10,744 nucleotides of DNA from the NCBI GenBank assembly GCA_030698575.1, contig JAUYMQ010000580.1, positions 1 to 10,744 on the forward strand, written 5' to 3'. A program made the translations under genes and the position numbers. Shown piece by piece: positions 1-10,744 of this stretch (positions are counted from its first letter, which is position 1; each line of letters begins with the position of its first letter). The notes beneath the pieces are model-generated. The model saw only the letters and a list, made by a program, of their open reading frames with translations, had not been told where the DNA came from and did not search any database. Source of the stretch: Deltaproteobacteria bacterium (GTDB lineage: Bacteria > JAUYMQ01).

Positions 1-622
1 GGCGGCCGATGCAGCCCGTGCGGCCGGTGCGCAGGTTGCTCTCGTCGTTCGCGCCGAGGTCATTCGCGCCCCTGCCGCGCCGCCGTCGGGGCTCGACAGC
101 ACCGATGCCTTGATCCGGGCTGAAGCCTATCGCTCGCCTGACGGTGCGCGCCTCGCGACGGCGACGACGCGCGTGACGGGCGCGGGGCGGAGCCCGGCGG
201 AGTCCGACGCAGAGGCCCTGGCCCACGGGGCGGAGCCGCTCGCCCGCGCGCTCGAGGGCCCGCTCCGCAGTGGCGTTGTGCGGCCCGTCCAGGAGCCGCG
301 CCCGATGCCGATCGTTCTCGAGGGGCGGCTCGACTGGCGCGGCTACCAGCAGGCCGTCGCGATCATTCGCGAAACGCTCCCCGAGATCGACGCGCTGGAA
401 GAGAGGCGGTTCGCAGCCGGCAGATTCACCCTGCAGGCTGTCTGCGGGTGCGAGCCGGAAGAGGCGGCGCGCCGCCTTGACGGGACGGCGCGAGGCGGCC
501 TTCGCCTGACTGCTTCGAGTGAAGGCGGCACGCTGCGCGTGCGCGCGGCGCCCTCTGCATCTCCGGACGCAGCCTCCGGGTCGGCGGCCCCGGGTGTCGC
601 GGGACGGGACACGCTGCCATGA
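1..622 (+). CDS. Unrecognised protein, 3' part of gene (5' end outside window)
   Basis: The frame is open from base 2 to the TGA at 620-622, giving about 206 residues with the real start outside the window. I do not recognise the product. The first ~90 residues are Ala-rich alpha/beta sequence with a repeated Ala/Arg helix pattern and short strands (for example VALVVRAEV). This pattern recalls FlgT/LPP20-type envelope domains, but only loosely. A second module, roughly residues 100-185, reads as strand, helix (RGYQQAVAIIRETLP), strand, short helix, strand and contains a CGC motif. The last ~24 residues are Ala/Ser/Pro/Gly-rich and probably disordered. The stop overlaps the pgsA start as ATGA, so the two genes are probably translationally coupled. 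A TTG at 110 is an internal codon, not a convincing start, because the frame stays open upstream. Coding status is well supported; function is unknown. Confidence 0.7.
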   Translation, partial: AADAARAAGAQVALVVRAEVIRAPAAPPSGLDSTDALIRAEAYRSPDGARLATATTRVTGAGRSPAESDAEALAHGAEPLARALEGPLRSGVVRPVQEPRPMPIVLEGRLDWRGYQQAVAIIRETLPEIDALEERRFAAGRFTLQAVCGCEPEEAARRLDGTARGGLRLTASSEGGTLRVRAAPSASPDAASGSAAPGVAGRDTLP

Positions 623-1158
623 CCATCCCGAACGCAATTACTATTTTACGCATTCTGCTCGTACCTCCCTTCGTGATCTATCTCCTGCGGGGGCAGTACG
701 CGGGCGCGCTGATCATCTTTGCCGTCGCGGGCATCTCTGATCTCATCGACGGCTACATAGCCAGGCGTTTCAGGCAGCAGTCCAAGATCGGGGCCTTCAT
801 CGATCCGCTGGCCGACAAGCTCCTAGCGGGGACGGCCTTCGTTCTGCTCGCGACCGAGAAGATCATTCCCGACTGGCTCGCGGTGATCGTGATAAGCCGG
901 GAGGTGGTGATCGTGGGGGGGCTTTACCTGCTCTCGCTCCTGGGCGCGCAGATCACCATCGCGCCGAGCCAGACGGGAAAACTCAACACCGCGGTCCAGC
1001 TGAGCACCGTCTGCCTCTGCCTGCTCGCGAGTGTCGAATCGCTCGGCATCCCGGCGGGCTTCGATCGTTTCCTCGAGGTGCTTTTTCTCGTGACGGCCGT
1101 GACAACGGTGATTTCGGGTTTCCAGTACCTTCGGCGGGGCCTGCGCATGGTGCCGTGA
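619..1158 (+). CDS. pgsA: CDP-diacylglycerol--glycerol-3-phosphate 3-phosphatidyltransferase
   Basis: This inner-membrane enzyme makes phosphatidylglycerophosphate from CDP-diacylglycerol and glycerol-3-phosphate, the committed step to phosphatidylglycerol and cardiolipin. The 179 residues match the usual family length. The complete CDP-alcohol phosphatidyltransferase signature is visible: D41, D44-G45, A48-R49, G58, D62 and D66 with the expected spacing (SDLIDGYIARR, then GAFIDPLADK). The N-terminus (IPNAITILRILLVPP) is typical of PgsA, and the rest is mostly hydrophobic membrane helices, at about 7-23, 28-40, 87-107, 125-140 and 151-166. The ATG overlaps the upstream stop by four bases and lacks a strong Shine-Dalgarno of its own, which suggests coupling. 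The fold is shared with other CDP-alcohol transferases, so substrate is inferred from the N-terminal motif and size. Confidence 0.93.
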   Translation: MTIPNAITILRILLVPPFVIYLLRGQYAGALIIFAVAGISDLIDGYIARRFRQQSKIGAFIDPLADKLLAGTAFVLLATEKIIPDWLAVIVISREVVIVGGLYLLSLLGAQITIAPSQTGKLNTAVQLSTVCLCLLASVESLGIPAGFDRFLEVLFLVTAVTTVISGFQYLRRGLRMVP

Positions 1159-1182
1159 GAGGTTCTGTCGGCAAATTACGGC

Positions 1183-1211
1183 TTGACAGGGATCGGGCGA
1201 ATAAGTATAGA
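1183..1211 (+). promoter_or_regulatory. Sigma70-type promoter for tRNA-Val
   Basis: A perfect TTGACA -35 box (1183-1188) is followed after 17 bases by TATAGA (1206-1211), a four-of-six match to the -10 consensus. An AT-rich stretch follows in otherwise GC-rich DNA. It lies about 55 bases upstream of tRNA-Val and just after the pgsA stop. It may also contribute transcription to thrS, since no clear terminator is seen between the tRNA and thrS. Confidence 0.75.
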
Positions 1212-1235
1212 TTACGGGTATTTAAGACGTTCTGA

Positions 1236-1254
1236 GGCGCCCCTCGGGGGCGCC
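1236..1254 (+). repeat. GC-rich inverted repeat in the tRNA-Val leader
   Basis: GGCGCCCC (1236-1243) and GGGGCGCC (1247-1254) form a perfect 8-bp stem with a TCG loop. It sits between the tRNA-Val promoter and the mature tRNA 5' end, 11 bases before the tRNA. No T-run follows, so it does not look like an intrinsic terminator. It would be part of the pre-tRNA leader removed by RNase P. Confidence 0.6.
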
Positions 1255-1265
1255 CAGGTATTCCC

Positions 1266-1340
<75 letters not shown>

Positions 1341-1435
1341 TTTTTGCTTCTCGCGGCCCATTTTTCCACGAGATCTTCGCACCTTAGCGAACGGTCGCCT
1401 GCGGCCTGCCGCGCGCGTTCCAGTGAGGGGAACCC

Positions 1436-1480
1436 ATGCTCCGGCCGGAGCCCAGACGTTCATGCCTGACATCCGTGTAA
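1436..1480 (+). other. 14-codon upstream ORF overlapping the thrS start
   Basis: A GAGGGG Shine-Dalgarno-like run (1425-1430) lies five bases before an ATG at 1436. That ATG opens a 14-residue ORF (MLRPEPRRSCLTSV) ending at TAA 1478-1480. It is out of frame with thrS and runs across the proposed thrS ATG at 1462. It contains only one Thr codon, so it is not a classical threonine attenuation leader. It might couple or tune thrS translation, or the Shine-Dalgarno may be coincidental. Its translation is unproven. Confidence 0.3.
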
Positions 1481-3375
1481 CCTTTCCCGACGGTGCCGTC
1501 AGGACCTTCACGAAGGGGGTGACGCTCCAGGCCATCGCCGAAGCGGTGGGCCCGCGACTGGCGAAGGACGCGGTGGCCGGGAAGATCGACGATGAGATCG
1601 TGGATCTCAGCCAGACGCTGGATCGCGATGCCCGGGTGACCATCCTGACGCCCCGCGACCCGGAAGGGCTCGAGGTCTACCGGCACTCATCGAGCCATCT
1701 GATGGCCTACGCGGTGAAGGAGCTCTTCGAGGACGTCAAAGTCGCCATCGGGCCGGTGATCGAGAACGGGTTCTACTACGACTTCGACACCTCCCACGTT
1801 CTCACGCCGGAGGATTTCCCGGCGATCGAGAGCAAGATGAAGGAACTGATCGCGCGCGATCTTCCCTTCGAGCGCGAGGTTGTCCCGCAGGCTGACGCCC
1901 TCAGGTTTTTCGAGGAGCGCGGCGAAACCTACAAGAAGGAGATCGTCGAGGGTCTCGACGAGCAGATCACGACCTACAGGGTGGGGGACTTCGTGGATCT
2001 CTGCCGCGGCCCCCACGTCCCCTCGTCGGGAAAGATCAAGGCTTACAAGCTCACCGGGGTGGCGGGAGCGTACTGGCGTGGCTCCGAGATGAACCCCATG
2101 CTCCAGCGCCTGTACGCGACGAGCTGGCCCACCAAGAAGGAGCTGGACGAGCACCTCGAGCGGCTCGAGGAGGCCAAGCGCCGCGATCACCGGCGCCTCG
2201 GGCGCGAGCTGGAACTGTTCAGCATCTCGGAGGAGCTGGGTCCGGGACTCATCCTCTGGCATCCGAAGGGCGCGCGCGTCCGGAACATCATCGAGGACCA
2301 CTGGCGAAAGGAGCACTACCGCCACGGCTACGATCTGGTCGCATCGCCGCACGTCGCCAAGCTCCAGCTCTGGGAGACGAGCGGGCACACCGCCTTCTAC
2401 CGTGAGAACATGTACTCTCCGATGGAGGTGGACGAGACGAAGTATCTCGTCAAGCCGATGAACTGTCCCTTCCACGTTCAGATCTTCGGCACCAAGACAC
2501 GGAGTTATCGCGATCTCCCCTTCCGCTGGGCGGAGCTGGGGACGGTCTACCGCTACGAGCGGTCAGGGGTTCTGCACGGGCTCATGCGGGTGCGGGGTTT
2601 CACGCAGGACGACGCGCACATCTTCTGCCGGCCCGACCAGCTCGAGGATGAGATCGGCACGGTCCTTCAGTTCGTCTTCTCGATGCTCCGGACTTTCGGC
2701 TTCGAGGAGTACGAGATCTTCCTTTCGACACGGCCCGAGAAGTACGTCGGCTCGCTCGACGACTGGGAACATGCCACGGGCGCCCTCGAGGCCGCCCTGA
2801 AGGGCCTCCGGGTCGAGTTCGCGGTGGATCCGGGCGAGGGGGTCTTCTACGGGCCGAAGATCGACATAAAGATCAAGGACTGTCTCGGGCGCTCATGGCA
2901 GTGCTCGACTGTGCAGGTCGATTTTAACAACCCCGAGCGGTTCAACCTGGGCTACGTTGGCAGCGATGGCGAGCAGCACCGCCCCATCATGGTGCACCGC
3001 GCGCTGCTGGGCTCGATCGAGCGGTTCTTTGGAATCCTGATCGAGCACTACGGCGGCGCCTTCCCGCTCTGGCTGGCGCCGACGCAGGTGCGCGTGCTTC
3101 CCGTGTCGGAGAAATTCGAGGAGTATGCGCGGAAGGTCCACAAGCAGCTCATCGAGGCGGACGTTCGCTCGGAACTCGACGACCGGAACGAGAAGCTTGG
3201 CTTCCGCATCCGGGAGGGGGAGCTTCAGAAGGTCCCCCTCATGCTCATTCTGGGAGAGCGGGAGCAAGAGGCGGAAAACGTAACTTACAGGGAGCGCGGC
3301 CGGGGAAAGCAGGCGACCACGGGGCTCGAGGAGCTGGTTACTCTCGTCAAGGAGCGCGAACAGCAGCGCCAGTGA
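1462..3375 (+). CDS. thrS: Threonine--tRNA ligase
   Basis: This cytoplasmic class II synthetase charges tRNA-Thr and edits mischarged Ser-tRNA-Thr. The 637 residues from the ATG at 1462 match the usual ~640. Domains in order are an N-terminal TGS domain (~1-65), the editing domain with HxxxH (H75, H79) and C181/H185, the catalytic core (~260-530), and the C-terminal anticodon-binding domain (~540-637). The active-site zinc ligands are intact: C335 (in PMNCPFH), H386 (in DDAHIF) and H512 (in IMVHRALLGS), numbered almost as in E. coli. Motif 2 (TVYRYERSGVLHGLMRVRGF) is also complete. A longer frame opens at GTG 1423, but it adds 13 unconserved residues and has no Shine-Dalgarno. ATG 1462 has GGAG at 1447-1450 and starts at the expected TGS position (MPDIRVTFPDG). 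It is the first gene of the thrS-infC-rpmI-rplT-pheST-ihfA cluster. Confidence 0.97.
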   Translation: MPDIRVTFPDGAVRTFTKGVTLQAIAEAVGPRLAKDAVAGKIDDEIVDLSQTLDRDARVTILTPRDPEGLEVYRHSSSHLMAYAVKELFEDVKVAIGPVIENGFYYDFDTSHVLTPEDFPAIESKMKELIARDLPFEREVVPQADALRFFEERGETYKKEIVEGLDEQITTYRVGDFVDLCRGPHVPSSGKIKAYKLTGVAGAYWRGSEMNPMLQRLYATSWPTKKELDEHLERLEEAKRRDHRRLGRELELFSISEELGPGLILWHPKGARVRNIIEDHWRKEHYRHGYDLVASPHVAKLQLWETSGHTAFYRENMYSPMEVDETKYLVKPMNCPFHVQIFGTKTRSYRDLPFRWAELGTVYRYERSGVLHGLMRVRGFTQDDAHIFCRPDQLEDEIGTVLQFVFSMLRTFGFEEYEIFLSTRPEKYVGSLDDWEHATGALEAALKGLRVEFAVDPGEGVFYGPKIDIKIKDCLGRSWQCSTVQVDFNNPERFNLGYVGSDGEQHRPIMVHRALLGSIERFFGILIEHYGGAFPLWLAPTQVRVLPVSEKFEEYARKVHKQLIEADVRSELDDRNEKLGFRIREGELQKVPLMLILGEREQEAENVTYRERGRGKQATTGLEELVTLVKEREQQRQ

Positions 3376-3463
3376 CGAGGGAACCTATCCACGATGACGG
3401 GCGTCGAGGACACGAGGGAGCTTGCATGCGGAGCGCGACCACTGGCCTAAGCCCGTAGCCAAT

Positions 3464-3469
3464 AGGAGG
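3464..3469 (+). promoter_or_regulatory. Strong Shine-Dalgarno that sets the infC start
   Basis: The run AGGAGGAGGT spans 3464-3473. In its upstream register, AGGAGG (3464-3469) lies five bases before ATA 3475. No ATG, GTG or TTG follows at a usable distance in the IF3 frame. An in-frame TAG at 3463-3465 blocks any start further upstream, so this site points to ATA as the initiation codon. Confidence 0.75.
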
Positions 3470-3474
3470 AGGTC

Positions 3475-3990
3475 ATAGCAAAAGAAGTTCGAGTCAATCG
3501 AAAGATCCGCTCGCGCGAGGTTCGCGTAATCAATCACGACGGAACGCAGCTGGGAATCATGCAGATCGACGATGCTTTGGAGACCGCCGATCGCGAGAGC
3601 CTCGACCTCGTCGAGGTTTCGCCGAACGCTGCCCCGCCCGTTTGCCGGATCATGGACTACGGAAAGTACAAGTACGAGCAGAAGAAGAAGGCGAGCGATG
3701 CCCGGAAGAGCCAGCACGTCACCCATTTGAAAGAGGTGAAGTTCAGGCCCGGCACGAGCATGCACGACTTCGACTTCAAGCTCAACAACGTCAGGCGGTT
3801 TCTGAAGGAAGGGCACAAGGCCAAGATCACCATTACCTTCCGAGGGCGGCAGATCGCCTATCCGGATCTGGGCCGCAAGCTCCTCGGGCGCGTTGCCGAA
3901 GCCACGAAGGAGGAAGCCGTCGTCGAACAGTATCCGCGGTTCGAGGGGCGGAACATGACGATGATCCTGGCGCCGCCATCCCAGAACTAA
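3475..3990 (+). CDS. infC: Translation initiation factor IF-3, probable AUA start codon
   Basis: IF3 binds the 30S subunit, blocks premature 50S joining and rejects non-canonical start codons and elongator tRNAs. From ATA 3475 the product is 171 residues, normal for the family. The N-terminal domain begins (M)AKEVRVNRKIRSREVRVI, the expected IF3 start. The family signature runs at about residues 58-71 (RIMDYGKYKYEQKK), followed by a Lys-rich linker and the C-terminal domain (LKEVKFRPGT, then FRGRQIAYPDLG). The first in-frame ATG, at 3559, would remove 28 conserved residues, and an in-frame TAG at 3463-3465 excludes a start upstream. E. coli infC uses AUU, and its rarity underlies IF3 autoregulation; the same logic is inferred here for AUA. 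The gene lies 99 bases after thrS and 26 bases before rpmI. Confidence 0.95.
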   Translation: MAKEVRVNRKIRSREVRVINHDGTQLGIMQIDDALETADRESLDLVEVSPNAAPPVCRIMDYGKYKYEQKKKASDARKSQHVTHLKEVKFRPGTSMHDFDFKLNNVRRFLKEGHKAKITITFRGRQIAYPDLGRKLLGRVAEATKEEAVVEQYPRFEGRNMTMILAPPSQN

Positions 3991-4016
3991 CGTCTCAGCC
4001 CTGATAAGGAAAGCAC

Positions 4017-4214
4017 ATGCCGAAGATCAAGACGAACCGTGGGGCCGCGAAGCGTTTCAGGAAGAGCGCCAGCGGCAAGCTGAAGCGCAAGCGCGCTTTC
4101 CAGAGGCATATTCTCACTTCGAAGTCGTCCAAGCGGAAGCGGGCAATGCGCAGGCCCCAGTACGTGGCGGCTGCCGACGAGAGGAACATCAAGAAGCTGC
4201 TCCCGTATCTCTGA
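4017..4214 (+). CDS. rpmI: 50S ribosomal protein bL35
   Basis: This is a small, strongly basic large-subunit protein of 65 residues, the standard length. It starts with the family motif [14 protein letters not shown] and keeps the central basic segment with H31 ([15 protein letters not shown]). A TAAGGA Shine-Dalgarno (4005-4010) lies six bases before the ATG. It sits between infC and rplT, the near-universal arrangement. In E. coli this trio is under translational autoregulation by L20; that is established for E. coli and only assumed here. Confidence 0.97.
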
Positions 4215-4223
4215 GGGGGCCGC

Positions 4224-4242
4224 GCCGGGGCGACGCTCCGGC
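4224..4242 (+). repeat. Hairpin between rpmI and rplT
   Basis: GCCGGGG (4224-4230) pairs with CTCCGGC (4236-4242), seven base pairs including one G-T, around a five-base loop CGACG. It lies ten bases after the rpmI stop and seven bases before the rplT Shine-Dalgarno (AAGGGGAG, 4250-4257). No T-run follows. It could be a simple spacer structure or part of an L20-responsive leader; the sequence cannot decide. Confidence 0.35.
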
Positions 4243-4265
4243 CGCCAGGAAGGGGAGTCAGGACC

Positions 4266-4631
4266 ATGCCCAGGGTAAAACGCGGCACGAAAGCCCGTGC
4301 CCGAAGAAAAAAGGTGCTGAAGGAGGCGAAGGGTTACCGGGGAGCGCGTTCCCGGCTCTACCGGACCGCCACCGAGGCCGTGGACAAGGCGGGGGTCTAT
4401 GCCTACCGCGATCGGCGCGTGCGAAAGCGCAACTTCCGCGCGCTCTGGATCACGCGCATCGGCGCCGCGGCGAAACAGTGTGAGACCAACTACCGCGACC
4501 TGATCCACGGTCTGGCGCTCGCAAGCGTCCAGCTCGATCGCAAAGTCCTCGCAGACCTTGCCGTGAAGGATCCGGACACTTTCCGCGCGCTCGTAGAGGT
4601 CGCCATTCACGCGAATCGATCGGCGGCCTGA
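4266..4631 (+). CDS. rplT: 50S ribosomal protein bL20
   Basis: This early-assembly protein of the large subunit binds 23S rRNA. The 121 residues fit the usual ~118. The extended basic N-terminal arm is typical ([19 protein letters not shown], then [11 protein letters not shown]). The globular C-terminal domain follows, with [18 protein letters not shown] and a late helix at [12 protein letters not shown]. The ATG is preceded by AAGGGGAG (4250-4257). In E. coli, L20 represses its own operon; no matching pseudoknot was traced here. Only 27 bases separate its stop from pheS, leaving no room for a pheM-type leader peptide and attenuator. Confidence 0.97.
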
Positions 4632-4658
4632 GCCCATCCGCTCCGGCGGGACACGGTC

Positions 4659-5684
4659 ATGATCGAAGCGCTGAATGCCATTCGTGATGAGGCGCTCCGC
4701 CGTCTGGCGGAGCTGGGCGCCGATGCGCCCGAAGCCGAGATCAGGGACCTGCGCGCCCGCTACCTGGGGCGGGAAGGCTCCCTTTCGGTCGCAATGCGGG
4801 GGATGGGCAAACTGCCGGCCTCCGAGCGCCCTGAGATCGGCCGCCTTGCGAACGAGGTAAAGGGCGCCATCGAGGAGGCGTTTGAGACGGCCCAGGGCGC
4901 GCTCGCTGCGCGTGAGCGGGCCCAAAGCCTGGCAAGCGAGCGGGTGGACGTCACGCTGCCCGGACGCACGCCGGCTATCGGCCGCGTCCATCCCCTTACG
5001 CAGACAGCCGAGCGGGCCACCGAGATCTTCGTGGGCCTCGGATTCTCGGTGGCCGAGGGCCCCGACGTCGAAACCGACTACAACAACTTCGAGGCCCTCA
5101 ACATTCCCCGGGATCACCCGGCTCGTGAACTGCAGGACACCTTCTACGTCGCCGACGACATCGTCCTGCGCACCCACACCTCGCCCGTCCAGATCCGGAC
5201 CATGAAGCAGCGGAAACCTCCTCTGCGTGTCATCGCCCCCGGGACCGTCTACCGGCGCGACGACGACGTGACCCACAGCCCCATGTTTCTCCAGATCGAG
5301 GGGTTCATGGTCGACGAGAAAGTCACTTTCGGCGATCTGAAAGGCGTTCTCACGGCCTTTCTCCAGGAGATGTTCGACAAAGGCACGCGGCTTCGCTTCC
5401 GCCCCAGCTACTTCCCCTTCGTGGAGCCCGGCGCGGAGGTCGACATCGAGTGCTTCCTTTGCAGGGCGAAGGGCTGCCGGGTGTGCAAGGGGACGGCCTG
5501 GATCGAGATCCTGGGGGCGGGGATGATTCATCCGGAGGTCTTCCGCGCGGTGGGCTATGACCCCGCGGCCTGCTCGGGCTTCGCCTTCGGGATGGGAATC
5601 GAACGGATCGCCATGCTCCGCTACGGTGTGAATGACATCCGCCATTTTTACGAGAACGACCAGAATTTCCTGGAGCAGTTCTAG
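4659..5684 (+). CDS. pheS: Phenylalanine--tRNA ligase alpha subunit
   Basis: PheS is the catalytic subunit of the cytoplasmic alpha2beta2 class II synthetase that charges tRNA-Phe. The 341 residues match the family. An N-terminal coiled-coil arm (~1-95) that contacts tRNA is followed by the catalytic domain starting at HPLTQT (111-116). Motif 2 is at about 195-218 (PGTVYRRDDDVTHSPMF, then QIEGFMVD) and motif 3 at about 307-319 (GFAFGMGIERIAM). F308-A309 matches the residue pair governing phenylalanine specificity. A four-cysteine cluster, C265, C268, C273 and C276, is common in bacterial PheS outside the E. coli type and could hold zinc. The Shine-Dalgarno is weak (GGCGGGA before the ATG), suggesting coupling to rplT. 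The pheT ATG begins two bases after the TAG. Confidence 0.97.
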   Translation: MIEALNAIRDEALRRLAELGADAPEAEIRDLRARYLGREGSLSVAMRGMGKLPASERPEIGRLANEVKGAIEEAFETAQGALAARERAQSLASERVDVTLPGRTPAIGRVHPLTQTAERATEIFVGLGFSVAEGPDVETDYNNFEALNIPRDHPARELQDTFYVADDIVLRTHTSPVQIRTMKQRKPPLRVIAPGTVYRRDDDVTHSPMFLQIEGFMVDEKVTFGDLKGVLTAFLQEMFDKGTRLRFRPSYFPFVEPGAEVDIECFLCRAKGCRVCKGTAWIEILGAGMIHPEVFRAVGYDPAACSGFAFGMGIERIAMLRYGVNDIRHFYENDQNFLEQF

Positions 5685-5686
5685 CC

Positions 5687-8104
5687 ATGCGTGTGAGCCT
5701 CGAATGGCTGCGGGAGTACGTTCCGATCAACCAGCCGACGCCGGCGCTGGCCGAAGCCCTGATCAACGCGGGCCTCGAAGTGGGAGCGATCGAGGATCTG
5801 GGCGCGGGCATGGAAAGTGTCGTGGTGGCCGAGCTGCTGTCGGTCGCCCCCCATCCCAGCGCCGATCGCCTTTCGCTCTGCGAGGTGCAGGCCGGCGGCG
5901 AGACACGCCGGGTGGTGTGCGGTGCGAGGAACATGAAGGCAGGCGATCGCGTGGCGCTTGCCGTGCCGGGTGCGCGGCTTCCCAATGGATTGGAGATCCG
6001 CAAGAGCAAGATCCGGGGCGAGACATCCGAGGGAATGCTGTGCTCGGAGCAGGAGCTGAAGCTCGCCGAGAAATCGGCCGGCATTCTGATCCTCCCGCCC
6101 GATGCGCCGGTGGGATCGCCGCTGGCCGGCTACCTCGGCCGCGACGACGTGATCTTCGATATCGAGCTGACACCCAACCGCGCCGACTGCCTCTCGCATC
6201 TGGGTGTGGCCCGCGAGGTCGCGGCGCTCACGGGCGCTGCGCTGACCGTGCAGGATCGGACCGTGCCCGAGGCGGGAGAAGCCGTCGGCGCGATGACATC
6301 CGTCACCATCGAGGACGCCGGGCGCTGTCCCCGCTACGCGGCGCGAGTGATTCGCGGGGTGAAGGTGGGCCCCTCTCCCCGGTGGCTCGCCTCGCGTCTG
6401 GAGAAGGTGGGCGTCAGGCCGATCAACAACGTGGTCGATGTCACGAACTACGTCCTCTTCGAGCTGGGCCAGCCTCTCCATGCCTTCGATCTCGCCGCGC
6501 TCGCGGAAGGGCGTATCGTCGTGCGGTGCGCGCGGGAAGGTGAAAGCCTTGTAACCCTCGACGGTGTCGAGCGGAAGCTCACGGCGGACGATCTGGTCAT
6601 CGCAGACGCAAACCGACCCGTGGCGCTGGCCGGGGTCATGGGGGGCGAGGCGACCGAGGTGACGGCCGGAACGGCCGACATTCTCCTCGAGAGCGCCTAT
6701 TTCGCCCCCCTGGGCATTCGCCGGACCGCCAAGAGGCAGGGCCTCAAGAGCGAGGCCTCTCATCGCTTCGAGCGGGGGTGTGACCCGGAGATGGTCGTCC
6801 GTGCTTCGGATCGGGCCGCGGGCCTGCTTGCAGAACTGGCCGCGGGACAGGTAGCATCCGGCGTCCTGGACGTTTATCCATCGCCGGTCCGGCGCCCGGA
6901 GATCCGCCTCCGGCCCGAACGCGCGAACGCGCTTCTGGGGATCGATCTCCCCGGCGACGCGATGGCCGAAATCCTCCGCCGCCTCGGCATAGCGGTGGAG
7001 ATACAGGGCGCCGAGATAGTCGCCCGGGTGCCCTCGTGGCGCCCCGATCTCGCGATCGAGGCGGACCTTGTCGAGGAGATAGCGCGCCTTCACGGCTACG
7101 ATCGCATACCGACGACGCTCCCCAGGGCGCCGATCCAGAGCCCCGAGGCGCCGCCGGAGCGGCGTCTCGAGCAGACCGCGCGGGAGCTTTTCACGGGGTT
7201 CGGTTTTCACGAGGCAATTACCTACCGCTTCGTTTCGCCCGGCTGGGCCGATCGGCTGGGGCTCACGGTCGATGATCCGCGGCGGCGCAATGTCCGGTTG
7301 CGCAATCCGATGCGTGAAGATCAAGCGGCCATGCGCACTTCGCTCATCCCGGGGCTTCTGACTGCCGCGCTCGCGAATCTCCGGCGCGACCAGACGGACG
7401 TCCGGCTCTTCGAGGCGGGGAAGGTTTTCTTCGACAGCGGCGAGGGAAACCTCCCGGAGGAGCGCGTGGCGCTGGGCGCGGTGCTTGCCGGCGAGGGAAG
7501 GCCGGGGTTCTGGGGAAAGGGGAGGGCGGCGGACTTCTACGACGCCAAGGGGCCCGTGGAGGCCCTTCTCGACCGCCTGGCGATCCGGGGGGCGCGCTTC
7601 CAGACCGAGGGGCTCTCTCCCTATCTGCACCCGGGCCTGTCGGCCAGCCTCCGCTGGGAGAAGGAGCGTCTGGGGGAACTCGGGATGCTACACCCCGAAG
7701 TGGCCGCCGCCCTGGAGTTGCCAGACACCCTGTTTTTGGTGGATCTTGATGCCCCGGCCCTGTTGCGGGCCGCCGCGGCGGGATTTCCGGCTTTCATTCC
7801 CCCGCCGCGCTTCCCGGCCGCGCGCCGCGATCTGGCGGTGGTGGTCGACGAGAGCATCGAGTCCGGTGAGTTGCTGGAACAAATTGGGTTGATTTCCGAG
7901 AAGGAATTTCGGGAGGCCCTCCGGCAGATCGAAGTCTTTGACGTTTACCGCGGCGAGGGAATTCCCGCGGGAAAGAAGAGCGTCGCCCTGCGACTTTCCT
8001 ATCGATCTGACGAGCGAACATTGACCGATGCGGAGGTAAACGTTTTTCAGGAGCGGGTACTCACCCGACTTGCAAAGGAGCTGGGCGCTGCGCTACGTAC
8101 CTGA
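5687..8104 (+). CDS. pheT: Phenylalanine--tRNA ligase beta subunit
   Basis: PheT is the tRNA-binding and editing subunit partnering PheS. The 805 residues are full length (E. coli ~795). Visible domains are the OB-fold tRNA-binding domain (~39-148), the B3/B4 editing domain (~210-380) with H265 (GQPLHAFD) and E335 (LLESAYF) at the E. coli-like positions, and the B5 domain (~402-475) with the D/E motif WRPDLAIEADLVEEIARLHGY. A catalytic-like core (~490-690) and a C-terminal FDX-ACB anticodon-binding domain (~708-805) complete it. Editing of Tyr-tRNA-Phe is therefore expected to be intact. GGAG at 5672-5675 inside pheS is the likely Shine-Dalgarno. ihfA starts 63 bases downstream. Confidence 0.97.
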   Translation: MRVSLEWLREYVPINQPTPALAEALINAGLEVGAIEDLGAGMESVVVAELLSVAPHPSADRLSLCEVQAGGETRRVVCGARNMKAGDRVALAVPGARLPNGLEIRKSKIRGETSEGMLCSEQELKLAEKSAGILILPPDAPVGSPLAGYLGRDDVIFDIELTPNRADCLSHLGVAREVAALTGAALTVQDRTVPEAGEAVGAMTSVTIEDAGRCPRYAARVIRGVKVGPSPRWLASRLEKVGVRPINNVVDVTNYVLFELGQPLHAFDLAALAEGRIVVRCAREGESLVTLDGVERKLTADDLVIADANRPVALAGVMGGEATEVTAGTADILLESAYFAPLGIRRTAKRQGLKSEASHRFERGCDPEMVVRASDRAAGLLAELAAGQVASGVLDVYPSPVRRPEIRLRPERANALLGIDLPGDAMAEILRRLGIAVEIQGAEIVARVPSWRPDLAIEADLVEEIARLHGYDRIPTTLPRAPIQSPEAPPERRLEQTARELFTGFGFHEAITYRFVSPGWADRLGLTVDDPRRRNVRLRNPMREDQAAMRTSLIPGLLTAALANLRRDQTDVRLFEAGKVFFDSGEGNLPEERVALGAVLAGEGRPGFWGKGRAADFYDAKGPVEALLDRLAIRGARFQTEGLSPYLHPGLSASLRWEKERLGELGMLHPEVAAALELPDTLFLVDLDAPALLRAAAAGFPAFIPPPRFPAARRDLAVVVDESIESGELLEQIGLISEKEFREALRQIEVFDVYRGEGIPAGKKSVALRLSYRSDERTLTDAEVNVFQERVLTRLAKELGAALRT

Positions 8105-8167
8105 GGGTATGAGCCCCGAGACGGCGTTCAAACAACATCCTGCGTTGACGTTCCACAGGAGGGCATC

Positions 8168-8443
8168 ATGACCAAGGCAGACATCGTGGAAAGCATCTAC
8201 CAGAAGGTAGGCTTTTCCAAGAAGGAGTCTGCGGAGATTGTCGAGCTTGTCTTCGACCTCATCAAGACGACGCTCGAGAATGGCGAGAAGGTGAAGATCT
8301 CCGGTTTCGGAAATTTCGTCGTCCGGGCCAAGAACAGCCGGAAGGGCCGCAATCCTCAGACCGGAGACGAGATCAAGCTGGGGGCCCGCAAGGTGCTGAC
8401 CTTCAAGGCCAGCCAGGTTTTGAAGAATTACCTTAACTCATAG
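8168..8443 (+). CDS. ihfA: Integration host factor subunit alpha
   Basis: This small DNA-bending protein pairs with IHF-beta to shape DNA for transcription, recombination and replication. The 91 residues carry the complete HU/IHF fold: N-terminal helices (MTKADIVESIYQKVGFSKKE), the KISGFGNF core (43-50), and the beta-arm NSRKGRNPQTG with the intercalating proline P63. NSRKGRNPQTG and the C-terminal LTFKASQVLKNYL favour IHF-alpha over HU. A strong AGGAGGG Shine-Dalgarno (8157-8163) lies four bases before the ATG. The pheT-ihfA linkage is also found in E. coli, which supports the assignment. The partner gene for IHF-beta is not in this window. Confidence 0.93.
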   Translation: MTKADIVESIYQKVGFSKKESAEIVELVFDLIKTTLENGEKVKISGFGNFVVRAKNSRKGRNPQTGDEIKLGARKVLTFKASQVLKNYLNS

Positions 8444-8486
8444 AGGCGGCGGCCTATAAGACGACGGCATGGAAGGCGGCGGCAAT
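8444..8486 (+). repeat. Imperfect direct repeat in the ihfA-merR gap
   Basis: AGGCGGCGGC occurs at 8444-8453 and again at 8474-8483, exactly 30 bases apart, roughly three helical turns. The bases after each copy are similar too (CTATAAGAC and AATAGAC). The second copy runs into the palindrome at 8487-8501. It may be part of a regulatory region for the downstream MerR-type gene or a chance GC-rich duplication. Confidence 0.45.
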
Positions 8487-8501
8487 AGACCGTCACGGTC
8501 T
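8487..8501 (+). promoter_or_regulatory. Perfect palindrome before the MerR gene: operator or weak terminator
   Basis: AGACCGT (8487-8493), a single C, then ACGGTCT (8495-8501) is a perfect inverted repeat ending 20 bases before the MerR ATG. MerR-type dimers bind dyad operators, so autoregulation is a reasonable guess. Alternatively, the transcript could fold as AGACC-GTCAC-GGTCT followed by TT, a weak terminator-like hairpin after ihfA. No clear promoter boxes frame it. Confidence 0.45.
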
Positions 8502-8521
8502 TTGAATCGGGGCTGATCAGC

Positions 8522-8887
8522 ATGGCGACGAAGGAACCGGTGATACCGGACAAGCTCTATTTCAAGATCGGCGAGGTGAGCAAAATTACGGGCGTTAAGC
8601 CCTACGTTCTCCGTTACTGGGAATCTGAGTTCAAGCTGCTCTCACCGTCGAAGTCGAAGTCGAGGCAACGGCTATACCGGAAGCGCGACGTCGAGAGCGT
8701 CCTGCAGATCAAAAAGCTGCTCTACGAGGAGCGGTTCACGATTGCCGGTGCGAAGAAAATCCTGCGGGCCGATCCGATGAAGGAAGCCGTGCAGCAGCTC
8801 GAGCTGGGAAACGATTCCAGCGCCTACCACGGAGCACTTCGGAAGATCCGGAACGAGCTTCAGGATCTTCGCGAGGTGTTGAAATAG
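8522..8887 (+). CDS. MerR-family DNA-binding regulator
   Basis: The 121 residues contain an N-terminal MerR-type winged helix-turn-helix at about 13-78: [22 protein letters not shown], a wing with [12 protein letters not shown], then [16 protein letters not shown]. The remaining ~35 residues form a predicted coiled coil ([12 protein letters not shown]), presumably for dimerisation. There is no C-terminal effector domain and no Cys cluster for metal binding, so it is not a metal sensor like MerR or CueR. It belongs to the short type often found directly after ihfA in deltaproteobacteria (from memory). The effector is unknown. No strong Shine-Dalgarno is seen before the ATG at 8522. The lipoprotein gene starts one base after its TAG, so the two are probably co-translated. 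Confidence 0.88.
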
Positions 8888-8888
8888 C

Positions 8889-9296
8889 ATGCGAGAGAGG
8901 AGGGCTGGAGTCTTGGCGAGAAGGATCCTGGCAGTCGCCCTGATCAGCCTCGGGGCGTTCGTCCTCGGCTGTCAGGAGGGCGAGAAAAAGGCGCCGGCGC
9001 AGGTCTACGAGCCGCCGAAGCTACGGAGCGAGGCGGAGCGTGGCACCCAGCAGGTAAAAAAGGTGCGGACGGATGTGCGCATCACGCTGCGCATGACCAA
9101 GGAGCAGGTCGAGGAAGTGCAGGGCAAGCCGGAACGGGTCGACGTTATCTCGTACCCCGGCACCCGGGAGGTCGTCGAGGACTGGCGATATCCGACGATC
9201 GAGAACGGCTGCCGCAAGGTGCTGTTCACTGACGGCCGTGTGACCCTTCTCCGCGAATGCGTGGGCCAGGCGAACACCAACCCCGCGAGCACCTGA
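8889..9296 (+). CDS. BamE/SmpA-like lipoprotein
   Basis: From ATG 8889 the product is 135 residues with a lipoprotein signal peptide ending at VLG|C28. Residue +2 is Gln, not Asp, so sorting to the outer membrane is likely if Lol rules hold. After a Lys/Pro/Glu-rich linker (~29-60), a compact domain at ~62-122 follows the BamE/SmpA pattern: MTKEQVEEVQGKPERV, then EDWRYP, then KVLFTDGRV. C108 and C124 flank the last strands and could form a disulfide. The start is uncertain: TTG 8913 has a much better Shine-Dalgarno (AGGAGGG, 8898-8904, eight bases away) and gives a textbook 20-residue signal peptide beginning MARRILAVA. BamE belongs to the outer-membrane beta-barrel assembly complex, but this short family also includes proteins of unknown role, so no gene symbol is given. 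Confidence 0.82.
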   Translation: MRERRAGVLARRILAVALISLGAFVLGCQEGEKKAPAQVYEPPKLRSEAERGTQQVKKVRTDVRITLRMTKEQVEEVQGKPERVDVISYPGTREVVEDWRYPTIENGCRKVLFTDGRVTLLRECVGQANTNPAST

Positions 9297-9341
9297 ACTT
9301 CTTCGCGAGCACGCCGGCTCGGCGGCGGAACCCGCTTCGTG

Positions 9342-9369
9342 TTGACACCACCGAAGGCGGGTGTTACCT
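9342..9369 (+). promoter_or_regulatory. Probable promoter for tRNA-Pro
   Basis: A perfect TTGACA (9342-9347) lies 43 bases before the tRNA. The -10 box is poor: TTACCT (9364-9369), with 16-base spacing, is the best candidate and matches the consensus only weakly. The position ahead of a tRNA gene and the exact -35 box support the call; the -10 position is uncertain. Confidence 0.5.
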
Positions 9370-9389
9370 CCTGCCTGATTTCGATTTAT

Positions 9390-9466
9390 CGGGGCGTAGC
9401 GCAGCCTGGTAGCGCACCTGAATGGGGTTCAGGTGGTCGCTGGTTCAAATCCAGTCGCCCCGACCA
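9390..9466 (+). tRNA. tRNA-Pro, anticodon GGG
   Basis: The cloverleaf folds fully. The acceptor stem CGGGGCG (9390-9396) pairs with CGCCCCG (9456-9462). The D stem is GCGC/GCGC. The anticodon stem CCTGA/TCAGG carries loop ATGGGGT, giving anticodon GGG at 9424-9426. The T arm is CTGG-TTCAAAT-CCAG with flanking bases. The discriminator is A9463 and CCA is encoded at 9464-9466. Anticodon GGG reads CCC and CCU. The start C with acceptor C-G closure is typical of bacterial tRNA-Pro. Confidence 0.97.
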
Positions 9467-9503
9467 TTAGCAAGCAAGGCCCGCCGCCCCGGCCAGCCCC
9501 CCA

Positions 9504-9533
9504 GCCAGCGGCTCCGCGAGGCTCGCGGCTGGC
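9504..9533 (+). repeat. Interrupted inverted repeat between tRNA-Pro and pcm
   Basis: GCCAGC (9504-9509) pairs with GCTGGC (9528-9533). Inside it, after a five-base bulge (9510-9514), CGCGAG (9515-9520) pairs with CTCGCG (9522-9527) around one base, so the tip must open somewhat. No T-run follows. It lies in the 99-base gap between tRNA-Pro and pcm and may affect processing or readthrough into pcm. Confidence 0.45.
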
Positions 9534-9565
9534 GTGCCGGCCGCGTGGTCAGAAGCCGGGGCACG

Positions 9566-10210
9566 ATGTCCTTCGAGAAGCAACGCCTGCGGATGGTCGA
9601 AAGCCAGATCGTCGCCCGCGGCATCAAGGATCCGCGCGTCATCGATGCGATGAAGCGCGTCCCCCGGCACCTCTTCACCGACGAGGCGCTCCGCACTCGC
9701 GCATACGACGACTCCCCCCTGCCGATCGGCGAGAAGCAGACCATCTCGCAGCCTTACATGGTCGCGGTGATGAGCGAAGCTCTGGAACTCACGGGCACCG
9801 AGGCAGTGCTCGAGGTAGGCACCGGCTCGGCGTACCAGACCGCGGTCCTGTCCTGTCTCGCGCGGCAGGTGTTCTCGATCGAGCGTCTCGGAATTTTCGT
9901 CGATCGGGCCCGCAAGATCCTCGAGTCGCTCGATATCAAGAACGTGACGCTCAAGACCGGCGACGGCTCGCGCGGGTGGCGCACCAAGGCTCCCTTTGAC
10001 GCCATCCTCGTGACTGCCGGATCACCCAGGGTCCCTCAGCCGCTGGTAGAACAGCTGGTGCCCGGCGGACGCCTGGTCATTCCGGTGGGCGACCGTGCCA
10101 ATCAAGCCCTCCTTCGGCTCCGCAAGTCCGCCGATGGCGGGACGACGACGGAGGAACTGGTCGGCTGCCGCTTCGTCGATCTCCAGGGCGCCTTCGGCTG
10201 GCCCGACTGA
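9566..10210 (+). CDS. pcm: Protein-L-isoaspartate O-methyltransferase
   Basis: This cytoplasmic SAM-dependent enzyme methylates L-isoaspartyl residues in aged proteins, starting their repair. From ATG 9566 it has 214 residues, the usual length. Recognisable motifs are the N-terminal RVPRHLF and Y47-D48-D49, then TISQPYMVA (59-67), SAM-binding motif I VLEVGTGSAY (81-90), GDGSRGW (132-138), a LVTAGSPRVP strand (148-157) and the end RFVDLQGAFGW (202-212). Motif I has Ala where most Pcm proteins have Gly (GTGSGY). The reading frame stays open back into tRNA-Pro, but that part is not protein-like. GTG 9545 is an alternative start. The Shine-Dalgarno is weak (GGGG at 9558-9561). In many proteobacteria surE precedes pcm and nlpD follows; here surE is absent and an NlpD-like gene follows. 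Confidence 0.95.
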   Translation: MSFEKQRLRMVESQIVARGIKDPRVIDAMKRVPRHLFTDEALRTRAYDDSPLPIGEKQTISQPYMVAVMSEALELTGTEAVLEVGTGSAYQTAVLSCLARQVFSIERLGIFVDRARKILESLDIKNVTLKTGDGSRGWRTKAPFDAILVTAGSPRVPQPLVEQLVPGGRLVIPVGDRANQALLRLRKSADGGTTTEELVGCRFVDLQGAFGWPD

Positions 10211-10216
10211 ATTTTT
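10186..10216 (+). terminator. Possible weak terminator overlapping the pcm stop
   Basis: GGGCGCC (10186-10192) can pair with GGC-TG-GCCC (10196-10204), seven pairs with a two-base bulge and a TTC loop. A run of five T (10212-10216) follows seven bases later, after the pcm stop. The gap before the T-run is longer than in a typical intrinsic terminator and the stem lies in coding sequence, so this is tentative. Confidence 0.25.
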
Positions 10217-10335
10217 AACGCCTTCGCGCTTCCCCTTTGTATTCTCGTCGGCGATTCAACAGGTCGGCGTCCAAACATCCCCCCGCGCTGTTCCCCCCGA
10301 TAAGCCCGCTTGCAAGGGGCTGTCAGGTCTTCACC

Positions 10336-10668
10336 ATGACCACCCACGAAGATGTCAGAGGTACGCTCGTCCCGGCTCGTGAACAGGCCACGAAGACGCA
10401 GGAAGTGCTGAGGGGCGCAGTCACGCTCTGCGTCGCGCTTCTGTTTCTCTTTCAGGGGTGTGCTCGCGACGGGCTCACGACTTCCCGGATGGTGAGACTC
10501 GAGCCGAACCAATCGCTGTGGCAGGTGGCGAAGTCGAACGGTGTCTCGCTTGACGATCTGATGCGGGCCAACCCGGGCATCGATCCATCCCGGTTGGGTC
10601 CCGGAAGCACACTGCGTGTTCCGGCGCGGAGTGGCGGATCGCCTGGGGGAGGAATCTTTCAATCATGA
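10336..10668 (+). CDS. LysM-domain lipoprotein, NlpD-like N-terminal part
   Basis: From ATG 10336 the product is 110 residues. A hydrophobic stretch (LCVALLFLFQGC, 31-42) ends in a lipobox with C42 as the lipidation site. The N-region before it is unusually long, so a later start such as GTG at codon 24 is possible. A complete LysM peptidoglycan-binding module follows at ~53-97 (VRLEPNQSLWQVAKSNGVSL, then GIDPSRLGPGSTLRVP). A Gly/Ser-rich tail ends at TGA 10666-10668. NlpD-type proteins continue from LysM into an M23 peptidase domain. Here the same frame beyond the TGA does look like the start of such a domain, so this may be the 5' part of an interrupted nlpD-like gene. Position after pcm supports that identity. 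No clear Shine-Dalgarno is visible. Confidence 0.75.
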   Translation: MTTHEDVRGTLVPAREQATKTQEVLRGAVTLCVALLFLFQGCARDGLTTSRMVRLEPNQSLWQVAKSNGVSLDDLMRANPGIDPSRLGPGSTLRVPARSGGSPGGGIFQS

Positions 10669-10744
10669 TTTGGCCGCCGCGACACCGACGCATTCATGTG
10701 GCCGGTTCCGGGCGCGGCTATCAACTCTTATTTCGGTTCTCCTC
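10669..10744 (+). CDS. Start of M23-peptidase-like domain, partial and cut by window end
   Basis: In the same frame as the LysM gene, right after its TGA, the sequence reads FGRRDTDAF and then MWPVPGAAINSYFGSP to the window end. The pattern WPV-x-G-x(3)-S-x-FG is the usual entry to M23 (LytM/NlpD-type) metallopeptidase domains. The only in-frame start codon is ATG 10696, which lies inside the motif and would leave the domain without an export signal. It is therefore probably the continuation of the LysM lipoprotein across a nonsense codon, or a sequence error. A competing frame starts at ATG 10665, overlapping the TGA as ATGA, but has no recognisable motif. Catalytic residues lie beyond the window. 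Confidence 0.5.

Follow-up and report, generated by a model that had tools for sequence, protein, structure and literature searches.

The window analysed here, i.e. the whole stretch of DNA of 10,744 bases, is one complete contig (C76), and position 10744 is the contig edge rather than an arbitrary end of the window. The assembly to which it belongs totals 4.13 Mb, comprises 653 contigs (91.6% complete, 4.6% contaminated) and is apparently a metagenome bin. The contig carries, in this order, an ORF without an assigned name, pgsA, tRNA-Val, thrS, infC, rplT, pheS, pheT and an IHF/HU-type gene, followed by a MerR-type regulator, a small lipoprotein-like ORF, tRNA-Pro, pcm and a LysM gene. The gene names were given by applying family knowledge to the translations; those of the MerR-type regulator, pcm, both tRNAs and the LysM gene come from searches made in this study. 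Apart from the LysM gene, the genes of the window are intact, and thus errors are not frequent in the assembly as a whole. A 206-aa ORF upstream of pgsA (positions 2-622, plus strand) runs off the left contig end and has no Pfam match. A 135-aa ORF between the MerR-type regulator and tRNA-Pro (8889-9296, plus strand) has a lipoprotein-like start (VLGCQEG) and no Pfam family match. Two long antisense ORFs on the minus strand, at 3987-5645 (552 aa, opposite rplT-pheS) and at 5681-7630 (649 aa, opposite pheT), are most likely shadow ORFs of G+C-rich genes. The Pcm protein is at most 60% identical to the Pcm of MAGs labelled Deltaproteobacteria, Nitrospinota, Geobacteraceae and NC10, and a domain-wide DNA search with the contig gave matches in pcm only, the best at ~68%.

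The right end of the contig has the following features.

9566 to 10210, plus strand: pcm, encoding an intact protein-L-isoaspartate O-methyltransferase of 214 aa (Pfam PCMT, 212 bits).
10336 to 10668, plus strand: N-terminal part of a very probable NlpD-type protein, with a signal-peptide-like stretch, a possible lipobox, LysM, the start of the linker and an in-frame TGA (translation, Pfam).
10504 to 10623, plus strand: LysM domain, residues 57-96 (Pfam PF01476, 36.1 bits with a cut-off of 20.9).
10618 to 10690, plus strand: segment in which frame 2, uninterrupted at the TGA, has better codon scores than frame 1 (-7.7, 4.0 and -4.4 bits for frames 1, 2 and 3).
10666 to 10668, plus strand: in-frame TGA in the LysM-M23 linker (translation).
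10693 to 10743, plus strand: M23/LytM domain entry FMWPVPGAAINSYFGSP, in frame with LysM; the contig stops short of the metal ligands (translation, profile score).

Translation from the ATG at 10336, the start of the LysM gene, confirms the preliminary description of this DNA in that the frame closes at the TGA at 10666-10668, 76 bases before the contig end. The N-terminus of the predicted protein has a hydrophobic stretch and then LFQG followed by C, where F at -3 and Q at -2 are not classical lipobox residues. TGA is an ordinary stop in this genome, ending six of the ten genes in the window. Past the TGA the LysM frame reads FGRRDTDAFMWPVPGAAINSYFGSP up to the contig end, which falls two residues past the FG of the M23 entry. 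We scored the three frames with an M23-entry profile built from 33 homologues, and the LysM frame reached 9.2 bits while the other two gave -2.5 and -5.4. None of 3,000 shuffles reached this score, nor did more than 13 of the 40,655 stop-free 25-residue peptides taken from the six frames of the same genome, and the best four of these 13, each above 20 bits, may be true M23 entries. The M23-type entry motif that had been noticed earlier in the LysM frame past the stop thus scores well beyond what chance would give. Pfam shows no M23 match in the 25 residues after the TGA, since these stop short of the first metal ligand.

We collected LysM-M23 homologues through a scan of Pcm relatives together with profile and protein searches, covering ~550 genomes. 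All 33 homologues found elsewhere are encoded in one uninterrupted frame, which is open at the site of the stop in every one of them. The distance from LysM to M23 is 14-79 residues among the homologues, and the ~22 residues in our contig fall inside this range. BLAST alignments of the contig's protein to L140, L142, L144, L181 and others continue past the site of the stop. Of the 33 homologues, 22 have pcm in the same locus, and the other 11 loci are short or have a different context; the earlier view of an NlpD-type gene after pcm agrees with this, as the homologues found after pcm carry LysM and M23 in a single chain. The homologue set is biased by the way it was collected, as a split gene is harder to recover, but the search for LysM-only and M23-only ORFs took in every one of these loci, and no neighbouring pair of such ORFs was found there. 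Since the homologues are uninterrupted, no split pair was found and the spacing is within range, homology indicates one interrupted gene, not two genes or recoding. We conclude that a single NlpD-type gene is very probably present here, its frame broken within the linker in the consensus and its remainder cut off at the contig edge.

The codon usage from 10336 to 10618 is that of frame 1 (28.3 bits vs -36.2 and -42.7 for the other two), while over 10618-10690 frame 2 is the best. A margin like the latter occurs in ~1-2% of windows from ordinary genes of this genome, to be read with the facts that the site was picked for its stop and that linkers are compositionally odd. This is a weak sign that the linker acquired paired indels and not a single nonsense change. 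As a sub-case of the single-gene reading, we consider it possible, though with well under an even chance, that two paired frame shifts (frame 1 to 2 and back to 1) occurred and that the original linker was in frame 2 at ~10618-10690; two indels within ~70 bases are, however, a priori less likely than one base change. The option of paired frame shifts was absent from the preliminary description.

An error in the sequence or the assembly within the last 80-130 bases of the contig would be the most likely cause of the interruption, at slightly better than even chances, and a genuine lesion, nonsense or indel, in the population that was sampled would have somewhat under an even chance. As a pointer to error, the location near a contig end is no more than suggestive. 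Frame breaks show no excess at the sampled contig ends of this assembly (4 of 77 ends vs 16 of 333 inner places), and hence the idea of a contig-end error has no statistical support beyond the position itself. A literature search for errors that assemblies carry near contig ends yielded nothing pertinent. An error or a simple local mutation explains the stop better than new biology does.

No continuation of the M23 domain was found in the contig's own assembly when the M23 family and the last 95 bases were searched against the genome. Two other M23 genes of the assembly were considered as the continuation and rejected for their differing contexts, one lying between a recN-like gene and secA and the other being an EnvC-like gene before a ctp-like protease gene. 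This EnvC-like gene (L003) is intact. The shortest of 120 sampled contigs is ~2.5 kb, and therefore a shorter contig with the continuation may have been dropped. A search of the genome with the rpoS family for the downstream neighbour gave only sigma factors below the cut-off, which could not be linked to our contig. A Desulfuromonas contig (L047) likewise ends within an nlpD-type gene, shortly past LysM.

An intact product of this gene would be an exported and probably lipidated NlpD-type protein made up of LysM, a linker and an M23/LytM domain, with its gene after pcm. Judging from the family, it would bind peptidoglycan through LysM, and its LytM domain might either activate a cell-wall amidase during division, as the degenerate LytM of E. 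coli NlpD does, or cut peptidoglycan itself. Both metal-site motifs, HxxxD and HxH, are present in nine of the 33 homologues, the others being degenerate at one or both. We think it unlikely that the lineage lost the LytM domain of its NlpD by a fixed interruption, keeping a LysM lipoprotein and leaving amidase activation to the EnvC-like protein.

The remaining explanations take the stop as a genuine end of the LysM protein or as a codon that is read through. The preliminary description had offered a natural split, with a short gene for the LysM lipoprotein and a second gene for M23 downstream of it. In its favour one could cite an ATG that overlaps the TGA (ATGA, 10665-10668) and is preceded by a G-rich stretch at a distance of 12 bases, and another ATG at 10696 in the M23 frame. 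We consider the split very unlikely. Translation from the ATG at 10665 would be in frame 3, and the peptide it gives does not resemble M23 (-5.4 bits). The ATG at 10696 lacks a purine-rich, ribosome-binding site, and a signal peptide would not fit after it, as the domain starts at the second residue; the lack of split pairs in the homologue loci searched also speaks against a split. It is still a little less probable that the M23 likeness is accidental and that the LysM protein has its true end at 10668: just 17 residues of the domain are visible and Pfam does not recognize them, but the profile score is rarely or never reached by the control peptides, and the frame, the distance and the gene neighbourhood are all right. 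UGA readthrough or recoding linking the two halves, ranked last in the preliminary description, is hardly credible here, since in spite of an open frame and homology on both sides the genome uses TGA as a normal stop, the homologues have no stop at the site, and the linker is not conserved and so shows no selected recoding signal.

We therefore suggest annotating the single interrupted gene as an nlpD homologue truncated by the contig end, and not as a short LysM lipoprotein or a case of UGA recoding. The locus has little significance past its annotation. If the lesion is real and fixed, it would represent one case of amidase-activator loss in a poorly sampled phylum.

In E. coli, nlpD adjoins pcm. 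Our gene has in common with E. coli NlpD a putative exported, lipoprotein-like N-terminus, LysM, the linker, the entry of an M23/LytM domain after it and the pcm neighbour. It differs from it in that the frame is interrupted in the linker and LytM is cut by the contig end before any degeneracy could be visible. The E. coli protein is an outer-membrane lipoprotein and an amidase activator (PMC5533458).

A second comparison is with the LysM-M23 lipoproteins of Desulfuromonadales/Geobacterales (for example L032, L034 and L046), whose genes have pcm on one side and a gene for an rpoS-like sigma factor on the other. In the Geobacterales-like L032 and L034, pcm comes first, then a DedA-like gene, the gene for the LysM-M23 lipoprotein and finally that for the rpoS-like sigma factor. 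These proteins share with ours the domain order, the upstream pcm and an entry motif of the type F[IV]WP..G....FG, but each of them is one intact chain, and their linkers span 57-79 residues. In L032, L034 and L046 a DedA-like gene separates pcm from nlpD, whereas in our contig pcm is directly upstream of the LysM gene, the downstream side lying beyond the contig end.
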